Of a DNA stretch of 64,000 nt, positions 1 to 64,000 are shown piece after piece. The notes under the pieces were generated by a model that searched no databases, was not told the origin of the DNA, and was given only the letters and a program-made list of their open reading frames with translations. The position numbers were made by a program, and so were the translations under genes. Position 1 is the stretch's first letter; the number at the start of each line of letters is the position of its first letter. Origin of the DNA: Synergistaceae bacterium (GTDB lineage: Bacteria; Synergistota; Synergistia; Synergistales; Synergistaceae); contig JAIRNC010000025.1 in assembly GCA_031258255.1 (NCBI GenBank), positions 1-64,000 of the forward strand. The letters run 5' to 3'.

Positions 1-2664
1 GATAAGGCGGAAATGACCTATTCCCTGAGAAAAACCAGCGGCGGCAGTTTGGACAATTCTGGCGGCACAGAAGACGTGGTGGAGGGCCAAGGGACAAAAC
101 TTGAGGATGTTTATGACTACACTACGGTTAAATATGAACTCCTCTCGGTCAAAAGCGTTGCTGGGGAAGAAATTTATTTGAATACGTCCAACAATGAAAA
201 AGCCATTATGCGAAATATAGAACTCAGAATTGCTGCTGATGCTTTGCCTGCGAATACATCGGTGGTGGTAAGCGGCGTCATCGACCCGCCGTTCCCTTCT
301 GGAGACTGGGAATTCGTTACATGGCCATTTGCGGTTGACATAGATGGTTTTTCAGGTTCGTCGCTGTCAATATCGCTTGTCATCCCATATCGGGATGAAC
401 AGTTCAACCATCTTGTAATAACAGATCCATCAGTGCTGAAACTATATGTTTATTATGACGACGCCTGGCATGAAGGGTCTATTAACAATATCGACACCAA
501 CGCTAGGAGAATACACGCAGGTATCTCAAAACCTGGCATCGTTGCCATCGCTTTCCCTATGGACAGTGAGCTGAATTCGCAGCGAACCTCAAACGCTGTG
601 GATTTACAGAATATCGTGACCCGTATGGTCAGACGACCTGACGGGGAAATCCCTAAAGAAGGAGACATACTTATCAGGAAACATGACAGCGGAAGATGGA
701 CGCCCGGCCATGTTGGAATAGTGACAGGGGTATCAGAAACAGGGGAGACGCAATATGTCGCTGAGGCGAATCCCCCTCTTAAAGGCGACGGTAAAGTGAG
801 TACACATGTTTACGGCGGCATATTGGGGGTCTTTGGAGGCAATACATATATGGGAGCATTTTACCCGGCTGGAGTTACTGATGCTCAACGCCAAAAAGCA
901 GTCCAGTGGGCAAAGGGGCAAATAGGCAAAAAATATGTAAATATGCGGTATTTCCCTGGTTCCAGATACGGAATGATGCACGAGGACTTCGTTAAAGGCA
1001 ATGTTGAGGAAGCCTTTAATTGCACCGGGCTTGTAGAGGCGGCATACGAATACGGCGCTGGGCTTGATATTGTAAAATCCACACCAGCCAGTCAAATATG
1101 GGTTGATATTCCATCTGAAGGTGTTTGTGTACCTCTTTCCGAAGTGATTGGAAATAAAGAATATCGGGATGCACTTAAAGATAAAGGATTCTGGGAGCTT
1201 GCTTCCGAATGGAATTTGTTTATATTCCCCGAAAATAACCCTGAAGAGGCAGAAAGGAGATTTGCGGAAGAGGCCGATTTAGGAGAGGCATTGACACCGG
1301 CTAAATATTACAGGATACTGAATGCTGCTGCATCTACCCCAGACAACCCTGATCAGGATTTTATCACAGTCACTTTCAAGGTATACCATAACGGCGCCCC
1401 GGTAAAAGACGCGCTCGTGAGCGTATACCTTGACAGCGGAAGAGGTTATCTCGCTGGAAGAGATCGAACCGACGCCAACGGGGAATTCAAGTCCGCGTAT
1501 ATGCCCGGCACTCATTTCGTCGAGGCGCAGAACTCCGACAACACAGCGTCCTCCGCCCTCCGGCAGATCACTATTACATCCGAGACGAATGTGAAACCTA
1601 TATTCCTGGAAAGCATCAACAGCGGCGGGACAACGCCCGGCAACGGCAGCACTCAGTGGTATGACAACTACCAGTCTGCGGCAACTTTCACGATTACCAA
1701 CGCCGATCAGCTCGCCGGGCTGGCGTATCTGGTAAATAACGGAACTGATTTTCTGAATAAGACTGTTTATATCGATAGGGACATTTATCTTACCGGGAAA
1801 GAATGGACGCCGATTGGGACACACCAAAACCTTTTCCGGGGTAAACTCGACGGCAATGGGCACACTATATGGGACATGACGATAACCAGAACAAATAGCG
1901 ACAAGCATGCCGGATTGTTCGGAGCCGTAGGGGCTGAAGGGTTTATCACCAGCCTCAACATGGCGGGTGTTAACATCAACGTCTCATCCGTTTCCGGGAG
2001 CCGCGCGGGAAGCATCGCCGGGTACAGCGCAGGCAGGATAAACGCCTGTGCGTTCGACGGCAGCATTTCCGCTGCCCAATTTGCGGGGGGGGTAGTGGGA
2101 GCGACTGAGGGCGGCTTTGTGGCGAGCTGTTCTACATTTGACAGGCACATCGACAGCGTTTCCGTCTCCGCCCTTATTGCGGGAGGCATTGTCGGCTTCG
2201 ATGGGGGCGATACAGCAATATCGGGATGCAGGGTCAATGGCGCGGTTTTCGCCGCAAACGAGGGCGGGAATGTGGGTAGTATTACATTACGTCCTGGAGT
2301 GTTTATGTCCCTTAGTGGGCCGTTGGCGTGGGCCGGCGGGATCGCTGGGAGTGGTGATGGAGAGATAGAAGAATGCACTTTCAGCGGGTATGTGTTCGCT
2401 GAATTGCATGGATCGAACCCTTACGCTAACGAAGTGAGCGCGGCAGGCGGTGTTGCTGGCTGTGCAAACGGCATAGTGAAGAACTCCCGTTCGTCTGCCT
2501 ATATCTCTGCTTACGCTGATTCTGGCATGGTAATGACTGGTGGCATCGTCGGGCTTATGAATGGTGCCGGCGAAGTATCCGGCTGCGAAAAAACAGCGGT
2601 CTTATCGTCGGCGGGAATAGCACTGGCACAACTGCCAGCGGCCTGGTATATAAGGGCGGTATAA
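1..2664 (+). CDS. Secreted multidomain protein: permuted papain-like (YiiX/NlpC-P60-like) domain plus GLUG repeats, 5' truncated
   Basis: The frame is open to base 1, so the true start lies upstream and the first ATG (13) need not be a start. Order seen from codon 13: a beta-rich segment with a ZU5-like flavour (about 55-190); a papain-like region with GHVGIV near residue 236 and NCTGLVEAAYE near 338; an Ig/carboxypeptidase-regulatory-like domain (about 450-530); then GLUG-type beta-helix repeats (GGIVG, AGSIAGY, GGVVGA) from about 560. His before Cys is the circularly permuted order of YiiX/LRAT-type enzymes, so amidase, peptidase or acyl-transfer activity on cell wall or lipid is possible but not shown. 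GLUG repeats usually belong to surface proteins. The last 25 or so residues look wrong; the repeat pattern resumes in another frame (see 2588-2795). Confidence 0.7.
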   Translation, partial: DKAEMTYSLRKTSGGSLDNSGGTEDVVEGQGTKLEDVYDYTTVKYELLSVKSVAGEEIYLNTSNNEKAIMRNIELRIAADALPANTSVVVSGVIDPPFPSGDWEFVTWPFAVDIDGFSGSSLSISLVIPYRDEQFNHLVITDPSVLKLYVYYDDAWHEGSINNIDTNARRIHAGISKPGIVAIAFPMDSELNSQRTSNAVDLQNIVTRMVRRPDGEIPKEGDILIRKHDSGRWTPGHVGIVTGVSETGETQYVAEANPPLKGDGKVSTHVYGGILGVFGGNTYMGAFYPAGVTDAQRQKAVQWAKGQIGKKYVNMRYFPGSRYGMMHEDFVKGNVEEAFNCTGLVEAAYEYGAGLDIVKSTPASQIWVDIPSEGVCVPLSEVIGNKEYRDALKDKGFWELASEWNLFIFPENNPEEAERRFAEEADLGEALTPAKYYRILNAAASTPDNPDQDFITVTFKVYHNGAPVKDALVSVYLDSGRGYLAGRDRTDANGEFKSAYMPGTHFVEAQNSDNTASSALRQITITSETNVKPIFLESINSGGTTPGNGSTQWYDNYQSAATFTITNADQLAGLAYLVNNGTDFLNKTVYIDRDIYLTGKEWTPIGTHQNLFRGKLDGNGHTIWDMTITRTNSDKHAGLFGAVGAEGFITSLNMAGVNINVSSVSGSRAGSIAGYSAGRINACAFDGSISAAQFAGGVVGATEGGFVASCSTFDRHIDSVSVSALIAGGIVGFDGGDTAISGCRVNGAVFAANEGGNVGSITLRPGVFMSLSGPLAWAGGIAGSGDGEIEECTFSGYVFAELHGSNPYANEVSAAGGVAGCANGIVKNSRSSAYISAYADSGMVMTGGIVGLMNGAGEVSGCEKTAVLSSAGIALAQLPAAWYIRAV

Positions 2665-2795
2665 TCGCTTATAACTATGACGTAGACACGTCGGTGTCCG
2701 GCAACGAATTCAGCCAGAGCGGCACGTTGGTGGAATACGGGATAGGCTATGATGACGGGCCTCCCAGCAACAGGGGCTGCCGGGTCAATCCATAG
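2588..2795 (+). pseudogene. Out-of-frame C-terminal tail of the GLUG-repeat protein
   Basis: From an A6 run at 2588-2593, the -1 frame reads a sensible GLUG continuation (NSGLIVGGNSTG, then LVYKGGIIAYNYDV) and ends at TAG 2793-2795. The annotated frame instead degenerates and stops at 2664. A one-base change in the A run would join them. The zero-frame codons are GAA AAA ACA, so this is not a canonical X XXY YYZ slippery site. Sequencing error, phase variation or a true mutation are all possible. Confidence 0.6.
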
Positions 2796-2837
2796 CTGGA
2801 AATGGCAGGCAAGACAAACCATTCGCGTTAACAGAAG

Positions 2838-2874
2838 CTACCGGCCCTCGTCGCCTAAAGACGGGGGCCGGTAG
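2838..2874. terminator. Hairpin between convergent genes
   Basis: Arms 2838-2852 and 2860-2874 are 15 nt each with one mismatch and a 7-nt loop. It lies between the plus-strand GLUG gene and the minus-strand alcohol dehydrogenase, so it may serve both. There is no T-tract on either side, so termination is inferred from position and structure only. Confidence 0.45.
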
Positions 2875-2876
2875 AT

Positions 2877-2901
2877 GTAGGGGCGCGCATTGCGCGTCCG
2901 C
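2877..2901 (+). repeat. REP-like element (GTAGGGGC head plus palindrome)
   Basis: It begins GTAGGGGC and continues into a short GC palindrome (GCGCGCATTGCGCGTCC). The GTAG head followed by an imperfect stem matches the layout of the REPs around the RAYT gene at 11540, although the stem sequence differs. It is probably a dispersed member of the same family. Confidence 0.4.
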
Positions 2902-2915
2902 ACCGACAAACCTAA

Positions 2916-4064
2916 CTAAAACGCCGCTCTGTAAACCTCCAGCACCTGCTGCGCTGTATACGGCCTCGGGTTTGGCGCGCCGACGGACTCCTCTGTGGCC
3001 TCTTTTGCGAGTTCCTCGAGATCCTTGAATTTCGCCCCAGCCTCGGCCAGACCGCTCGGGATGTCTATTTCACGGTTGGTGTTGACGATGAAGCGGATGA
3101 ACGACTCGCAGTTCTCGCGCTCCGAATGCCACGCTTTGCCAGCGCCGACCGCGACGGCCAGATCCGAGTAGCGGCCGGCGGCGTAATCCATGTTGTACTT
3201 AACGACGTGCGGGAGCAAAATGGCGTTGCAGAGCCCGTGAGGGAGGCCGTACTTACCGCCCAGGGGGTGGGACATCGCGTGGGTGAGCCCCAGCCCGGCG
3301 TTGTTGAACGCCGTCCCGGCCAGGAAGCTCGCGTAGCACATGTTTTCCCGCGCGTCCATGTCAGCGCCGTTCTTCACGGCGTCGCGGAGGCTGCTCGCGA
3401 CCAGCTCCGCGGCCTTGTAGGCCTTTGCGTCCGTCACCGGTGTGGCGTTCTTGGACGCGTAGGCCTCGACGGCGTGGGAGAACGCGTCCATGCCTGTCGC
3501 GGCGGTGAGGGCCGGAGGCATCGAGAGCATCATTTCCGGGTCGTTCACGGATACGTTCGGCGTCATGTGCCAATCGACGATGGTGAACTTGGAGTGGTCG
3601 TCCTCGTCCGTGATGACGGCGAACTGCGTCACCTCGCTGCCGGTTCCGGCGGTCGTGCTTATTGCGATAAGGGGTGGCATGGCGCGCTTGGATTTGTCCG
3701 TACCCTCATAGTCGCGGATACGGCCGCCGTTCGTGGCGAGCAGCCCTATGCCCTTGGCCGTGTCTATCGCGCTGCCGCCGCCAACGGCGACGATTATGTC
3801 GCACCCGCTGTCGCTGTATCGCGCGGCGCCCTTCTCCACGACCGATGCTGTCGGGTTGGGGATCGCCTCGCAGAATGGCCGCGCTTCCAGCCCCTCTGCC
3901 GCCAATATGTCTGAAATCTGCTTTGCCTGGGCCTCGCCCACGCTGCCCTCCGAGGCCACGACGAAAGCCCTCGTCCCATGAAGTATTACGGCCTCCCGGC
4001 CGACGGAGCTGACGGAGCCCCTGCCGACCAGGTTGAGCATCGGGATATAGTATCGACAATTCAT
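2916..4064 (-). CDS. Iron-containing alcohol dehydrogenase (PduQ/EutG-like)
   Basis: 382 aa, the full length of group III Fe-dependent alcohol dehydrogenases, which interconvert aldehydes and alcohols with NAD(H). Visible are the nucleotide-binding GGGSAIDTAKG near residue 97, TTAGTGSEVT near 136, and Fe ligands in the DAFSHAVEAY and THAMSHPLGG...LPHG segments. It is divergent from, and shares a 140-bp spacer with, a PduS/PduT-like pair. A role like PduQ, which recycles NAD inside a microcompartment, is therefore inferred. The exact aldehyde cannot be told. No BMC-targeting N-terminal helix is obvious. Confidence 0.85.
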   Translation of the reverse strand: MNCRYYIPMLNLVGRGSVSSVGREAVILHGTRAFVVASEGSVGEAQAKQISDILAAEGLEARPFCEAIPNPTASVVEKGAARYSDSGCDIIVAVGGGSAIDTAKGIGLLATNGGRIRDYEGTDKSKRAMPPLIAISTTAGTGSEVTQFAVITDEDDHSKFTIVDWHMTPNVSVNDPEMMLSMPPALTAATGMDAFSHAVEAYASKNATPVTDAKAYKAAELVASSLRDAVKNGADMDARENMCYASFLAGTAFNNAGLGLTHAMSHPLGGKYGLPHGLCNAILLPHVVKYNMDYAAGRYSDLAVAVGAGKAWHSERENCESFIRFIVNTNREIDIPSGLAEAGAKFKDLEELAKEATEESVGAPNPRPYTAQQVLEVYRAAF

Positions 4065-4086
4065 GACAAATTGATACCCCCCTATC

Positions 4087-4115
4087 TTGAAGTACCGCTA
4101 CGGTGTGCGTATAAT
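4087..4115 (+). promoter_or_regulatory. Sigma70-type promoter for the pduS-pduT-like operon
   Basis: TTGAAG (4087-4092), 17-bp spacer, TATAAT (4110-4115), about 90 bp before the first gene of the operon. Read by eye against the consensus. Confidence 0.6.
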
Positions 4116-4204
4116 ATCATGAAGCACTGACGGATACAAACCTAAAGAGGGGTTGATTCATCCCGACGCGGCCCAAGCGAGAGTCGGCCCTTCCTCTTAA
4201 GGGA

Positions 4205-5563
4205 GTGAATGTTTTGGACGTTCTCGAGAAGGTCAAGGCGGCCGGCGTCATCGGCGCGGGAGGCGCTGGTTTCCCGACCCACGTGAAGCTCAACTCCACC
4301 CCTGAGTACCTGATAGTGAACGGGGCGGAGTGCGAGCCGTTGCTTCGCGTGGATCAGCAGCTGGGCGCCATGTACGCGGACGAGCTGCTGGAAACGCTTG
4401 AGACGCTGAGGGCCGGGTGCGGCGCGAGACGGGCGATTTACGCGCTCAAGGAGAAGTACCACGACGCGGTCGACGCGCTCGGCGCAGACATTCACAGGTA
4501 CCCTGACATAGAAATGCGGATGCTCCGCAATACATACCCGGCCGGCGACGAACAGGTGCTGGTATACGAGACCATCGGGCGCGTCGTCCCGGAGGGAGGG
4601 ATCCCGATCGCGGTGGGCGCCGTCGTCCTGAACGTCGAGACGCTCTATAACGTTTCGCGCGCCCTCTCCGGCCTGCCGGTCACTGAGAAGTTCGTCACCG
4701 TGGGGGGCGCCGTAAAATCCCCCTCCACGGTCAAATTCCCGATAGGAATCACGATCCAGGAGGCCATCGACTACTGCGGAGGCCCCGTTGCGAATGACTT
4801 CGCCGTGATCGACGGCGGCCCCATGATGGGCAAGCTGACGGCGCCGGAGTCCCCGATAACGAAGACGACAAAGGGTCTGCTCGTCCTCCCGAAAGATCAC
4901 CCCTGGGTCGTGGCCAAGGGCAGGGACATGGCGCGGATGCTGGGCATGGCGAAGATCTCGTGCTGCCACTGTATGCTCTGTACCGAGGTCTGCCCGCGAA
5001 ACCTCCTCGGGCACAAGCTGCGCCCCGATAAGATGATGCGGCTGGCGTCGTACAACACGACGGCAGAGAAGGACGCAGCGGCTACGGAGGCGTTCCTGTG
5101 CTGCGAGTGCGCGCTCTGCGAGCTGGGCTGCGTGATGGGGCTCCAGCCCTGGAAGCTGCATCAGGAGCTTAAGCGCCGCCTCGGGGGGCTGGGGATCAAA
5201 AACCCGCACAAGGACGCCCCGAAGGCAGCCGCCAAGTTCCGCGAGTTCAAGCTCTACCCTGTTCAGAAGCTAATTCGGCGCGTCGGAGTGACGGCCTACG
5301 ACGTCCCGGCGCCGTTCAGGGGCGCTTACGATGCCCCCGTCAAGCTGGTGACCCTCCCCCTGAAACAGTCCCTGGGCGCCCCGTCGAAGCCATGCGTCAC
5401 CTGTGGCGGCGCCGTGAGCAAGGGGGATCTTGTGGCGGAAATCCCGGAAGGGGCGCTGGGGAGCAGGCTGCACTCGCCGGTTGACGGGCATGTGCTGCGC
5501 CTGGACGATAAATCTATCACGATCGAGACGGCACAGGAATCGACGAGGGGGCGACTGAATTGA
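4205..5563 (+). CDS. pduS: PduS-like (RnfC-family) flavo/iron-sulfur electron transfer protein
   Basis: 452 aa, close to PduS length. Near the N-terminus is the glycine-rich GAGGAGFPTHVK NADH/flavin-binding stretch, followed by the NGAECEPLL motif of the RnfC/NuoF-like fold. Two ferredoxin-type clusters follow, CCHCMLCTEVCP near residue 259 and CCECALCELGC near 299, then a C-terminal SLBB/biotinyl-like region. In the pdu system PduS is a cobalamin reductase that carries electrons at the shell. Here it is followed, with a 4-bp TTGA overlap, by a PduT-like shell protein, the same neighbours as in pdu operons. GTG 4205 abuts the ribosome site (4198-4204), so TTG 4214 is a better-spaced alternative start. 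Confidence 0.8.
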   Translation: MNVLDVLEKVKAAGVIGAGGAGFPTHVKLNSTPEYLIVNGAECEPLLRVDQQLGAMYADELLETLETLRAGCGARRAIYALKEKYHDAVDALGADIHRYPDIEMRMLRNTYPAGDEQVLVYETIGRVVPEGGIPIAVGAVVLNVETLYNVSRALSGLPVTEKFVTVGGAVKSPSTVKFPIGITIQEAIDYCGGPVANDFAVIDGGPMMGKLTAPESPITKTTKGLLVLPKDHPWVVAKGRDMARMLGMAKISCCHCMLCTEVCPRNLLGHKLRPDKMMRLASYNTTAEKDAAATEAFLCCECALCELGCVMGLQPWKLHQELKRRLGGLGIKNPHKDAPKAAAKFREFKLYPVQKLIRRVGVTAYDVPAPFRGAYDAPVKLVTLPLKQSLGAPSKPCVTCGGAVSKGDLVAEIPEGALGSRLHSPVDGHVLRLDDKSITIETAQESTRGRLN

Positions 5564-6114
5564 GCAACAGCAGAGCGATCGGGCTGGTCGAATATAAATC
5601 TGTCCCAATAGGGATTGAATCCGCAAACGCGATGCTGCGGGAGGCTGACGTGGAACTGCTCTTCTCCAGCCCCATCTGCCCTGGCAAGTACGTGTCCATA
5701 GTCGAGGGGACGGTTGACGCGGTGCGGCGTTCGTTGGCCAAGGCGGAGCGCGTCGGCGGCACGTTCCTGCTGGATCTCCAGTTGATTTTGAACCCGAACG
5801 AACAGGTGCGGCCCGCGATAACAGGGACCACGGCGGTCGACGCCGTGGAGAACGTGGGCGGCGTCGAGACGATGGGCGCGATCGCGTCCGTGAGGGCGGC
5901 AGATTTAGCGGCCAAGTCGTCGAACATAAAGCTCATAGAGGTGAGGATCGCGCGCGGGCTCGGGGGCAAGAGCTTCGTCCTCTTCTGCGGCGAGCTGGAG
6001 AGCGTCAAAAACGCCGTGGCGGTATGCCAGCGGGAGATCGGCGAGGAGGGCGGCATCACCAGCACCACGGTCGTCTCGTCCGTGCATCCGCAGCTCGTCC
6101 CGTTCCTGTTTTGA
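5560..6114 (+). CDS. pduT: Tandem-BMC-domain microcompartment shell protein (PduT-like)
   Basis: 184 aa made of two BMC domains (about 5-85 and 98-178), the BMC-T architecture that forms pseudohexameric trimers. The SSPICPGKY segment near residue 39 matches the position of the PduT pore cysteine that holds a [4Fe-4S] cluster, so redox traffic across the shell with the upstream PduS homologue is a reasonable inference. The second domain carries the typical AIASVRAADLAAKSS helix. The start is TTG 5560, overlapping the upstream TGA. No BMC-H or BMC-P genes lie nearby, so this is a satellite locus. Confidence 0.88.
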   Translation: MSNSRAIGLVEYKSVPIGIESANAMLREADVELLFSSPICPGKYVSIVEGTVDAVRRSLAKAERVGGTFLLDLQLILNPNEQVRPAITGTTAVDAVENVGGVETMGAIASVRAADLAAKSSNIKLIEVRIARGLGGKSFVLFCGELESVKNAVAVCQREIGEEGGITSTTVVSSVHPQLVPFLF

Positions 6115-6653
6115 CGAGACGCCGCGTGGGCGCGTCGAACGCGCTGTTCGCCAAGATGACGATGTCGAGGCGGGCTTGCGACAGGTGGCTTGAAAGCCCA
6201 ATACGCCACGCCTGTGACTACGCCGACTGGCACGACATGAACCCGAGGGCTGCGGCTCTCGACCTGGACGACCCGGGCGCGGAGCTCGATTACATGTCGG
6301 TGAACGAGTACCTTGAGACGCTGGCTGACTCCTCAGGGTTCTTCTGTTGCGAGTACGACGATGACGAGGGCGCGTTCTTCATAGCTGACGCTCAGATGGG
6401 CAGCGCTATGTCGGCGATCTCCCGCCTGGCCGCGTTACTGGCGGCCCTTCGAGGCGCGGAGGCGTTCAAGGACGACGACGGGCCGAGCTTCATATACGTA
6501 TTCCCGGCCACAGGTGCAGGCGACCCGGACGCGCTCCTGCGGATACGCAAGGGCGCGTCCGGGTTCCTGCCCGTAAGCGACTCGTCGCCCGACGTCCTCT
6601 ACTTCATAAACGAGGCCGAGGAGTTCATCGAATCCCTCGCGGAGGACGAGTAG
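6111..6653 (+). CDS. Unknown acidic protein coupled to the PduT-like gene
   Basis: 180 aa from TTG 6111, which overlaps the stop of the shell gene by TTGA exactly as that gene overlaps its predecessor. This repeated junction is why TTG is preferred over ATG 6155. The protein is rich in Asp/Glu (DLDDPGAELDY, EYDDDEGAFF, and a tail ending EEFIESLAEDE) and has an Ala/Leu-rich middle segment. I recognise no family, membrane segment or metal-binding motif. Coupling suggests expression with the PduS/PduT-like proteins, possibly as an assembly or cargo factor, but this is context only. Confidence 0.6.
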   Translation: MTRRRVGASNALFAKMTMSRRACDRWLESPIRHACDYADWHDMNPRAAALDLDDPGAELDYMSVNEYLETLADSSGFFCCEYDDDEGAFFIADAQMGSAMSAISRLAALLAALRGAEAFKDDDGPSFIYVFPATGAGDPDALLRIRKGASGFLPVSDSSPDVLYFINEAEEFIESLAEDE

Positions 6654-6663
6654 GGGCTACGTA

Positions 6664-7371
6664 TTATGCTTGCGCCATCTCTATCGCGAGGACGTGGGCC
6701 AGGCCGTCCGGCGTTATGACGACGTCCTCCCCAATCACCTCAAGGGCGTCGCGTTCTGTCAATTTGACACCGCCGATATCGGCGTTTCCCTCTATCAGCA
6801 CGATGTATGCCTGGCGGCCCGGGGCGACCTTGAGGGTGGCTGATTCTCCGTCTCGCAGGAACGTCGCCTGCATGTTTATGTCCGCGTGGACGCGTATCGG
6901 CGCGGAGGACTTTTCGTCCCCGTTCCGTGCCGCGATGGAAAGCCACTTGCCCTCACGCTCCGCGAACTCGAAACGGACGCTGCCGTAGTTCGGCCTGTAC
7001 CCTTCGGCGTCAGGCAGTATCCATATCTGCAAAAACCTCAGTATGCCGCCGCCCTTGTTGTATTCGCTGTGCCTGACGCCTGTGCCGGCGCTCATGTACT
7101 GTGCCATGCCGCGAGTCAGGGTTTCCTCGTTCTTCATGCTGTCGGCGTGCGTGAGCTCGCCGTCGACGACGTATGAGATTATCTCCATGTCCCTGTGGGG
7201 GTGAGTCCCGAACCCCTCGCCCGGCTGAACGGTGTCGTCGTTGAGTACCCTGAGCGCGCCAAACTGCATGTTCTTCGGATTGTAGTACTGGTCGAAGGAA
7301 AAGTGGAAATGGCTGTTCAGCCACCCGTGATCAGCCCGCCCCATCTTCTTGCTGTCGACGTAACGCAACAT
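6664..7371 (-). CDS. Pirin family protein (bicupin, YhhW-like)
   Basis: 235 aa, typical pirin length. The N-terminal cupin has the metal-binding HPHRDMEII motif near residue 58 with a further His in THADS near 80 and the TGVRHSEYN segment near 98. A second, metal-free cupin follows (about 125-230). Some pirins have quercetin dioxygenase activity and others act as redox-linked regulators; nothing here decides between them. It is convergent with the preceding unknown gene, leaving only 10 bp between the stops. Confidence 0.85.
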   Translation of the reverse strand: MLRYVDSKKMGRADHGWLNSHFHFSFDQYYNPKNMQFGALRVLNDDTVQPGEGFGTHPHRDMEIISYVVDGELTHADSMKNEETLTRGMAQYMSAGTGVRHSEYNKGGGILRFLQIWILPDAEGYRPNYGSVRFEFAEREGKWLSIAARNGDEKSSAPIRVHADINMQATFLRDGESATLKVAPGRQAYIVLIEGNADIGGVKLTERDALEVIGEDVVITPDGLAHVLAIEMAQA

Positions 7372-7458
7372 ATTGACCGCCTCGCTAACGAATCAGAATG
7401 TGGTTCGACTGCCTGCACGGACAGTATCAGCTAAAACGCGATATTACAACAGCATAAT

Positions 7459-8616
7459 CTACTGGTTAAGCGGTTGTGACGCTGCCCCATCCATAATTTC
7501 GGCTATAGCCCGGTTCCTGCGGTCCCTGAGCCAGGCGCCGAGGCGCGGGCCGCGAAGGCCGTCCGGCGCGTCGGATGCTTTTACGCTTTGTATCGCGCCT
7601 TCGATCTCGCGCGCCCTTTCCAGCAGGGGCGGCAACTGGCCGCACACGGACAGGATCACGGCGCCGAAGCCGTCCAGTCCGATTGGGTGGCGGATCAGCC
7701 GCTCCGTGAGATCCCGTATCGCGTCGGGGTCGTACGTTTCGAACGCCCTCTCGCGCCAGGATTCCGCGAAGAGCGCGCAGTGGCGCCAGGCCCGGGGCAG
7801 CTTGCGGGCAAGCGGGCTCCATTGCGGCGCCGTTCCGCAGGCTAACGCCGCGAAGCGTATTTCGGGGCGTTCCGTGAGCGCTGCGGCACGATCCAGCGCG
7901 TCCATCCTCCGGCAGAACGCATCACGGTCCGCGCCGGGAGGCGAGAGGATAGCCGGATATACGGCGTCCAGCAGCCCCGCGGCGTCAAGACATACGAAGA
8001 ACACGGATGGCTTGTGACACGACAGGGCCAGCCTGAGCTCGTTTGCAAGGCGCTCCGCCGGTTCGTCTGCCAATTCGTCGCGGCAAGCGGCCATGAGGCG
8101 GATCGTTCCTGGCTCTATCCGGAAGCTGAATTGCGCCGCCTGCCGCGCGGCGCGGAGCGCCCGCACGGGGTCATCCGCGAAGCGCTCCGAGACCGCCCTT
8201 ATGACGCCGTTCCGCAGATCCTCCAGCCCTCCGTAAGGGTCTACGAACGCGCCAGTCTCCAGGTCTACGGCCATCGCGTTGACGGTGGTGTCTCGTCTTT
8301 CCAGATCACGCTCTATGGTCACGTGCGGAGAGGGCGCCGCGTCAAAGCCACGATACCCCCTGCCGGTTTTGGTCTCGCTCCTCGCCAGGGAGACGTCGCA
8401 CGTACTTCGCGCTATTTCGAGGAGATAGACGGGAAAGCGGCCGGTCTTAAACGCTCCGGGGAAGGCCGCGTTAAAGGCGTTCTCAGTGACGCCGGTCACG
8501 ACATAGTCCTTGTCGCGCCCTAAAGCGCCCATCTGCCGGTCGCGCACCCAACCACCCACGACGTAGGCGTGGCCCCCGATTTGCTTTACCCTGCTAACGA
8601 ACTCCGTCTCTTCCAT
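7459..8616 (-). CDS. cca: CCA tRNA nucleotidyltransferase / poly(A) polymerase family
   Basis: 385 aa from ATG 8616. The class II nucleotidyltransferase head is clear: GGWVRDRQMG near residue 17, the DKDYVVTG metal-binding acids, then RRDTTVNAMA and DPYGGLEDL, and the FADDPVRALRAARQAAQF neck. It adds or repairs the 3' CCA of tRNAs. The frame stays open further upstream, but that part antisense-overlaps the next gene and looks non-coding. No ribosome site precedes the ATG, while a TAAAAT -10-like hexamer sits about 7 nt upstream, so a leaderless transcript is possible. The C-terminal third lacks an obvious HD domain. Confidence 0.82.
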   Translation of the reverse strand: MEETEFVSRVKQIGGHAYVVGGWVRDRQMGALGRDKDYVVTGVTENAFNAAFPGAFKTGRFPVYLLEIARSTCDVSLARSETKTGRGYRGFDAAPSPHVTIERDLERRDTTVNAMAVDLETGAFVDPYGGLEDLRNGVIRAVSERFADDPVRALRAARQAAQFSFRIEPGTIRLMAACRDELADEPAERLANELRLALSCHKPSVFFVCLDAAGLLDAVYPAILSPPGADRDAFCRRMDALDRAAALTERPEIRFAALACGTAPQWSPLARKLPRAWRHCALFAESWRERAFETYDPDAIRDLTERLIRHPIGLDGFGAVILSVCGQLPPLLERAREIEGAIQSVKASDAPDGLRGPRLGAWLRDRRNRAIAEIMDGAASQPLNQ

Positions 8617-8659
8617 GCGCCATATTTTACAGTATAATGCTTGGTGAGCGGCTGGGGAG

Positions 8660-9400
8660 ATGATTGCTCTGAAACTGGTAATAGACACGCACACGCACAC
8701 GATAGCGAGCGGACATGCCTTTTCGACGATACAGGAGATGGCGTCTGCCGCGGCCGGCAAAGGGCTGCGCATGATCGCCACCACAGACCACGGCCCGGCG
8801 ATGGAGGGCGCGCCTGTCGCGATGTTTTTCTCCGCGCTGAACCTGCTTCCCGGTGTGATCGGCGGCGTACGCGTCCTTCGGGGCGTGGAGGCCAATATCA
8901 TTGACTACGAGGGTAGGCTGGATCTGCCGCAGGGTATATTGAAGCGGCTGGATTTCGTGATGGCTGGTTTCCACGAGGTCGTGCTGCCGCCGTCAGGCGA
9001 CATGGGGAAAAACACGGAGGCGCTGATCAGGGTGATCGCGAACCCTTGCGTGGATGCGATATCCCACCCCGGAAACCCTGGCTACCCCATAGACATACCG
9101 GCGGTGGCGCGGGCTGCCAGCGAGTACGGCAAATTGCTTGAGATAAACAACAACTCCGTCATGGTTCGGCCCGGCAGCGAGGAGAACTGCCGCAGGATAG
9201 CCGCCTCATGCCGCGATCTGGGGATCCCCGTTGTCTGTGGCAGCGACGCGCACGTGAGCTTTGGCGTGGGCTCTTTTGATCACTCTATAAGCATATTGAA
9301 GAGCGTGGGCTTTCCGGAGAAGCTCGTCCTCAACACGTCAGTCAGCAAAATGGCGAAGTTTTTGAATGATAAACGCAAGAGATTGTCTTTAACGGTGTAA
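8660..9400 (+). CDS. PHP-domain phosphohydrolase (YcdX-like)
   Basis: 246 aa. PHP metal-binding motifs are visible: DTHTHT near residue 9, TDHGPAM near 41, GVEANIID near 75, GFHEV near 109, SHPGNPG near 134 and the late SDAHVSFGVG near 196. This order fits the trinuclear-zinc YcdX subgroup, which includes phosphatases of unclear substrate. It starts at ATG with GGGGAG upstream and is divergent from the CCA-adding enzyme. A TATAAT at 8633-8638 could serve as its -10 element. Confidence 0.82.
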   Translation: MIALKLVIDTHTHTIASGHAFSTIQEMASAAAGKGLRMIATTDHGPAMEGAPVAMFFSALNLLPGVIGGVRVLRGVEANIIDYEGRLDLPQGILKRLDFVMAGFHEVVLPPSGDMGKNTEALIRVIANPCVDAISHPGNPGYPIDIPAVARAASEYGKLLEINNNSVMVRPGSEENCRRIAASCRDLGIPVVCGSDAHVSFGVGSFDHSISILKSVGFPEKLVLNTSVSKMAKFLNDKRKRLSLTV

Positions 9401-9455
9401 TTGGCGGACGAACGTCTGTGGGCAGCGGCGACAACATACAACGGGGGGCCTTGAA

Positions 9456-11228
9456 ATGTCGGTGACGGACAATAAAGCGGTAAACGAATGGGTGGCTGAA
9501 ATGGCCGCAATGACGAAGCCGGACTCAATCGTGTGGATCGACGGCACGGAGGGGCAGTTGAGCCGCTTGCGAGAACAGGGCGCCGCTTCTGGCGAGATCA
9601 TCCCCCTAAACGAGGAAAAACTGCCCGGCTGCTATCTCCATCGATCTGCCGCAAACGACGTCGCGAGGGTCGAGGGACGCACGTTCATCTGCTCGCGGCG
9701 CCGAGGGGACGCTGGCCCCACCAATAACTGGGAGGATCCGTCCGAGATGTACGCGAAGCTGCGGAGGCTCTTCGAAGGCTCGATGGCCGGGCGCGTGATG
9801 TACGCCATCCCGTTCTCCATGGCCGTGCCGGATTCGCCGTTCGCGAAGTTCGGCATAGAGCTCACGGACTCCATATACGTGGTATTGAACATGGCCATAG
9901 TGACGCGCGTCGGGACGCGCGCGCTGGAATGCCTGGAGGCGAGCGGCGATCCATCCGATTTTACGAAGGGCCTGCACTCCCTCGCCAGCATGGATCCTGA
10001 AAATCGCTACATCGCCCATTTCCCGGAGGACAACGCCATCTGGTCGGTCAATTCGGGCTACGGCGGGAACGCTCTGCTGGGCAAGAAGTGCCTCGCCCTC
10101 CGCCTGGCCTCGCGCATGGGGCGCGACGAGGGATGGCTTGCCGAACACATGCTCATACTGGGGATAGAGAACCCGCGCGGGGAGGTCCACTACATCGCAG
10201 GCGCCTTCCCGTCCGCGTGTGGCAAGACGAACCTCGCGATGCTGGTGCCGCCGGAGATGTATCAGAAGAATGGCTACAGGGCCTGGTGCGTAGGCGACGA
10301 TATCGCCTGGCTGCGCGTCGGGGCGGACGGCCGTCTCTGGGCGGTGAACCCGGAGGTGGGCTTTTTCGGCGTCGCCCCAGGCATGAACATGAAGTCCAAT
10401 CCCAACGCCATGATGGCCTGTCATAAGAACACCATCTTCACGAACGTGGCGCATAATCTCGACGACAACACCGTCTGGTGGGAGAAGATGGACGACAACC
10501 CGCCACGGAACGCCCACGACTGGAAGGGCGACAGGTGGGACGCCTCCCTCGGCACGCCCGGCGCGCACCCCAACAGCCGCTTCACGGCGCCGGCTGCGCA
10601 ATGCCCCTGCATCTCCCCGGAGTTCGAGTCGCCCGTCGGCGTGCCTATCTCCGCTATCGTGTTCGGCGGCAGGAGGAGCAAGGGGACGCCGCTGGTCTAT
10701 CAGGCACGCGATTGGGATCACGGGGTGTTTATAGGCTCGGCGATGTCGAGCGAGAGCACGGCGGCGGCGACCGGGGCGGTGGGCGTGGTCCGCCACGATC
10801 CGATGGCCATGCTGCCCTTCTGTGGCTACCACATGGGCGATTACTTCGCCCACTGGCTGGACATGGGGCAGAGGATACCCAACCCTCCGGGGATATTCCA
10901 CGTCAACTGGTTCCGCAGGGACGAGTCAGGTGGATTCCTCTGGCCGGGCTTTGGCGAGAACATGCGGGTCATCGAGTGGATAATAAACCGCGTCACGGGA
11001 AACGTCGGCGCCAGGGAAACGCCCATAGGCTTCCTGCCGCGCCCGGAGGACATCCACATGGAGGGCCTGGATGTATCTCCCGCAGCTGTCGAGTCACTGC
11101 TCGCCGTGGATAGGGCGTACTGGCTGGATGAAGCGTCCGGCATCCGCGAGTTTTACTCCGCGTTCGGCGACCGTCTGCCAGCCAGGCTGACGGAGGAACT
11201 GGACGCGCTGGAGAGGAACCTCCGATAA
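9456..11228 (+). CDS. pckG: Phosphoenolpyruvate carboxykinase (GTP)
   Basis: 590 aa, standard for GTP-type PEPCK, which interconverts oxaloacetate and PEP. The P-loop (kinase-1) PSACGKTNLAML contains the reactive cysteine near residue 257. The metal and oxaloacetate-binding stretch VGDDIAWLR follows, and NWFRRDE lies near 485. In anaerobes it can run in either direction, feeding gluconeogenesis or capturing CO2 with energy conservation. It fits with the pyrophosphate-type phosphofructokinase at 14411. Its stop is followed at once by the REP/RAYT region. Confidence 0.95.
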   Translation: MSVTDNKAVNEWVAEMAAMTKPDSIVWIDGTEGQLSRLREQGAASGEIIPLNEEKLPGCYLHRSAANDVARVEGRTFICSRRRGDAGPTNNWEDPSEMYAKLRRLFEGSMAGRVMYAIPFSMAVPDSPFAKFGIELTDSIYVVLNMAIVTRVGTRALECLEASGDPSDFTKGLHSLASMDPENRYIAHFPEDNAIWSVNSGYGGNALLGKKCLALRLASRMGRDEGWLAEHMLILGIENPRGEVHYIAGAFPSACGKTNLAMLVPPEMYQKNGYRAWCVGDDIAWLRVGADGRLWAVNPEVGFFGVAPGMNMKSNPNAMMACHKNTIFTNVAHNLDDNTVWWEKMDDNPPRNAHDWKGDRWDASLGTPGAHPNSRFTAPAAQCPCISPEFESPVGVPISAIVFGGRRSKGTPLVYQARDWDHGVFIGSAMSSESTAAATGAVGVVRHDPMAMLPFCGYHMGDYFAHWLDMGQRIPNPPGIFHVNWFRRDESGGFLWPGFGENMRVIEWIINRVTGNVGARETPIGFLPRPEDIHMEGLDVSPAAVESLLAVDRAYWLDEASGIREFYSAFGDRLPARLTEELDALERNLR

Positions 11229-11255
11229 GGGATTGCCGAATCATTGTACGGGCAT

Positions 11256-11361
11256 GTACGGGCAGATCCATGTGTCTGCCCTGGGGGCGTTCGGGGGCGA
11301 AAACATAGGTTCGGGGGCTAACACATAGGTTCTGGGGGCGAACACATAGGTTCGCCCCTAC
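11256..11361. repeat. Inverted REP pair (BIME-like) flanked by RAYT gene fragments
   Basis: A forward REP-like unit (11256-11281, GTACGGGCAG...CTGCCC) faces a reverse one (11336-11361, ending CGCCCCTAC). Between them are degenerate GGGGGCGAACACATAGG units. The left flank TGCCGAATCAT (11234-11244) and the right flank TGTGTGCAATG plus TTCAAA (to 11380) are both also found inside the RAYT gene, in the same positions relative to its own REP pair. Confidence 0.75.
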
Positions 11362-11380
11362 AATGTGTGCAATGTTCAAA

Positions 11381-11516
11381 TGAATACATTGTCATGCCGA
11401 ATCATCGTAGGGGCAGACCTATGTGTCTGCCCAGGGGGTACAATGTGTGCAATGGTTCAAATGAATACATTGTCATGCCGAATCATCGTAGGGGCAGACC
11501 TATGTGTCTGCCCATC
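11381..11516 (+). repeat. Tandem chimeric repeats: RAYT gene fragment plus REP
   Basis: Two direct copies with a period of about 81 bp. Each has TGAATACATTGTCATGCCGA followed by ATCAT (11381-11405 and 11462-11486), identical to RAYT codons for EYIVMPNH at 11755-11779. A REP then follows (GTAGGGGCAGACC...GTCTGCCC, 11407-11432 and 11488-11513). The first copy continues into TGTGTGCAATGGTTCAAA, identical to RAYT codons for the CVQWFK segment. The REP has the GTAG head and imperfect stem recognised by RAYT enzymes. Confidence 0.85.
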
Positions 11517-11539
11517 TGCCCGGGGGGGCGAACACAAAA

Positions 11540-12160
11540 ATGACGCGCGATAAAATACATCGCCGCAGGAGCATCCGTTTAAGGGGTTATGATTATTCGC
11601 AGAACGGCGCATATTTCGTCACAATATGCACGCAGAATCGTGAATGTTTGTTCGGGGATATTGTTGATGGCGAAATGCAAATGAATAATGCGGGCAGAAT
11701 GGTAGAAAAATGGTGTCAGGAAATCACCCGCAAATATACGGACATCCATGTGAATGAATACATTGTCATGCCGAATCATTTTCACGCAATCATCGTCAAC
11801 GCGGATCCCGCACCCGATCCCGATCCCGTACGGGCAGACCTATGTGTCTGCCCTGGGGGCGAACACATGGGCCCTGGGGGCGAACACGGATGTTCGGGGG
11901 GCGAACACGGACGTTCGGGGGGCGCGGGCGAACACATAGGTTCGCCCCTACATCGATGTGTGCAATGGTTCAAAACCATGACCACGAATGAATATATTCG
12001 ATATGTAAAAAACAATGGATGGAAACCGTTTGATAAACGATTGTGGCAACGGAATTATTACGAACATATTATTAGGAGCGATGACGAATACGCCCGCATT
12101 GCCGCATATATCGCCGGTAATCCGATGAATTGGAGGAATGACGGCCTGTGGGCAAATTAG
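11540..12160 (+). CDS. REP-associated tyrosine transposase (RAYT, Y1_Tnp family) with an in-frame REP insertion
   Basis: 206 aa from ATG 11540. The Y1 single-strand transposase fold shows the HUH motif in VMPNHFHAII near residue 80, the catalytic tyrosine in NYYEHIIR near 175, and the usual GYDYSQNGAYFVTICT opening and IAGNPMNW ending. RAYTs bind GTAG-headed REP hairpins and are thought to spread them. Between HFHAII and CVQWFK the protein carries about 45 low-complexity residues (repeated GGEH) encoded by a REP pair that keeps the frame. The AT-rich coding sequence contrasts with its GC-rich neighbours, which suggests transfer. Whether the enlarged loop leaves it active is unknown. Confidence 0.85.
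   Translation: MTRDKIHRRRSIRLRGYDYSQNGAYFVTICTQNRECLFGDIVDGEMQMNNAGRMVEKWCQEITRKYTDIHVNEYIVMPNHFHAIIVNADPAPDPDPVRADLCVCPGGEHMGPGGEHGCSGGEHGRSGGAGEHIGSPLHRCVQWFKTMTTNEYIRYVKNNGWKPFDKRLWQRNYYEHIIRSDDEYARIAAYIAGNPMNWRNDGLWAN
11828..11951. repeat. REP inverted pair inside the RAYT gene
   Basis: Forward REP 11828-11853 (GTACGGGCAGACC...CTGCCC) and reverse REP 11926-11951 (GGGCGAACACATAGG...CCCCTAC) enclose three or four GGGGGCGAACAC units. The whole segment is read in frame by the transposase gene. It has the same organisation as the upstream pair at 11256-11361. Confidence 0.8.
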
Positions 12161-12188
12161 ACATGCATACGCCCGATTACAAATCGGT

Positions 12189-14414
12189 TTAAATTGCCGC
12201 GGCTTGCCGGAGTCTTTCGCACAGGTAGGTGCGGCGGTGTTTCGTGTCGTCGTTCGCCACGGCGATGGAGACGGCTTTTTTCGTCCCGACCAGGACGACC
12301 AGCTTTTTGCCCCTGGTTATCCCTGTGTAGAGCAGGTTCCTCTGCAGCAGCATGTAGTGCTGGGTGTGGATGGGGATGATGACCGCCGGGTACTCCGACC
12401 CCTGCGACTTGTGTATCGACACGGCGTAGGCATGAATCAGCGCGTCGAGATCCTGCCGCTCGTAGGTTATCGCGCGTCCGTCGATATCGACCGACAGGAT
12501 GCCGGCATTTGGATCTGCCATGAGGATGAACCCTATGTCTCCGTTGTATACGTCCTTGTCGTAGTCGTTGCGGATTTGCATTACCTTGTCGCCGGCCTTG
12601 AAGAGCCTGCCGTCGCGCTCTATCGCGGGCTTATCCCCTGGGTTGAGGGATTTTTGCAGCGCGGCGTTGAGGTTCGACGCGCCCAGCGAACCCCTGTGCA
12701 TCGGGGTCAGCACCTGGACGTCGTGCATCGGGTCGAAGCCGAACCGCTGGGGTATGCGCTCCTGAATCATGGAGAGTATTATCTCGACGCATTTTTCCGG
12801 GTCTTCCTGCTCGACGAAATAAAAATCGGACAGCTCCTCGTCTTGCCGCGTGTATGGCATCTTCCCGGAGTTCACCCTGTGGGCGTTCACGACGATGCCG
12901 CTCTTTTGCGCCTGGCGGAATATCTCGTTCAGCTCGGCCACAGGGACGACGCCCGATTCGATCAGGTCTTTCAGGACATTGCCTGGGCCGACTGAGGGCA
13001 GCTGGTGCGTGTCGCCCACCAGGATCAGCCTGCACTCCTGCCCCAGGGCCCTCATGAGGTGGAAGAAGAGGACGCTGTCTATCATGGACGCCTCGTCCAC
13101 GACGAGCAGGTCGCATTCTAAGGGCGTGTCGCTGTTCCGCTGGAACGCGCCCAGCCTGCCGTTGTACTCCAGGAGCCTGTGTATGGTGCGCGCCTCATGC
13201 CCCGTCGCCTCGCTCATGCGCTTTGCGGCCCTGCCTGTGGGAGCGGCGAGCTCTATGGAGAGACCGCAGGCGCCCAGGATGCCGATAATCGCGCGGAGCA
13301 GGGTCGTCTTACCCGTGCCGGGGCCGCCCGTCATGATCATCACCTTCGATGACAGCGCGAGCGCCAGCGCCTCCTTCTGCTTTTGCGCGAGTTCGATTTT
13401 CATGACGTCCCGCACCCACGTCGCGGCCTGGCCTATGTCGAGGCCCGAAGGGAGTCCGCCCAGCCCGTCCAGATAGTCGCTGCGCAGGAGGGACGCGAGC
13501 TTTTTTGCGCTTGATCGCTCCGCCGCGTAATACGGGGGGAGGTAGATCGCCTCAACGGTCTGTTCCCCGTCCGGCGCGATGACGTCCAGCACGAGGGACG
13601 AGTCTGCCACGGCCCGGCTTATGGCGGCATCGGTCAGCCCTTCCGGCACTGCCAGGAGCTTGGCTGCGTGTTGCGCCAATAGTTCCCTGGGCGCGTACAC
13701 GTGCCCCTCCCCTGTGAGGCCGGAGAGGACGTGCCGCACCCCTGCCTCCAGGCGCAATGGCGAGTCCTTCGCGACACCGAGGTTTGACGCTACTTTATCG
13801 GCAGACAGGAAGCCTATGCCGAATATGTCGTCAGCCAGCTTGTACGGGTTTTCCTTGACCGCGCGTATCGTCTCGGTGCCGTAGGTTTCAAAAATTTTCG
13901 CGGCGAAGTTGGGACTGACGCCGTTTGACTGGAGGAAGAGCATGACTGAGCGAACCTCTTTTTGCGACTCCCACGACTGCTTGATGGAGTCCAGGAGCTT
14001 CTTGCTCACTCCCCTCACCTCCAGCAGCTCGTCGGGGTTCTCGTCCAGCACGTCCAGGGTGCGCAGGCCGAAGGCCGACGTTATGCGCTCGGCCATCTTT
14101 GGGCCGACGCCCTTGACCAGCCCTGAGCCCAGGTATCTCTTTATGCCCTCCACCGTCGATGGCATGATGGACTTGCAGACGGAAAACTGAAACTGTCTGC
14201 CGAATTTGGGGTGATTGACCCATGTCCCTGAGAACTCCAGCTCCTCGCCGGGCATGTGCCTTTCACAAAAACCCACCGCGGTGACGAGATCGGGGTTGCC
14301 GCGTACGCCTATCTTGAAGACGGAGTAGCCATTTCCCTCGTCGTTGAAGGTCACGCGCTCCAACTGCCCACGGAGGGAGGACTCCATTGCGCCGGGTTGC
14401 TCGCCCTTCGTCAC
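12189..14414 (-). CDS. recD2: RecD2-type ATP-dependent DNA helicase
   Basis: 741 aa, the usual RecD2 length. An N-terminal OB and helix-hairpin-helix region (about 1-200, with GVGPKMAERI and RGVSKKLLDSI) precedes a superfamily 1B helicase: Walker A GGPGTGKTTL near residue 360, Walker B VVDEASMID, GDTHQLPSVGPG, and the C-terminal YAVSIHKSQGSEYP motif. RecD2 unwinds 5'-3' outside any RecBCD complex and aids repair. It starts at GTG 14414, overlapping the phosphofructokinase stop by GTGA, so the two are probably translationally coupled. It is convergent with the RAYT gene. Confidence 0.93.
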   Translation of the reverse strand: MTKGEQPGAMESSLRGQLERVTFNDEGNGYSVFKIGVRGNPDLVTAVGFCERHMPGEELEFSGTWVNHPKFGRQFQFSVCKSIMPSTVEGIKRYLGSGLVKGVGPKMAERITSAFGLRTLDVLDENPDELLEVRGVSKKLLDSIKQSWESQKEVRSVMLFLQSNGVSPNFAAKIFETYGTETIRAVKENPYKLADDIFGIGFLSADKVASNLGVAKDSPLRLEAGVRHVLSGLTGEGHVYAPRELLAQHAAKLLAVPEGLTDAAISRAVADSSLVLDVIAPDGEQTVEAIYLPPYYAAERSSAKKLASLLRSDYLDGLGGLPSGLDIGQAATWVRDVMKIELAQKQKEALALALSSKVMIMTGGPGTGKTTLLRAIIGILGACGLSIELAAPTGRAAKRMSEATGHEARTIHRLLEYNGRLGAFQRNSDTPLECDLLVVDEASMIDSVLFFHLMRALGQECRLILVGDTHQLPSVGPGNVLKDLIESGVVPVAELNEIFRQAQKSGIVVNAHRVNSGKMPYTRQDEELSDFYFVEQEDPEKCVEIILSMIQERIPQRFGFDPMHDVQVLTPMHRGSLGASNLNAALQKSLNPGDKPAIERDGRLFKAGDKVMQIRNDYDKDVYNGDIGFILMADPNAGILSVDIDGRAITYERQDLDALIHAYAVSIHKSQGSEYPAVIIPIHTQHYMLLQRNLLYTGITRGKKLVVLVGTKKAVSIAVANDDTKHRRTYLCERLRQAAAI

Positions 14415-15628
14415 AGGAACCGCTCCACCGGCGTCCCTGTGTTCTCGAAGCAGGCAGGTTCGTAAGGGACCGGCCTGCGGCCGAAACAGATGTCCATCTG
14501 CTCGTAGAATGAGACCATCTTGAGGTTGACGGGCCTGTTCGTTATGGCGAAGCTCGTGGGCATATAGCGTATCTCGCCGTCCATGACGGAGTAGACGCTG
14601 ACGCCGGAGACGCCCTGCATGAGGAGCATGACGGCAGCGGCCCCCACCTCCTTGCCGAAGTTCACGTCGTAAGCGCCGGTGGAGCCGGAGCGCACCAGGT
14701 GGCCCGGGGTGACCTCGCGGATCTCCGGCGTCTCCAGCACTCCTTCCACGTACATCCCGCAGGACTTCATGAACTCCTTTATCTCAGGGTCGGACTTCAT
14801 TCGCGCCTCCAGCGCGTGGCGCACGTATTTGGCCGCGCCGCCGAGCCTTATGTGGCCGAACACGTCTCTGGTGCCGTCCTCTGTGAACAGCTCCCCGCCC
14901 TCGCTCCTGATCCCCTCGGCCACCACGATGCTGTACATGCCGGAGTTCACGTCGCTGCGGAGGATCCGCCGCATGTAGTAGCGCTTCATGTGTTCGTAGA
15001 CCTCTGCGAAGTCCACAGGGATCTCCGGTATCAGGATGCAGTCCGCGTCAGCCGCGATGCCGCCGCGAAAGGCTGTATGGCCCGTGTAGCGCCCGAACAC
15101 CTCCACGACCATGATGCGGTTGTGGGTGCGCCCTGTCGTCTTTATCTCCTCCACTATGTGGGCGATCTTGTTGACTGCGGAGTCCCCTCCGACGGAGTAG
15201 GTCTGGAGGTCGAGGTCCATCGTCTTAGGGGCGTGTACGCAGGGGATGCCGTTTTCAGCCAGGTCCACCAGCACGCTCCCCGTGTCGTCGCCTCCGGATA
15301 TGACCAGGCCGCCGATGTCAAACTTCTTCAGGCCGACCGATATGCGCCTGTACTTGTCAGGGTTGTCGATCTTCGATATCTGGACGCGGGAATGCCCGGC
15401 CTCGGAGCCGGCGAAAGTCGAGTTGACGTGATCCACCCGCTCCTCGTCGAGCCTGGTGAGGTGTTCCATCTCTACCAGGTTATACAGCCCCGCGTAGCCG
15501 TTAGGGATTATATAGGCCCCGATCCCGTTGGCGAGCGCTATCTTCGCCGCGCCGCGCACCACTGCGTTTAGCCCTCCGCAGTCGCCGCCCGCTGTGATTA
15601 TGCCGATGTTCTTTATCCGCGTGTTCAC
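14411..15628 (-). CDS. pfp: 6-phosphofructokinase, residues of the pyrophosphate-dependent type
   Basis: 405 aa, PfkA family. The phosphate-donor loop reads ISGGDDTGS near residue 98 instead of the GGDGS of ATP enzymes, and the following motif is PKTMD instead of PGTID. Asp and Lys at these two positions are the classic marks of PPi-dependent enzymes. GRYTGH binds fructose 6-phosphate. A PPi enzyme is reversible and would serve both glycolysis and gluconeogenesis, matching the GTP-type PEPCK nearby. It has no allosteric extension and is co-transcribed with recD2. Confidence 0.85.
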   Translation of the reverse strand: MNTRIKNIGIITAGGDCGGLNAVVRGAAKIALANGIGAYIIPNGYAGLYNLVEMEHLTRLDEERVDHVNSTFAGSEAGHSRVQISKIDNPDKYRRISVGLKKFDIGGLVISGGDDTGSVLVDLAENGIPCVHAPKTMDLDLQTYSVGGDSAVNKIAHIVEEIKTTGRTHNRIMVVEVFGRYTGHTAFRGGIAADADCILIPEIPVDFAEVYEHMKRYYMRRILRSDVNSGMYSIVVAEGIRSEGGELFTEDGTRDVFGHIRLGGAAKYVRHALEARMKSDPEIKEFMKSCGMYVEGVLETPEIREVTPGHLVRSGSTGAYDVNFGKEVGAAAVMLLMQGVSGVSVYSVMDGEIRYMPTSFAITNRPVNLKMVSFYEQMDICFGRRPVPYEPACFENTGTPVERFL

Positions 15629-15714
15629 TCTCGCATCCCCTTTTTAGCCGCGCCGGCCCTGTCAAAGTGAGATGATATCACAATTATCGGGTGCGCGTCT
15701 CAGAGATGCTGCGG

Positions 15715-18700
15715 CTATAACAGGCGGTCGATTTTTTCTACCGCCATATCGTATTCAAAGAGCAGCACGTCCTGCTCTATCTCCGATATCAGGCTCTTCG
15801 TCTCGGCGTCGAGCGGCATGGCCGACAGCCTCACCAGTATGGCGTTCACCGTCTCGATGTCCATCTTGCCGAGGGCCTCTTTCATCCTTTCAAGGTCGAT
15901 GGCCTGGATTTTCGGCGCCTCGCCCTCTGCCCCCTCCTCAGACATCAGGGAATCCATCGCGAGACCGGCGTAGATGTTATCGATAAGCAGGCGGGCGTTC
16001 TCCCACAGCGCGTTTATCTTGCTGTGCAGGACGGCCATGTTGCCGTTCTTCGCGTTCGCCTCCATCATCGCCGCGAACTGCGCCAGGTCGTTGGCGCCCA
16101 CGCTGCGGGACGCGCCCTTGATGGAGTGCGCGAGGATGGCGCAATTTTTCATGTCCTCCTCCTGTTCGGCTTTCTTCAGCTGGATGATGACGTCGTTCGC
16201 GTCGCGGCAAAAGTCCAGCAGGATGTCCTTGTAGACGGGCAGCGAACCGCCGGTGTTCCTTAGGCCGGCCGGTATGTCAATGCCCTCGATGCGGAAGCCG
16301 CCTGACTGCTCGGATGCCGTGTCCGAATTGGCGTCGAACTCGATCTGCTTTTCCTTCGGGAGCCACTTTTTCATCACTCCCACCAGTTTGTTCATCTCAA
16401 TCGGCTTCGCGATGAAGTCGTCCATCCCGTTCTCTATGAACATCTCCCTCTGCCCGGCTATGGCGTTCGCGGTCAGGGCGATTATGGGCAGCGTCAGGAA
16501 ATACTCGTCCTTCTTGCCCAGGGCCCGGATCTCTGCCGTGGTCTCCAGGCCGTCCATCTCAGGCATCATATGATCCATGAACACGATGTCGTAGGTGTTC
16601 CTCTGGACGAGTTCGATGGCCTCCTTGCCGCTGAGGCAGGTGTCTACGGTCAGGCCGAAGTGCGATATGACCTCCTTCGCGACCTTGAGGTTTGTCTGGA
16701 AATCGTCTACCACGAGAACCTTCGCCCCCGGCGCCGAGAATTGCTTGCCGGTGTTCGTCGCGTCTGCCCCGTCGCGCCACACGTCGTTGAGCACGTTGGC
16801 TATGGAGATGGAGTACGTCGGCAGCATGACGCTGTTTACGTCCTTGAATGTCGAGATGTCCCCTATCTCTATCATGACCACGAGTTGCGTGGGGAGTTTC
16901 TCGTTGCCTAAGGCGTCCATGCAATCCATGGCATGTTTAGATGAAACGAACGCGTAGTCGTAGCGGTCTTTCTTGAGTTTTTCCATGAACTCAGCCTGGG
17001 ATGACGCGCATGACGGTTTGAGGCCCAAGGAGGCCATCGCGTCGGCCATGGACTTCATCTGAGCCTGGTTTGGCTCGAAGACCAGGATTTGTATCTTTTC
17101 GGGGTGCTCGACGAACGCGCTTTTCGCGCCGTTCTCAAACGATTGTACTAAAGTCGCGGTAAAGGTCGACCCGCGCCTGTATTCGCTCTCGACGGAGATC
17201 CTGCCGCCCATGCGCTCGCAGTAGGCGCGGGCGATCACGAGGCCCAGCCCTGTCCCCTCTATGCTCTGGTTCTTCCCAAAGCGGTAAAACTCCACGAATA
17301 GCTTGTCGATGTTCTCCCTTTTTATCCCTACCCCGCTGTCCTTTACCTCAAAAACCAGTTCGATCGACTGTCCATCTACGCTGCCGATGCGGACGTCCAG
17401 GGAGATGAAGCCCTTCTCCGTGTACTTCACGGCGTTTGTGAGGAGGTTGCTGACTATCTGCCGGACGCGGACGTCGTCGCCGATCAGCTCCTCAGGGATG
17501 TCGGGGTCCGTGCGGACGAAGAAACAGATCTGTTTTTCCGTGAGCCTCAGACGGATGACGTTTATGAGGTCGTTTATCATCGACGGGAAGTGATACTTCC
17601 TGTTCTCTATCTCAAGCCGCCCGGATTCTATCTTCGAAAAGTCAAGGATGTCGTTGATGATGGAGAGCAGCGTCCTCGCGGAGTGGTTTATTATCCCGAG
17701 GTACTCTCCGCTCTCTGGCAGGAGGTTCTTCCGCAGGATAAGTTCGGACATGCTCAGAATGGAGTTCATGGGGGTGCGGATTTCGTGGCTCATCTTCGCG
17801 AGGAAGGATGATTTGCTCTTGTTCTCCTCCTCCGAGCGCTCCTTTGCCATGCTGAGTTGGATCAAAAGATAGCCCAGTATCAGCATGAACGTCAGGCCCA
17901 GGCCAGAGAGTGTCGCCGTCATGCTGAGGGTTTCCCTGTAGTAGCTCTCGGTCGGCGTCGTCATGACGAGGTACCATCCGTTCAGTATCCTCTTGTAGTT
18001 GAATACCGCCGCCCTGTTGTCCCCGCTGATCAGCGATCCGCTGGCAACCGTCAGCTCTCCCGAGTCGTTGCCGGTCAGCTCGTCTTTCAGATTGCTTTCG
18101 ACGTTTAGCCTCCTGCCGACGGAGCCGGCGCTCGTGGAGGCCAGGACCGTGAAATCCGAGTCCAGGAGCCACCCGTGGCTGCCTTCCCTGATATTGAGCG
18201 ATTCGATGCCTTGGCTGATGATCGAAGCGTCCATGTCGATGGCTATGACGCCGTAGGAGTTGCCGTACCATCCCCTCAAGCGTCTCGCTGCCGTGATGAC
18301 CGGCCTTGCGGATTGTCCGTCGTCACCGGTCTGAGCAAAGAGAACGTAGCCGCTAGGGCTCATTGCCTCGCGATACCAGAGGAGTTCCATAGGGTCGTCC
18401 ACGTCCGGCGCCGCTCTCTCGGAACGCGAGATGAACTCCCCGTTGACGTAACCGTAAAGGTCGGAGCGAGAGAGCGAGAACTGGCCGCTCAGCTGTCGCA
18501 GCAGCACACCGGAGAGTTCCTGAAAATCATCGAATGTCTCTTTCTTCGGTACGCCGTTGTCGAGCCTGTACTGCATGAAGGACGCTACGTTTTCGAGGGC
18601 GTTGTTGAGCAGGTTCATCCTGTGGGAGATGGCCATCTCCGTCACCGACAGGATGCCAACTATATCCGAGCGCAACTGTTTTTCGACGATGCGGCTCGAA

Positions 18701-18804
18701 AAAAATGAGCCAGTAAGCACCATGAGGAAAAAGGAGACGAAAACAAAGGCCAGTTGCGCCTTGTTTTTTTTGATCGTTTCCTTCACGTCCGCAGGTCGCT
18801 CCAT
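15715..18804 (-). CDS. Hybrid sensor histidine kinase with dCache sensor, receiver and Hpt domains
   Basis: 1029 aa. Membrane helix about 16-40, a periplasmic double-Cache-like sensor (about 45-285), second helix about 290-315, HisKA with SHEIRTPMNS near 340, HATPase with the GTGLGL box near 535, a degenerate receiver-like segment, a true receiver (VLVVDD...VFMDHMMPEMDG, phospho-Asp near 752, AKP Lys) and a C-terminal Hpt with LAHSIKGASRS near 908. This is a full phosphorelay in one chain. It lies 13 bp downstream of the HD-GYP regulator in the same direction, so that regulator is its likely output partner. The ligand is unknown. Confidence 0.92.
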   Translation of the reverse strand: MERPADVKETIKKNKAQLAFVFVSFFLMVLTGSFFSSRIVEKQLRSDIVGILSVTEMAISHRMNLLNNALENVASFMQYRLDNGVPKKETFDDFQELSGVLLRQLSGQFSLSRSDLYGYVNGEFISRSERAAPDVDDPMELLWYREAMSPSGYVLFAQTGDDGQSARPVITAARRLRGWYGNSYGVIAIDMDASIISQGIESLNIREGSHGWLLDSDFTVLASTSAGSVGRRLNVESNLKDELTGNDSGELTVASGSLISGDNRAAVFNYKRILNGWYLVMTTPTESYYRETLSMTATLSGLGLTFMLILGYLLIQLSMAKERSEEENKSKSSFLAKMSHEIRTPMNSILSMSELILRKNLLPESGEYLGIINHSARTLLSIINDILDFSKIESGRLEIENRKYHFPSMINDLINVIRLRLTEKQICFFVRTDPDIPEELIGDDVRVRQIVSNLLTNAVKYTEKGFISLDVRIGSVDGQSIELVFEVKDSGVGIKRENIDKLFVEFYRFGKNQSIEGTGLGLVIARAYCERMGGRISVESEYRRGSTFTATLVQSFENGAKSAFVEHPEKIQILVFEPNQAQMKSMADAMASLGLKPSCASSQAEFMEKLKKDRYDYAFVSSKHAMDCMDALGNEKLPTQLVVMIEIGDISTFKDVNSVMLPTYSISIANVLNDVWRDGADATNTGKQFSAPGAKVLVVDDFQTNLKVAKEVISHFGLTVDTCLSGKEAIELVQRNTYDIVFMDHMMPEMDGLETTAEIRALGKKDEYFLTLPIIALTANAIAGQREMFIENGMDDFIAKPIEMNKLVGVMKKWLPKEKQIEFDANSDTASEQSGGFRIEGIDIPAGLRNTGGSLPVYKDILLDFCRDANDVIIQLKKAEQEEDMKNCAILAHSIKGASRSVGANDLAQFAAMMEANAKNGNMAVLHSKINALWENARLLIDNIYAGLAMDSLMSEEGAEGEAPKIQAIDLERMKEALGKMDIETVNAILVRLSAMPLDAETKSLISEIEQDVLLFEYDMAVEKIDRLL

Positions 18805-18817
18805 GTCGGTCTCCTAA

Positions 18818-19906
18818 TCAGAAGGCTTTTTCAAGAAGAGGGGCGGAGCTGGGGGAGATCCTGGCGGACGCCCCGACGAACACGTCAGCCAGCAACGGGT
18901 CGAAGTGCTTCCCCGCCTCTTCGGCTATTATGCCGATGGCGTTATCGTGCGAGAAAGCCTTCTTGTAGGGCCTCTCCGACACGAGCGCGTCGTATACGTC
19001 CACTATGGCCATCATCCGCCCTTCTAGCGGGATGGCCTCTCCCGACAAGCCCCTCGGGTATCCCGTGCCGTTCCACTTTTCGTGATGCGTCCCGGCCATG
19101 ATCCTCGCGTGGGTCAAGAATACGCTCTTTCTTGAATCCCGCTCGATCTTGAGGATGATCTTCTCGCCGAACGTCGTGTGTTTTTTCATCTCGTCGAACT
19201 CTTCCGGGGTGAGCTTGCCCGGCTTCAGCAGGATGTTGTCCTTTATTGCTATCTTGCCTACGTCGTGCAACTGCGCTGATTGAAAGAACAGCCGCTTGTC
19301 CCACGCCTCGGTGATTTCGGCGTAGACGCCGGAGCGAGTCATATCGTCCAGCAGGACCTCAAGGAGGTGTCCCGTGCGCTCTATGTGTCCGCCTGTCACG
19401 TCGTCGCGGAACTCGACGAGGTCGCTTATCGTCTTGAGCAGCGCGTTTTGCAGCTCAAGGATTGAGAGCGTCTTTTCGTCCACCATCTGCTGGAGGTTGC
19501 CGTTGAGCCTCTTGAGGTCGCGCCTCTGCTCCTCCAGTTGGATCTGCACGTCGACGCGCTTCAAGAGGAGCTGCGGGGAGAACGGCTTTGCGATGTAGTC
19601 GACCGCTCCCATGGAGAGCCCCTCTATCTCGCTGCTGGTGTCGGATTTCGAAGTGAGGAAGATAACCGGGACCTGCGCCGTGGCCGGATTGGCCTTTAGG
19701 CGGTGTATGACCTCGTAGCCGTTTATTTCCGGCATCAGGACGTCGAGCAGTATCAGGTCCGGTATGGTCTCCTCCAAGAACCAAAACAGCTTTTTAGCGT
19801 TTGGCATGGTGAAGACGTCATATTGTCCCATGAGCGTGTTTCTCGCCAATTTGAGGACGATCGGGGTGTCGTCCACAAGTACGATCTTTTTCCGTTTCCC
19901 TGACAT
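18818..19906 (-). CDS. Response regulator with HD-GYP domain (probable c-di-GMP phosphodiesterase)
   Basis: 362 aa from ATG 19906, chosen over ATG 19927 because AGGGTAGG lies just before it. The N-terminal receiver has the DD pair, the LILLDVLMPEING phospho-Asp near residue 54 and the AKPF lysine. A coiled linker leads to HD-GYP: QLHDVGKIA near 207, THHEKWNGTGYPRGL near 268 and the VDVYDAL segment near 300. HD-GYP domains hydrolyse c-di-GMP or related cyclic dinucleotides. It is paired with the hybrid kinase immediately downstream. A 7-bp-stem hairpin with a broken extension (19937-19966) sits in its leader. Confidence 0.92.
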   Translation of the reverse strand: MSGKRKKIVLVDDTPIVLKLARNTLMGQYDVFTMPNAKKLFWFLEETIPDLILLDVLMPEINGYEVIHRLKANPATAQVPVIFLTSKSDTSSEIEGLSMGAVDYIAKPFSPQLLLKRVDVQIQLEEQRRDLKRLNGNLQQMVDEKTLSILELQNALLKTISDLVEFRDDVTGGHIERTGHLLEVLLDDMTRSGVYAEITEAWDKRLFFQSAQLHDVGKIAIKDNILLKPGKLTPEEFDEMKKHTTFGEKIILKIERDSRKSVFLTHARIMAGTHHEKWNGTGYPRGLSGEAIPLEGRMMAIVDVYDALVSERPYKKAFSHDNAIGIIAEEAGKHFDPLLADVFVGASARISPSSAPLLEKAF

Positions 19907-19927
19907 GTAAAACTGCCTACCCTTCAT

Positions 19928-20377
19928 GGTTTCCGCACATGCCAGGCATCTCGATGCTCGGCATGTCCCGATGGTAAAATTGACGAACTTTTAGCCCAAG
20001 AACAGCGCACTTATTTTAATAAAATTCTGGAACATAAAATTTTATTGCTAGCCTTACAAAACAATAGTCTAATTTATCAATGCAAAACACTGAATTGATC
20101 GACATAAGTATAGCACGATCATTAAGGTCTTGACAAACGATAAGCCTTCTTGTAATTGCCGTCAAACCCTATGGCATATTCAACAGTTAATGCATTATAA
20201 AGTTAGAAATAATCGAAAAAATGCGCATATGTATTCATTTAAGGTGTTTAGCGGTGGGCTATGCCCTTTGAGCAGATTAATCAGCAGCCGTCGCCCTTGG
20301 GCAGGATGTCGTCTGAGCAGATCAATCACAGTTTTTAATGTATAATAACCCGTGAAATCAAAAGAGGGGGCGCGCCC
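19928..20377. other. AT-rich divergent intergenic region
   Basis: About 450 bp without a convincing gene, between the minus-strand HD-GYP gene and the plus-strand queT gene. It contains the leader hairpin at 19937-19966, an AT-rich tract at 20010-20110, a TTGACA hexamer at 20130-20135 with only a weak -10 partner, a TATAAT-like site (GTATAATA near 20340) close to queT, and a 15-bp direct repeat listed separately. Confidence 0.5.
20269..20328. repeat. Direct repeat TGAGCAGAT(T/C)AATCA upstream of queT
   Basis: Copies at 20269-20283 and 20314-20328 match at 14 of 15 bases, with centres 45 bp apart, just before the probable promoter of the queT gene. The arrangement could be an operator pair. 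Confidence 0.4.
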
Positions 20378-20845
20378 GTGACGGAAAGAACTCTCGCCCT
20401 GACCCGCGGTTCTGTAATCGCGGCTCTCTATGTGGCGCTGGTCATAGCCTTTCAGCCGATATCTTCCGGGCCGGTGCAGTTCCGAGTCGCGGAGGCGCTG
20501 ACGCTGTTGCCCGTCCTGTGGGTGGAGGCGATACCTGGTCTCTTTGTCGGATGCCTCATAGCGAACATATTCGCGGGCCTGGGGTTCGGCGATATATTCC
20601 TGGGCAGCGCGGCCACGCTCGTGGCGGCGGCGCTCACCAGGCGCGCCACTAACGTTATGCTGGCCGCCGCTGCCCCCGTCGCGGTAAACGGCATTGCGGT
20701 GGGCTGGTACCTCTCCCTTGTCTCGGAAACGCCGTTCATCGTGGCAGCCCTCTACGTCGCGGCTGGGGAGGCTATGGTCTGCTTCGCCCTGGGCATACCG
20801 CTCATAAAGGCGCTAAAGCGTGCGGATTTACGTTTTCTTAGATGA
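20378..20845 (+). CDS. queT: QueT-family transporter (putative queuosine-precursor ECF S component)
   Basis: 155 aa, small and almost wholly hydrophobic with about five membrane segments, and the characteristic QPISSGPVQFRVAEALTLLP segment near residue 26. QueT proteins are predicted substrate-binding S components of energy-coupling-factor transporters for queuosine precursors; the shared ATPase module is not in this window. It starts at GTG 20378 with AGAGGGGG upstream. The leader is too short for the preQ1 riboswitch that often precedes this gene, and I see no such motif. Confidence 0.8.
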   Translation: MTERTLALTRGSVIAALYVALVIAFQPISSGPVQFRVAEALTLLPVLWVEAIPGLFVGCLIANIFAGLGFGDIFLGSAATLVAAALTRRATNVMLAAAAPVAVNGIAVGWYLSLVSETPFIVAALYVAAGEAMVCFALGIPLIKALKRADLRFLR

Positions 20846-20939
20846 CAAAATTGACGCACCCTCTTGCGCATATTTACAGAATCAGCGAAACTAACACATA
20901 TATCGTGCGAGGCTTCTTGCCATATGAGGACGTGATCGA

Positions 20940-22052
20940 TTGAGGCAGTCGTTCAAGACCAAATTAAAGCAGATGTGGTTCCCTGCGGACTTCCGCTTGC
21001 CGGAGCCAGAGTTCACGAGGGAGCAGCTCGACCTCTTGGAAGAGCTCATCCAGCTCATTCAGCCCACGCTCTCAAGGGAAGAGCAGGCCCTTAGCGACGA
21101 GCGCGGCGGCATGGCTCGCTTCCTTGTAGACCTAGGGACCGGCATATGGCGCATCAGGCGAAAGATAGAGGGGCTCTCCAGGATGCCGAAGGAGATAAAG
21201 GACGCGCTGTTCTCACTTGAGAGCACGTGGGCCTCTATGTCCGAGGGCGGGGTGGAGATATTGGACCATACGGGCACGATACCTCTGAAGAACGAGGCGA
21301 GGATCGTGGAGGTCCGAGAAATCCCGAACCTGTCGAGAGACCAGGTGGTCGAGACCATAAAGCCGACGATAATGCTCAAAGGAGAGGTTATCCAGGTCGG
21401 CGAGGTCGTCATGGGGCGAGCCGTCAAACCTGCGCAGTCCGCGTTTTCCGCTGAGAGCGCGCCGGATTCTCCGCCCGATGCCGCCGAAGAAGTTGCAGGT
21501 GAGAGTTATAGTGATGCCGGTCTGGAGTCCGTCCCGCAGCCAGAGCCGTCAGATGTGCTGGATGGCCCAGGGCCGGAGGAGACGCAGCCCCTTTTGGATG
21601 ACGGCCAAGATTCGCCAGCGGAGCCTCCCGCAGACGAAGCCCCAGGCGAGGAGGGCGAGCCGGAGGAAACGCGCTATGCGCCAGAAGCGATCCCCGCTCT
21701 TGAACCGCAGCCTGGCGAGTCTGCCCCGGCAGCCGACGAGACGCAGGGCGATGACAGGACAGTGGAAGAAACGCCCGAGGCAGCCCCAACAGCGGAGCTC
21801 CTGCCCGAAATGGAGATCCCCGCGCCAGCGCCTGACGAAATCACTGTCGAGGAAGATCTGCCCGCCGTTTCGGTCGAATCCGAAATACCTGCGCCAGGCG
21901 AAGCAGAGCCGGAGGAGAAGCCAAAGAAAAAGCGGGCGGCCCGCAAGCCGAAGACAGAGGAGGCAGCTGATGCCGACGAGGAACCGAAGCCCAAGAGGAC
22001 GCGCAGGAAGAAGAAGACGGACGAGACGACTGAGGTGAACGACGCTGGCTGA
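20940..22052 (+). CDS. GrpE-like N-terminal protein with long acidic, then basic tail
   Basis: 370 aa from TTG 20940. The first 160 or so residues form an ordered part ending in VEILDHTGT, NLSRDQVVETIKPTI and KGEVIQVGEVVMG. That signature is seen in small GrpE-like proteins associated with Hsp70-like proteins, so nucleotide-exchange or scaffolding activity is possible. Residues about 165-325 are Pro/Glu/Asp-rich low complexity. The C-terminus is strongly basic (KKKRAARKPK, KPKRTRRKKK). The gene lies just upstream of a TPR/LysM membrane protein, and I infer a joint function. Function unproven. Confidence 0.6.
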   Translation: MRQSFKTKLKQMWFPADFRLPEPEFTREQLDLLEELIQLIQPTLSREEQALSDERGGMARFLVDLGTGIWRIRRKIEGLSRMPKEIKDALFSLESTWASMSEGGVEILDHTGTIPLKNEARIVEVREIPNLSRDQVVETIKPTIMLKGEVIQVGEVVMGRAVKPAQSAFSAESAPDSPPDAAEEVAGESYSDAGLESVPQPEPSDVLDGPGPEETQPLLDDGQDSPAEPPADEAPGEEGEPEETRYAPEAIPALEPQPGESAPAADETQGDDRTVEETPEAAPTAELLPEMEIPAPAPDEITVEEDLPAVSVESEIPAPGEAEPEEKPKKKRAARKPKTEEAADADEEPKPKRTRRKKKTDETTEVNDAG

Positions 22053-22137
22053 ACATACGAAGCACCATAGTGTACCTTACGACGTAAAGCTCGCTAAGGC
22101 TGATGAAAGCGGCCTTGGCCTCCACACCGAGGAGATA

Positions 22138-23085
22138 ATGGACGGGATGCAGAGGATCAAGGCGGTCGCCTCCCTCGTCGAGTCCGCGATAGTATGGCGC
22201 GCGCAGTACATCGCCTGGAATGTCGATGTATTCAAGGCGGAGCCGCTCCTGTTCCGGCTCGTCTTCAAGGAGGGGTCCCAGAACCCGCAGGCCATGGATC
22301 TGCTGGCCAGGATATACTTCCAGCAGAGCAAGTACGAGAAGGCCAAGGATCTCTGGAACCGCGCGAGCGAGCTGCAACCCGGCAATCCGGCGCTGAAGAG
22401 GACCGCCGCCGCCATGAGGGCCATCGCGAAATCGCCCTCCTCCGCGCTCTTGCGCCACAAGGCGCGAGTCCTTTTCGGCGCCGGCGCCATGCTCGTCTCC
22501 TTCTTCTTCGTCTGCTGGGGAGGCGTCCTGGGTTACAGGGCGCTGGGGCGGTGGGCCGAAGGGCCTGTCGCCGTCCAGAACCTGGCTGGCATGTTCCACT
22601 ACGAATACGACTCCATCACAAGGGGCATGGTCTACGTCCCAGGCCCTGCCGCCGTCTTGGCCGCAGAGGACATTGCCCCCGTTTCGGTGGAGGACGACGG
22701 CACTTACAGCATGGGCTTTACCAGGAAAAAGGCTTCGAGCGGGCGCGACATTGGCCGGATCGAGGTGGTGGTGGAGCGCGTCGGGAACACCCTCAAGGTC
22801 TCCGGCAGGATACCGAACCTGCACGTCCGCTATCTCGTGGAGCAGTCCCTCTGGGAGGTGCCAGGCATAACGGAGCTCGACATGAGGGGCCTTGAGGTGG
22901 ATCGCACGTACAGGGTGAACAGGGGCGACAGCCTCTGGATAATAGCGAAGAAAATTTACGGGAACGGGTCAGCCTGGACGCTTTTGGCCAAGGTAAACAG
23001 CCTCGAAAATCCGAACGTGCTGCGGATAGGGCAGGAGCTTGCCCTGCCGCTGGGCGACGAGATCCTGGTCCAAGACGGGGAGTGA
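22138..23085 (+). CDS. TPR and LysM-domain single-pass membrane protein
   Basis: 315 aa. A TPR-like unit (NPQAMDLLARIYFQQSKYEKAKDLWNRA, about 50-80) precedes one membrane helix (about 113-135). An extracytoplasmic part follows, with a BON-like stretch and a C-terminal LysM (YRVNRGDSLWIIAKKIYGNG, near 260-310) that should bind peptidoglycan. The topology is cytoplasmic TPR outward to wall-binding LysM. The frame is open back to a CTG at 22045 with plausible coding sequence, so the N-terminus may be longer. It probably partners the acidic-tailed protein upstream. Confidence 0.7.
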   Translation: MDGMQRIKAVASLVESAIVWRAQYIAWNVDVFKAEPLLFRLVFKEGSQNPQAMDLLARIYFQQSKYEKAKDLWNRASELQPGNPALKRTAAAMRAIAKSPSSALLRHKARVLFGAGAMLVSFFFVCWGGVLGYRALGRWAEGPVAVQNLAGMFHYEYDSITRGMVYVPGPAAVLAAEDIAPVSVEDDGTYSMGFTRKKASSGRDIGRIEVVVERVGNTLKVSGRIPNLHVRYLVEQSLWEVPGITELDMRGLEVDRTYRVNRGDSLWIIAKKIYGNGSAWTLLAKVNSLENPNVLRIGQELALPLGDEILVQDGE

Positions 23086-23101
23086 CGCGGGCGCGGCACG
23101 G

Positions 23102-23524
23102 TCACGCCGAGAAAAACGCCGCTACCGCGTCCGCAGCCAGCTTCACGAACTCAGAGTAAGGCAGGGCCGGCGTCCCGACCACCGCGACGTTGCACTTGTC
23201 CACCGGGATGAGGAATTTTTTGGCCCTGCTCTCGCCGACGGCCTTGGCCATCGCCGGGGTTATCTCGCCGAACATGGAGTTTGCCACCACGATGCCTATC
23301 GGGCCGACGATCGCGTCTGCGTCCGCGCAGGCCACCAGGACGGGGTTCTCGCCCGTGGCGCCGTGCCTTGCCCCCGCGCCCAGCATGGCCGCGGTCGCCA
23401 CGCTGTTCGTGCCTACGGCGAAAATTTGACAGCTCTCGTCCTCGGCCATCCGCTTTTTTCGGAGGGCCGCTATCACGCTCTTCCCGAGCGCCCCGCCCTG
23501 CCCGTCGATCACGACTATTTTCAT
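23102..23524 (-). CDS. DUF3842 family protein
   Basis: 140 aa from ATG 23524 with AGGAGGAGG before it. It opens with a Rossmann-like IVVIDGQGGALGKS and holds short Gly/Ala-rich segments (GTNSVATAAMLGAGA, GPIGIVVANSMFGE). This matches DUF3842, a small family of anaerobes with predicted nucleotide-binding fold and no established role. It is convergent with the LysM gene, stops 16 bp apart. No partner gene suggests a function. Confidence 0.75.
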   Translation of the reverse strand: MKIVVIDGQGGALGKSVIAALRKKRMAEDESCQIFAVGTNSVATAAMLGAGARHGATGENPVLVACADADAIVGPIGIVVANSMFGEITPAMAKAVGESRAKKFLIPVDKCNVAVVGTPALPYSEFVKLAADAVAAFFSA

Positions 23525-23606
23525 AAATCCGTCCTCCTCCTTAAAAAAGGGCTGATTTATAGTCCCTAAAGCAAGGATATTTTGCCAGAAAAAAGGAGTC
23601 GCGTAA

Positions 23607-23735
23607 ATGCGCAAAAGCAGCGACGATGCCCTTCAGTCATATTCAATTTTCATTCAGCGATTCCTTAATTCCAGCATTGCAAAAAGACCTCTATGGCGTA
23701 TACAATATACCAGACCAAAGCGCTATATGGCTTGA
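23607..23735 (+). CDS. Possible small basic ORF (42 aa)
   Basis: ATG 23607 has a good site (AAAAGGAG, 7 nt spacing) and reads 42 codons to TGA. The product is basic with no recognisable motif. The segment is AT-rich compared with its neighbours. A promoter-like pair lies inside it, so it may simply be upstream non-coding DNA. Confidence 0.2.
   Translation: MRKSSDDALQSYSIFIQRFLNSSIAKRPLWRIQYTRPKRYMA
23677..23704 (+). promoter_or_regulatory. Promoter for the HD-domain gene
   Basis: TTGCAA (23677-23682), 16-bp spacer, TATACA (23699-23704), about 120 bp before the ATG at 23824. Confidence 0.4.
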
Positions 23736-23823
23736 AATTGGATGGCATGTGTCAGATTGCCTTACTCCATACAGCAGAGATGTTGCCATAATTGTAAATA
23801 AAAACTTCGGAGGCGATTTTGAG

Positions 23824-24384
23824 ATGAAGGAAAAAATCAGGGAGCTGTTGCCAGAGATCGAGTGGATAGCGGACAGGGAGCTTCAGGAAAAGGTCGTGGC
23901 CTGTTACGAGGACGCGCTCACGTCTGGTGGCTGGCAGCCGGAGGACATGGACAAAATACCCTTTACGCTCCTGATCCCGGACTGCCCTGCGTCTTACCTC
24001 GCCCACGTCCGTGGGGTGACCAGGATATCGAAGCGCGCAATGGACGAATTTAACGCGCTTTACGCCTCCCCGGGCGGGAAATTCAAGATGGACAACGACC
24101 TTCTAGTCGCGGGCGCGCTCCTCCATGACATCGGCAAGCTCGTCGAATACGAAAAGGCCCCGGGCGGCGGTACGGTCAAGTCTCAGATGGGGAAGGATCT
24201 GCGGCACCCGTTCTCCGGCACGGTGATAGCGCTCCGCAACGGCTGTAGCACGGCCATCGGCCACATCATAGCCAACCACGCCCACGAGGGCGACGGGACG
24301 CTCCGCAGCCCGGAGGGTGTGCTGGTGAACAAGGCGGATTTCATGAACTTCGAGGGCATAAAGAGCTTCCTCGGCATGAAATGA
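23824..24384 (+). CDS. HD-domain phosphohydrolase
   Basis: 186 aa from ATG 23824 (GGAGGCG upstream); the open frame further upstream is AT-rich and looks non-coding. The HD signature is complete: AHVRGVTRIS near residue 59, LLHDIGKLVEYE near 99, the His of HPFSGT near 124 and the GHIIANHAHEGD segment near 145. The substrate is unknown; HD proteins of this size act on nucleotides or phosphate esters. It is followed by a short gap with a TATAAT (24406-24411) before the LeuC-like gene. Confidence 0.75.
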   Translation: MKEKIRELLPEIEWIADRELQEKVVACYEDALTSGGWQPEDMDKIPFTLLIPDCPASYLAHVRGVTRISKRAMDEFNALYASPGGKFKMDNDLLVAGALLHDIGKLVEYEKAPGGGTVKSQMGKDLRHPFSGTVIALRNGCSTAIGHIIANHAHEGDGTLRSPEGVLVNKADFMNFEGIKSFLGMK

Positions 24385-24448
24385 TATCGCAACAGTCTCA
24401 AGGGTTATAATTCCATCAATCGCTTTGTCTTTGGGGGGAGTCGCAGGA

Positions 24449-25738
24449 ATGGGCAGGACAATGATCATGAAGATTATGGAGCGCGCGTCCGGCAAGGAGG
24501 TCAAGATAGGCGACAGGGTCTGGTGCAATATAGACCTGTCGACGGCCCGTGACTTTGGCGGGGCGAACTGCACGTTGCAGTTCGACGAGATCACGGATAA
24601 GAAGGGGCGCGTATGGGACCCGGCGAAGATCGCGTTCACGTTCGACCTCCAGGCGCCATCGCACTCGGAGAAGGTCTCGGCCAACCAGAAGATCATCCGC
24701 GAGTTCGCGAAGCGGCAGGGCATCGAGAAGGTCTTCGACATCAACTGGGGCATCGGCCAGCACGTGCTCCTGGAAAACGGGCTGGTAAAGCCGGGCGACG
24801 TGATCCTTGGCACGGACAGCCACATGAACCTCCTTGGCGGGGTCGCGGCCTTCGCCACCGGCGTCGGCAACACCGACATCGCGGCCTCGTGGCTCAACGG
24901 GACGAACTGGTTCCGCGTGCCTGAGACGATGAGGATAGAGGTGACGGGCGAGTTCGGGCGCGGCGTCTACATGCGCGACCTGTTGACGCTGCTGGTGGGC
25001 GATATGGGCGCCGGCGGCATGGACTTTTTGGCGGTGGAGTTCGCCGGGGACACGATAGAGCGCAGCTCGCTGGCGGAGCGCATCACGCTCTGCTCGATGG
25101 TGACGGAGATGAGCGGGAAGATCGGCCTGATCCTGCCGAACGGCCCCGTGCTGGATTGGCTCGCCCTGCGCGCTGGGGCAAATGGCGAGCTGGTCCGCCA
25201 GAGGGTTCGCGACATAGCGCCGGACGACGACGCGCCTTACTGCGAGGTACACAGGTACGACGTCTCGAAGCTGGAGCCCATGGCCTCGTGTCCTGACGCG
25301 CCGGACAACGTGAAAACCGTCCGCTCGATATCCGGAGAGGCCGTGGACCAGGTTCATATAGGGAGCTGCACGAACGGGCGGTTCAGCGATATCGCGACAG
25401 CGTTCGAGGTCTTGGAGAAGGGCGGTTTTAAGGTGTCGCCCACGGTCCGGACAATCATAACGCCCGCAACGAGGGAGGTCATGGCGCAGTGTGCCAGGGA
25501 GGGCTTTATCGAGAGGTTCCTCGACGCTGGCGTCGTCTTCACGAACCCCACCTGCTCGCTCTGCACCGCTGAACACTATGGCGCGCTGCCTTCCGGTGAC
25601 GTGGGTTGCTCCACGACGAACCGCAACTTTATCGGGAAGGTCGGCAAGGGCAGCCACACATACCTCATGAGCCCGGCCTCCGCGATGGCGACCGCCGTTC
25701 GCGGGGTTATAACAGATCCCAGAGACATACTCTGCTGA
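24449..25738 (+). CDS. leuC: Aconitase-superfamily large subunit (LeuC-like), divergent copy
   Basis: 429 aa from ATG 24449 with GGGGGGAG upstream. It is the [4Fe-4S] large subunit of a two-part hydro-lyase. Cluster cysteines lie in HIGSCTNGR near residue 303 and NPTCSLCTAEH near 367. The active-site segment reads GTDSHMNLLGG rather than the GSDSHTCTYGA of the neighbouring paralogue, and the second cysteine motif differs from the usual GCGPCLG. These changes suggest another substrate such as citrate, homocitrate or a branched malate. It is paired with the small subunit at 25759. Confidence 0.82.
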   Translation: MGRTMIMKIMERASGKEVKIGDRVWCNIDLSTARDFGGANCTLQFDEITDKKGRVWDPAKIAFTFDLQAPSHSEKVSANQKIIREFAKRQGIEKVFDINWGIGQHVLLENGLVKPGDVILGTDSHMNLLGGVAAFATGVGNTDIAASWLNGTNWFRVPETMRIEVTGEFGRGVYMRDLLTLLVGDMGAGGMDFLAVEFAGDTIERSSLAERITLCSMVTEMSGKIGLILPNGPVLDWLALRAGANGELVRQRVRDIAPDDDAPYCEVHRYDVSKLEPMASCPDAPDNVKTVRSISGEAVDQVHIGSCTNGRFSDIATAFEVLEKGGFKVSPTVRTIITPATREVMAQCAREGFIERFLDAGVVFTNPTCSLCTAEHYGALPSGDVGCSTTNRNFIGKVGKGSHTYLMSPASAMATAVRGVITDPRDILC

Positions 25739-25758
25739 CCAGGGAGGGCGTGACTGAT

Positions 25759-26280
25759 ATGAGCGAAGTTTTGAAGGGCCGGGCGTGGGTGTTCGGCGAC
25801 GACGTTGACACGGATCTGATTTACCACAATAAATACCTCGCGGAGACGGATCCTAAAAAGATGCCGCAGTATTCGTTCGAATACTATCCGGGCAAGGAGA
25901 AGTTCGCCAAGGAGGTAAAGCCCGGCGATTTCGTGGTCGCGGGCAAGAATTTCGGCTGCGGGTCGAGCCGCGAACACGCTGTGTACTGCCTCAAGGAGGC
26001 GGGCGTCCCCGTCATACTGGCGGAGACCTGCTCCCGCATATACTACCGCAACGCCATAAACAACGCGTACCCCGTCCTCTTCGTGAAGGGACTGTCCGAG
26101 GCGATAAAGTGCGGCAGGATAAAGGACGGGGACGGCCTCTCCGTCGAGCTGGACACAGGTGAGATCAACGACGAGACGAGCGGCGCGCACTTCCACGGGG
26201 ACGCGGTGAGCGACCTTGAGCGGGACATCATGGACGCCGGCGGCCTCATCCCGTACCTAAAATCGAAAGGCAGGCGATGA
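25759..26280 (+). CDS. leuD: Aconitase-superfamily small subunit (LeuD-like), first copy
   Basis: 173 aa from ATG 25759 with GGGAGGG upstream. The swivel domain shows [12 protein letters not shown] and the conserved [13 protein letters not shown] near residue 62. The substrate-recognition loop after KY reads YLAE, unlike the second copy (YTYT). It completes the enzyme made by the upstream large subunit. Its stop overlaps the ATG of the next large subunit by ATGA, so all four genes form one translationally linked operon. Confidence 0.85.
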
Positions 26281-27539
26281 CGATGGGCAAGACGTTTGCC
26301 GAGAAAGCGCTCGGACGCGCCGCAGGACGCGAGGTCAGCGCCAACGAAGTCGTCACGGTTGAGCCGGACTTCTGCATGAGCCACGACAACACGGGGCCTA
26401 TATCGCGCACGTTCAAGAAGATCGGCGTAGCTAACGTATGGAAGCCGGAGAGGCTCGTGGTCATCCTGGATCACGGCGTACCCGCCCCGTCCAGCGACCA
26501 CGCCGTAAACCACAAGGAGGCCAGGGAGTTCATGGCCTCCCAGGGCGCTCCGCACTTTTACGACGTGACCAGCGCGGGCGGCGTCTGCCACCAGAAGTTC
26601 TGCGAGGAGGGCTTTGCCCTGCCGGGGCTGATAGTGATAGGCAGCGACAGCCACACCTGCACCTACGGCGCGTTCGGGACGTTCGCGACGGGCATAGGGC
26701 GCACGGAGATGGCCGCCGCGTGGGCGACAGGCAAGATCTGGCTCAAGGTCCCGGAGAGCATAAAGATAAATGTCACGGGCAGATTTAAGGTGGGCGTGAC
26801 GGCCAAGGATTTCATCCTCAAGGTCATGGGCGACGTCAGATCCGACGGCGCGGACTACATGAGCGTCGAGTTCCACGGGGACGGCATAGAGGAGATGAGC
26901 GTAGCCGGGCGCATGACGCTTTGCAACCTCGGCATAGAGATGGGCGCTAAAAACGCCGTCTGCCGTCCCGACGGCAAGGTCCTGGACTTTATAAAGGGCA
27001 GGGAGAAGTCGCCGAGCTGGGAACCCCTGTGGGCCGATGCCGACGCCCTATACGCGAGGGCGTTTAACTACGACCTGGGCGAGATAGTGCCTGGCGTCGC
27101 GAAGCCCCACACGGTGGATAACTACGCTGAGATAGGCGAGGTCGCCGGCACGAAGATCGACCAGGCGTTCCTTGGCAGCTGCACGAACGGGAGGCTGGAG
27201 GATCTGCGCGCGGCGGCTGAAATTTTATCGGGCAGGAGGATAGCCGTTCGCACGATCGTGATACCGGCGTCGTGGGAGGTCTACAGGGCGGCGATGCGCG
27301 ACGGCACCATAGACGCGCTCCTGGACGCCGGCTGCATCGTCTGTAACTCCGGCTGCGGCCCGTGCCTCGGCGCGCACATGGGGACCCTGGCGCCGGGCGA
27401 GACCTGCGTCAGCACGGCAAACCGCAACTTCAAGGGGCGCATGGGGAACAAGGACAGCTTCATATTCCTGGCGAGCCCCTATACGGTAGCTGCCAGCGCC
27501 CTCGCGGGCAAGATCAGCGATCCGAGGGAGGTGCTGTAG
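26277..27539 (+). CDS. leuC: 3-isopropylmalate dehydratase / homoaconitase-type large subunit, canonical copy
   Basis: 420 aa from ATG 26277. It carries the textbook LeuC/AksD motifs: SDSHTCTYGAFGTFATGIG near residue 123, FLGSCTNGR near 300 and NSGCGPCLGAHMG near 360, which hold the [4Fe-4S] cluster. Candidates are isopropylmalate isomerase, homoaconitase or aconitase-like activity. No leuA, leuB or homocitrate synthase lies in the window, though an isocitrate dehydrogenase follows at 28600. It is directly followed by its small subunit, with no gap. Confidence 0.85.
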   Translation: MTMGKTFAEKALGRAAGREVSANEVVTVEPDFCMSHDNTGPISRTFKKIGVANVWKPERLVVILDHGVPAPSSDHAVNHKEAREFMASQGAPHFYDVTSAGGVCHQKFCEEGFALPGLIVIGSDSHTCTYGAFGTFATGIGRTEMAAAWATGKIWLKVPESIKINVTGRFKVGVTAKDFILKVMGDVRSDGADYMSVEFHGDGIEEMSVAGRMTLCNLGIEMGAKNAVCRPDGKVLDFIKGREKSPSWEPLWADADALYARAFNYDLGEIVPGVAKPHTVDNYAEIGEVAGTKIDQAFLGSCTNGRLEDLRAAAEILSGRRIAVRTIVIPASWEVYRAAMRDGTIDALLDAGCIVCNSGCGPCLGAHMGTLAPGETCVSTANRNFKGRMGNKDSFIFLASPYTVAASALAGKISDPREVL

Positions 27540-28034
27540 ATGAAGGTCAAGGGCAGGGTGTGGAAGTATGGCGACGACGTGAACACGGATGTCATCTTCC
27601 CAGGCAAATACACGTACACCGTGTCGGAGCGAGCCGATATGGGGCAGTACGCGCTGGAGGATCTCGACCCCGGGTTCACGAAGAACGCGAAGCCCGGAGA
27701 TATCATCGTGGCCGGAAAAAACTGGGGCTGCGGCTCCAGCCGGGAACAGGCGGCCATCTGCCTCAAGGAGCGCGGAGTGGGCGCGATCATCGCCAAGAGC
27801 TTCGCGCGGATCCACTATCGCAACTGTCTGAACGAGGGGCTGCCCATAATCATCAGTTCCGAGGTTCAGGGGCTCGTGGAAAGCGGCAGTGAGATAGAGG
27901 TAGATTTCGAAAAAGGGGAGATATCAGCTGGCGGGCAGGTCGTAAAGTTCCCCCCGTACCCGGAATTTGTCCAGGGCCTCGTGGCGGACGGCGGCCTGAT
28001 ACCCCACGTAAAAAAATCGCTGGGGCTGGCCTGA
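27540..28034 (+). CDS. leuD: 3-isopropylmalate dehydratase-type small subunit, second copy
   Basis: 164 aa, beginning at the base after the large-subunit stop. It has DVNTDVIFPGKYTYT, GKNWGCGSSREQA near residue 58 and the RIHYRNCLNEGLP segment. The specificity loop (YTYT) differs from both the first copy and common isopropylmalate isomerases, so assignment to leucine synthesis is not secure. It is the last gene of the four-gene hydro-lyase operon. Confidence 0.85.
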   Translation: MKVKGRVWKYGDDVNTDVIFPGKYTYTVSERADMGQYALEDLDPGFTKNAKPGDIIVAGKNWGCGSSREQAAICLKERGVGAIIAKSFARIHYRNCLNEGLPIIISSEVQGLVESGSEIEVDFEKGEISAGGQVVKFPPYPEFVQGLVADGGLIPHVKKSLGLA

Positions 28035-28131
28035 GGAGCTTTTAATCAGCTATTTCCTATATTTTGTTTTTTTTACTCTGCCATTGTGTTAGAATTTCCC
28101 TCATCGAACCGCATATAATGGAGGGATATAC

Positions 28132-28569
28132 ATGAAAGAGCACGAGATCTCACGGGAAGACGCGATGGCAAAGGCACTGAAACTCTTGTCGGGTGCTAAG
28201 ACGGTATTCCTTGCGACAAACGGCAGTCATGGACACCCGAACCTCAGGGCGATGGCGCCGGTCAAGACCGAGGGAGTTAATACGCTCTGGTTTTCCACCT
28301 CGCGAGGGTCAAGCAAGGTGGACGAGCTGGCGCACAGCGACAAGGCCGTAGTGTACGGCTATTCGCCGCGCAACATGTCGGAATTCAGGCTCTGGGGCAG
28401 CGTAGAGGTGTTAGACGACGCTGGTTCCAGGGAGCTTGTATGGGCAGAAGCCCTCAGGGAGCACTTCCCGGAGGGCGTGAATGACCCGAACCTGCTGGTT
28501 CTCCGCTTCAGCGCCGTTTCCGGGATGTACATGGCCAAGGACGGCAAGAGCGGCGTCTTTGAGGCCTGA
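28132..28569 (+). CDS. Pyridoxamine 5'-phosphate oxidase-like flavin-binding protein
   Basis: 145 aa, the size of the split-barrel PNPOx-like family (general stress protein 26 type). Visible are FLATNGSHGHPNLRAMAPV near residue 26, LWFSTSRGSSKVDEL near 54 and the VVYGYSPRNMSEFRLWGSVEVL strand pair. Such proteins bind FMN, F420 or heme; which one is unknown. It sits between the hydro-lyase operon and the isocitrate dehydrogenase on the same strand, with a GGAGGGATATAC leader. Confidence 0.75.
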   Translation: MKEHEISREDAMAKALKLLSGAKTVFLATNGSHGHPNLRAMAPVKTEGVNTLWFSTSRGSSKVDELAHSDKAVVYGYSPRNMSEFRLWGSVEVLDDAGSRELVWAEALREHFPEGVNDPNLLVLRFSAVSGMYMAKDGKSGVFEA

Positions 28570-28599
28570 CGGCCACCATAATAGCTGGGAGGTAATTGT

Positions 28600-29859
28600 A
28601 TGTTTCGCGACGTCATGAAGGTTCGTGAAAAGAAAGACCGCTACAAAGTCTGTTACATGTCCGGCGACGATTCTGGATTCGACATGATGGAGGGCGCCCT
28701 TCTGGTGCTGGAAGCTCTCGATCTCCCCATAGACTGGGTGCGCGCAGACCTCGGCTGGTGCATGTGGGAGAAGTCCGTCGCCAAGTTCGGCGAGGGGGAT
28801 CCGAGATGCAACACCGTGCCGCCGGAGACGGTAGAGTCCATCCGCGACACCGACGCCACGCTCATGGCCGCCATCACATCGAAGGCAGGCGTTAAAGGCT
28901 TTAAGTCGGCGATATTGCAGATGCGGCAGCTGTTCGACCTCTACATCAACCTGCGCCCGGCGAAGACGCTGCCAGGTGTCGGCACGCCGCTCAAGGGCGA
29001 CCCTAAAATAGACATCGTCATGTTCCGCGAGAACACGGAGGATCTCTACGCCGCTGTGGAGTTCTGCCCGCTGCCGCCGGAGCAGTTCGACCTGCACCCT
29101 GGCATGGAGCGCTTCAAAAAGAGCAAGGAGGTCGCCGTGTCGTGGCGAGTGTTCTCCAATGAGGGGTGCAGCCGCATAATCCGCGCTGCCTTCGAGTATG
29201 CGAAGGCTGTGGGGCGAAAGACTGTACACTGCTCGAACAAGGCCAACGTGATCCGTCAGACGGATGGCATGATGAAGAGGATTTTTCTCGAAATAGCCAA
29301 GGAGTACGAGCAGTACGGCATCAAGGGCATCGAGGAAAACGCGGACGCCACGGCCATGTGGCTCATCAAGAACCCGCAGGACTACAGCGTCGTGGTCGCC
29401 AGCAACGTCTTCGGCGACATCCTCTCCGACGAGGCCAGCCAGCTGACAGGAGGCCTGGGCTTCGCGCCGAGCGGCAACATCGGCGAGACGACGGCCATAT
29501 TCGAGCCGTCCAGCGGCTCCGTCCCCAAGTACGCGCACAAGTACCGCGTTAACCCCTGCGCGATGCTGCTCACGTCAAAGATGATGCTCGAGTACCTCGG
29601 GCTGGACGAAGCTGGCCAGCGGATAGAGAAGGCGATAGGCGATGTCCTGACTGCCGACAAGCCAGGGACGCTGACCTATGACATTCTCCGCGATTTTCGC
29701 GGCGACCCGCAGTGGGAGACAAACGCGGCCAGCACCATAGACATGGCGGCGGAGATAGCGTCCAAGATCAACCCTGCCTTTACGGGCGACACGCTAGAGG
29801 CGGCGAAGGCGAAGGTAAAGGCCATGTGCGACTGGACGAAGACGATCGGCTTCGAATGA
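28600..29859 (+). CDS. icd: Isocitrate dehydrogenase (probably NADP-dependent)
   Basis: 419 aa, beta-decarboxylating dehydrogenase family. FRENTEDLYAAVEF near residue 147 is typical of isocitrate dehydrogenases, as are NKANVIRQTDG and the NVFGDILSDEAS metal site near 268. The cofactor loop reads GSVPKYAH near 305; Lys-Tyr here matches the residues that fix NADP in the E. coli enzyme, whereas NAD-type and isopropylmalate enzymes carry Asp. With one of the upstream hydro-lyases it could form the oxidative branch from citrate to 2-oxoglutarate for glutamate. Homoisocitrate is an alternative substrate. Confidence 0.82.
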   Translation: MFRDVMKVREKKDRYKVCYMSGDDSGFDMMEGALLVLEALDLPIDWVRADLGWCMWEKSVAKFGEGDPRCNTVPPETVESIRDTDATLMAAITSKAGVKGFKSAILQMRQLFDLYINLRPAKTLPGVGTPLKGDPKIDIVMFRENTEDLYAAVEFCPLPPEQFDLHPGMERFKKSKEVAVSWRVFSNEGCSRIIRAAFEYAKAVGRKTVHCSNKANVIRQTDGMMKRIFLEIAKEYEQYGIKGIEENADATAMWLIKNPQDYSVVVASNVFGDILSDEASQLTGGLGFAPSGNIGETTAIFEPSSGSVPKYAHKYRVNPCAMLLTSKMMLEYLGLDEAGQRIEKAIGDVLTADKPGTLTYDILRDFRGDPQWETNAASTIDMAAEIASKINPAFTGDTLEAAKAKVKAMCDWTKTIGFE

Positions 29860-29876
29860 TGATTTAAAACGGTGGT

Positions 29877-30446
29877 ATGGATATGGCTGATGCGAAGGCC
29901 GCCCTGTTCGTTATAACGGGATTTGAGGAGACCGAGGCGCTCTGCACGGCGGACATTCTGCGGAGGGGCCGTGTTGATGTGGTGATCGTCTCCCTTGAAG
30001 CGGGCAAGAGCGTCACGGGCCGGAGCGGGATAACAATCCAGGCTGACAGGGCGTTCAGCGATGTCTCTGGCAGTTCGTTCGATATGCTGGTGATCCCAGG
30101 AGGTACGACGGCGTACATCGATCACGAAGGGCTTTTGAAGATGATCCAGCGCCAGAACGAGACCGGCGGCAAACTCGCGGCCATCTGCGCTGCCCCGGCT
30201 GTGTTCGGGAAACTCGGGCTGTTGCGCGGCCGCCGTGCTCTGATCTACCCAGGCATGGAGGAGTGGATCCAGGGCGCGGTGCTAAGTAACGATATAGTTG
30301 AGACCGACGGAAACATTACGACGTCGAAGGGGCCAGGGACGACGGTGTATTTCGCCCTCCGTCTTGTCGAGATACTGTGCGGGAAAGAAGAAGCGGACAA
30401 GGTCGCGACGGACTTCATAGCGCAAAAATCCGCAGGGGGCTGGTAA
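29877..30446 (+). CDS. DJ-1/PfpI family protein
   Basis: 189 aa, class I glutamine amidotransferase-like fold. The nucleophile elbow AAICAAPAVF near residue 103 contains the conserved cysteine, and the paired glutamate is in FEETEAL near residue 17. TTSKGPGTTVYFAL near 146 is typical of the YajL/ThiJ subgroup. Proposed functions include protein or nucleotide deglycation and chaperone activity. It is close behind the isocitrate dehydrogenase and probably co-transcribed. ATG 29883 is an alternative start. Confidence 0.85.
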   Translation: MDMADAKAALFVITGFEETEALCTADILRRGRVDVVIVSLEAGKSVTGRSGITIQADRAFSDVSGSSFDMLVIPGGTTAYIDHEGLLKMIQRQNETGGKLAAICAAPAVFGKLGLLRGRRALIYPGMEEWIQGAVLSNDIVETDGNITTSKGPGTTVYFALRLVEILCGKEEADKVATDFIAQKSAGGW

Positions 30447-30450
30447 TTCT

Positions 30451-30487
30451 GATTCTAAATCAAACGAACTATAATTGATTTGGAATC
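30451..30487. terminator. Hairpin after the DJ-1 gene
   Basis: Arms 30451-30463 and 30475-30487 are 13 nt with a single G-U-type mismatch and an 11-nt AT-rich loop. It lies 4 nt past the DJ-1 stop. There is no following T-tract, so it may be an RNA end or an operator instead. Confidence 0.4.
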
Positions 30488-30544
30488 GAAATTAGACAGG
30501 GAACGGTATCATCTTTGAGTTGTCGTGATAAGCCCGAAGAGACG

Positions 30545-30592
30545 GGCAATTTTACGGTCGCGGTTGCGAAGCAGCGCGACCGTAAAATTGCC
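30545..30592. terminator. Perfect 18-bp inverted repeat between convergent genes
   Basis: Arms 30545-30562 and 30575-30592 are perfectly complementary over 18 bp with a 12-nt loop. It lies between the plus-strand DJ-1 gene and the minus-strand cyclophilin, so a bidirectional terminator is likely. The stem contains AATTTTAC/GTAAAATT, but no T-tract follows it, so a repeat-element origin is also possible. Confidence 0.5.
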
Positions 30593-30624
30593 ACCGCGTT
30601 ATAGCGGGTCGTCATCGCAACGCT

Positions 30625-31215
30625 TTACTTCTTGTTCTTCTTTTCTGGATCTCCTGAGACATAGAGCTTGTTGATGACGATCGTCGTCACAGGCTTGTCG
30701 CCGGCGTCCGTCTTGGCCTTTCCTATAGCCTCCACCACGTCCATCCCGTCCGTCACCTTGCCGAAGATCGCGTGTTTGCCGTCGAGCCACGGCGTCGGTG
30801 CCAGCGTGATGAAGAACTGCGAGCCGCCCGTGTCAGGGCCGGCGTTAGCCATCGAGAGGATCCCGGGCGCGTCGTGCTTGAGGCCCGGGCCGAATTCGTC
30901 AGGGATGGCGTAGCCGGGGCCACCCCTGCCAGTGCCGGTCGGGTCGCCGCCCTGGATCATGAATCCGTCGATGACCCTGTGGAAAATTACGCCGTCATAA
31001 AATTTCTTGTCTGCCAGGTCCATAAAGTTGCGGCACGTCTTCGGGGCGAGGTCATAGAAGAGCTCGACCTTGAAATCGCCCATCGTCGTTTCAAAGTGCG
31101 CCACCGGGCGCTTGGGTTTCTTGTCGGCCGCCTGTGCTGTGGCAGCGAAAAGGCCCTGCGACAAAACAAGACACGCGAAGATAAAGGACAACAACACTGC
31201 GTAAAAGAATTTCAC
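30625..31215 (-). CDS. Exported cyclophilin-type peptidyl-prolyl cis-trans isomerase
   Basis: 196 aa. An N-terminal signal peptide (hydrophobic core about 4-22, cleavage near ATAQA|A) precedes a cyclophilin domain with FHRVIDGFMIQGGDP near residue 79, the GGSQFFIT active-site stretch near 130, and WLDGKHAIFGKV near 143. It should assist folding of exported proteins in the periplasm. It lies downstream of, and in the same direction as, the Synerg-CTERM surface protein, but a strong hairpin separates the two. The tail is Lys-rich. Confidence 0.93.
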   Translation of the reverse strand: MKFFYAVLLSFIFACLVLSQGLFAATAQAADKKPKRPVAHFETTMGDFKVELFYDLAPKTCRNFMDLADKKFYDGVIFHRVIDGFMIQGGDPTGTGRGGPGYAIPDEFGPGLKHDAPGILSMANAGPDTGGSQFFITLAPTPWLDGKHAIFGKVTDGMDVVEAIGKAKTDAGDKPVTTIVINKLYVSGDPEKKNKK

Positions 31216-31407
31216 CGAAAATCATCCTCCGCCAAAGTTTTAAAATGCACCTGCCCTACGAGAGCATCAGTGACGTGAATTGTATCAGAAAACCACCGCT
31301 CCTGTGAATACATACGAAAATGAGCCAAGGGCGGCCGCGTTTGTTTTTTGTTGAACGTGGCAGTCGTCAAACATGAGCCTGGCGCGTGACGGATGCGGCG
31401 AGAACGC

Positions 31408-31435
31408 GCGAGAGGGGCCCGGCGGCCCCTCTCGC
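31408..31435 (-). terminator. Hairpin after the Synerg-CTERM gene
   Basis: Perfect 12-bp arms (31408-31419 and 31424-31435) with a 4-nt loop, 36 bp past the stop of the surface-protein gene. The GC-rich stem has no clear T-tract. Confidence 0.5.
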
Positions 31436-31470
31436 TTGCAGAAAATCCGGTTGTGGGCTAGAGGTTGGTT

Positions 31471-33537
31471 TTAGCCCTTCCTGCGGATGAGGGCTGCGGC
31501 GCCGGTCGCGGCCAGGAGGCCGAAGATGCCCGCGCCAGCGTCGCACCCGCCGCCACCGCCGCCGGATCCAGGCATGACGACCTCTCCAGAATACTTGACG
31601 GTCTGGAATTCAGACGACGACACCCTGACGACGTAACGGCCGGGCGGGACATCTTTAAAGGTCGCGGTGGCGACGCCATGTTCGCTGAGGGCACGGATCG
31701 TTTCCGGCGCTTTCCCGTTTATCCTGACGGGATCACCGAAGGCGTCGCACAGGGTGAAATAAAGGGGAATCAAATCAGCGGACGGGTGCGGTTTCGATTC
31801 GCCTGCGAGATGCAGGATGACGCTTGGCTTGATGGTACTGGCCATGGAGTCCACGATCACATCGTCCTTGATAGTCACGACGTACTTGCCATAGTCGCGC
31901 CATAAGGCCTCGCCACCCGAATTCACCGGAACGACAGACGCCCCCATGCTTCCGCTGGCGCCGCCCGTGCCCTCGACCGCGATCTCATAGCGCCTGCCCG
32001 GAATGAGCACATGAGGCACGCCTTTTTCGTCCTTCAAGCGACTCAGGTCGATCTGGAAGCTGGCCTTCGTGCGTGACTGATTATACTGAACTCCCGCCGC
32101 TGCAAAGATGGCGTCCCGGAGAGGGTCGTTCGCGGGGTAGCCATCCGCGTCGACGAATCTGTACTTGAAACCTGCTGACGAGGCGAAGGCTTTGCCGGAC
32201 TTGGTTGCGACCGCCACGGTGATGACGCTGCCCTGCTGCGAGCGTCCGAAAATGGACACGTCAAGGGTGCCTGTGTACGCGTCCTCGCCCTTCCTGAGCA
32301 GCGCGTATACGTTGTCCTGGTCGACGAAGGTTTCGACGGAGTAGACATACAGGGAGAATGAGTCAGGAACCCCAGCCTCTATGGTGACGTCCTTCGCGGC
32401 GAGGCCGTGCGACGGGCTGTTCAGGAGCTTAACGTAATAGACATCCTGATCTGTCTTATCGGCGTTCGTGAGACCGTCGAGATTTGCCTTGAGACGAAAC
32501 GGCGCGGATCCCAGCGCGGACTTGTCGATGCCGGCTAATGTCAACGCGGCGCTGTCGGCGTTGCTGGAGGTGAGCGACGCGGAGGCCTTGACCGTCGGTA
32601 CGCTCAAGATCGCGCCAGAATGAGGCTTGACCGTGATACTGGGGAGCAATGCGACGTTCGAGGCCAGGGCAGCGTCGCCTCTTATCTCGATGACCTGGGT
32701 TTTCGCCGGCGCCGCGCTTAGTTCCAGCGTCCCGGCGTTGACCAAGGCCCCGCCGGAATGATTCGTCACGCCGGTAATCAACAGCGTGCCCTGGCCATCC
32801 TTGATCAGCTCTATGTCAGCCTCTCCTCCGGCACCCTTGTTGTATCGCTCGGTTTGCCTGAGAGAGCCCACCTTGATGGCGTTGGACGTCTTCGTGCCTG
32901 TGTCAAACGTCACGCTCTTTGCCGGTTTGTTGCCCGGGTCGTACCTCGTCAATTCGATGCTCACGCCGCTGAGGTCGAGCTCGCCAGCGCCGCCCACGAT
33001 GCCAAACGACGAGCCGCCGGCAAGGGTGACCTTGCTGCCCCCGAGCGCCCCCGGGCTGGCGACGTTCAGCCTGCCGCTCTGGAGGAACGTGTTGGAGTAG
33101 CTGTTCGAGTCGCCGCTGAGATTCGTCGTGCCGTTGCCGAAGAGGCGGAGCGAGCCTGACGTTTTATTTGGGGATCTGCCGCTCACCTTTTTCTTTTCGC
33201 CGGCATCTGGGATGATATTGAGCGTCTGCCCATCCTTGACCAATATGGCGCCACCGGCAGCGCTTTCGGTTGCGATGTTGAGCGGCTGTTGAGCATAGCC
33301 TGTAATTTTGTCGTCGACGTCACCCAGAATGAGGTCGTTAGTCAAGTACGCTGTCTTGCCATGCAAGATCACGGGTTTTTCAGCGGAGCCTTCGTAACTG
33401 CTTATGTCTGAAAGATCCACTTTGGCGTTCTCGCTGTTCAGCACGCCTTTCGTTACCCCTGCCCAAGCCGTGCCGGACAGGGCGGCGAGAGCTATTCCTG
33501 CCGCTAACGGCAAGAATTTTTTTCTTGCTTTGATCAC
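31471..33537 (-). CDS. Surface protein with autotransporter-type beta repeats and Synerg-CTERM tail
   Basis: 688 aa from GTG 33537, chosen because GGAG lies 9 nt upstream and a signal peptide follows at once (KARKKF, then a hydrophobic core ending GTAWA). The middle has autotransporter-associated strand repeats (LIKDGQGTLLITGVTNHSGG, VNAGTLELS) and later Ig-like parts. The C-terminus is a GGGGGGCDAG hinge, a hydrophobic helix and RRKG, the layout of the Synerg-CTERM sorting signal, thought to be processed by a dedicated protease in Synergistetes. It is probably exported, cut near the cysteine and anchored. No outer-membrane barrel domain is present. Confidence 0.75.
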   Translation of the reverse strand: MIKARKKFLPLAAGIALAALSGTAWAGVTKGVLNSENAKVDLSDISSYEGSAEKPVILHGKTAYLTNDLILGDVDDKITGYAQQPLNIATESAAGGAILVKDGQTLNIIPDAGEKKKVSGRSPNKTSGSLRLFGNGTTNLSGDSNSYSNTFLQSGRLNVASPGALGGSKVTLAGGSSFGIVGGAGELDLSGVSIELTRYDPGNKPAKSVTFDTGTKTSNAIKVGSLRQTERYNKGAGGEADIELIKDGQGTLLITGVTNHSGGALVNAGTLELSAAPAKTQVIEIRGDAALASNVALLPSITVKPHSGAILSVPTVKASASLTSSNADSAALTLAGIDKSALGSAPFRLKANLDGLTNADKTDQDVYYVKLLNSPSHGLAAKDVTIEAGVPDSFSLYVYSVETFVDQDNVYALLRKGEDAYTGTLDVSIFGRSQQGSVITVAVATKSGKAFASSAGFKYRFVDADGYPANDPLRDAIFAAAGVQYNQSRTKASFQIDLSRLKDEKGVPHVLIPGRRYEIAVEGTGGASGSMGASVVPVNSGGEALWRDYGKYVVTIKDDVIVDSMASTIKPSVILHLAGESKPHPSADLIPLYFTLCDAFGDPVRINGKAPETIRALSEHGVATATFKDVPPGRYVVRVSSSEFQTVKYSGEVVMPGSGGGGGGCDAGAGIFGLLAATGAAALIRRKG

Positions 33538-33854
33538 TTCTACCACTCCTACTTTCTTATTGTTTTGGAAGTTATTCTTCCACAATACATCATATTTTAC
33601 TGGGCCTTGCTCGTTTTGCAAATATAAAGTAGTAACAATTTAATCATGGAGATGTATTATATAAGTGACAACGGTTATGGCGGATCGCGACAATAGTGCG
33701 TCCCTGCCGCGCAAAGCTGCCCCAGAACGGCGCCCTTGCGCCAGGTTGAACCCCTCCGCCCTGGTTCTGCTATAATGTCGGATGTGTTGAGGGATCTGGG
33801 TGGCGAATAACTGTTTTCCGCCTCGCGTGGATGGTATAATAGGGGGTGAAGGCT
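33538..33854. other. Intergenic region upstream of the remB-gyrB operon
   Basis: Divergent spacer of about 320 bp. It holds the ribosome site of the surface-protein gene (33545-33550), an AT-rich stretch, and plus-strand promoter candidates at 33746-33776 and 33835-33840. I find no convincing gene. Confidence 0.5.
33746..33776 (+). promoter_or_regulatory. Probable promoter of the remB-gyrB operon
   Basis: TTGAAC (33746-33751) and TATAAT (33771-33776), with a rather long 19-bp spacer. A second TATAAT at 33835-33840 sits too close to the GTG start unless the mRNA is nearly leaderless. Confidence 0.4.
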
Positions 33855-36019
<2,165 letters not shown>

Positions 36020-36034
36020 GGGGCGCATATTGGC

Positions 36035-36610
36035 ATGAAATTTTCGCGGGACGAGTCCGTCGAGTTCTTCAAGGAGCACAACAAGGACGACACGTATTTC
36101 AAGCACGCGCTCTCCGTGGAGGCGGCCATGAGGCACTTCGCCCGCCACTACGGGGAGGACGAGGAGCTGTGGGGCAGGGTGGGCCTCCTTCACGACATCG
36201 ACTGGGAGACGACGCAGTCCGTGGAGAACGGGCACCCGGTAAAGGGCGGCGAGATGCTGCGCGAGGCCGGGTACGACGAGGAATTTATCCGCGCCGTCCT
36301 GGCCCACGGGTGGGACTTTTCCGGGGTGGAACCCATATCGATGATGGAGAAGACGCTGTTCGCTGTAGACGAGCTCACTGGGTTCGTGACCGCCGTGGCC
36401 CTCGTGCGGCCTGGCAAATCTTTCCGGGGCCTTGAGGTGAAATCCGTCAAGAAAAAATGGAAGGACAAGGCCTTCGCGCGCGGCGTCGACAGAGAGGTGA
36501 TAGAGCGCGGCGCCAAAATAATGGGCGAGCCGCTCGAATGGCTCATCGAAAACACGATCGCCGCATTAAAACCCATCGAAAGGGAAATAGGGCTTGGCAC
36601 AGACGCATAA
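36035..36610 (+). CDS. HD-domain (HDIG-like) hydrolase
   Basis: 191 aa. It carries LLHDIDWETTQ near residue 51, an upstream His in YFKHALSVEAAM, and HGWDFS near 93, the spacing of HD hydrolases. The segment AVDELTGFVTAVALVRPGK near 109 is typical of a subgroup of unknown substrate specificity in anaerobes. It begins 16 bp after gyrB and is probably co-transcribed with it. A nucleotide phosphohydrolase role is a guess. Confidence 0.75.
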   Translation: MKFSRDESVEFFKEHNKDDTYFKHALSVEAAMRHFARHYGEDEELWGRVGLLHDIDWETTQSVENGHPVKGGEMLREAGYDEEFIRAVLAHGWDFSGVEPISMMEKTLFAVDELTGFVTAVALVRPGKSFRGLEVKSVKKKWKDKAFARGVDREVIERGAKIMGEPLEWLIENTIAALKPIEREIGLGTDA

Positions 36611-36677
36611 CTTAGATAACATATAACATATCGGTGTCGGTATCTGCGGTACGTATTTCTTGAGGAGGTTACCAATT

Positions 36678-37316
36678 ATGTCGATCAATCTCATTCTCGC
36701 TGATGACCACCCGCTCACCCGAGCCGGCCTAATGGCCTACCTAGCCAAGGAGCAGGATTTCAACGTAGTCGGGGAGTACGCCGACGGTGAATCCGCCTGG
36801 AACGGCATCAAGGAGCTGACGCCACAGGTCGCGCTGCTGGACATCCGTATGCCCGGCCTCGACGGCGTCTCCATAACGAGGAAGATCAAGGAAGAGGGCT
36901 TACCGGTAATACCGCTGATGCTGACGAGCTATGACGCGCAGCAGTATGTCCTCTCGTCCCTCCGTGCCGGCGCCAGGGGATACGTCCTCAAATCATCGAC
37001 GGCCGACACGCTCGCCCGGGCCATCCGCATAGTGGCCAGAGGGGGCTTGTACCTCGACAGCGAGGTCGCCAGCACCGTGGAGGAGGGGGAGAGCCTGACG
37101 CCGGAGCCGATCTCGGCACGGGAGAGGGAGGTCCTGCTCCTGGCGGCGAAGGGGCTCTCCGGAAAGGAAATCGCCACACAGCTCTTCATCAGCGAGAGGA
37201 CTGTACAGACGCACCTGGCGTCCATATACGACAAGCTGGGCGCGCGCAACAAGACGGAATCCATGCTCCTCGCGCTGAAATACGGGGTCGTCATGCTGGA
37301 GGAACTGCTCGACTAA
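36678..37316 (+). CDS. NarL/FixJ-type response regulator
   Basis: 212 aa from ATG 36678 with GAGGAGG upstream. The receiver has the LADDHPLTR acidic pair near residue 8, the phospho-Asp in VALLDIRMPGLDG near 55 and the VLKSS lysine near 104. A LuxR-type helix-turn-helix follows (LSAREREVLLLAAKGLSGKEIA, then ISERTVQTHLASIYDKL, about 145-195). It starts 25 bp before the sensor kinase and forms a two-component system with it. Targets are unknown. Confidence 0.93.
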   Translation: MSINLILADDHPLTRAGLMAYLAKEQDFNVVGEYADGESAWNGIKELTPQVALLDIRMPGLDGVSITRKIKEEGLPVIPLMLTSYDAQQYVLSSLRAGARGYVLKSSTADTLARAIRIVARGGLYLDSEVASTVEEGESLTPEPISAREREVLLLAAKGLSGKEIATQLFISERTVQTHLASIYDKLGARNKTESMLLALKYGVVMLEELLD

Positions 37317-37341
37317 ATAAGACCGGGGGGGAACAGTTCCT

Positions 37342-38712
37342 TTGAAACAAAAAAGCCGGCTCTTTTACCTGGCTTTGTCAGTCTGTATGCCGCCTATAGG
37401 CATCATGCTGCTCGCGGCGGTGGATCTCGTGTACTCCCATGAAAATATGGAGACGCTGGCGAGGTCTTATGTCGAGAACTTCACTGAAATCATGGTCGCC
37501 CGCGTCGAAAGGGGCGGCGACAGCTTCCTCCGAGGGCTTGGGGTCACGAGCGGCGACGGCAAGCACTTCTCGGGGCTGCACACTTATATGACCTTGGGAC
37601 GCATCCCAGGGTCGGTGCTCGTCATGGGTTCGGATGGCGCGTTCCTCTACGGTTCGTCCAGCCTCATGGACCTGATAGAGACGAACGGCGGCCGACTCCC
37701 CGTGGGCATTGCGAAATCCCTTTACAGCGACAGCGGCGAACGGTTCACCGTCTGCGCCTACCCCGCCTTTTTCGGCAAGTATACCGTCGTCGGGGCGATA
37801 TCCTGGCATGACGTGCCGCAATCCACGGTGCGCTTCTACAATATCTGGCCTTACCTCGCCGGCTTCATGGGCATTTGGGGCGCCGTCTCGATATGGAAGC
37901 TATGGAAGCTCGTCCTAAAGCCCCTTGAAAAGCTGGAGCAGGAGATGTCCACGCTGAAGTGGGGGGAAGAGCTGCCCCCGGAGAGCGGCGAGGACGCGTT
38001 CTTCGAGCTCCGCAAACTGCGCTCGTCCTTCACGCGCGTCGCGCAGGACGCCGTGAACAGGGTGTCCATCATCAAGACCTGCATGAACGACATGGTCTCC
38101 GTCGCCGAGTCGGAGCGAACGAAGATATCGCGGGACATCCACGACGGCCCGCTCCAGGACGTGACGGCTCTCATACAGCGCATCCACCTGGCCAAGCTGC
38201 CAGACAACAAGCCGGAGGACACGGCGCGGGAGCTGGATCTCGCGGAGAAGATAGCGATGGCGACCGTGCGGGAGATGCGGGGCCTCTGCGACTTCCTGAA
38301 CCCGCCGTGGCTCGAGCTGGGGCTCCAGCAGGCACTCACCGAGCTGACGGAGCGCCAGGCTTTGCAGTACGGCGTTCAGATATTCCTCGACATAGACGAG
38401 GAGGCGGAGTTCTCGGAGTCGATCACCCTCTCCTTCTTCCGCGTCGTCCAGGAAGCCGTCACGAACTCGGTGCGCCACGGAGAGGCAAAGAATATCTGGG
38501 TCGACGTGAGGCGGGATGAAAAGGGCTACGAACTGGTCATCCAGGACGACGGGCACGGCTTCGACACGTACAAGAGCGGCACGGCGGAACTCCGCGTCGA
38601 AGGGCACCGCGGCCTGTCTAACATGGAAGAGCGAATGGAGATCGTGGGCGGACGGCTCAAGGTCATCTCCTACCCGGGTGAGGGTACATGCATAAGGGGG
38701 TTAATCCCGTAG
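37342..38712 (+). CDS. NarX/DegS-type sensor histidine kinase
   Basis: 456 aa. Membrane helices at about 10-30 and 175-197 flank an extracytoplasmic sensor that I cannot assign. A linker leads to HisKA_3 with SRDIHDGPLQDVTALIQ near residue 265, and an HATPase with FFRVVQEAVTNSVRHGEAK near 373 and DDGHGFD near 415. This kinase class phosphorylates NarL/LuxR-type regulators, matching its neighbour. It starts at TTG after GGGGGGG. The signal is unknown. Confidence 0.92.
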   Translation: MKQKSRLFYLALSVCMPPIGIMLLAAVDLVYSHENMETLARSYVENFTEIMVARVERGGDSFLRGLGVTSGDGKHFSGLHTYMTLGRIPGSVLVMGSDGAFLYGSSSLMDLIETNGGRLPVGIAKSLYSDSGERFTVCAYPAFFGKYTVVGAISWHDVPQSTVRFYNIWPYLAGFMGIWGAVSIWKLWKLVLKPLEKLEQEMSTLKWGEELPPESGEDAFFELRKLRSSFTRVAQDAVNRVSIIKTCMNDMVSVAESERTKISRDIHDGPLQDVTALIQRIHLAKLPDNKPEDTARELDLAEKIAMATVREMRGLCDFLNPPWLELGLQQALTELTERQALQYGVQIFLDIDEEAEFSESITLSFFRVVQEAVTNSVRHGEAKNIWVDVRRDEKGYELVIQDDGHGFDTYKSGTAELRVEGHRGLSNMEERMEIVGGRLKVISYPGEGTCIRGLIP

Positions 38713-38768
38713 GCGGCCGGACTGTCAAAATGTTGAAGATTTCTGGGTTGGCGTACCGCATTTTCCCG

Positions 38769-38796
38769 TTGAAAAAAAACTGTAACGACCTATACT
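38769..38796 (+). promoter_or_regulatory. Promoter of the leader-ORF / anchored-protein operon
   Basis: TTGAAA (38769-38774), 16-bp spacer, TATACT (38791-38796), about 30 bp before the leader ATG. Confidence 0.5.
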
Positions 38797-38826
38797 TCTC
38801 TTTATAACGTTTGAGGAGGCTTTATT

Positions 38827-38889
38827 ATGCCTGTCAGTGACGCCGTTTTTTGTGGAATGTCCGCAAGTCAGCCCGGGGGCGGATTATGA
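38827..38889 (+). CDS. Short leader ORF (20 aa) coupled to the next gene
   Basis: ATG 38827 has the best ribosome site in this area (GAGGAGG, about 7 nt spacing) and encodes 20 residues ending at TGA 38887-38889. That stop overlaps the ATG of the following gene in an ATGA junction. The peptide has no known motif. The arrangement suggests translational coupling or leader-type control rather than a functional peptide. Confidence 0.45.
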   Translation: MPVSDAVFCGMSASQPGGGL

Positions 38890-40421
38890 GCGAGGGTTTT
38901 TCTATCCGGGGCGTGAGGCTAGACGGCGCACGGAAATGGCTGATTGTCCTGGCAGCCGTGGCGATAGTCGTTGCCGCAGCGGCTGTCGTGAGGTTCGGCG
39001 GCTCAAGACGACCGGATCTTTTGGCGTCCCTGCCGCGCCCGGAGGATGGCGCGCCGCTCATCATGGTCGAGGCGGCGGGGGGCGAGTTCCCTTCGGCCGC
39101 CTTCGACGCGCTGGCTTACAGCGCCACCATCTCCCCCGGCGGCGCAGGGCCTATATCCCTGATGATCCCAGCCATAGAGGCGGCGGCTAAAAGCGCGTTG
39201 GTCGTGACGGAGCGCGATTCAGGGCTTTCGTCCTACGGTGTCCTTACGCTTAAAAGCAGCGAGATGGCTCATCTTTCAAAGGGCGCCATGCCGCCGGCGT
39301 GGGAGGAGCGCTTCGTCATGCCGCAGGTGACGAAAGACGCGGACGGTGTGATGCAGATAAGCTCGCTTAACGCCCACGGGCCACTTTACGTCGAACTATC
39401 CGGGAACGTCGCGTTCTTCGCCGACACGAAATCGGACATATCGAGGATTCGCGACATACGCTCGAAAACCCTGCCTGGCATCGACCACAGGTGGCGGGTG
39501 GAGAGGTCGTGGGGGGCTCACATGCTCATTGTCGACGGAGGCGTCATCGGCGGGGTCGTCTCCGGCGCGGAGGACACGGAAGGGCGAAAGAGCCAGCTCA
39601 CGCTGGAAGCGGCATGGCGCTCATCCGGCTTCCCGCAGGAAGGCTCGCGGCCAGCTACGGAGGCCAGGTGGCAGATTCGGGGGCTAGAGGAGTACGTGGA
39701 CGCGTCCTTCACGGAGGGGCTTAAGGGATACGACTGGAGCGGCAGGGACTTTTTCATGCCATCCCCATTGATAGCGGCGCTGGGCGTCAATCTCCCTGAC
39801 CCTGGCAAAAACGAAAAGACGGCGTCCCGCTATCCGGCTGCGATCAGAGCCGCAGCCGCGTACCTGTCGCAGACGGGCCTCAAGCCCTCTGATGCCCGTC
39901 GCATACTTTCCGGCCCCGCCGTGCTGTCCCTGGGGGGCCGGACGCAGGTGCTCTGGTTCGACCTGCCCGGCATAGCCCTTGACATAGCAGGGCGGGGCAA
40001 GGCCGCCCACAAGCTGGTAGAGCGTTTCTGGAGCGAGACGTTCATGGGCGCCGCGCCGAGGCCCGTGCCCGGCTATTCCGTGGGCGGCGCCACGGATCTG
40101 CCGTTCTCCGTCATGGCCGCGGCGAACGACGACGGTGCCGTGATAGGGCTCTTTTCCCCGGACGCCCAGAGGGACTCAAATGTAAAGAGCCTCCTGGCCC
40201 GCGAGAGCGCGGCCGTAGGGTGGTTTTTCGTGGATCTGCCGAGACTGGGCGCGTCCCTGTCGGAGATGTCGTCGGTGAACGCGCTTTTGTACGAGGACGA
40301 GGGGCAGGAGAACGGCGACGACGCGCGCGAGACGGAAGAGCTCCGACAGGCGCTCGCCAAGCTGGCTTCCGTCCTGGTGCTGTGCGACGCGCCATACCAA
40401 GGGCGCGCGTACTGGTATTAA
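38886..40421 (+). CDS. Membrane-anchored extracytoplasmic protein of unknown function
   Basis: 511 aa from ATG 38886, overlapping the stop of a 20-codon leader ORF. A short basic N-terminus and one membrane helix (about 17-36, IVLAAVAIVVAAAAVV) precede a soluble part of about 470 residues. I recognise no catalytic motif. Stretches such as DLPFSVMAAANDDGAVIGLF and the length recall uncharacterised anchored proteins whose two halves resemble each other, but I cannot confirm a duplication by eye. It lies between a two-component system and tyrS on the same strand. Confidence 0.65.
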   Translation: MSEGFSIRGVRLDGARKWLIVLAAVAIVVAAAAVVRFGGSRRPDLLASLPRPEDGAPLIMVEAAGGEFPSAAFDALAYSATISPGGAGPISLMIPAIEAAAKSALVVTERDSGLSSYGVLTLKSSEMAHLSKGAMPPAWEERFVMPQVTKDADGVMQISSLNAHGPLYVELSGNVAFFADTKSDISRIRDIRSKTLPGIDHRWRVERSWGAHMLIVDGGVIGGVVSGAEDTEGRKSQLTLEAAWRSSGFPQEGSRPATEARWQIRGLEEYVDASFTEGLKGYDWSGRDFFMPSPLIAALGVNLPDPGKNEKTASRYPAAIRAAAAYLSQTGLKPSDARRILSGPAVLSLGGRTQVLWFDLPGIALDIAGRGKAAHKLVERFWSETFMGAAPRPVPGYSVGGATDLPFSVMAAANDDGAVIGLFSPDAQRDSNVKSLLARESAAVGWFFVDLPRLGASLSEMSSVNALLYEDEGQENGDDARETEELRQALAKLASVLVLCDAPYQGRAYWY

Positions 40422-40505
40422 ACCTACGCCAGCCCCGCGTCTTAGGCGATTACATGGCAAAACTCGATAGTCAAATAAATTAACATGGATTAAGGAGAGT
40501 AGCGG

Positions 40506-41810
40506 ATGCCTCAGAATTTTTACGAGATAATGTCCAAGCGCGGCTTCGTGGAGTGGTGCAGCCATCCGGAGGAACTCGGAAGGAAGATGGAAAGCGAGGC
40601 CGTGACCGGGTACGTCGGTTTCGACCCGAGCGCCGACAGCCTTCACGTCGGCAACATGGTGCCCATCATGGGCCTTGCGTGGCTCCAGAGGACGGGGCAC
40701 CGCCCGATAGCCTTGGCCGGCGGCGGTACTGGGCTGATTGGCGATCCCTCCGGCAAGACGAAGGAGCGGCAGCTCCTGTCGCCCGAGCAGGTGGAGTACA
40801 ACGTGGGGCGCATCAAGCACCAGCTCGAGCTCTTCCTCGACTTCGACTGCGGCCCCTGCTCCGCCATCATGGCGAACAACTACGACTGGCTGTCCAAGAT
40901 CAACTTCATAGAATTCCTGCGTGACACGGGGAAATATTTCCCCGTGAGCTTCCTCATCAACCGCGACTACGTGCGGAGCAGGATAGACGACCCGGAGAAG
41001 ACGATCACGTACACTGAACTGTCGTACCTGCTCCTGCAAGCGCACGACTTCGACCACATGTACAACGCCCTCGGCTGTTCCCTCCAGATGGGCGGCAACG
41101 ATCAGCAGGTCAACATAATCGGCGGCATCGACCTCATACGCAAGCGCAGCGGCGGGCAGGGGTACGGCATCACCTTCTCGCTCCTTCTTGCCGCGAACGG
41201 CCAGAAATTCGGCAAATCGGAGGAGGGCGCGGTCTACCTCGACCCTGAAAAGACGAGCCCCTACAAGTTTTACCAGTTCTGGATAAACACCGACGACCGC
41301 GACATCGAGCGGCTGCACAGAATATACTCCTTCGCCGGGCTGGACGATATAGCGGCGATAGCCGAGGGACACCAGCGCCGCCCCGAGCTGAGGGAGGCCC
41401 AGAAGAGCCTCGCGTGGGAGATGACCGCCCGAGTGCACGGGGCCCAGACCGCAGAGCGGGTGCGCGGGGCGAGCAGGGTGCTCTTCGGCGAAAGCGACGT
41501 GCGATCCGCGACGGAGGAACTGCTCGACACGCTCGCGGCGGAGATCCCCACGGCGGACGTCCTGTCGCCCCTGCCCTTCCCCCTCATCGACGGCCTCGTG
41601 GCGTCAGGCGGCGCGGCCTCCAAGGGCGAGGCACGGCGCAAGCTGCGGGAGGGCGGGGTTTATCTGAACGGCCTAAGGCAGGATGACCAGGGAAGGCAGA
41701 TCGAGTCGGCCGACCTCCTCCCCGGCGGTTACGCGCAGGTTCGCGTGGGCAAGAAGGACTTCCGCCTCCTGCGCTTCAACCGCCCTCGCCCGGAATCCGC
41801 CCTGCGGTGA
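40506..41810 (+). CDS. tyrS: Tyrosyl-tRNA synthetase
   Basis: 434 aa, bacterial TyrRS. Class I signature HVGNM (HIGH equivalent) near residue 47 after YVGFDPSADSL, the tyrosine-binding QAHDFDHMYNALGCSLQMGGNDQ near 180-200, and KFGKS (KMSKS equivalent) near 238. A C-terminal S4 domain (about 365-425, GEARRKLREGGVYLNG) binds tRNA. ATG 40506 follows AAGGAGAG. No T-box leader is visible in the 84-bp gap before it. Confidence 0.96.
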   Translation: MPQNFYEIMSKRGFVEWCSHPEELGRKMESEAVTGYVGFDPSADSLHVGNMVPIMGLAWLQRTGHRPIALAGGGTGLIGDPSGKTKERQLLSPEQVEYNVGRIKHQLELFLDFDCGPCSAIMANNYDWLSKINFIEFLRDTGKYFPVSFLINRDYVRSRIDDPEKTITYTELSYLLLQAHDFDHMYNALGCSLQMGGNDQQVNIIGGIDLIRKRSGGQGYGITFSLLLAANGQKFGKSEEGAVYLDPEKTSPYKFYQFWINTDDRDIERLHRIYSFAGLDDIAAIAEGHQRRPELREAQKSLAWEMTARVHGAQTAERVRGASRVLFGESDVRSATEELLDTLAAEIPTADVLSPLPFPLIDGLVASGGAASKGEARRKLREGGVYLNGLRQDDQGRQIESADLLPGGYAQVRVGKKDFRLLRFNRPRPESALR

Positions 41811-41832
41811 CAGCCCGACACGTCTGGCACCG

Positions 41833-42678
41833 ATGAAGCTGGCCTGGCTGGCAAGGGCCTTGGCTGGGGCGCTCAGGCCTGGCGCGAGTTCCCGCCTCAC
41901 GGCGGCAGTCCTGACGCCCCTCTTGAAACTCGCGGGGCCGCGCAGGGCCACAGCCCGGAAAAACCTGAGCATCGCCCTGCCGGAAGCGCCCCCCGAAGAG
42001 ATAGAGCGCCTCGTAAGCGAGACCTACGCACACATAGTCTGGACTGGCACGGAATTTTTAGCCCTCCAGCGAGAACCGTCCCAGATCCTTGAGTGGGTTG
42101 ATTCGCAGGGGGGCGAGATTCTGGACGGCCTCGTCGGCAAGGGTGCGATCCTGATCACCGGACACGTCGGCAACTGGGAGATAACCGCCGCGTGGCTGGC
42201 ACAGAGGGGCTACAAGCTGACGGCGATAGTCCGAGAACCCCGAGACGAGGGAGAGCGCGGTCTTATCGGGGACATGCGATCCCGGGCGGGGGTGCGCAGC
42301 CTGCCAAAGACGGCATCCATGACGAGCGCGGCGCAGGTCTTGAAAAGAGGTGAGTTCCTCGGGATACTGCCGGATCAGCATGGGGGCAGCAAGGGCATCA
42401 AGGCGCCTTTTTTCGGCGTCCGGACCTCCACGCCGCAGGGCCCGGCCTTTTTCGCCTGGCTGACGGGCCGCCCGCTCGTCCCCATATTCTCCAGGCGCGT
42501 GGCGCCGTTCCGCCACAGGATAAGGATCGCCCAGCCGATCGCTTGGGAAAAGTGCGCCACGCGGGACGAGACGATCCTCCGGATCACGACTCTGGTCAAC
42601 GAGTCCATAGAGCGTATGATCCTAGAGGCCCCCGGCCAATGGCTTGCCCAGCACAGGCGGTTCAGGGAAATTTATTGA
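41833..42678 (+). CDS. Lipid A biosynthesis-type lysophospholipid acyltransferase (LpxL/HtrB family)
   Basis: 281 aa from ATG 41833. The HX4E-type catalytic motif is GHVGNWE near residue 110, with LPDQHGG near 180 and AFFAWLTGRPLVPIFSRR near 204, as in LpxL/LpxM. These enzymes add secondary acyl chains to lipid A at the inner membrane, which implies an LPS-bearing diderm. It starts 22 bp after tyrS and is probably co-transcribed. Which acyl chain it adds cannot be told. Confidence 0.85.
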   Translation: MKLAWLARALAGALRPGASSRLTAAVLTPLLKLAGPRRATARKNLSIALPEAPPEEIERLVSETYAHIVWTGTEFLALQREPSQILEWVDSQGGEILDGLVGKGAILITGHVGNWEITAAWLAQRGYKLTAIVREPRDEGERGLIGDMRSRAGVRSLPKTASMTSAAQVLKRGEFLGILPDQHGGSKGIKAPFFGVRTSTPQGPAFFAWLTGRPLVPIFSRRVAPFRHRIRIAQPIAWEKCATRDETILRITTLVNESIERMILEAPGQWLAQHRRFREIY

Positions 42679-42710
42679 ATTTATGTTATAATAGTAGGAG
42701 GACTGTTGGC

Positions 42711-42914
42711 TCAGTTGTCTGCCGTTTTGTCCCAGTCAGCGGCTAAGACTCCGGAAATGGCGTAGTCTTCGCGCTCCATCTCGCTGAATATTATGCGGAC
42801 CTGTTCGGGCTTCACGTCGAGACAACGGCAGACCAGCTCAGTGGCTTCACGGGCGAACCTGCGCTTGGCGTCCCTGGAACGCCCTTGCAGCAGGTGTACT
42901 TGAATGATCGGCAA
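42711..42914 (-). CDS. 4-oxalocrotonate tautomerase family protein
   Basis: 67 aa from TTG 42914 with GGGAGGAG about 6 nt upstream. After removal of the initiator residue the N-terminus is Pro-Ile-Ile-Gln, giving the catalytic Pro1 of this family. GRSRDAKRRFAREATELVC and the VRIIFSEMEREDYAISG segment fit the 4-OT fold. The physiological substrate is unknown. Its 5' end overlaps the possible start region of the divergent prepilin peptidase. Confidence 0.85.
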   Translation of the reverse strand: MPIIQVHLLQGRSRDAKRRFAREATELVCRCLDVKPEQVRIIFSEMEREDYAISGVLAADWDKTADN

Positions 42915-42942
42915 AATAATCTCCTCCCGAGGGGTGTTTGAT

Positions 42943-43752
42943 TTGGCACCTGATATATATTCTCAGATTCAGTTCATAATATCAATACTCTTTTCGCTAG
43001 CGGCCGGCTCTTGCGCCGGGTCGTTCATAAACGCCACCGCGATGCGGACCGTAGCCGATAAAAAGTGGTGGGGCGGTGAGCGCTCCTCTTGCGACAAATG
43101 CGGGAAGACGCTCCAGACGATTGACCTGATCCCCATACTCTCGTTCATTTTCCTGCGCGGCAGGTGCCGCTACTGCGGGGAATCGATATCGCGCAGGCAC
43201 TTCGCGGCCGAGGTCATCTCAGCCGTAGGCACCGCCGCTCTCTTCGCCCGATGGGGCCTGTCGCCCGCGCTCGCCTTCTCGCTCGCCGTGTTCTGGTTCT
43301 CGCTTTTCAACTCCCTTACGGACATAGAGATCGGATACATTTACGACGTATGGGCCGTTGCGCTGGGCGCGCTGGGCATCCTGATGAGGATCCCGGCCGG
43401 CTGGCCCGCCATCTTCGACGGCGCGCTGGGCGCGCTGATCGGCTTCGGCTTCATAGCGATGATCATCCTGGTAAGCCGCGGCGGGATGGGCTGGGGCGAC
43501 GCGATGCTCATGCTGGGCATAGGCGGCGCCGTCGGCTGGCGTTACAGCGCCCTCAGCCTCTATGTGGGCTTCATGATCGGCGGCGTGATCGTCCTGCCCC
43601 TCCTGGCCGCAAAGAAGCTGAAGCGCAAAGACGCCATACCGCTGGGGCCGTTCCTGGCGTCTGGCAGCGTAGCGGTCCTCTTTTTCGGAAACGCCCTCGT
43701 GCGGCGGCTCAGTTATTTTCTGGGCGCCGCGCCAGGGTGGCCGTGGGGTTAG
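42943..43752 (+). CDS. Type 4 prepilin peptidase / N-methyltransferase (PilD/GspO family)
   Basis: 269 aa from TTG 42943, preferred over ATG 42904 because GAGGGG lies 8 nt before it and the ATG falls inside the divergent gene. It is an integral membrane aspartyl protease. The zinc-binding CDKC...CRYC pair lies in the first cytoplasmic loop. Catalytic aspartates lie in LTDIEIGYIYD and GMGWGDAMLM. It cleaves type IV pilin and pseudopilin leaders and methylates the new N-terminus. No pilin gene is in the window, so its partners are elsewhere. Confidence 0.9.
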   Translation: MAPDIYSQIQFIISILFSLAAGSCAGSFINATAMRTVADKKWWGGERSSCDKCGKTLQTIDLIPILSFIFLRGRCRYCGESISRRHFAAEVISAVGTAALFARWGLSPALAFSLAVFWFSLFNSLTDIEIGYIYDVWAVALGALGILMRIPAGWPAIFDGALGALIGFGFIAMIILVSRGGMGWGDAMLMLGIGGAVGWRYSALSLYVGFMIGGVIVLPLLAAKKLKRKDAIPLGPFLASGSVAVLFFGNALVRRLSYFLGAAPGWPWG

Positions 43753-43886
43753 GCACAGACGCCGCGGAATGAAAAGACGCGATTTACATACCGCTTGCGG
43801 GGTGATTTTGCCTTGCCACAAACAAATATATTGCATAGAATAACCTTTGAGGACAGCGCTAAGTCGTTGGAGGTTGGTGGGCGACA

Positions 43887-44552
43887 ATGAATAAGCTTTT
43901 GGCAGTGTTGTTATTCGGTTCCGGCGTACTTCTGGGGTTTTCTGATTTCTTCAGCCCGGACGACCGTATCCCCGTGTACATGGCCGCCCTGATACTCGTC
44001 TTCTTGCCGCTGGCGCTCGTGTACAACAGGATGAAGCTGCAAAACGCCGCCGAGGCACGGCTGCGCGAACAGTGGAACGAGGCGCAGAGCCTGGCGCTCG
44101 TGAAACGGGAAGCGAAGTCCAAGATACCCAAGGAGTATCCGCGCAGGGAATCCCCTACCGCGTTCGAGGGTTCGACGAAGGTCGGCGCCGTCCGCTCCAT
44201 GGCCGCTTTAGTCCGCAAGCCCGCGCTGCGCGAGAAGATCTACGAGATATGTGATTTCGCCGACCTGGTGCTGGAGACCATCCGGCATCTGCCATGCGAC
44301 ACGCCCGCCGCGGTCGTCTTCTGCGAAACACAGCTCACGCGCTTCACGGAGGCCCTCGAACGGTGTTTTGAGATGCACCGGATAGAGGATGGGTCCCGCG
44401 CGAGGCAGTCCCTGATCGATGCTCACGAGGTAGAGTGTTTCAGCACGTTCATCACCGTATTCAAGCGCCAGCAGGACACGATCCTCTGCGAGGGCCTGAA
44501 GGGGAACAAAGGCCAACCCCAGCACTATAATACGCCCAGCGTCTCCCCCTAG
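43887..44552 (+). CDS. Membrane-anchored hypothetical protein (weakly XpaC-like)
   Basis: 221 aa. Two N-terminal hydrophobic helices (about 4-20 and 29-48) form a hairpin anchor, followed by a charged alpha-helical cytoplasmic part. The region ALREKIYEICDFADLVLETIRHLP followed by a four-helix-like segment is reminiscent of XpaC/TelA-associated proteins, but the similarity is faint. ATG 43887 follows GGAGG. It is convergent with cheC, and the stops overlap by 4 bp (44549-44552). Confidence 0.65.
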   Translation: MNKLLAVLLFGSGVLLGFSDFFSPDDRIPVYMAALILVFLPLALVYNRMKLQNAAEARLREQWNEAQSLALVKREAKSKIPKEYPRRESPTAFEGSTKVGAVRSMAALVRKPALREKIYEICDFADLVLETIRHLPCDTPAAVVFCETQLTRFTEALERCFEMHRIEDGSRARQSLIDAHEVECFSTFITVFKRQQDTILCEGLKGNKGQPQHYNTPSVSP

Positions 44553-45193
44553 ATTACCCCGAGTTTAGAGAGCAGCATTTCCAGGGCGTCTGGCTCGGTC
44601 GCCATGAGGATGTTCGCGTCGATTGACTCGGACTGCCCCTGCTCCGTAGGCAGGACGTTGAGCTGCGTCTTCGTGACGAGCGCCGTGTCGCCGTGCTGCC
44701 CGAACATCGCCGAAACGAAGCTCAGGATGGCGCCCAGCGTGTCGTGGGTGACGCTTGGCGGGGTTATCCCGCTGGACAGGCCGAGCAAGCCGTTTACGGA
44801 GTTCAAAAAAGAACCCAGCAGGATGTTGCCGGTCTCTCCCAGGGCGCTTTCGATCATGTCGCTCGGCATGGCCGAGACGTCCATTTGCATCCCGAACTGC
44901 TTTGCCACGAGCATCCCGACGATCTTGCTCACGTCCGCTTCCTTTATCAGGAGCATGAAGTTGAACGGCTTGTCGTTGTCCGAGGAGGCAAAGACGGCGG
45001 CGTAGCCCGCGCTAGGGTCGTCATAGTAGCTGTCCAGCTCATATATGGAGACAAGCTCCGCCTTTGGCACGTCTATCTCGACCACGCAGCCAAGCATCTC
45101 AGAAATGGCCGTGGCGGCGTGCCCTGCGCCGATATTGCCGATTTCCCTGATGGCGTCCAGTTGCATCTGGTTCAGCGAGCTCAAATCAAGCAA
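44549..45193 (-). CDS. cheC: Chemotaxis phosphatase CheC
   Basis: 214 aa from TTG 45193 (GGGGGAG 6 nt upstream); the longer open frame antisense to mnmG is not coding. Two CheC-type active-site helices are visible: DAIREIGNIGAGHAATAIS near residue 13 and SALGETGNILLGSFLNSVN near 111, each with the E..N pair that dephosphorylates CheY-P. CheC often works with CheD, which is not in this window. It implies a motile or chemotactic organism. Confidence 0.9.
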   Translation of the reverse strand: MLDLSSLNQMQLDAIREIGNIGAGHAATAISEMLGCVVEIDVPKAELVSIYELDSYYDDPSAGYAAVFASSDNDKPFNFMLLIKEADVSKIVGMLVAKQFGMQMDVSAMPSDMIESALGETGNILLGSFLNSVNGLLGLSSGITPPSVTHDTLGAILSFVSAMFGQHGDTALVTKTQLNVLPTEQGQSESIDANILMATEPDALEMLLSKLGVI

Positions 45194-45285
45194 AATTCTC
45201 TCCCCCATTCGAAAAGGCATATATGTCATGCACAGCCGAGAATGCCTATTGGTCTGTCTCTTAGTAATTTTACCATAACACGTAG

Positions 45286-45291
45286 TATAAT
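45286..45291 (+). promoter_or_regulatory. -10 element immediately before mnmG
   Basis: TATAAT ends 7 nt before the mnmG ATG at 45299 and no ribosome site is present, so transcription would start at or next to the start codon. The -35 region is weak (TTAGTA at 45261-45266, 19-bp spacer). Confidence 0.4.
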
Positions 45292-45298
45292 ACTTCAC

Positions 45299-47209
45299 AT
45301 GAATAGGAACAGAGACTTCGACGTAATAATTATAGGCGGAGGCCATTCTGGGTGCGAGGCCGCGCTGGCCGTTTCCCGCCTGGGCTTTCGCGCGCTCCTC
45401 TTGAACCACAACATCGACAACACGGCGCTCATGCCCTGCAACCCGGCCATAGGGGGCCCTGCGAAGGGAAACCTCGTCCGCGAGCTGGACGCCTTGGGCG
45501 GCGAACAGGCGCTCGCTGCCGATTTCGCGACGCTCCATCTGAGGTGGCTGAACACGTCCAAGGGGTTCGCCGTGCGGACGCTCCGCGCGCAGTGCGACCT
45601 GAAGGACTACGCCTCGCGCTACTCGCGGGTATTGGCAGAGGTACCGGGCCTCTTCGTCTACCAGGGGATGGCCTCGGAGATCGTCGTGGATGCCGGGCGC
45701 GCCTGCGGGGTCGTCACGCGCGCCGGCGAAAAGTTCAGCGCATCGCGCGTGATCCTGGCGTCCGGCACGTACATGAGGGGGGTCGTCCACATGGGCATGA
45801 CGAGCTTCCCCTCCGGCCCGCTGGGACAGGTGCCGTCCCCGGAGATATCCGAGTCGCTCGCGCGTACGGGGATCGAGCTGAGGCGCTTCCGCACGGACAC
45901 GACGCCCCGCATATGCCGCCACAGCGTAGACTGGGACTCCCTGCCGCTACAGCCCAGCGACCCGTCTCCGGCGGCCTTCTCCCACTGGGGGCCGAAGAAG
46001 CTCCACAGGGGCTATTTCTGCGCTCAGACCAGGACGTCCGCCAGGACCCACGATATTTTGAAGGCAGCGCTCGGACGCAGCCCCCTCGCCACGAAAAAGC
46101 TGGACACGGCGGGGCCGCGGTACTGCCCGTCCATTGACGACAAGATCCTGAAGTTCCCGGACAAGGAGTCGCACCCCATCTTCCTGGAGCCAGTCGGGAG
46201 GGAGAGCAGGGAGGTCTACATGCAGAATTTCTCGACGACTAGCCCCCCTGACGTCCAGATCGAGATGATACACACGCTGCCCGGCTGCGAGCGGGCGCTC
46301 ATGATCCGCCCCGGGTACGGGATAGAGTACGACTACGTGAGCCCGGAACAGCTCGAGCCGTGGCTGGAGACGAGGAGCGTCAGGGGGCTGTACTGCGCCG
46401 GCCAGATATGCGGGACGTCAGGTTACGAGGAGGCCGCCGCGCTTGGCCTGATGGCCGGGATAAACGCGGCGCTGTCGCTTCGCGGGCAGGGGCCGCTCGT
46501 TCTGGGCCGCGACCAGGCATATATCGGCGTGCTGATAGACGACCTAACGACGCGCGGGACGGACGAGCCGTACAGGATGCTGCCGAGCCGGTGCGAGCAC
46601 AGGCTCCTGATGCGGCACGACAACGCTGACGACCGGCTCTGCCGCGTAGGCATGGAGATCGGGCTCCTAAGCGCGGACAGATGGGCGGCCTTTGAGGCCA
46701 GGAAGCGGGCAATCGAACAGGAGCGGGAACGGCTCGCGGCGATCAGGGTGCCGGCCTGCGACAGGACGAACGCCATACTGCGCGAAATGGGGTCCTCTCC
46801 GCTCGCCGAGCCGGCCTTCGCCATGGATCTGCTGCTGAGGCCGGAGATATCGTGGGACGGGCTCTTGAAGCTCATAGACTCCGACCTCTCGGCCGACCTG
46901 GGCGCGAAGATAGAGATAGAGGCTAAGTACGCAGGTTACGCGAGGCGCGAGGCTGGGCGTGTCAGGAGGCTGTCGTCCATGGAGAGGCTCAGGATCCCGG
47001 ACGGGATGGAGTACGGGGAAATCCCCGGCCTGTCCGCGGAGGCATCCGAGAAGCTGTCCCGCGTATGCCCGAGGACGCTTGGACAGGCGTCGAGGATCCC
47101 CGGCGTGAACAACGTGGACCTGCAACTCGTGCAGGTGGCGATAGAACGCGCCAGAAGGCTCTCCGACGGGGGCCGCGCCGGCGCCGCCGGCAGGGATCTG
47201 CCTTGCTGA
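45299..47209 (+). CDS. mnmG: tRNA uridine-5-carboxymethylaminomethyl modification enzyme MnmG (GidA)
   Basis: 636 aa from ATG 45299. The N-terminal FAD site IIIGGGHSGCEAALA near residue 10, PCNPAIGGPAKGNLVRE near 45, the family signature GPRYCPSIDDK near 275 and PGYGIEYDYV near 340 are all present, with a helical C-terminal domain. With MnmE it modifies U34 of several tRNAs. The frame is open upstream, but that part is antisense to cheC. No Shine-Dalgarno sequence precedes the ATG and a TATAAT lies 7 nt upstream. Confidence 0.95.
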   Translation: MNRNRDFDVIIIGGGHSGCEAALAVSRLGFRALLLNHNIDNTALMPCNPAIGGPAKGNLVRELDALGGEQALAADFATLHLRWLNTSKGFAVRTLRAQCDLKDYASRYSRVLAEVPGLFVYQGMASEIVVDAGRACGVVTRAGEKFSASRVILASGTYMRGVVHMGMTSFPSGPLGQVPSPEISESLARTGIELRRFRTDTTPRICRHSVDWDSLPLQPSDPSPAAFSHWGPKKLHRGYFCAQTRTSARTHDILKAALGRSPLATKKLDTAGPRYCPSIDDKILKFPDKESHPIFLEPVGRESREVYMQNFSTTSPPDVQIEMIHTLPGCERALMIRPGYGIEYDYVSPEQLEPWLETRSVRGLYCAGQICGTSGYEEAAALGLMAGINAALSLRGQGPLVLGRDQAYIGVLIDDLTTRGTDEPYRMLPSRCEHRLLMRHDNADDRLCRVGMEIGLLSADRWAAFEARKRAIEQERERLAAIRVPACDRTNAILREMGSSPLAEPAFAMDLLLRPEISWDGLLKLIDSDLSADLGAKIEIEAKYAGYARREAGRVRRLSSMERLRIPDGMEYGEIPGLSAEASEKLSRVCPRTLGQASRIPGVNNVDLQLVQVAIERARRLSDGGRAGAAGRDLPC

Positions 47210-47688
47210 AAAGGCCGGGTGGTAGGCACCCGATATACAGCGCCCTCGGCATCGGGTCGCCGATGTTGCGCGCCTGCGCCGCGCTGGCCGCCATAGAACG
47301 CGAATGGCACAGGATCGTGGGCCCCGCGCTAGCCCTGCGCAGCCGCCCCACGGCCTACGAGGACGGCGTTTTGGTCGTGGCCGTCGAAGGACAGCTGGCG
47401 CTTCAGGACATGAACTTCAAAAAAAGGCAGATCATCGCGGCGATACGTGACAACACCTGGCTGGATCTGAGCGACATTAAAATCGAGCCAGGCCGCAAAA
47501 CAACGCACCAAGCCACCGTCATGCCCGCCCAGCGCGCGAGACGGATCACGCCGGTCAAAATAGACGCAACGGCGCTGGAGAGACTATCCGGCGAAATACT
47601 CTCCGCCTACCCCGACCTCGACCCAGCCCTCGCGGCCTCCATCGCCCGCTGCCGCCTGATAAGCGGCGGCCAAGGACAGCAACGATAA
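47203..47688 (+). CDS. DciA-like protein (DUF721)
   Basis: 161 aa from TTG 47203, overlapping the end of mnmG. The early segment LAAIEREWHRIVGPALALRSRPTAYEDGVLVV is the DUF721 signature, followed by LQDMNFKKRQIIAAI. DciA proteins load or recruit the replicative helicase in bacteria lacking DnaC. The C-terminal 60 residues are unassigned. Adjacency to mnmG and nearby gyrase genes fits a chromosome-maintenance neighbourhood. Confidence 0.75.
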   Translation: MLKRPGGRHPIYSALGIGSPMLRACAALAAIEREWHRIVGPALALRSRPTAYEDGVLVVAVEGQLALQDMNFKKRQIIAAIRDNTWLDLSDIKIEPGRKTTHQATVMPAQRARRITPVKIDATALERLSGEILSAYPDLDPALAASIARCRLISGGQGQQR

Positions 47689-47695
47689 TATAGCC

Positions 47696-48436
47696 TTATT
47701 TCCCCATGCTCGGGCGCTCTTCGTCGTGGGGGTTTATCGAAAGCCACGCGCCCCAGTCGAATCCCAGGGGGCCGCTGGCTATGTAGACGCTTATGAGCGC
47801 CAGAAGCGCCCTAGGCTTGAGAGCGACGCAAAAGGAGATCACTATGCCCATGAGGATAGCGGCCTTTACCTTGTTTACGTTGCCCTTGCGAAGAAGCTTA
47901 AGGTTGCCGTAAGGTATCGTAGAGATCATCAGGCTGCCCAAAAGGACCATCAACGCCACCGCCGCGTATGGCGCGAGCGGGATGCCGGCTATCACTATGG
48001 ACGCCAGCGCCATCCCGGCGGCCGGGATAGGGAGGCCCTGAAAGGGGCCCGTCACGTGCATGACGTTAAAGCGCGCGAGGCGCAGGACGCCGCAGAGCGC
48101 GAAGAAAGCCGTCCCAAGCGTGGCCGGCATACCGGCGCTGCCATCGACGTACACGGCGTATATCAGAAACGCAGGGGCGGCGCCGAATGACAACGCGTCG
48201 GCCAGGCTGTCCAGCTCCTCACCAAAAGCGCTGCTGCCGCCGAGGCTGCGGGCCACCCTCCCGTCCATGTAATCAAAGAAAACGGCGATCACGAGGATTA
48301 GCGCGGACGGCAGAAAGTGTCCCCGGTACGTGAGCATCAGCGAGAACATCCCGCACAGGACGCTCCCGCTCGTAATCATGTTCGGCAGGATCTTATTGAA
48401 TGGAATGTTCCTTACTCGCCTTCTCCGCTGCGGCAT
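47696..48436 (-). CDS. pssA: CDP-diacylglycerol-serine O-phosphatidyltransferase
   Basis: 246 aa, multi-pass membrane protein. The CDP-alcohol phosphotransferase motif is complete: DYMDGRVARSLGGSSAFGEELDSLAD near residue 49-74. It makes phosphatidylserine from CDP-diacylglycerol. The upstream gene in the same operon encodes phosphatidylserine decarboxylase, and the coding regions overlap by 25 bp, so the pair runs the route to phosphatidylethanolamine. Confidence 0.94.
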   Translation of the reverse strand: MPQRRRRVRNIPFNKILPNMITSGSVLCGMFSLMLTYRGHFLPSALILVIAVFFDYMDGRVARSLGGSSAFGEELDSLADALSFGAAPAFLIYAVYVDGSAGMPATLGTAFFALCGVLRLARFNVMHVTGPFQGLPIPAAGMALASIVIAGIPLAPYAAVALMVLLGSLMISTIPYGNLKLLRKGNVNKVKAAILMGIVISFCVALKPRALLALISVYIASGPLGFDWGAWLSINPHDEERPSMGK

Positions 48437-49056
48437 CGATCAACCACTCCTATCTTCGACTCGCCGGCACGAACTACATCGCCAACCTTGACGGCGCACC
48501 GAACCCCCGCCGGCAGATAGACGTCGACCTTCGAACCTAGCTTAATCATACCATATCGATCTCCACGCGCAAGCCTGTCGCCGCGCCTCACCTGGCAAAC
48601 GATCCGGCGGGCCATTATGCCGGCGATCTGGACGAGCGTCGTCCTGCCCTGTTCTGTCATTATCCCCACGTAAAGGCGCTCGTTTTCCAGAGAGGACTTC
48701 GGGGCTATCACGAACCATTTTTTGCCAGGCACGTACCTCAGATCCTCCACCGTGCCACCGGCAGGGAAGCGGTTTACGTGGACGTCGGTGCCGTTCATGA
48801 AAATGCCTATCTTCGTCGTCTGCCCCGCGTAAGGGTCCACCGCGCCCTCCACTACCTCGACCACCCTGCCGTCAGCCGGGCTCACCCACGCGCCCTCGTC
48901 CTCCGGCGGCGTCCTGTCGGGGTCCCTGTAAAACCATGCCGCCCCGCACAGCAGCAACAGGAAAATAGCGCCAGCCAGGGCAGAGAAGAAAAACGCCGCA
49001 GCCGCGCAGAGCGCCACGGTCGCTACGGTCGGCAGGCCGGGGCGCGCCAGGCGCAT
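48412..49056 (-). CDS. psd: Phosphatidylserine decarboxylase proenzyme
   Basis: 214 aa, the short PSD-B/PSD-A form. Two N-terminal membrane helices (about 8-42) are followed by WFYRDPDR, SPADGRVVEV, the catalytic DVHVNRFPAGG near residue 91 and the self-cleavage LGS near 174 (IKLGSKVDVYLP), where serine becomes the pyruvoyl group. It lies 4 bp after gyrA and overlaps pssA. The gyrA-psd-pssA grouping on one strand suggests a shared transcript. Confidence 0.92.
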   Translation of the reverse strand: MRLARPGLPTVATVALCAAAAFFFSALAGAIFLLLLCGAAWFYRDPDRTPPEDEGAWVSPADGRVVEVVEGAVDPYAGQTTKIGIFMNGTDVHVNRFPAGGTVEDLRYVPGKKWFVIAPKSSLENERLYVGIMTEQGRTTLVQIAGIMARRIVCQVRRGDRLARGDRYGMIKLGSKVDVYLPAGVRCAVKVGDVVRAGESKIGVVDRCRSGEGE

Positions 49057-49060
49057 GGCG

Positions 49061-51523
49061 CTACTCCTTGGAGGACGCTGGGTCGGCCTTCACTATGCTC
49101 ACGTCAGCCAGCACGTCACCCTCGTCCAGCTTCACCATCGTGTAGCCGGTGGCAGTCCGGCTGAGGCTGGATATCTCCCCTGCGCCCAGCCGCACGACCC
49201 TGCCGCGCCCGCTGATTGCGACCAGCTCGTCGTCCTCCGCCACGCCCCAGGCGCCTATTATGTCCCCGGTGCGCTTGCTGTGGTGTATGCCCATCACGCC
49301 GCCCGTAGCCCTGTGGTGCGGCGTGAACTCGCTGTATGGCGTACGCTTGCCTATGCCCTTCTCGCACACTATCAAAAGCTGCCGCCCGGGGATTATGACG
49401 TCGCACCCCACGACGTGGTCGCCCTCCGAGAGCTTTATCCCGCGCACGCCGTGCCCGGCGCGCCCCTGCGGGCGGAACTCGTTCTCGCTCACCCGCAGCG
49501 TCTGCCCCATGGCGGTCGTGAGCAGGAGGTCGTCGTTGCCGTTAGTGATCCGCACCCTCGCGATGGCGTCGTCGTCGTGTACGCCCAGCACGCGCCTCCC
49601 CGCTTTCGTCAGCCCTTCGAGCTCCTCTATCGGGAGACGCTTCGCCAGCCCTTTTTTCGTGACGAAGAAGACGAACTTCGCCTCCCCGTGGTTCATGTCG
49701 CGCATGGCCACGACCTTCTCGTCCGGCTCTATGGACACGAGCGAGCCTATCATCTTGCCCTTCCCTGTCTTGGGCTCTGGTATGACGAGACCCTTCAGGC
49801 CGAATATCCTGCCCTTCGTCGTGAAGAGGCAGAGGGTGTTGTGCGTCGTCGTCACCTTCACCAGGGCGATCTCGTCCTCCGGCTTCGGGGTAGCGCCCTT
49901 CACGCCCTTCCCCCCCCTAGCCTGGAGCCTGTAGTCCTGCAAGGGCATCCGCCGTATGTATCCGTCCCTGCTCAGGACGACCACGATCTCCTCTTCCTGA
50001 ATGAGATCCTCCGCGCCCACGTCGTCGGCGGAATCCTGTATCTCGGTCCGGCGCTTGTCGGAATACGATTTTTTCAGGCCCTCCAGCTCATCGGCGATTA
50101 CGGCGTCCAGCACGGCCGGGTTGCCCAGTATCGTGCGGTAGCGCTCGATGTCCGCCAAAAGCGTGGCCAGCTCATCCTCCAGCTTGTGTCGCTCCAGTCC
50201 GGTGAGACGCTGGAGGCGCATATCCAGGATAGCCTGCGCCTGAGCCTCCGAGAAGGAGAGGGCTTGAACCAGCTCAGTCCTCGCGGTAGGCACGTCCTTC
50301 GAGGACCTTATGACCCGTATTACCTCGTCTATCATGTCAAGGGCGCGGATAAGGCCCTCCACGATATGGGCGCGCTCCTCCGCCTTCCGGAGGCGGAACT
50401 CGGTGCGGCGCCGGACTACGGTCCGCCTGTGCTCTATGAAGACGTTGATGATGCGCTTGAGGCCCATCTCCACGGGACGCCCGTTCACGAGGGCTAAGTT
50501 GATCACGCCGAACGTGCTCTGGAGCTGGGTGCGTATGTAGAGCTGCCGCAGGACGATGTTCGGGTCGGCGTCCCTGTGGAGCTCTATTACGATGCGCATC
50601 CCCTCCCTGTCGGAGGACTCGTCGCGCATGTCGGTTATGCCGTCTATCTGCCCGTTCTGGGCGCCCTTTGCTATCGTCTCTATCAAGTTTGCCTTGCTGA
50701 CCATATAGGGTATCTCGGTGATGATGATGGCGTTCTTGCCGCGCTTTAGCTCCTCTATCTGGGCGCGCCCCCGTAAGGTGACCTTCCCGCGCCCGGTGGA
50801 GTAGGCTTCGATAACGCCGTCCCGCCCCAGTATGACGCCTCCGGTCGGGAAGTCCGGCCCAGGTATGAGGGTCATGAGGTCCCCCAGCTCTATATCAGGG
50901 TTCTCCATTACGGCGCGGACGCCGTCCACGACCTCTCCGAGGTTGTGCGGCGGCATGTTGGAGGCCATGCCAACGGCTATGCCGGAGCTGCCGTTCACCA
51001 GGAGGTTCGGCATGAGGGAGGGCAGGAGGGTGGGCTCTTTCAACGATTCGTCGAAGTTCGGCCCCCAGTCCACCGTCTCCTCGTCTATATTGAGCAGCAT
51101 CTCCTCGCCTATGGAGTGCAGCCGCGCTTCCGTGTACCGCATCGCGGCGGGAGGGTCGTCGTCGATGGAGCCGAAGTTCCCCATGCCCTCCACGAGGGGG
51201 TACCTCATGCTGAAATCCTGCGCCATCCTGACCATCGTGCCGTAAATCGCCTGGTCGCCGTGCGGGTGGTATTTACCCATCGCCTCGCCCACGATGCGGG
51301 CCGACTTCTTGTACGGCTGGCTGTGCCTGAGCCCCAGCTCGAGCATGGAGTAAAGGACCCGTCTCTGAACCGGCTTGAGGCCGTCGCGCGCGTCCGGTAT
51401 CGCGCGCCCCACTATCACGCTCATGGCGTAATCCAGATAGCTGTGCTTTATCTCGTCCTCTATTGGGAGCGGCAAAACCCTGTCGAACAAGTTCTGTTGC
51501 CTGTTATCGTGATCCATTGACAT
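49061..51523 (-). CDS. gyrA: DNA gyrase subunit A
   Basis: 820 aa. The catalytic tyrosine is in AMRYTEARL near residue 129, the GyrA box is [10 protein letters not shown] near 535, and the C-terminal beta-pinwheel repeats follow. The quinolone-resistance region reads [17 protein letters not shown]: Gln91 and Gly95 stand where E. coli has Ser83 and Asp87. The two residues that anchor the drug's water-metal bridge are therefore both absent. It is followed by psd after 4 bp. A terminator upstream (51542-51574) separates it from the Lrp gene. Confidence 0.97.
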
Positions 51524-51541
51524 ACCTCCGCTAAGACGCTC

Positions 51542-51574
51542 AAAAAACCAAGCGGCGGGAACTCCGCCGCTTGG
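51542..51574 (-). terminator. Rho-independent terminator of the Lrp/AsnC gene
   Basis: Perfect 11-bp stem (51548-51558 with 51564-51574), 5-nt loop, followed on the minus strand by six T. It lies between the Lrp gene end (51608) and the gyrA start. Confidence 0.85.
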
Positions 51575-51607
51575 GGAAATTCTGGAGCATATTTTACCAC
51601 TTATTTT

Positions 51608-52069
51608 TTAGATTGGGAAAAAGGGCGAGAGTACCCTCGACGATACAGGCGACGAGAGGACGATTGACGTCGTGGTCTGGCCGTAGTTGCCGATCTGGTT
51701 GATGATCTCCTCCAGGTGGCCGACGGACGCTACGACGACCTTTAGGATGAAGCCGTCCGCCCCCGTGAGGTGATGCCCCTCGACCACTTCAGGTATGGTG
51801 CGGGCCATTTCGTCGGCTTCCTTCAGCTTGCCGACGTTCGCCGCCACCCTTATGAAGGCGGTGATCGGGAACCCGAGCTTCTCCTGATCCACTACGGCCC
51901 TGTACTCCTTGATATAGCCAGCTTCCTCCATGCGATGCACCCTCTCGGCCACTGCCGGAGAGGACAGGCCCACACGCCTTCCCAGCTCACTGAAAGAAAT
52001 CCTGGCGTTCTCCTGAAGGGCCCTTAGGATCTGTCTGCCTATGTCGTCCAACAGTTTGTCTCCCTGCAT
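51608..52069 (-). CDS. Lrp/AsnC family transcriptional regulator
   Basis: 153 aa from ATG 52069 with AGGAGGAG 9 nt upstream. An N-terminal helix-turn-helix (ILRALQENARISFSELGRRVGLSSPAVAERVHRME, about 14-48) precedes the RAM effector-binding domain (about 75-145, with HHLTGADGFILKVVV). These regulators sense amino acids or other small molecules as octamers. It has its own promoter and terminator, and the divergent glycerol cluster starts 960 bp away. Its targets are not evident. Confidence 0.9.
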   Translation of the reverse strand: MQGDKLLDDIGRQILRALQENARISFSELGRRVGLSSPAVAERVHRMEEAGYIKEYRAVVDQEKLGFPITAFIRVAANVGKLKEADEMARTIPEVVEGHHLTGADGFILKVVVASVGHLEEIINQIGNYGQTTTSIVLSSPVSSRVLSPFFPI

Positions 52070-52161
52070 CTCTCTGTCTCCTCCTACAATTAAATTATTC
52101 CGGACATTGTCGCTGCACCGGAAGCAAAACATTAAAAATTGGCGCGAATTGCACTCTGAAA

Positions 52162-52189
52162 ATTATAAAGCATCCTTGAACTCAGCCAA
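52162..52189 (-). promoter_or_regulatory. Promoter of the Lrp/AsnC gene
   Basis: Reading the minus strand: TTGGCT (52189-52184), 16-bp spacer, TATAAT (52167-52162), about 95 bp upstream of the ATG. Confidence 0.5.
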
Positions 52190-52315
52190 CAACGCGATTG
52201 TACGCTCGTTTCTATCCTCTCCTTGCATATTGTAGCCTACTCACATGCTACATGAAACATTATCTGCGCCGTCCGCAGTAGGGTGATAAAAACAAAGCGC
52301 TTAATTGTGGATTAC

Positions 52316-52328
52316 GTTATCAGATAAC
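52316..52328. promoter_or_regulatory. 13-bp perfect palindrome GTTATCAGATAAC
   Basis: GTTATC and GATAAC half-sites around a central A, in the spacer between the Lrp gene and the glycerol operon. It looks like a dimeric regulator site; the binding protein is unknown. Confidence 0.35.
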
Positions 52329-52570
52329 ATTCAAAAACGCAAGCATTTAAAGTGAGGTTTTTATCTTGGAATGATTACTTTCGTCCGTTTTCCTGAAAAG
52401 GAGTCGCTTTTAATGACGCGCGCAGACACATCCGTGGCGTCCGCATGGCGACTCAAGAAAATGCCCGGGCTTTTCGGCGCCCTTCGATTGGTGATTTAGT
52501 GATTCTGGTCCTTTGCGGGGAAGCTGTCGGAGGGCGCCGTTGTTTTTGTTCGATTTTTTCTCCTTGCCTA

Positions 52571-52598
52571 TTGCAAAATACGCAAAAAGCGTTATAGT
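52571..52598 (+). promoter_or_regulatory. Candidate promoter of the glycerol operon
   Basis: TTGCAA (52571-52576), 16-bp spacer, TATAGT (52593-52598), on the plus strand about 435 bp before glpF. If used, the mRNA has a long untranslated leader. Confidence 0.4.
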
Positions 52599-53033
52599 CA
52601 GGACGTGATCTGCTAATGCAGTCCTCTGGCCGTCGGCAAGTCAATGGCTTTATTAATGATAAACTACAAGACATGGTGTCGCGATAATAGTTTACGTAAA
52701 TTCACACGGTCTTCGTTTGAGGGTGCGTCCTGGTGGGGTTCGCTTTCTGTCCGGGGTTCCCCATGGCGGATGGGTTTCTCTTGCGGAAGCGCTTTTTTCG
52801 GTGTTTATGTTTTGAGCCCGGGCGAGGAGCTTTGGCCGATCTCGAAGGAAGGGGGGATGCGGGTAAAGATCGTCCAGAAGCGTGCCACGCAGCCGAATCT
52901 GATTGATTGTTAGGGGCCAAGGGGCGGAGATCCGGCCCTCGCGGCATTATGGTTCCTGGGCGGCGCAAGCCGTTTAGGCAAGTCGGTCAACGGTTCATTA
53001 ATCTCACATAATTCCAAACGGAGGGGTTAAGCT

Positions 53034-53765
53034 ATGAACAATCTGATAGGCGAGTTTCTCGGCACCATGACGCTGGTGGCCTTTGGGGACGGGGTTGTCG
53101 CCAACCTCGTTTTGAAGGACACGAAGGGAAACGGCGCAGGTTGGGTTCACGTAAACTGGGGGTGGGCCTTCGGACTCATGATGGGCATCTATGCCGCGTG
53201 GGCGTTCGGCTCCGGCGAGGCGGACCTGAACCCCGCCGTCACCATTTTCAAGTTCCTTATCGGCGGACACTACACGGCCGCTCAACTCGTCCCGACCATC
53301 ATCGCTGAGCTCGCGGGCGGTGTAGCGGGCGGCGTTGTCGTCTACTTCCTCTATCTCAACCACTGGGCTGCCACCGATGACCCGGGCCTCAAGCTCGCCG
53401 TCTTCGCCACCGGTCCGGCCCGACGCGACGTTTTCGCTAACTTCATCACTGAGGTCATAGCCACGTTCTTCCTCATCATGGGCATCCAGGTCATCGTCAG
53501 GGCCATGGGAACGAACGAAGTAAACGTGTTCCTCCTGCCGTTCATGATCGGCGGGCTGCTTTACACGCTGGGCGCCGGCATGGGCGGACCTACCGGCTAC
53601 GGCATGAACCCTGCCCGTGACATGGGGCCGCGCATCGCCCACGCCATATTGCCGATACCGGGCAAGGGGACAAACGACTGGTCTTGGGGCCTCACAGTGG
53701 CCACGGCGGGACCGATAGTCGGCGGGCTCCTGTCCGTCGCGGCCTATAAGCTGGCAGGCTGGTAG
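53034..53765 (+). CDS. glpF: Glycerol uptake facilitator (MIP/aquaglyceroporin)
   Basis: 243 aa, six membrane helices. Both NPA boxes are present: DLNPAVTIFKF near residue 63 and the GMNPARDMGPR segment near 196. Arg after the second NPA is part of the selectivity filter. It opens the glycerol cluster and lets glycerol diffuse in, where GlpK traps it as glycerol 3-phosphate. ATG 53034 follows GGAGGGG. Confidence 0.93.
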   Translation: MNNLIGEFLGTMTLVAFGDGVVANLVLKDTKGNGAGWVHVNWGWAFGLMMGIYAAWAFGSGEADLNPAVTIFKFLIGGHYTAAQLVPTIIAELAGGVAGGVVVYFLYLNHWAATDDPGLKLAVFATGPARRDVFANFITEVIATFFLIMGIQVIVRAMGTNEVNVFLLPFMIGGLLYTLGAGMGGPTGYGMNPARDMGPRIAHAILPIPGKGTNDWSWGLTVATAGPIVGGLLSVAAYKLAGW

Positions 53766-53854
53766 AGACAGAAGCAGATGGTTTAGCGGTTATTTAGTCT
53801 TTTTTTGCGGCCCCTAACAATAAAATCAGCGCGTTTACAAGGAGGCGATGTAAC

Positions 53855-54853
53855 TTGAAGAAACTCATAAACAAAGTCGACGACGTAGTGGTCGAGTCAC
53901 TGGCCGGCATGGGCGCCGCTTTCCCGGATCTGATAAGGGTGATCCCGGAGGTCCGCGTCGTGGCCCGCAAGTCGGCGCCCTGCCCGAAGGTGGCCGTGAT
54001 ATCCGGCGGCGGCAGCGGGCACGAGCCGATGCACGGCGGGTTCGTAGGCTACGGTATGCTGGACGCGGCTTGCGCCGGCGAGGTCTTCACGTCCCCCAGC
54101 CCTGATCAGATGTACGAAGCGGCCAAGGCGACGGACGGAGGCAAGGGGATCTTCTTCCTCGTGAAGAACTACACGGGCGACATCATGAACTTCCAGATGG
54201 CGGCCGACATGCTGGCGGGTGAGGGGATCAAGGTCGAGCAGGTGGTAGTGAACGACGACGTGGCCGTGAAGGACTCGCTCTACACGGCGGGGCGCAGGGG
54301 CGTCGGCGGGACCGTGCTGATAGAGAAGATCATAGGCGCCTACGCCCAGGCAGGCGCGTCGCTGGATGAGGTCAAGGCGCTGGCGGAGGAGACGAATTCC
54401 AATGTGCGCTCCATGGGGATGGCGCTCACGAGCTGTACCGTCCCGGCGGCCGGCAAGCCGACGTTCGACCTCCCGGGCGACGAGATAGAGCTCGGGATTG
54501 GCATCCACGGCGAACCTGGGCGCGAGAGGGTCAAGCAGAAGACATCCAGCGAGATCGTAGAGTACATGGCGGCCGCTATCACGGACGACCTCCCGTTCAA
54601 AGCGGGCGACGAGGTGCTGGCGTTCGTCAACGGGATGGGAGGCACGCCGCTCATAGAGCTGTTCGTTGTCTACAACGACCTCAAGAAGTTCCTGGACAAG
54701 AGGGGCATCGTGGTCGCCCGCAACCTGGTGGGCAACTACATCACGAGCCTCGACATGCAGGGTTGCTCCATAACGCTGCTCAAGCTCGACAGCAAGACGA
54801 AGGCACTGTGGGACTACCCGGTCGAGACCCCTGGATTGCGCTGGGGGAGGTAA
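53855..54853 (+). CDS. dhaK: Dihydroxyacetone kinase subunit DhaK
   Basis: 332 aa. It shows VISGGGSGHEPMHGGFVGYGMLDAACAGEVF (about 49-80) and the substrate-binding histidine in LGIGIHGEPG near residue 219, to which dihydroxyacetone binds covalently. With DhaL and DhaM it phosphorylates dihydroxyacetone to DHAP. It starts at TTG 53855 after AAGGAGG. The next gene starts 8 bp after the stop. Confidence 0.95.
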   Translation: MKKLINKVDDVVVESLAGMGAAFPDLIRVIPEVRVVARKSAPCPKVAVISGGGSGHEPMHGGFVGYGMLDAACAGEVFTSPSPDQMYEAAKATDGGKGIFFLVKNYTGDIMNFQMAADMLAGEGIKVEQVVVNDDVAVKDSLYTAGRRGVGGTVLIEKIIGAYAQAGASLDEVKALAEETNSNVRSMGMALTSCTVPAAGKPTFDLPGDEIELGIGIHGEPGRERVKQKTSSEIVEYMAAAITDDLPFKAGDEVLAFVNGMGGTPLIELFVVYNDLKKFLDKRGIVVARNLVGNYITSLDMQGCSITLLKLDSKTKALWDYPVETPGLRWGR

Positions 54854-54861
54854 GAAGAGTC

Positions 54862-55491
54862 ATGGCATTTACCCTCGAAATGGCGCTCCTCGCGCTAGAA
54901 AAATTTAACGCGGCGGTAGAGGAAAAAAAGGACTACCTGACTGATCTCGACTCCGCCATCGGTGACGCTGATCACGGCATCAACATGAACCGCGGCATGA
55001 AAAAGGTAATGGAAAAGACAAGCGGCAAGGAGTATGGCGATTTCGGGGGGCTTTTCAAAGATGTCGCGATGACCTTAATGAGCGCTGTCGGCGGCTCGGC
55101 AGGGCCGCTGTACGGCACTTTTTTCATGAAGCTGGGCCACAAGCTCACAGGGCACGCCGAGGCCTCCACGGAGGACATGGCAGACGCCATGCAGGAGGGC
55201 TTAAACGGCATAACATCGCTCGGAAAGTCACAGACAGGCGACAAGACCATGGTAGACGCGCTGCAGCCCGCGATAGACGCCCTCAGGGCCGCGGCGCCGG
55301 AAGGGGAGCCCGTCGCGTGGAAGGCAGCTACAGACGCGGCGCAGAAGGGCATGGAGGATACGATACCGATGCTCGCCAAGCGCGGACGCAGCAGCTACTT
55401 GGGCGAACGCTCGATAGGGCATCAGGATCCCGGCGCAACATCCGCCTTTTATCTGGTGTCCGCGTTCAGGGACGCCTGCACCGGGCAGTGA
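54862..55491 (+). CDS. dhaL: Dihydroxyacetone kinase ADP-binding subunit DhaL
   Basis: 209 aa from ATG 54862. The Mg-ADP ligands lie in DLDSAIGDADHG near residue 28-39, followed by MSAVGGSAGPLYGTFF near 73 and GDKTMVDAL near 129. In PTS-type dihydroxyacetone kinases DhaL keeps ADP as a permanent cofactor that DhaM rephosphorylates. It is tightly spaced with dhaK and dhaM. Confidence 0.94.
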   Translation: MAFTLEMALLALEKFNAAVEEKKDYLTDLDSAIGDADHGINMNRGMKKVMEKTSGKEYGDFGGLFKDVAMTLMSAVGGSAGPLYGTFFMKLGHKLTGHAEASTEDMADAMQEGLNGITSLGKSQTGDKTMVDALQPAIDALRAAAPEGEPVAWKAATDAAQKGMEDTIPMLAKRGRSSYLGERSIGHQDPGATSAFYLVSAFRDACTGQ

Positions 55492-55492
55492 C

Positions 55493-55900
55493 ATGGTCGG
55501 AATACTCATCGTATCTCACAGCGAGGACGCCGCGCGCGGGATCGCGCAGATTGCGCGCGCGATGTCCGTGGCGGGCGGAGACATGCAGATCGTCGGGGTG
55601 GGCGGCAATGACGACGGCGGCCTGGGCGTCTCCGTGGCGAAGATCTCAGAAGCCCTGACGGAGATGCTGCCCAAGTGCGACGGGATACTCATATTGCCGG
55701 ACTTGGGCAGTTCCGTGCTCTCATCCCGAAGCGCGGTGGGCATGTTGCCCGACGAAGAAGCCACGAAGATCGTGATGACGGACGCGCCGGTCTTGGAGGG
55801 CGCTATGCTCGCGTCGATCGAGGCTAGCACGGGGGCTGATCTGCCGGCGGTGGCAAAAATCGCCCAAGAGGCGAAAAACCTGAAAAAGATCGATCACTAG
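55493..55900 (+). CDS. dhaM: PTS-dependent dihydroxyacetone kinase phosphotransferase DhaM (EIIA-Man domain)
   Basis: 135 aa, a single EIIA-mannose-type domain. The phospho-accepting His is in LIVSHSEDAARG near residue 9, and GGNDDGGLGVSV and DLGSSVLSS are family motifs. It passes phosphate from HPr to DhaL-ADP, so the organism must carry EI and HPr elsewhere. It lacks the fused HPr and EI domains of the E. coli protein. It starts 1 bp after dhaL. Confidence 0.92.
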   Translation: MVGILIVSHSEDAARGIAQIARAMSVAGGDMQIVGVGGNDDGGLGVSVAKISEALTEMLPKCDGILILPDLGSSVLSSRSAVGMLPDEEATKIVMTDAPVLEGAMLASIEASTGADLPAVAKIAQEAKNLKKIDH

Positions 55901-55994
55901 GAAGGCTGTTAAACCCTTGACGCAGGACTTCCGTTTATGGAGCGGTTCACTTGACGCTACAGTGACGCAACGATAATAAGGAGGCGTTTTTAAG

Positions 55995-57530
55995 GTGGCT
56001 GAGAAAAAGTACGTAGTCGCTATTGACCAGGGTACGACGAGTTCACGCTGCATGGTTTTTGACAAGAACGGGCTTCCGGTCGTCTCCGACCAGATGGAGC
56101 ACGCTCAGATATTCCCAAAGCCGGGCTGGGTCGAACACGACGCTATGGAGATATGGTCGAGGGTTCAGGACGTCGTGAGAAACGCCCTCAAGAAAGGCAA
56201 CATCTCGACGGACGACATCGCCGCCATAGGCATCACCAACCAGCGCGAGACGACGGTCGTATGGGAGAAGGCCACGGGCAAGCCGATATATAACGCCATA
56301 GTGTGGCAGTGCACCCGCACCGAGGACTTCTGCAAGGAATGGCAGAAGACGCCGGGATGGGAGCAGGACGCGACGGGCCAGGGCAAGGTCAAGGACCACA
56401 CCGGGCTTTTGATCAACCCCTACTTCTCCGGGACGAAGATAAAGTGGATACTGGACAACACGCCCGGTTCGCGGGAGAAGGCAGCCAAGGGCGAGCTCCT
56501 CTTCGGCAACATCGACACGTGGCTCATCTGGAACCTGACCGGCGGGCCAAACGGCGGCGTGCACGTCACGGACGTCTCCAACGCGTCCCGCACGCTCCTG
56601 ATGAACATAAAGACCCTCAAGTGGGACGATGAGATGGCTAAGTTCCTCGACGTCCCCATCGCGATGCTGCCGCAGATAAAGCCGTCCAGCGCTGTTTACG
56701 GCAACACGATCCCCGGCGGGCCATTTGGCGCGGCGATCCCCGTGGCCGGCGACCTGGGCGACCAGCAGGCGGCTCTCTTCGGACAGGCCTGCTACAACAA
56801 GGGCGACACCAAGAACACATACGGGACGGGCTGCTTTATGCTGATGAACATCGGCGAGACCCCAGTCCTGTCGAAGAACGGCCTTCTCACAACGGCGGGG
56901 TACAGCTTGGAGGAGGGCAAGTGCATCTACGCGCTGGAAGGCTCCATAGCGATCACCGGCGCCGCCGTCCAGTGGCTGCGCGACAACCTGAAGATCGTGG
57001 ACGAGTCGCCTGACAGCGAATACCTCGCGAACAAAGTGGACGACAGCGGCGGGGTGTACTTCGTGCCGGCGTTCTCCGGCCTCTACGCGCCGTATTGGGA
57101 CATGAACGCGCGCGGCATAATCGCCGGGCTGACCCGCTATGTACGCAAGGAGCACATCATCCGCGCCACGCTGGAGAGCATCTGCTATCAGACGCGCGAC
57201 GTGGTCGAGGCCATGAACAAGGACTCCGGCGTTCCATTGGCGGAGCTCAAGGTCGACGGCGGCGCGGTCAAGAACAACCTGCTAATGCAGCTCCAGTCCA
57301 ACATCCTGGGCGCCAAGGTCGTGCGTCCCGTCGTAAACGAGACGACCGCGCTTGGCGCGGCTTACGCGGCGGGTCTCGCGGTCGGCTTCTGGAAGAACGT
57401 GGACGACCTCCGCACGAACTGGGCGAAGGATCTGGACTTCTCGCCCGTGTGGTCCGACGAGAAAAAAGAGGGCGGCTACAAGGAGTGGAAGAAGGCCATA
57501 GAGAAGTCCAAGGGGTGGGTCGACGGCTAA
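55995..57530 (+). CDS. glpK: Glycerol kinase
   Basis: 511 aa, FGGY kinase. [15 protein letters not shown] near residue 9 binds ATP phosphates, QTTWVEHD-like [12 protein letters not shown] lies near 47, [10 protein letters not shown] near 82, [13 protein letters not shown] near 255 and [12 protein letters not shown] near 420. It phosphorylates glycerol to glycerol 3-phosphate, the substrate of the GlpA/GlpB-type enzyme downstream. GTG 55995 follows AAGGAGG. A stable hairpin lies between it and glpA. Confidence 0.96.
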
Positions 57531-57592
57531 TATCAGGCATCTCGCCGTAGGCCTGCCTTCTTTATAAAAGGCAAAGCCACAACACGTCCGCA

Positions 57593-57626
57593 GCCAGCGT
57601 CGGGGGTTACGTACCCCGATGCTGGC
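57593..57626 (+). promoter_or_regulatory. Stable hairpin in the glpK-glpA spacer
   Basis: 13-nt arms 57593-57605 and 57614-57626 with one mismatch and an 8-nt loop, about 20 nt upstream of the glpA ribosome site. There is no T-tract, so RNA stability or expression balancing is more likely than full termination. Confidence 0.45.
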
Positions 57627-57660
57627 TTGTGGGCAGCAGGGGCTTGGGAGGAGGATATCC

Positions 57661-59157
57661 TTGCAAGGTCGCGTCAAGGAGAACGGCAGTTTCGACGTAA
57701 TAGTGATCGGCTGCGGGATAGTGGGCGCCACGATAGCCCGCGAGCTGTCCCGCTACACCCTCAAAGCAGCCGTTTTGGAGAAGGCTTCCGATATCCCGTT
57801 CGGCGCCAGTCGCGCTAACAGCTCGATGATCCACGGCGGTTTCGACGACTCGCCGGGGAGCGCCAAGGCGAAATTCTGCCCGAAGGGCAACAGGATGTAT
57901 CACGCGCTCCACGAGGAGCTGGACTTCAAGCTCCGAAAATTCGGCTCATACGTGTGCGCCAAGGGGGAGTCCGAGGAGCGCCACCTGAAGAAGCTGTACG
58001 AGCAGGGCAAGGCAAACGGCGCAGTCGGCATGGAGATCGTTTCCGGGCAGAAGCTGCGCGAGAAGGAACCCAACACAGCGCCCGACATAACCGCCGCCCT
58101 CTGGTGCGAGTCCGGGGCGATAGTGAACAACTTCGAGGCGACGCTGGCGTTCATAGACAACGCCAGGCAGAACGGCGTCTCGCTCTACATGGAGACCGCA
58201 GTGGACGGTCTGCTGTTCGATGAATCCCGTTCGAGCGTTCGCGGCGTCTCGACTGACAGGGGGAATTTCTACGCGCCGGTCATAATAAACGCCTCCGGCG
58301 TCTACGCAGACGTGATTTCGCGCATGGCCGGGGACGACAGCTTTATCATCCACCCCACCAGGGGGGAATACTTTATCTTCGACCGGGCGGTGGGCGGCCT
58401 GGTGACGTCCTTCCTCTTCTCCTGCCCGTCGAAGCTGGGCAAGGGGATAACGGTGGCGCACACTGCCGACGACAACCTCCTGATCGGCCCCACGTCCGTC
58501 CAGCAGACCGACAGGGATAACAGGGACACCACCTCAGAAGGCCTGGACGACACCCTGGACGGCGCAAGGCGTCTCGTGCCAGGGATCCCGAGGAACATGG
58601 CCATAACGACGTTTTCAGGGGTGCGCGCCAACATAAACACAGGCGATTTTTACATAAAGGCCCTTGACCGCCCGAGAGGGTTCATCAACGTGGCCGGCAT
58701 CAAATCCCCCGGCTTCACGAGCGCTCCCGCGATCGCCCAGCACGTCACGGAGCTCATCATGGAAAATTTGGGCGACGTCGTTAAATTTGAAAAGGATCCG
58801 ACCTTCGTGCCGGAGAGAAAACATATACCGCGCTTCGTCGACCTGGGCATGGAGGAGAGACAGCGCCTGGCGTCGTCCGACCCCAAATGGGGACAGATAG
58901 TCTGCCGCTGCGAGAGCGTGACGGAGGCGCAGGTCGTGGAGGCCATCCGCAGGGGCGCGCGCACCGTAGCCGCCGTAAAGCTCTGGGTGCGCCCGGGGAC
59001 AGGGCGGTGCCAGGGCGGCTTCTGCTCGCCCAGGGTCGTTGAAATACTGTCGAGGGAGCTCGGCGTCTCGCCGCTTGAGATAACGCGCCACGGAGGAAAA
59101 TCGCACATGCTGATCAGCAGGACGAAAGAACCTCTTTTGCCGGAGAAACCGCTATGA
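57661..59157 (+). CDS. glpA: Anaerobic glycerol-3-phosphate dehydrogenase GlpA-type with BFD-like [2Fe-2S] domain
   Basis: 498 aa from TTG 57661 (GGGAGGAGG 6 nt upstream). FAD site VIVIGCGIVGATIARELS near residue 12, a DAO fold with the ANSSMIHGGFD segment near 53 and SGVRANINTGDF near 320, then a C-terminal BFD-like domain whose cysteines lie in VCRCESV near 418 and GRCQGGFCSPRV near 451. It oxidises glycerol 3-phosphate to DHAP. ATGA overlap joins it to the GlpB-like gene, forming a complex-like set with DUF1667. Confidence 0.9.
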   Translation: MQGRVKENGSFDVIVIGCGIVGATIARELSRYTLKAAVLEKASDIPFGASRANSSMIHGGFDDSPGSAKAKFCPKGNRMYHALHEELDFKLRKFGSYVCAKGESEERHLKKLYEQGKANGAVGMEIVSGQKLREKEPNTAPDITAALWCESGAIVNNFEATLAFIDNARQNGVSLYMETAVDGLLFDESRSSVRGVSTDRGNFYAPVIINASGVYADVISRMAGDDSFIIHPTRGEYFIFDRAVGGLVTSFLFSCPSKLGKGITVAHTADDNLLIGPTSVQQTDRDNRDTTSEGLDDTLDGARRLVPGIPRNMAITTFSGVRANINTGDFYIKALDRPRGFINVAGIKSPGFTSAPAIAQHVTELIMENLGDVVKFEKDPTFVPERKHIPRFVDLGMEERQRLASSDPKWGQIVCRCESVTEAQVVEAIRRGARTVAAVKLWVRPGTGRCQGGFCSPRVVEILSRELGVSPLEITRHGGKSHMLISRTKEPLLPEKPL

Positions 59158-60460
59158 GGGACATATCTGGCATCCGTGAAGTAGACGTAGCGGTGATAGG
59201 GGGGGGGCCGGCCGGGATCGCGGCCGCGCTAGCCGCCCGCAGGGAGGGCGGTGGCAGGGTCGTCGTCTTCGAGCGCGACTGGGAAGCGGGGGGGATACTG
59301 CAACAGTGCATCCATCCTGGCTTCGGCCTGCACATGTTCGGGGAGGAGCTCACAGGCCCGGAGTACATGGACAGATATCTCAGGAAGGCAGATGACGCTG
59401 GCATTGAGCTCGCGCTCAACACCATGGTGTTCCAGATGGATCCCCCGGCGGGGGATGCTGGCAGGCGCACTGTTTCATTCTGGGTGATGAACCCCCAGAC
59501 AGGCATTGGAAAGGTGCGGGCGAAAGCCGTGGTTTTGGCCATGGGGTGCCGCGAGAGGCCGGCAGGGGCCCTCGGCATGGCCGGCAGCAGGCCGGCAGGG
59601 GTCTACACGGCAGGCACGGCGCAGCGCTTCGTCAACATGGAGGGGTACATGCCGGGCAAGAAGGTCGTGATCATGGGCACAGGCGACATCGGTCTCATAA
59701 TGGCGGGCGCATGGTGCTGGAGGGCGCGGAAGTGGTCGCCGTTTTCGAGATCATGCCCTGGGTGTCTGGTCTCAGGAGGAATATCGCGCAGTGCCTGGAC
59801 GACTTCGGCATACCGTACTACCTCGAACACAGCGTCTGCGCGCTGCACGGGAAGGACAGGCTCGAAGGGGTGTCCGTGGTCAGGATCGGAGAGGACAGGA
59901 AGCCCATAGACGGCACGCTCCGCTTCATCGGGTGCGACACGCTCCTCTTGGCTGTAGGCCTGATCCCGGAGAACGAGCTGTCACGGATGGCCGGTATCGA
60001 GCTTGACCCGTCGACGAACGGGCCAGTGGTGAACGAGCTGCTACAGACCAGCGCCGAGTGCATATTCGCGGCCGGCAACGTCGTGGTTGTATACGACTTG
60101 GTGGATTTCGTGAGCGAGGCGGGCGAGCGGGCCGGCAGCAGCGCCGCGCTCTATGCCCAGGGGAAGCTAGACCGAGGGCGCAGGGAGTTCGCCATCGAGA
60201 CGACGCCCAACATAAGGGTCGTCTCCCCCCAGAAGCTGTGCGGCGTGCTCGACACGACGGTTTTCATCCGCGTCGCGGAACCAGTGGAGGGGCGGTGCAG
60301 GCTATGGGCGGAGCCTGGGATATTCAGCCAGACGCTGCGTTACGCCAGGCCCGGCGAGATGAACGAGGTCAAGATCAGCGCACAAAAGCTGCGCGATCTG
60401 CCGGAGGACGCGCGTAGCGTGAGAATAGGGCTGGAAGCCTTTGGTTTAGAATCGGAATAA
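59154..60460 (+). pseudogene. GlpB-like FAD/NAD(P)-dependent oxidoreductase, frameshifted
   Basis: Two frames together give a normal pyridine nucleotide-disulfide-type flavoprotein of about 435 aa. Frame one (59154-59909) carries DVAVIGGGPAGIAAALAARR and KKVVIMGTGDIGLIMA. After GDIGLIMA the sense shifts frame at about 59703-59710. The second frame then reads MVLEGAEVVAVFE onward, through LRFIGCDTLLLAVGL and a FAD site AAGNVV near 60070, to TAA 60458. One missing C in GCGGGCGC (GCGCGGCGC expected) would restore it. Such proteins accompany GlpA and DUF1667 as partner for electron transfer. Error in the read or a genuine lesion cannot be separated here. Confidence 0.8.
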
Positions 60461-60483
60461 GAGGGCGACTGGGAGGATTCGAC

Positions 60484-60861
60484 ATGAGTTTGAGCGAGGA
60501 GACGAAAAAATTTCTGTGCGTTTCTTGCCCTGTGGGCTGCCTCCTGAGCGTGTCCGTCCGGGGCAAGGAGGTCTTGAGCGTGGAGGGCAACAGCTGCCCC
60601 TTGGGCGTGAAGTACGCCCGGAACGAGGTGGTGAACCCCGTCCGTACCTTCACCTCTACCGTGAGGGTGCGCGGCGCCTCGCTGCCCGTCTGCCCAGTCC
60701 GCAGCAGTACGCCGCTGCCGCTGGCGAAGGTGGGCGACGTGACGAGGGAGCTGGCTGCGGCGGAGGCCTCAGCGCCGATTTCCATAGGGCAGGTCATCAT
60801 AAAAGACATCTGCGGCACGGGAACCGATATCATCGCCAGCAGGTCCCTTGGCAAGCGCTGA
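60484..60861 (+). CDS. DUF1667 protein, Cys-rich partner of the GlpA/GlpB-type enzyme
   Basis: 125 aa. The cysteine motif CVSCPVGC near residue 12, a further NSCPLG near 38 and VCPVRSS near 74 suggest a bound Fe-S cluster or metal. DUF1667 genes follow glpA and a GlpB-like flavoprotein in many fermenting anaerobes, where they are assumed to pass electrons onward. It starts at ATG 60484 (GGGAGGATTCGAC before it), 23 bp after the flavoprotein gene. Confidence 0.85.
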   Translation: MSLSEETKKFLCVSCPVGCLLSVSVRGKEVLSVEGNSCPLGVKYARNEVVNPVRTFTSTVRVRGASLPVCPVRSSTPLPLAKVGDVTRELAAAEASAPISIGQVIIKDICGTGTDIIASRSLGKR

Positions 60862-60918
60862 TTTCGTTGCTATAATTTTTAAGCTTTCATACGCAGTTTT
60901 ATTTAAGGAGAAGAGCCG

Positions 60919-61269
60919 ATGGCATACGAGTCCGGGGAAAAGACCAGGATCATTCAGGAATTCGTACCAGGGCGACAGGTCACAATCGCCCACATCATCG
61001 CGAACCCGAACAGGGACATTTGCGAGAGGATCGGGGTGGACAACAAGGGCGCTATCGGCATAATGACCATAACCCCCGGGGAGGGTTCGATCATCGCGGC
61101 GGACGCAGCCTCGAAATCGGCCAACGTGAGGATAGAGTTCGTCGACCGCTTCACCGGCGGGCTGGTCTTCAGCGGAGAGGTCACCGCCGTCGAGTCCGCC
61201 CTCAGGGACGCGATGCGCGCGCTGTCGAATATCCTGGGGTTCGATTCCGCTTCCATCACCAGGAGCTAA
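60919..61269 (+). CDS. pduU: Permuted BMC shell protein (PduU/EutS type)
   Basis: 116 aa, PduU/EutS length. The N-terminal extension [13 protein letters not shown] (beta-barrel capping segment) is followed by [51 protein letters not shown] and [16 protein letters not shown], the permuted BMC fold that forms hexamers with a closed pore. It lies 57 bp after DUF1667 and just before EutJ. It extends the glycerol cluster into microcompartment genes. Confidence 0.9.
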
Positions 61270-61274
61270 GGGCT

Positions 61275-62171
61275 ATGGAGGACGTCATAAAGACAGGCGC
61301 GGATGTGCCGTATGACACTGAGACTGTAGAGAGGCTCCTGGCGCCGCTCGAAGGATCCATAAGCTCGGGCGGCGCTATCTCTGACTGGAAGAAGCTCTAT
61401 CTGGGCTTCGACCTTGGAACGACCAACTCTGTCTTAGTGGCGCTCAACGAGGATGGAGAGCCGGTAGCCGCCGAGATGGAGTCCTCCGGCGAGTCAGTGA
61501 GGGACGGCGTCGTGGTCGATTACCTGGCCGCGATAAGCGCCATGAGGAAGTGTCTCGACCGCCTTCAGCGCAGGGTGGGCCGGGAAATTGCCGGCGTCGG
61601 GGCGGCTGCCTACCCGCCGGGGATCTCGGAGCGCACCGCCCGCGTCTGCGCGAACGTAGTCGAGTCCCTGGGCTTCGTCTGCGACGGGCTGTACGAGGAG
61701 CCGACCGCGGCCTCGGACGCCCTTTCGATGCTGGAGGGGGCCATCGTTGACGTAGGCGGCGGGACGACGGGCATCTCCATCCTGGAGGGCGGCCGTGTCG
61801 TTTACTCCGCCGACGAACCGACCGGCGGCACCCACATGACCTTGGTGCTGGCAGGCGCGCGAGGGATCAGCTTCGACGAGGCCGAAAGGATGAAACGCGA
61901 CATAGCGCGTCATCCGGAGCTGGTGCCTCTGCTGCGCCCGACGCTGGAAAAGATGGCTACCATCGTGAAGGTTCACCTGGAGAAGAGCGGCTACTACGGA
62001 AAGGTGCCGATATTGACCGTCGGCGGCGGCGCGGCTCTCCCCGGCGCGGAGGAGATCCTCTCTGCTGCGGTGGGCCTCCCGGTGCATATATGCCCTCACC
62101 CGCTCATGGTGACGCCGGCAGGGATAGCGGCTCGCCTCTGGAAGGAGAAGCGCGCCGCAGAGGCCGGTTAG
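61275..62171 (+). CDS. eutJ: EutJ-like Hsp70/actin-fold microcompartment protein
   Basis: 298 aa from ATG 61275. The actin/Hsp70 phosphate loops are visible: LGFDLGTTNSVLVAL near residue 42, IVDVGGGTTGISI near 158 and VGGGAALPGAEE near 255, with EEPTAASDAL near 143. EutJ is a chaperone-like ATPase encoded in ethanolamine and propanediol microcompartment loci; its exact role is unsettled. It begins 5 bp after the PduU/EutS-type gene. No ethanolamine lyase or diol dehydratase is in the window. Confidence 0.88.
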   Translation: MEDVIKTGADVPYDTETVERLLAPLEGSISSGGAISDWKKLYLGFDLGTTNSVLVALNEDGEPVAAEMESSGESVRDGVVVDYLAAISAMRKCLDRLQRRVGREIAGVGAAAYPPGISERTARVCANVVESLGFVCDGLYEEPTAASDALSMLEGAIVDVGGGTTGISILEGGRVVYSADEPTGGTHMTLVLAGARGISFDEAERMKRDIARHPELVPLLRPTLEKMATIVKVHLEKSGYYGKVPILTVGGGAALPGAEEILSAAVGLPVHICPHPLMVTPAGIAARLWKEKRAAEAG

Positions 62172-62220
62172 GATTATATATACCAACGAGTCTAAGTATT
62201 TTTACTGAGCATATTCTAAA

Positions 62221-62235
62221 TTAAAATCATTATAA
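62221..62235. promoter_or_regulatory. PerR-type operator overlapping the peroxiredoxin promoter
   Basis: TTAAAATCATTATAA matches the Bacillus Per box TTATAATNATTATAA at 14 of 15 positions, counting the free central base. Its 3' half overlaps a TATAAT (62231-62236), so bound repressor would block RNA polymerase. The target gene is a peroxide-reducing enzyme, the expected PerR regulon member. Confidence 0.65.
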
Positions 62236-62284
62236 TCTAGCGATGTTGGTCATGACAGTATCTTAATACGGAGGTGTATTTGTA

Positions 62285-62935
62285 ATGAGTGAGCTAGCGC
62301 GCATCGGAAAGCCGGCGCCGGATTTTTCAGTGCCGGGGTTTGACGCCGTTAAAGGTGATTTTGGGACGTATTCGCTCAAGGACTACAAGGGCAAGTACGT
62401 GTTGCTCTTCTTCTATCCGGGCGATTTTACTTACGTATGCCCCACGGAGCTGATCTCCATAGCCTCGTTGAAGGACGAGTTCGCGAAGGCCGGCGTACAG
62501 GTGTTCGTCGTCAGCACCGACAGCAAATTCTCCCACAAGGAGTGGAACGGGAGCGAGCTGTCTCCCGCTCACGGTTCAAGCTACCCGTACCCGATGCTCT
62601 CCGACACGCTGGGCAAGATCGGCGCGTCATACGGGATATTCGACGAAGAGGGCGGCGTAGACCTCCGGGGAGTAGTCCTGATAGACAAAAACGGCATCCT
62701 CCAGGCCGTCCACATCAACGCCGCGCCGCTGGGCCGCAACCCGAAGGAACTGCTCCGCGTCGCGCTCGCGCTGAAGGAATTCAACGACAACGGCGGAAAG
62801 GTCATCCCTGCCTGCTGGGTGCCCGGCGACGACGTGATCGACCCGTCCTACGAGAACTCCGGCAAGATGTGGGACAACTACCAGAAAGTCATCGAGAAGG
62901 GCGTAGTCCAGGGCGGCAACTGGCGCGTAAACTAG
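62285..62935 (+). CDS. 2-Cys peroxiredoxin (AhpC/TSA family)
   Basis: 216 aa. The peroxidatic cysteine lies in FYPGDFTYVCPTEL near residue 51, and the resolving cysteine in VIPACWVPGD near 179. The long C-terminal part with KMWDNYQKV is typical of the Prx6/AhpC-like anaerobe group. It reduces H2O2 and alkyl peroxides and protects an oxygen-sensitive cell. ATG 62285 follows GGAGGTG. A near-perfect PerR-type box overlaps its promoter, and a strong terminator follows, so it is monocistronic. Confidence 0.94.
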   Translation: MSELARIGKPAPDFSVPGFDAVKGDFGTYSLKDYKGKYVLLFFYPGDFTYVCPTELISIASLKDEFAKAGVQVFVVSTDSKFSHKEWNGSELSPAHGSSYPYPMLSDTLGKIGASYGIFDEEGGVDLRGVVLIDKNGILQAVHINAAPLGRNPKELLRVALALKEFNDNGGKVIPACWVPGDDVIDPSYENSGKMWDNYQKVIEKGVVQGGNWRVN

Positions 62936-63007
62936 AGGCCGTCGATCTATAGGTCAGGTGCTTTTTAAACCGTTGCGGCGCCTGCCGCCACGGGTTGAGC
63001 GACAGCG

Positions 63008-63033
63008 AACGGGGCCGTTTGGCCCCGTTTTTT
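63008..63033 (+). terminator. Rho-independent terminator after the peroxiredoxin gene
   Basis: Perfect 9-bp stem (63008-63016 with 63021-63029), GTTT loop, then a run of six T ending at 63033. Confidence 0.92.
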
Positions 63034-63064
63034 GACGTGTGCTGTATGGACACGACGCTTTCAC

Positions 63065-63092
63065 GATTTTCAGTTCACTGATTTTCAGTTCA
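63065..63092. repeat. 13-bp direct repeat upstream of the MATE gene
   Basis: GATTTTCAGTTCA occurs at 63065-63077 and 63080-63092, a 15-bp period, ending 13 bp before the -35 hexamer of the next promoter. It may bind a regulator of the efflux gene. Confidence 0.45.
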
Positions 63093-63104
63093 TCCTTTTG
63101 CTGA

Positions 63105-63132
63105 TTGATTTATCCCTTTTCTGGTATATGAT
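63105..63132 (+). promoter_or_regulatory. Promoter of the MATE transporter gene
   Basis: TTGATT (63105-63110), 16-bp spacer, TATGAT (63127-63132), about 120 bp before the ATG at 63255. Confidence 0.45.
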
Positions 63133-63254
63133 ACATCGGTTGTGCCGTAATCCAGTTCGCGGAGCAATTTTGGATGTACGGCATCGTGGTCCGTCGTTTC
63201 ATGTAGGGAGCAACGTGCCGTTGCTATGTCCTGAAAGGTTTTGGTTGTGAAATT

Positions 63255-64000
63255 ATGAGTACGACTCTAGCGCAAAAACAGGCGGAGCTGGGGAGCGCTC
63301 CGGTCATGCGGCTCCTCCTACGGATGGCGCTCCCGTCCATGGGGATGATGTTCCTGAATACGCTCGTATTCCTCGTGGACTCCATCTTCGTCTCCTGGCT
63401 CGGCGAGGAGCAGATCGCCTCGATGTCGCTGTCCCTTCCGATAGCGATAACATATTTCGCGTTGATGGAGGGCGTGGTCGGCGGGACAACGGCGCTCGTG
63501 GGGCAGAACCTCGGCAGGGGCAACCAGAGGCTCGCGCACATGATAGCGGTCTCCGGCCTCACCTTGGCTTACGCGCTCTGCTGCATTACGCTGCCTCTGC
63601 TGATGCGCGGGACCTCCGTCTTTATATTCGAGCGCCTGGGGGCCTCCGGCACGGCCGTCATAGAGCACGCGTATAGGTACAACTTCTGGTGGCCGGTCAT
63701 GGCGCCGTTCATAGCCTACACGTTCATATCGAACAGCGTATTCCGCTGTCAGGGTGACACCGTGACGCCCTTGATCTCAATGACGATAGCCAACGCCGTC
63801 AACATCGCCCTCGACCCGATATTCATCTTCCCGATGGGCTGGGGCATAGAGGGCGCGGCGGTGGCGACGCTTTTGGGCAGGATGGCGGCTTCCGTCTATC
63901 TGTACTTTAAGATGAGGCGCGCGGGGGGTATTTTCATCCCAGTCATCCCGAACGCGAGGCGGGCTTTTTTGAAGCACTGGCGCAGCATCGCGTACATCGG
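63255..64000 (+). CDS. MATE family efflux transporter, 3' truncated by the window
   Basis: First 248 residues from ATG 63255; the frame is open to the window end. Several membrane segments are visible, with LVFLVDSIFVSWLGEEQIAS near residue 38, GGTTALVGQNLGRGN near 77 and NSVFRCQGDTVTPL near 163. NIALDPIFIFPMGWGIEGAA near 186 is the diagnostic internal motif of MATE proteins. These export cationic drugs or metabolites by Na+ or H+ antiport. The substrate is unknown. Confidence 0.9.
   Translation, partial: MSTTLAQKQAELGSAPVMRLLLRMALPSMGMMFLNTLVFLVDSIFVSWLGEEQIASMSLSLPIAITYFALMEGVVGGTTALVGQNLGRGNQRLAHMIAVSGLTLAYALCCITLPLLMRGTSVFIFERLGASGTAVIEHAYRYNFWWPVMAPFIAYTFISNSVFRCQGDTVTPLISMTIANAVNIALDPIFIFPMGWGIEGAAVATLLGRMAASVYLYFKMRRAGGIFIPVIPNARRAFLKHWRSIAYI

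Follow-up and report, generated by a model that had tools for sequence, protein, structure and literature searches.

A REP array that includes coding sequence of the adjacent RAYT gene in a Synergistaceae draft genome

Where REPs and REPINs come from, and how they spread, is a long-standing question. Repeats that carry recognizable transposase coding DNA record their own source, as well as the points at which copying started and stopped. Transposase genes that carry REPs in frame between the HuH and Y motifs have been classified as TnpAREP subclass 2.4, or RAYT group 4, in the available text of Quentin et al. (2018, PMC6006769), and Bertels and Rainey (2011, PMC3116915) have described tandem clusters of REPINs together with their flanks. 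For TnpAREPs of groups 2 and 3, cleavage of single-stranded DNA close to REPs and rejoining of the cut strands are documented (PMC8266576); we found no biochemistry of subclass 2.4 enzymes in the literature. Given these precedents, the initial annotation of the DNA discussed here was too broad in holding that no case of its form had been described, since in-frame REPs and tandem REPIN clusters with flanks are both published. The statement stands for flanks or spacers made of RAYT coding DNA, which are undescribed in the portion of the literature that we searched.

The DNA analysed (the window) is a stretch of 64,000 nucleotides on contig C96 of a 2.3-Mb draft genome that comprises 130 contigs and is 85% complete. 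It contains an intact RAYT (TnpAREP) open reading frame on the forward strand at 11540-12160, with an ATG at 11540 and a possible alternative GTG start at 11504. The HuH motif, MPNHFH, lies at 11768-11785 and the Y motif, YIAGNP, near 12107. Both are present alongside a match to Pfam Y1_Tnp of 26.6 bits, above the cut-off of 23. The match to NCBIfam NF047646 (57.8 bits, E 1.1e-15) falls below the curated cut-off of 80, and taking out the REP-coded loop left the score no higher. Between the two motifs, at 11828-11951, the gene carries a REP pair with 21-bp half-REP repeats (alignment, folding and TRF) that is translated in frame and whose REPs are mutually inverted, as in a REPIN. Judged by REP position, the gene therefore fits TnpAREP subclass 2.4. 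The half-REP repeats have a period of 21 bp, or seven codons, within the gene (11855-11944) and of 20-21 bp outside it (11289-11354), as if the reading frame constrained half-REP slippage inside the gene.

Directly upstream of this gene is an array of three tandem units, all on the forward strand, in which REPs are combined with two segments of RAYT coding DNA. In the gene, the source of the unit heads (the NEYIVMPNH codons, 11753-11779) and the source of the unit tails (the CVQWFK codons, 11956-11973) flank the internal REP pair, just as the initial annotation had stated, and both were located by alignment and shuffles. The order of elements in the units, head, REP or REPs and tail, matches that of the gene. 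Unit 2 is the clearest example. Its head, AATGAATACATTGTCATGCCGAATCAT (11379-11405), is identical over 27 nt to the NEYIVMPNH codons (alignment, shuffles), and its REP (11407-11432) has a GTAG foot, an 8-bp stem and a 6-nt loop by folding. Its tail, ATGTGTGCAATGGTTCAA (11443-11460), is identical over 18 nt to the gene around CVQWFK, an identity with a chance expectation of 0 in shuffles. Unit 3 has the same 27-nt head (11460-11486; alignment, shuffles), followed at 11488-11536 by a REP (11488-11513) and a half-REP remnant that abuts the RAYT start (alignment, folding). Units 2 and 3 have 60 nucleotides in common at a period of 81 bp, which TRF reports as an 81-bp tandem repeat of 1.9 copies with 98% matches, and the GTAG-headed 8-bp stems of their REPs fold with a z of -4.08. 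When up to 3 mismatches are allowed, the head occurs 3 times in the window, whereas 100 shuffles yielded no match.

Unit 1 is more divergent, and it is here that the earlier description of the units needs correction. The expectation that each unit opens with MPNH codons is borne out by the 27-nt heads of units 2 and 3, whereas unit 1 keeps only TGCCGAATCATT (11234-11245), which matches gene positions 11769-11780 at 12 of 12 bases and is preceded by ATTG with 5 nt missing by eye. Likewise, GTAG-headed REPs are found in units 2 and 3, but the first REP of unit 1 is headed by GTAC. Instead of one full REP, as in units 2 and 3, this unit has an inverted, REPIN-like pair at 11246-11361 (alignment, folding, TRF) composed of a partial REP (11246-11254), the GTAC-headed REP (from 11256), half-REP repeats (11289-11354) and an inverted REP whose CTAC end is at 11361. 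Two units had also been said to end in bases identical to the CVQWFK codons. That is exact for the 18 nt of unit 2, but the tail of unit 1, ATGTGTGCAATG-TTCAA (11363-11379; alignment), lacks one G. Despite these differences, flank identities for which zero cases are expected by chance give good support to an origin of the array in the REP-bearing middle of the RAYT gene.

The units also differ from the gene in a consistent manner. The distance from head to REP is 48 nt in the gene but 1 nt in units 2 and 3. A 14-bp loss between two AATCAT repeats had already been recognized and is real, but a further 33 nt, mostly a GATCCC-repeat stretch detected by TRF, are likewise present only in the gene. 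Every unit shows the 14-bp loss and lacks the sequence that separates the first AATCAT from the REP in the gene, and tail meets head at an identical TTCAA|ATGAATAC in both junctions. Because the units have these derived features in common, one founding copy followed by tandem duplication is a better explanation than independent copying. Thus, the gene origin implied by the earlier proposal of repeated copying holds, but a single copying with later duplication is likelier. From this one locus, and as the account that requires the fewest events, we infer a single founding event.

We propose, with a probability of roughly 0.55, that the array is made of local tandem copies of an internally deleted version of the neighbouring RAYT gene, consisting of NEYIVMPNH codons, a REP pair and CVQWFK codons, and that it arose via REP breakpoints through one copying and subsequent duplication. 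The REPs within the gene and those just upstream of it would act as breakpoints, and the in-gene REPs are most likely the breakpoints for copying of the gene core. Breakage or switching of a strand at a REP would probably result from RAYT nicking near REP feet on single-stranded DNA at replication, and to this extent we infer a role for RAYT catalysis in forming the array; possibly, palindrome-induced template switching alone could be the trigger. The upstream REP cluster would have received the gene core in a single copying event that left a short junction and the 14-bp loss between AATCAT repeats. Tandem duplication would then have produced three units, whose REPs were subsequently shortened by unequal loss. 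It counts against this account that the tail-to-head junction lies off the REP foot and that no simple CT/CA signature was found for it. A 10-mer from the 5' part of the gene, CAAATGAATA, was considered as a junction template and set aside as too short.

The RAYT gene and its array are flanked by a phosphoenolpyruvate-carboxykinase-like gene that ends at 11228 and by an opposite-strand RecD2-like helicase gene (both named by eye). In a genome of the same genus (G032), these two neighbours are nearly adjacent and the slot is nearly empty, and in another (G033, L113) a different gene occupies the slot after the carboxykinase-like gene. The array and RAYT gene are therefore lineage-specific at this site. 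In a third genome (G034, L115), the two sides of the slot are on separate contigs; its carboxykinase-like gene is followed by a gene similar to the slot gene of G033.

Within the 85% complete assembly of the window's genome, the RAYT-derived head and tail were found at this locus only, and our search of its contigs yielded no dispersed RAYT-flanked chimeras. Genome-wide dispersal of the REP in many copies was not seen in this incomplete MAG either: a REP query with up to 3 mismatches gave 6 matches, of which the 2 outside the locus (C28:3924 and C16:1547) are without RAYT flanks. The missing 15% or so of the genome could hide further copies. The REP on C16 (1547-1569) lies in frame in a 627-aa open reading frame (137-2020) that by eye resembles a type III modification methylase, and this frame directly follows a RAYT C-terminal fragment at the start of the contig.

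In contrast to this local confinement, the association of gene-derived DNA with RAYT genes recurs across several phyla. Such non-REP DNA flanks the RAYT gene at no fewer than 6 of 80 loci, compared with 6 of 400 cross controls. The positive loci are from Elusimicrobia (L025), Oscillospiraceae (L033), Fibrobacteria (L037), Clostridiales (L058), Clostridia (L065) and Deltaproteobacteria (L082). Five more rows (L032, L055, L067, L071 and L083) were left out of this count because, judged by eye, they reflected unmasked REPs, and L039 is uncertain; the query for related loci included the REP-coded loop, which may bias the sample toward genes with in-gene REPs. Within the family of the window's genome, RAYT remnants in four genomes (G037, G038, G022 and G039) break off at an in-gene REP or directly beside it, and in G039 the QWFK segment is followed by a second REP cluster. 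In-gene REPs offer a testable reason for the tendency of this family's RAYT genes to break at REPs. One locus of G038 (L102) has a RAYT gene truncated early, exactly at the double-foot REP GTAGGGGCGAATAATTATTCGCCCCTAC.

Some of these loci bear on an alternative, also raised in the initial annotation, that we consider unlikely, in which the array is the remnant of full-length tandem RAYT copies that arose when in-gene REPs underwent unequal crossing-over with 5' REPs and that later lost their N- and C-terminal parts. Partial RAYT genes are indeed stacked head to tail at L033 and on two contigs (C116 and C72) of the genome in which it resides, and the downstream array of L058 retains the catalytic-Tyr-side region. 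However, N- and C-terminal RAYT codons are missing from all three units in the window, and every unit would have to have acquired an identical deletion junction unless the units were re-amplified.

A somewhat more doubtful explanation is that the RAYT protein mobilises the segment of head, REP pair and tail as a mini-element, inserting copies beside existing REPs. What speaks for it comes from the genome of L033 (G192), an Oscillospiraceae MAG unrelated to the window's genome, where one full-length RAYT gene was found among 46 protein matches. This gene has two mutually inverted REPs, REP1 at 100-124 and REP2 at 233-257, with the HuH codons in between. Among 53 RAYT fragments of at least 45 nt, coverage is 36 at gene position 241 but drops sharply to 1 at 261 and to 0 from 281, so that the fragments terminate at the outer edge of an in-gene REP. 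The HuH-coding core is present in 38 copies on 26 contigs, the gene's own included; 29 of the 38 have the REP2 foot nearby, and there are 21 distinct 8-nt right flanks. Independent sites and defined ends, as in a MITE family, are thus largely evident in G192 and absent from the window's genome, which has no copies elsewhere. Part of the G192 family is larger than the REP pair, since some copies have longer flanks in common. Such a distribution points to lineages in which the core of the gene has turned into a dispersed REPIN-like element. It also supports, in an unrelated genome, the suggestion that REP spread carries transposase DNA, which is not supported in the window's genome, where the flanks occupy a single locus and other REPs lack them.

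Even so, the mini-element explanation transfers poorly to the window. The RAYT DNA of G192 lies mainly between REPs, but that of the window lies outside them, and a comparable dispersed family was seen in none of the other scanned genomes. Within the genomes of L016-L047, flank queries returned only the gene and other RAYTs among the best 10 or so candidates per genome, and spacer queries in 11 genomes revealed no dispersed family, with the REP-rich G230 giving matches of REP length only. G192 also has tandem units, on C116, of N-terminal and HuH codons, REP and downstream codons, in a layout similar to that of the window. On another of its contigs (C36, 490-830; L162), REP1 forms a tandem array with a period of about 43 bp and units ending in the gene-derived GAATGATT. 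Several RAYT fragments in this genome (for example at L161, L163 and L219) contain another repeat just after REP1, with TACTAATCTCAATTATAAAAGCC at one end and, at the other, ATTTGAGATTAGTAT in some copies and AATTAAATTAGTAT in others.

An assembly artefact is very improbable: repeats assemble badly and this short-read MAG is in 130 contigs and 85% complete, but the units are distinct from one another as well as from the gene, and similar arrays are present in separate assemblies of different origin.

Our preferred reading of the array, as an internally deleted derivative of the gene, and the dozens of copies that G192 contains alongside a single full-length gene, with a sharply defined boundary, raise a broader possibility. 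A RAYT gene with two in-gene REPs may act as a REPIN donor, whose HuH core could be mobilised such that REPIN families are born in the gene with gene sequence as their spacer, as in G192. We consider this plausible, if somewhat short of an even bet.

Several known systems share parts of this organization. As in a REPtron, a RAYT gene is accompanied by adjacent REPs, but in the window these are upstream only and are joined to gene fragments. The G192 elements resemble MITEs and internally deleted IS derivatives in being short, multi-copy and composed of transposase-gene DNA between palindromes; however, their boundaries are in-gene REPs and not the termini of an autonomous element, and the window shows no dispersal. 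Tandem REPIN clusters (PMC3116915) likewise repeat a REPIN together with its flank, whereas the flanks in the window are coding DNA of the neighbouring RAYT gene. Subclass 2.4 also has REPs both in frame within the transposase gene and flanking it, but the available text of its description (PMC6006769) contains no REP arrays or dispersed REPs with RAYT coding DNA such as those reported here. Finally, REPs inside open reading frames (PMC3733652) are read through in frame, as is also the case for the methylase-like frame on C16. In the window, by comparison, the host gene is the REP-associated transposase itself.
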